DNA from: Eubacterium sp.
GTDB lineage: Bacteria; Bacillota_A; Clostridia; Lachnospirales; Lachnospiraceae
Reading direction: 5' to 3'
NCBI GenBank assembly: GCA_024687845.1
Contig: JAILEL010000272.1
Span: 1 to 5,142 of the forward strand
Length of the DNA: 5,142 nucleotides
Both the position numbers and the translations under genes were made by a program. Positions within the stretch are counted from its first letter, which is position 1; the number at the start of each line of letters is the position of its first letter. This document shows positions 1-5,142 of the stretch, one piece after another. The notes under the pieces are model-generated. The model was not told the origin of the DNA. It ran no database searches and was given only the letters and a program-made list of their open reading frames with translations.

Positions 1-25
1 GCTTGATTTTTTCGCCTACTGTCAT
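1..25 (-). CDS. XRE-family repressor, N-terminus only
   Basis: Reading leftwards from the ATG at 25-23, the eight visible codons spell MTVGEKIK before the window edge. This opening is typical of small helix-turn-helix repressors of the XRE/Cro-C1 family, which control integrative elements and prophages. A ribosome site AGAGGT (plus-strand 35-40) lies 9 nt upstream of the start. The gene is divergent from the excisionase-integrase operon and shares an operator-rich intergenic region with it, as expected for the element's master repressor. Only eight residues are visible, so the family call rests on this motif plus context. It could be another small protein. Confidence 0.6.
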
Positions 26-61
26 TTTTGATTTACCTCTTTTTGGTATTTATGAGTGTAT

Positions 62-90
62 ATTATCACAATGGTGCACAAATGTGTATA
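62..90 (-). promoter_or_regulatory. Promoter of the divergent repressor
   Basis: On the minus strand a -35-like TATACA (plus 85-90, four of six consensus bases) is followed by a 17-bp spacer and GATAAT (plus 62-67). A TG dinucleotide one base before the -10 makes it an extended -10 element. The start point would fall near plus position 55, leaving a short leader before the ATG at 25. Operator copy 1 (75-88) overlaps the -35, so the repressor could control its own expression. Confidence 0.5.
75..88. promoter_or_regulatory. Operator copy 1
   Basis: TGCACAAATGTGTA is a near-perfect dyad (TGCACA/TGTGTA, 2-bp centre). It differs from the perfect copy at 114-127 by one base. It overlaps the -35 of the minus-strand repressor promoter, which suggests autoregulation. 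Confidence 0.6.
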
Positions 91-107
91 TTTTTTTAGA
101 AATTGTC

Positions 108-136
108 TTGACATACACAAATGTGTACTGTATTAT
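108..136 (+). promoter_or_regulatory. Sigma-A promoter of the xis-int operon
   Basis: A perfect -35 TTGACA (108-113), a 17-bp spacer and a -10 TATTAT (131-136, five of six) make a near-consensus vegetative promoter. Transcription should start near 143, giving a leader of about 60 nt before the excisionase start at 204. The spacer holds the whole of operator copy 2, and copy 3 lies just after the start point. Repressor binding would therefore shut this strong promoter tightly. Confidence 0.8.
114..127. promoter_or_regulatory. Operator copy 2 inside the promoter spacer
   Basis: TACACAAATGTGTA is a perfect 6-bp inverted repeat around a 2-bp centre. It fills 14 of the 17 spacer bases between -35 and -10 of the xis-int promoter. 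A bound protein here would directly block RNA polymerase. Confidence 0.7.
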
Positions 137-151
137 TCTGAGTAACGATAG

Positions 152-165
152 GACACATAAGTGTA
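152..165. promoter_or_regulatory. Operator copy 3, degenerate
   Basis: GACACATAAGTGTA is a weaker copy of the same dyad, with outer arms ACAC and GTGT conserved. It lies 38 bp from copy 2, close to the 39 bp between copies 1 and 2, and falls just downstream of the expected transcription start. The even spacing suggests cooperative or looped binding, which is inference. Confidence 0.5.
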
Positions 166-203
166 CTAAAATACAGCGGGAGTGCAGAAGGGAGTGAGAC
201 TAA

Positions 204-401
204 ATGGTTGATATGAATAAAATGTATCTTACAGCAGAAGAAATTGCTGAAATTCTTGGAGTATCCAAGGGCTTTGCTTACAGATTAATAAGAGATCTGA
301 ATGCAGAATTAAAAGCTAAAGGCTTTATTGTAGTAGCCGGAAAACTGCCTACAAAATATTTTAAAGAAAAATTCTATGGAATGACATTACAGGAGGTATA
401 A
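204..401 (+). CDS. Excisionase-like helix-turn-helix protein
   Basis: This 65-residue basic protein carries a MerR/Xis-type helix-turn-helix. YLTAEEIAEILGVSKGFAY (residues 8-26) forms the two helices, followed by a short wing-like tail with FIVVAGKLPTKYF. Small proteins of this type directly before an integrase are normally excisionases (recombination directionality factors) or DNA-bending accessory factors. They bind near the attachment sites and favour excision over integration. The ATG at 204 is preceded by AAGGGAG at 188-194, 9 nt upstream; an alternative start at Met4 (213) lacks that spacing. The stop is 2 nt before the integrase start, and the last codons contain the integrase ribosome site (AGGAGGT). 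The two genes are therefore one operon under the 108-136 promoter. The gene appears intact. Confidence 0.8.
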   Translation: MVDMNKMYLTAEEIAEILGVSKGFAYRLIRDLNAELKAKGFIVVAGKLPTKYFKEKFYGMTLQEV

Positions 402-403
402 AC

Positions 404-1111
404 ATGCCAGCATCAAAGGATGGAAAGATGTGGAGGTGTCAGTTCTACTATACAGACTGGCAGGGAGTCCGCCACAAAAAGAATAAAAGAGGATTTCGAA
501 CTAAAAGTGAAGCTGAAGAATGGGAGAGAAACTTTCGTCAGCAACAGCAGAATGAGCTCATGTCATATAAGGATGAAAATGGTAAACCATATTCACAGAC
601 ATATCTGAAAACGATAAGCAACCAGATGGCAGCAATATTTAATTATGCTGAACAGTACTATGATCTTAAGAGTAATCCTTATCGTAAAGCAGGTAGCTTT
701 GGTCGTTCCAGATCAGATGAAATGAAGATATGGACTAAAGAGGAATTTGAAACATTTCTAAAAACTGTAGAGGATAAACCGGATTCACGTTTAGCGTTTA
801 TGATTCTTTTCTGGACCGGAATGAGAATAGGTGAGCTCCTAGCACTCACATATAGTGATATAGATTTTGATAACAGAGTCATACATATTACCAAATCATT
901 CCAACGTATTAAAGGAGAAGATGTTGTATCTGAACCAAAGAATGAGAGAGGTAAGAGAGATATAACACTTCCAGTATTTCTTGCTGAAGAGATAGAAGAG
1001 TATTGTAAACATCTATATGGGATTCTTCCAACAGAAAGAATGTTTACATTTACAAAGTCTTATATGGAGCATGAAATCAGAAGAGGAATAAAAGAGTCAG
1101 GTGTAAGATAG
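404..1111 (+). pseudogene. Tyrosine site-specific integrase, interrupted (N-terminal part)
   Basis: Tyrosine recombinase of the Tn916/phage-like integrase family, which would integrate and excise the element through covalent phosphotyrosine intermediates. Residues 1-44 are the AP2-like arm-binding domain (FYYTDWQGVRHKKNKRGF, then SEAEEWERNF). Residues 49-95 correspond to the end of the core-binding domain (NELMSYKDENGKPYSQTYLK). The catalytic domain starts near residue 108, with the first catalytic Arg at 141 in TGMRIGELLAL and the beta-hairpin Lys at about 179 (SEPKN). Two lesions are visible. Between residues 45 and 49 (RQQQQ) the text jumps from the arm domain to the end of the core-binding domain. 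From memory of related integrases, about 60 residues are missing there, in frame. Translation then stops at TAG 1109-1111, before the HxxR box, LGHE and the nucleophilic Tyr, all of which remain downstream in the same frame. As written the product lacks the active site. The ribosome site AGGAGGT ends 5 nt before the ATG. Confidence 0.85.
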
Positions 1112-1972
1112 ATTCATCTTCATTGTTTAAGGCATTCACACTGTTCGATGCTAATATCTTTGGGATATCAGCCGTTAGAGATAGCCAAAAGACTTGGACA
1201 TGAAAAGGTTGAGACGACATTAAACACATATTCTCATTTATATCCTAATAAACAAATGGAGATGGCTGACAAGCTTTGTAATGACGTAGAGCATAAAGAA
1301 AAGAAAAAAGAATATGGAGTGGATGCTGTAACCTATAAAATAAAGAAGGCCGCTGAGCTGGATGACAGAATACAATTCCAGGAAGAAAAATCTCAGGAAC
1401 TGAAAGAAGATTTTAAAGCTACAATGAAAGAGAATTACGATATAAAAGCTCAAAATAAAGAACTGCAGGAAGAAAACGAAAAAATAAAAAAAGAATGTCA
1501 GGACGCGGAAAAACAAGTTAACAAGCTTAAAGAGGATAGCAAATTATATTCGGAAGGGATTGAAGAGTTTGACGAATCCAAGTGGGAGATTCCAGATCCT
1601 CCCAAACTGATAAAGGCTTCTGTTTATAAAGAAAAATACATTAAGCCATTTGTAAAGAAGCTTCTTAAAAAGCTTATATCGTTACAGAAAAAATGTAATG
1701 GTTTTATGATTGAAATCAAAAATCTTAATAAGCGACTTGATGACGAATCTAAGAGGAGATATAAGGCTGAAGAAAATGGAAATATGATTGCCAGAAAATA
1801 TCTTGAAGCTAATGATATAGCTAAAAAGTTTAGTTTTATTGAACGCGTTCTTGGGAAGGATAAAACAGAGGAGATAGTGAATCAGGGAATTCAGCTGGTG
1901 GAGAGAGAAACTCAGGAGCGAGAACAGGAAAGAAGACAAAGGAAGTCGAGAAAGGTTGAGTTGTCATTATAG
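1112..1972 (+). pseudogene. Integrase C-terminus fused to Mob/Pre-like coiled-coil tail
   Basis: This continues the integrase frame after the amber codon. The first 45 or so codons restore the rest of the active site: H-x-x-R (HCLRHSH, where the family usually has HDLRHSH), RLGHEK, and the Tyr nucleophile in TLNTYSHLYPNKQ. A normal integrase ends shortly after ADKL (about 1274). Here the frame runs on for about 230 residues of highly charged coiled coil (roughly 1290-1540, for example QELKEDFKATMKEN). It then has FDESKWEIPDPPKL, a second helical part, and a basic tail ending RQRKSRKVELSL. The W-x-I-P-x-P-x-x-L segment after a coiled coil resembles the C-terminal region of MobV/Pre mobilization relaxases, by memory and with moderate certainty. 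No relaxase N-terminal motifs are present. The first ATG (1148) has no convincing ribosome site, so efficient translation is doubtful. A recombination-made chimera is the likeliest origin. Confidence 0.7.
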
Positions 1973-2073
1973 TGATAACAGTGACGCTTTATTCTTATAT
2001 CATAAGTACAATGACAGAAAGAAAAAAAGGTGATATTATGATAGTGTTATTATAGGTAGTGAGGTCTGATAAT

Positions 2074-2409
2074 ATGGAGACTATTAGAGATATTATAAGT
2101 AGATGCTTGTCATATAATGATGAACAGGAGTGGTTCGATTTTAAAGATAGTTGGTTTGATCCGGTAGGTATAGGACAGGTTATGGCTGGTGTTGTTTTTG
2201 ATATCATTTTATTTCTCATGGCTGTATACATTTTTATACATTTGTACAATGTTAAGAGAAGTCAAATGTATTCTAGGCAGAATGAGAATAATGAAGGGTT
2301 TTATCTTGCAAAGTTGAATAGATACAGATATATTATCAATAATATAGATGAATGTTCAGAGGAAGAACTAAATGATATAATAAATATTGATTGCGCGAAT
2401 TTGTTGTAG
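2074..2409 (+). CDS. Small membrane protein with AlbA_2-like N-terminal fragment
   Basis: This 111-residue protein appears to be a chimera. Residues 1-35 (NDEQEWFDFKDSWFDPVGIG) match the opening of Schlafen/AlbA_2-type nucleic-acid-binding ATPase-like proteins, where EWFEFK..W....IGEYISALSN is typical. The match ends at GIGQ, where the rest of the domain should begin. Residues 36-58 are a single membrane helix (VVFDIILFLMAVYIFIHLY), followed by a charged cytoplasmic-type tail to the C-terminus. The ATG at 2074 is favoured because GTGAGG (2059-2064) lies 9 nt upstream. A GTG at 2059 is possible but would overlap that site. The ATG at 2182 (residue 37) has AGGACAGG just upstream and could start the original 75-residue membrane protein. 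The next gene starts 16 nt after the stop, so the two are probably cotranscribed. Function unknown. Confidence 0.6.
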   Translation: METIRDIISRCLSYNDEQEWFDFKDSWFDPVGIGQVMAGVVFDIILFLMAVYIFIHLYNVKRSQMYSRQNENNEGFYLAKLNRYRYIINNIDECSEEELNDIINIDCANLL

Positions 2410-2425
2410 AAGGAGGTGCATTAGT

Positions 2426-2677
2426 ATGTCAGCAATGAACTATAATAGGTTGTCAGTTGGAATGATGTTTTCCTGCTTTATTATTTGGATTTTAAGCTTG
2501 TGTTTCGTAACGAATACTACTATTCTTTCCGTTCTCTTAGTGATAGGTGCGATATGTTTTATTGTGAGCGTGGTTATATATGTAAAATATGCACGCTGTA
2601 ATACCTGCGGAAAGCATCTTACAAGGATATGGGGAGATGATTGTCCTCATTGCAAGAATAAGATTGTTAATATATAA
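2426..2677 (+). CDS. Two-pass membrane protein with C-terminal zinc ribbon
   Basis: This 83-residue protein has two hydrophobic helices (about residues 11-27 and 32-53) joined by a very short turn (VTNTT). A cytoplasmic-type tail follows with two CxxC knuckles, CNTC at 58-61 and CPHC at 73-76, spaced as in a rubredoxin-like zinc ribbon. The start at 2426 is set by a perfect AGGAGGTG at 2411-2418. An in-frame upstream start at 2387 would overlap the previous gene and has no such site. I do not recognise a named family. Small membrane zinc-ribbon proteins are common hypothetical cargo in Bacillota elements. It follows the 2074-2409 gene by 16 nt and was probably expressed with it. It appears intact. 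Confidence 0.7.
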   Translation: MSAMNYNRLSVGMMFSCFIIWILSLCFVTNTTILSVLLVIGAICFIVSVVIYVKYARCNTCGKHLTRIWGDDCPHCKNKIVNI

Positions 2678-2721
2678 GAGTTGTAGATATATTTATAATG
2701 TTGAATACCGTTAATTTATGC

Positions 2722-2750
2722 TTGAGATGAAAGGATAGATATGGTATATT
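2722..2750 (+). promoter_or_regulatory. Promoter of the structured RNA
   Basis: TTGAGA (2722-2727, five of six) is followed by a 17-bp spacer and TATATT (2745-2750, five of six), with TGG before the -10 as an extended element. Transcription should start near 2757, directly at the 5' side of the RNA hairpins. The close fit between promoter and RNA start supports an independent transcript. Confidence 0.75.
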
Positions 2751-2756
2751 ATTCAT

Positions 2757-2846
2757 AGAAGGTTGCAGCGATGCAACTGTGGGCTGGTCGAAAGACCCAG
2801 GTCCTACCTAATCGGCGGGGAGACTCCCCGCCATTTGTTTTATATT
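2757..2846 (+). ncRNA. Structured RNA upstream of DUF3800 gene
   Basis: Three hairpins fit within about 85 nt. Hairpin 1 is GTTGCA/TGCAAC (2762-2767 with 2772-2777) closed by a GCGA tetraloop. Hairpin 2 is CTGGTC with GACCCAG (2784-2789 with 2794-2800), closed by a GAAA tetraloop with one bulged C; outer GG (2781-2782) may pair with CC (2803-2804). A linker GTCCTACCTAATC follows, in which ACCT (2806-2809) could pair with AGGT at 2760-2763 or 2799-2802. Hairpin 3 is the terminator. Two GNRA loops and perfect stems in an AT-rich background are strong signs of a functional RNA. Comparative genomics has described several DUF3800-associated RNA motifs (the DUF3800-I and following series) next to genes of this family, and this RNA fits that setting. 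I cannot assign it to a particular numbered motif. Role unknown: cis-regulator of the gene or a partner RNA. Confidence 0.75.
2814..2846 (+). terminator. Rho-independent terminator of the structured RNA
   Basis: GGCGGGGA (2814-2821) pairs perfectly with TCCCCGCC (2825-2832) around a 3-nt loop, followed by ATTTGTTTTATATT. The 8-bp, nearly all-GC stem stands out from its surroundings. It lies between the RNA and the DUF3800 start, so the gene needs readthrough or antitermination from the RNA promoter. Confidence 0.85.
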
Positions 2847-2868
2847 ACTGAAATTGGGGAAAAACGAA

Positions 2869-3138
2869 TTGAAAACTATTAGTATGTTCGTTGATGAATC
2901 TGGTGATCTTGGATTAAAGAACAAGGGAAAATCATATTATATTATTTCTTTGGTTTTCCACGATCAGAATTATGATATAAGTGAAGAATTAAATAAGCTG
3001 GATAGGGAACTTGCAGATTTGCATTGTCCTAAAGGTGCTGTTCATACTGAACCACTCATAAGAAGAGAAGCTCCTTATGAGGAATTTACTCCAAATGAGA
3101 GAAGATCCATATTTACAAAATTGTTCTTCTTTGCATAA
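2869..3138 (+). pseudogene. DUF3800 protein, interrupted (N-terminal part)
   Basis: The product starts MKTISMFVDESGDLG. The FVDESGD motif at residues 7-13 is the hallmark of DUF3800, an RNase H-fold-like family of unknown function common in mobile elements and found beside structured RNAs. The TTG at 2869 is chosen because GGGG at 2856-2859 lies 9 nt upstream and because family members normally begin just before this motif. TTG 2854 or ATG 2884 are alternatives without better sites. The frame ends at TAA 3136-3138 after SIFTKLFFFA, yet family-like sequence continues beyond in the same frame. The truncated 89-residue product would keep only the first conserved acidic motif. It follows the RNA terminator with a gap of about 22 nt and has no promoter of its own that I can see. 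Confidence 0.8.
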
Positions 3139-3552
3139 AAATGCGATATATCATATAAGACTTTTATATTTGAGAAACAGCAGTTTAAAGATGAAATGAA
3201 GCTGGAAGCCAGGATAGCGAGAGAGATTTCTCTGTTCATAAGAGATAATCTATCGTATTTTCAGTCCTTCGATGAATTAGTGTTATATTATGATAATGGG
3301 CAGAAGCAATTAAACAGAATTCTTAATACTGTTTTAGCCACAGAGATTGTGGATTATGATGTTAGAAAAGTAAAGCCAAGTGATTATAGATTATTTCAGG
3401 TTGCTGATCTGATTTGCACTTTGGAGCTATTAAACAAGAAGATGGAAGAAGGCGAACAATTATCGAAGTCCGAGCAATATATTTTCCATAGCAAAAGAGA
3501 TTTCAAAAAAGACTTCATGAAGAAAATTGTTGAAAAGAAATTCAAAGAATAA
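3139..3552 (+). pseudogene. DUF3800 protein, interrupted (C-terminal part)
   Basis: This continues the DUF3800 frame after the stop: KCDISYKTFIFEK, then a helical stretch, LVLYYDNGQ, VRKVKPSDYRLFQVADLICT, and a lysine-rich C-terminus. The Asp residues in YYDNGQ (3292) and QVADL (3406), together with Asp9 of the first half, are the conserved acidic positions expected of an RNase H-like active site; this assignment is inference. With the stop read through, the whole protein would be 227 residues, a normal family length with no gap. The lesion is therefore a single nonsense codon rather than a deletion. An internal ATG at 3196 lacks a strong ribosome site, so independent translation is unlikely. 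Confidence 0.75.
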
Positions 3553-3603
3553 ATGACTTATAGAGTATAAGTGAACGTAATAACAGAATAATGATTAACC
3601 AAG

Positions 3604-3643
3604 ACGGGTAGCAATGATAGAAATATCAAAGCTGCCCGTTTTT
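3604..3643 (+). terminator. Composite terminator after DUF3800 gene
   Basis: ACGGGTAGC (3604-3612) pairs with GCTGCCCGT (3631-3639), nine pairs including one G-U, followed by a T-rich run (TTTTTATTTT). Inside the loop a second helix, TGATA/TATCA (3615-3619 with 3624-3628), is capped by GAAA, with AA on both sides. The nested stem makes a long, neat hairpin that ends the RNA-DUF3800 unit. Confidence 0.85.
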
Positions 3644-3674
3644 ATTTTATCAAAATGCAAAGGAGAAAGAGAAA

Positions 3675-3755
3675 ATGACGGAACAAGAAAAATCACAAAA
3701 AGTTCTGGATGCTGAAGAAGCAGTCAGGCAGTCAGAAAATATCTTCATCCATTGA
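3675..3755 (+). CDS. Short truncated ORF (26 codons)
   Basis: ATG at 3675 follows AAGGAG (3659-3664) and reads MTEQEKSQKVLDAEEAVRQS before ending at TGA 3753. The charged helical opening resembles the N-terminus of small accessory proteins of mobilizable elements. The ribosome site is good, but the coding sequence breaks near 3716-3735, where a different frame takes over with RecG-like text. It is probably the 5' remnant of a gene cut by deletion. Function unknown. Confidence 0.35.
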   Translation: MTEQEKSQKVLDAEEAVRQSENIFIH

Positions 3756-3925
3756 TAGAACGTGGAAGAATTGCTATGACAATACCGGATAAACCTAATA
3801 GCAGATTGCAGAAGTATATTACAATAGTGAGGCAAAGTATAAAAGCTCGATTCAGAATATCAATGATTATTCCGGTGCGGCGGAGCCGCCATTCCGGAAA
3901 AATGAGTACCGCGAATCCGGAATAG
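3716..3925 (+). pseudogene. C-terminal fragment resembling AlbA_2/RecG-like proteins
   Basis: In a frame different from the short ORF before it, codons 3716-3823 read SSQAVRKYLHPLIERGRIAM followed by TIPDKPNSRLQKY. The phrase L-x-P-L-I-E-x-G-x-I-x-M-T-I-P-D-K-P-x-S-x-x-Q-K-Y is typical of the winged-helix C-terminus of RecG-like/AlbA_2 ATP-binding proteins, by memory. The frame then loses resemblance, passes through the GC-rich repeat block and stops at TAG 3923-3925. There is no start codon or ribosome site of its own. It is best seen as a gene scrap and is not known to belong with the AlbA_2 N-terminus at 2074. Confidence 0.4.
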
Positions 3926-3934
3926 CGTACCGCC
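3870..3934. repeat. GC-rich hairpin and repeat block, possible oriT or iteron-like site
   Basis: TTCCGG (3870-3875) pairs with CCGGAA (3894-3899), enclosing a second stem GCGGC/GCCGC (3877-3881 with 3885-3889). TCCGG occurs three times on the plus strand at 3871, 3893 and 3916, 22-23 bp apart, about two helical turns. GTACCGC is repeated at 3906-3912 and 3927-3933. The block is far more GC-rich than its surroundings and contains no gene. Stacked inverted and direct repeats in a mobile element suggest a relaxase or accessory-protein binding site (oriT), consistent with the Mob-like tail upstream. No nic site can be named from the sequence. Confidence 0.4.
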
Positions 3935-4007
3935 AAAATTTCATTTTCTGAAAGTTGTTCCGCTTTTAACGTGGCGTATGAATCGTTAATCGAGGAGATG
4001 GAGATAC

Positions 4008-4790
4008 ATGATAAAAAAAGAGTTTTTAGCCATGCTTGGAGCTAGGTATTATACAGGGATGCTTCAAGACATAGATAACCCAGGTTTATCACCTGCTGTA
4101 GTTGAGTATGTTGCACAGGTATGTATTTCCACTAAAACGAAGAATAGTGTTAGGGTTGATATATCTTCCTTTGAAAGAATAATGAGCCTTTGTGAGCAAC
4201 TTGCTTCAAAGCAAATGATTATCAATATGTATTCTGGAGTAAAGGAAGAGCAAGACGATGTGACGATAAGCAAATCACTGTTTTCTGGAGAAATGAGAAA
4301 CATTTATTCTTTTATCAGAGGGTATTCATGGTATAGAAAAATAGAAGAAGACAATATAAAGGGCATATTTGATGGGTTCGATAATAAAATAGTTCAAGAA
4401 TTAGGTTTTAGACCTTTAGATGTGTATGTAGTGACAGATGCATATGCAGATATAGTTTTTGATAGATTACGTAGAGCTATTTTGTCAATAATACGGAATA
4501 TAAAAGACAAATCTGGAGAAAACGATTTTTTTAGTATTGTAAGTAACGAAAGCTATAAATTGATGGCCGTATCTAGAGATGAGTTATATGAGAAATGTAA
4601 TAGTGTTTCAAGAGAACACTTTGATGCTCTGATTGACTTTTTCCGTTGCAATTTGAACGAAGAAATCAATAATACTATCAGATATTTCACAGATGACAAT
4701 TATTTTTCAATGCACCCCATTATTGATGATGGAATGAATATGATAAGAAATTCAAAGCTAAATTCTTGGAAAGGAAAACGAGTGAATTAA
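4008..4790 (+). pseudogene. N-terminal part of a frameshifted nuclease-like protein
   Basis: The ATG at 4008 follows GAGGAG (3992-3997) by 10 nt. The frame encodes about 242 native residues with mixed alpha-helical character and no membrane segment or signal peptide. Examples are MIKKEFLAMLGARYYTGM and GFRPLDVYVVTDAYADIVFD. I do not recognise this N-terminal region. It reads smoothly to HPIIDDG, then becomes unlikely sequence (MNMIRNSKLNSWKGKRVN) and stops at 4788-4790. In another frame from about 4733 the text continues as NEYDKKFKAKFLERKTSEL and leads into a nuclease motif. Loss of one A in the GGAA at 4731-4734 would explain the shift. The intact ancestor was probably a much longer protein with a nuclease domain after this region. 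A weak promoter (TTGTTC 3955-3960, 16 bp, TATGAA 3977-3982) could serve it. Confidence 0.6.
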
Positions 4791-4981
4791 TCAGCAGTAT
4801 TCTACCACAATGCAAAACATATAATTCTTTATATTATAAACCGGAAGGTGAAGTAACAGCTTGTGAACTGGATCTGCTAGCTGTATATGATAGTATAGTA
4901 ATTCTTGCTGAAGCTAAAAGCGGTATTTATTCGCGGCCGGCCAGACGCGGAGGTCTTAAACAGTGGTGCCTGTCACCGTGA
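4733..4981 (+). pseudogene. PD-(D/E)xK nuclease-like domain fragment, out of frame and truncated
   Basis: The text reads ERKTSELISSILPQCKTYNS, LYYKPEGE, CELDLLAVYDSIVILAEAKS, GIYSRPARRGGLK. Asp at 4871 (ELD) and Glu/Lys at 4910 and 4916 (EAK), separated by a hydrophobic beta strand, form the D-x(12)-E-x-K signature of PD-(D/E)xK nucleases, similar to nuclease-related (NERD-like) domains. The ARRGG segment after it looks native for such proteins. The first possible in-frame start is TTG 4766, without a good ribosome site, so this piece is the continuation of the 4008 gene rather than its own gene. After GGLK (about 4957) the sequence becomes QWCLSP and stops at 4979-4981. The rest of the domain is missing and base composition shifts there, so this is a second lesion. 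Confidence 0.6.
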
Positions 4982-5002
4982 ACAGCAAAGGAGACGGCCG
5001 AC

Positions 5003-5098
5003 GTGATCTGTTTTTGCATCATGATCCTTCTGGTTAGTTTTGCGTTTTATTTCGGCAAACGTCTGCTGGCGTACCGGATACTGAAAAAAGGACTGTGA
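5003..5098 (+). CDS. Short single-pass membrane peptide
   Basis: GTG at 5003 follows AAGGAG (4988-4993) by 9 nt and encodes 31 residues. A hydrophobic helix (ICFCIMILLVSFAFYF) is followed by a basic tail (GKRLLAYRILKKGL), so the peptide is predicted to sit in the membrane with its C-terminus inside. The stop overlaps the next ATG as TGATG, a classic translational coupling arrangement. Codons are GC-richer (CTG, GGC, CGG) than in the genes to the left, suggesting the peptide belongs to the flanking DNA rather than the element. No family recognised; it is too short for certainty. Confidence 0.45.
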   Translation: MICFCIMILLVSFAFYFGKRLLAYRILKKGL

Positions 5099-5142
5099 TG
5101 CGAAGGGATTCTGAGATCGGCCTGCAAGTTTTTTGTGCGTTT
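5098..5142 (+). CDS. Gene start running off the right edge
   Basis: ATG at 5098 overlaps the stop of the 31-codon peptide (TGATG) and reads MRRDSEIGLQVFCAF, open to the window end. Translational coupling is the only support besides the open frame. With 15 codons no function can be given. Confidence 0.35.
   Translation, partial: MRRDSEIGLQVFCAF

Follow-up and report, generated by a model that had tools for sequence, protein, structure and literature searches.

The window, i.e., the whole 5,142-nucleotide stretch of DNA that was analysed, encodes a small RNA that is a member of the catalogued family RF02975 and lies upstream of a broken DUF3800 gene. The relationship between RNA and protein across the relatives is a one-way dependence: a near-full-length protein of this clade was never seen without the RNA, whereas the RNA often occurs without the protein. 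The RNA in front of a nuclease-like gene is found in gut and rumen bacteria. By analogy with known systems, we give even chances to the reading that the RNA serves to neutralise a DUF3800 effector with an RNase H fold and that phages carry the RNA as a decoy. The literature searched contained no published function for RF02975 RNA; the DUF3800-XI motif on which the family is built reportedly comes from Weinberg and colleagues in 2017.

The locus and its protein

The sequence-only reading of this DNA had described a promoter, a structured RNA, a terminator and a DUF3800 frame, all of which were confirmed in place by sequence, Rfam, folding and PF12686 (Table 1). Three things had escaped it: the membership of the RNA in an existing Rfam family, the break in this copy of the gene, and the occurrence of the RNA by itself in phages. 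The covariance search that it had proposed for a DUF3800 motif returned RF02975 at 58.4 bits, with the model aligned across positions 1–48 of 48; the curated gathering cut-off of the family is 37.8 bits. Three further Rfam matches, to Lnt, mir-3140 and mir-30, score well short of their cut-offs. The predicted fold of 2752–2845 has an energy of −37.9 kcal/mol (z −3.93), which none of 200 shuffles equalled. The RNA is single copy: no tandem or direct repeats were found in 2700–2870, as had been stated before.

Table 1 Features of the RNA–DUF3800 locus, in window coordinates
Feature	Position	Strand	Basis or remark
Sigma-70-type promoter, TTGAGA-17-TATATT	2722–2750	+	10/12 consensus match, TG ahead of −10
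Whole RNA, three hairpins	2762–2832	+	Contains the RF02975 match
Hairpin 1, 6-bp stem, GCGA loop	2762–2777	+	Outside the Rfam model; sequence variable
Rfam RF02975 (DUF3800-XI) match	2780–2829	+	58.4 bits, E 1.9e-11
Hairpin 2, GAAA loop, 2-nt bulge	2781–2804	+	Conserved core of the RNA
Hairpin 3 / intrinsic terminator, 8 bp	2814–2832	+	T-rich tail 2833–2843; unpaired in the Rfam model
DUF3800 (PF12686) coding frame, broken	2869–3549	+	Pieces 2854–3135 and 3139–3549 searched apart
In-frame TAA splitting the DUF3800 frame	3136–3138	+	Sequence

Taken on its own, the promoter is weak evidence, since promoter-like sites matching at least 9 of 12 positions are about as frequent in the window as expected (27 seen, 22.6 expected). 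Among relatives, such sites precede the RNA in 25 of 41 intact loci (8.3 expected), the other 16 being without one, in 6 of 13 remnant loci (2.5 expected) and in 16 of 36 gene-less bacterial loci (5.5 expected); among viral orphans the count is 2 of 12 (0.8 expected).

The two pieces of the DUF3800 frame were scored separately because of the in-frame stop, and gave 21.9 bits (N-terminal) and 20.6 bits (C-terminal) against a PF12686 cut-off of 21. Judging from the sequence, the start codon is likely TTG 2869 rather than 2854, since relatives begin there and GGGG is found some 10 nt before it. Thus, the terminator previously described ahead of the gene is present, but the gap that follows hairpin 3 becomes 36 nt instead of about 22 nt. 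Start codons chosen by rule lie a median of 30 nt past the end of the Rfam match in the family (n = 39, range 20–93). Two close relatives are intact, each with one open frame: L001 shares 99% identity with the first 89 residues of the window protein, and L002 has 99.05% DNA identity with the window over 2178–3864, where the matching stops.

The stand-alone DUF3800 protein of this locus has about 225 residues, and its RNA partner about 80 nt. PF12686 is the only match of the two protein pieces at E 1 or better, and the best predicted folds are those of RNase HII; the protein probably has an RNase H-like fold, with RNase HII as its nearest counterpart. The absence of a ToxN-like toxin from such a fold list would carry no weight against one. 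Acidic residues are conserved at D14, E15, D147 and D185 (numbering of L002). Three intact DUF3800 proteins had no match at or near any cut-off in PADLOC and NCBIfam, and the single match in a PDB sequence search (E 0.33) was taken as chance. A protein search gave one partial match in INPHARED and one distant match in plasmids. A Collinsella aerofaciens protein (NZ_OY725717.1, 261533–262195) is 33.5% identical to this DUF3800, with 96% of the length covered.

Elsewhere in the window, a tyrosine recombinase frame (404–1969) is split by an in-frame TAG at 1109–1111 and runs on into a coiled-coil-like region; it is the second broken gene on the contig and adjoins an HTH_17 gene at 204–401. At the far end, in 4925–5142, the G+C content rises from about 0.33 to 0.44–0.48 near GGCCGGCC at 4935. 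This segment has no near match in E. coli genomes and is possibly another element or a chimeric joint.

Architecture of the RNA across relatives

Covariation was assessed in an alignment of 25 of the 41 intact loci, aligned on sequence alone. It supports all three hairpins: 83.4% of cells are paired, compared with 75.7% in shuffles, and none of 500 shuffles was as high, while controls with a slid register gave 39–55%. Changes on both sides of a stem amount to 54 cells, compared with 22.2 in shuffles, again with none of 500 as high, which bears out the expectation that the stems covary across homologues. For further pair types, 12 of 500 shuffles were as high.

Hairpin 1 was also tested without an alignment, as stem against shuffles (p 0.05 or less). 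By this test it is significant in the following bacterial loci: 22 of 41 with an intact gene, 8 of 13 with a remnant and 14 of 36 without a gene. In viruses it is significant in 1 of 6 loci that have the gene and in 1 of 13 distinct ones that do not. Roughly half of the intact loci thus have a significant hairpin 1, whereas most phage copies do not. The sequence-only reading had seen two hairpins capped by GNRA loops. For hairpin 2 this generalises, the loop being GNRA in 37 of 41 intact loci, but a GNRA loop on hairpin 1 is not general in the family. The T-tract after hairpin 3 is present in 39 of 41 intact bacterial loci. When gene-less and intact bacterial copies were compared on an alignment fitted to the model, pairs in hairpins 1, 2 and 3 were kept about equally well, at 78, 91 and 95% in the former vs 72, 92 and 98% in the latter.

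Distances between RNA cores correlate with those between proteins (Mantel r 0.72, p 0.001, n = 38; for hairpin 1, r 0.32), a correlation that joint inheritance alone could produce. Divergent members of the family were sought with R2, a covariance model of the RNA built in this analysis; it recovered L204 and L205, which RF02975 does not report even at E 0.5.

In the bacterial RNA, variation falls in hairpin 1, the loops and a linker no longer than 8 columns. An RNA-guided effector, which had been among the earlier suggestions, is rejected for this reason: the bacterial copies contain no unpaired variable stretch of guide length. Nor was an OMEGA-like arrangement, with a guide segment beside a constant scaffold, found in the bacterial copies.

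Distribution of RNA and protein in bacteria

All 13 relatives with a match covering 81 or more of 89 residues (L001–L013) have the RNA immediately ahead of DUF3800. The scan also covered L014, a weak relative, which has no RNA. In genome searches with strict filters and 14 candidates scored per genome, RF02975 exceeded its cut-off in 56 of 397 Lachnospiraceae genomes and in 2 of 398 phylum-wide genomes, both of which are common to the family draw. A control on 14 named genomes gave a match in one, under the cut-off.

Seventy-two RNA sites above the cut-off, in 55 genomes, were classified by what follows them: 30 have an intact gene, 10 a remnant, 28 none, and 4 are at contig ends. The gene is therefore absent or only a remnant at 38 of 72 sites. 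A 73rd site over the cut-off, in genome G004, is L005, a remnant. Here "intact" means a single open frame of at least 205 codons, although over the full profile L084 and L106 show in-frame stops, and a locus counts as "none" if tblastn has no match at 1e-3 within 2.5 kb; several "none" loci retain a few codons of the gene start. The RNA-only bacterial loci could be leftovers of decay, and draft assemblies may exaggerate gene breaks.

The census from the protein side, with at most 7 candidate places scored per genome, yielded, with E 1e-25 or better, 43 matches from 39 genomes; of these, 34 are near full length, the other 9 being fragments. It should be noted that the clade is defined by profile A1, so that more distant DUF3800 proteins fall outside it, and that A1 was built from proteins behind the RNA, which means that the clade is partly defined by the RNA. 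Just upstream of 31 of the 34 near-full-length proteins is a listed RF02975 match, that of G095 being below the cut-off. The proteins of G230 and G047 follow divergent RNAs missed by Rfam (R2, 31.4 and 43.0 bits), and that of G045 is on a contig that starts within hairpin 3. Thus, all 33 assessable near-full-length proteins in the 397 Lachnospiraceae genomes have the RNA upstream. Together with the 13 relatives, this substantiates the earlier claims of a conserved association and of a dedicated RNA–DUF3800 pair laid out as promoter, RNA, terminator and gene, which the family loci support. Eight of the 9 fragments have a listed RNA; the C-terminal piece in G347 has none.

The neighbourhood of intact loci adds no recurrent partner: in 98 of 150 frames scanned, no family was found in more than 2 of the 98, with Fic, AbiEii and ResIII appearing as single or double matches. 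In genome G294, locus L127 has two different RNA subtypes about 0.9 kb apart, each a little under the Rfam cut-off (36.0 and 35.2 bits), with no DUF3800 nearby.

Copies of the RNA in viral contigs

Two RNA patterns retrieved 24 viral contigs from IMG/VR; viral patterns for two other RNA subtypes retrieved none. A clade DUF3800 adjoins the RNA in 6 of the 24, the gene being cut by the contig end in L150 and in two pieces in L159. The records of the remaining 18 contain no clade DUF3800 and no PF12686 match (0/18); viral records may be fragments, and gene absence here means absence from the record. These 18 contigs, eight of which measure 184, 162, 145, 139, 126, 91, 74 and 65 kb, hold 13 distinct RNA sequences. 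The RNA is above the Rfam cut-off in 17 of them, the exception being L154 (35.4 bits), which is without hairpin 3.

Phage genes near the RNA include exonuclease, PhoH, terminase and portal genes in L211, a tail protein gene in L209, and an exonuclease gene in L212 and L142. Since terminase PF03237 is present in only 1 of the 18, phage identity rests on PHROGs (20 proteins, in some records) and on the call of IMG/VR elsewhere.

By shared proteins in stretches of at most 18 kb, the 18 records fall into about 8 groups, with two pairs of groups sharing one weak match each. A tRNA gene lies no more than about 70 nt from the RNA in four groups (L210/L143; L209/L153/L157; L213; L214), and the stretches concerned contain as many as 30 tRNAs. 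The RNA of a fifth group, which has 8 records, comes after an exonuclease-like gene, with another frame between them in L140. This group comprises four clades (L211/L216/L145/L140; L142/L138; L156; L212), between which matching proteins share 21–38% identity. L142 and L156 are an exception, with two downstream genes at 77% and one upstream gene at 68%; their exonucleases share 24%. L215, L152 and L135 have neither a tRNA nor an exonuclease gene close to the RNA.

Phage copies are mostly without hairpin 1 and the U-tract, and keep hairpin 2 and a compensated hairpin 3. Hairpin 3, counted as kept at 6 or more pairs of which at least 3 are G–C, is kept in 12 of the 13 distinct copies, compared with 165 of 3600 background windows; its letters changed and its pairing was retained. 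Only 3 of these 12 have a T-tract after it. Hairpin 2 of the pattern-found copies was excluded as evidence of conservation because the search pattern selects for it. Two copies were found by position rather than by pattern, both in records without PF12686: L288 (23.7 bits), in which the inner stem is swapped for another that pairs, and L268 (23.4 bits).

Near related exonucleases, the model detected the RNA at 12 of 84 loci; these belong to 10 of 82 contigs, 8 of them already known, and the phage copies are thus patchy. When one 18-kb phage stretch was compared with 348 genomes of the family, with two candidate places scored per genome, 43 genomes matched and 39 of the 47 reported matches were on the RNA, the best reaching 96% over 57 nt. 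Seven short matches were examined for CRISPR spacers that would link the phages to a host, and none was found. A wider gapped pattern gave 19 stretches, 7 known and 12 new, of which R2 accepted one (L323, the contig of L288) and 11 were chance-like; an RNA search of INPHARED gave one 25-nt match, also chance-like.

Several features of the tRNA-rich regions are recorded here in their own right. In L210, 30 tRNA genes occupy 18 kb of the 139-kb contig, with the RNA just ahead of tRNA-Glu. Some 0.4 kb from the RNA of L214, ARAGORN calls a phage tRNA whose anticodon has four bases (taaa), at 9076–9150 (= L155 2626–2700). In L225 and L226, tRNA genes come after the exonuclease (20 of the 84 exonuclease loci were scanned). 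The viral contig of L229, which encodes a related exonuclease, carries a ROOL RNA (RF03087, 344 bits) at 1119–1725 beside tRNA genes.

Proposed function and alternative explanations

A protein that is not seen without the RNA, an RNA that outlives the protein, and phages that carry the RNA alone together form the profile expected of an RNA antitoxin. In the mechanism that we favour, an RNA of about 80 nt (hairpins 1, 2 and 3) would be made from its own promoter and would mostly end at hairpin 3, with occasional read-through supplying the DUF3800 mRNA. The RNA would bind the DUF3800 protein and hold the nuclease inactive; loss of the RNA, for example when a phage shuts down host transcription, would release it. 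A phage that carries the RNA core without the gene, in a tRNA array or near an exonuclease gene, might keep the nuclease neutralised during infection. We infer transcripts, RNA–protein binding, inhibition and toxicity, and likewise release on infection, counter-defence and Lachnospiraceae as the phage hosts. The more specific proposal, that large rumen and gut Lachnospiraceae phages carry a stand-alone, core-trimmed host antitoxin RNA as counter-defence against the DUF3800 effector, is in our opinion a tentative one, with slightly less than an even chance of being right.

The existence of RNA-only loci in both bacteria and phages suggests inhibition by the RNA. In the main rival explanation, the DUF3800 nuclease would need the RNA as an activating cofactor or scaffold, and the copies in phages would be decoys forming dead complexes, as with Racrs. 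A required cofactor would fit a census in which no near-full-length protein lacks the RNA; the Racrs are a precedent (PMC10651486), and DUF3800 proteins accompany Cas12a2 and VI-F effectors (PMC10910872 and PMC12669027). We nevertheless consider activation unlikely: bacterial copies have no guide-like variable unpaired stretch, the RNA is kept and the protein lost at many bacterial loci, and phage copies, with hairpins 2 and 3 kept and compensated, are not obviously crippled.

That same persistence, in the 28 of 72 bacterial sites with no gene found and in 18 of 24 viral records, could mean that the RNA has its own DUF3800-independent function in bacteria and phages, the gene merely borrowing its promoter. 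To this we assign a somewhat smaller probability still, as the RNA is directly upstream of 33 of 33 assessable near-full-length proteins and the RNA core and protein distances correlate, albeit in a manner for which joint inheritance could suffice. Hairpin 3 and its T-tract come after the promoter and before the gene in 39 of the 41 intact bacterial loci, an arrangement that would also suit an RNA that is only a leader governing read-through into the gene, i.e., an attenuator or riboswitch. This explanation is rejected as highly improbable, because it leaves unexplained the RNA-only phage copies in 18 viral records; moreover, 9 of the 12 phage copies with hairpin 3 keep the stem without a T-tract.

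If neutralisation by the RNA is the right explanation, the RNA-neutralised effectors gain a further protein fold and a further RNA type, and phages would have a means of counter-defence in a small structured RNA other than a CRISPR repeat or a ToxI repeat. If it also holds for other DUF3800 RNA motifs, these RNAs would stand for a whole class of immune nucleases neutralised by RNA. The one-way dependence and the phage copies turn an open functional question into a simple experiment.

Relation to known systems

Compared with the Rfam description of RF02975, this analysis adds hairpin 1, for which the model has no counterpart, regards hairpin 3 as paired, and adds the divergent members L204 and L205 and the RNA-only phage copies. 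Among the matches listed in the literature on phage RNA mimics, RF02975 RNA appears in no title or abstract opening.

The DUF3800 proteins beside Cas12a2 and type VI-F have an RNase H fold and are TPR-DUF3800 proteins or other accessories of CRISPR loci (PMC10910872, PMC12669027), whereas the protein described here is stand-alone and RNA-paired. The promoter–RNA–terminator–gene operon, seen here from sequence alone, is shared with type III toxin–antitoxin systems (ToxIN, CptIN, TenpIN), but those have tandem RNA repeats where the present RNA is single copy, and their protein families differ. ToxIN is escaped by phages via pseudo-ToxI, a case of RNA mimicry (PMC5086642). Racrs (PMC10651486) resemble the present case in being a solitary phage copy of a host immune RNA; their target is CRISPR-Cas, whereas here it is a putative DUF3800 effector. 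The same layout, with a promoter, a non-coding RNA, a Rho-independent terminator and an effector without its own promoter, is found in AbiF/RCd22 of C. difficile (Rfam abiF, RF03085), whose RNA neutralises the toxin both in cis and in trans (PMC12373285). AbiF/RCd22 has an Abi_2 protein and two motif copies in its RNA, whereas the protein here is a DUF3800, which its RNA would neutralise in a like manner.
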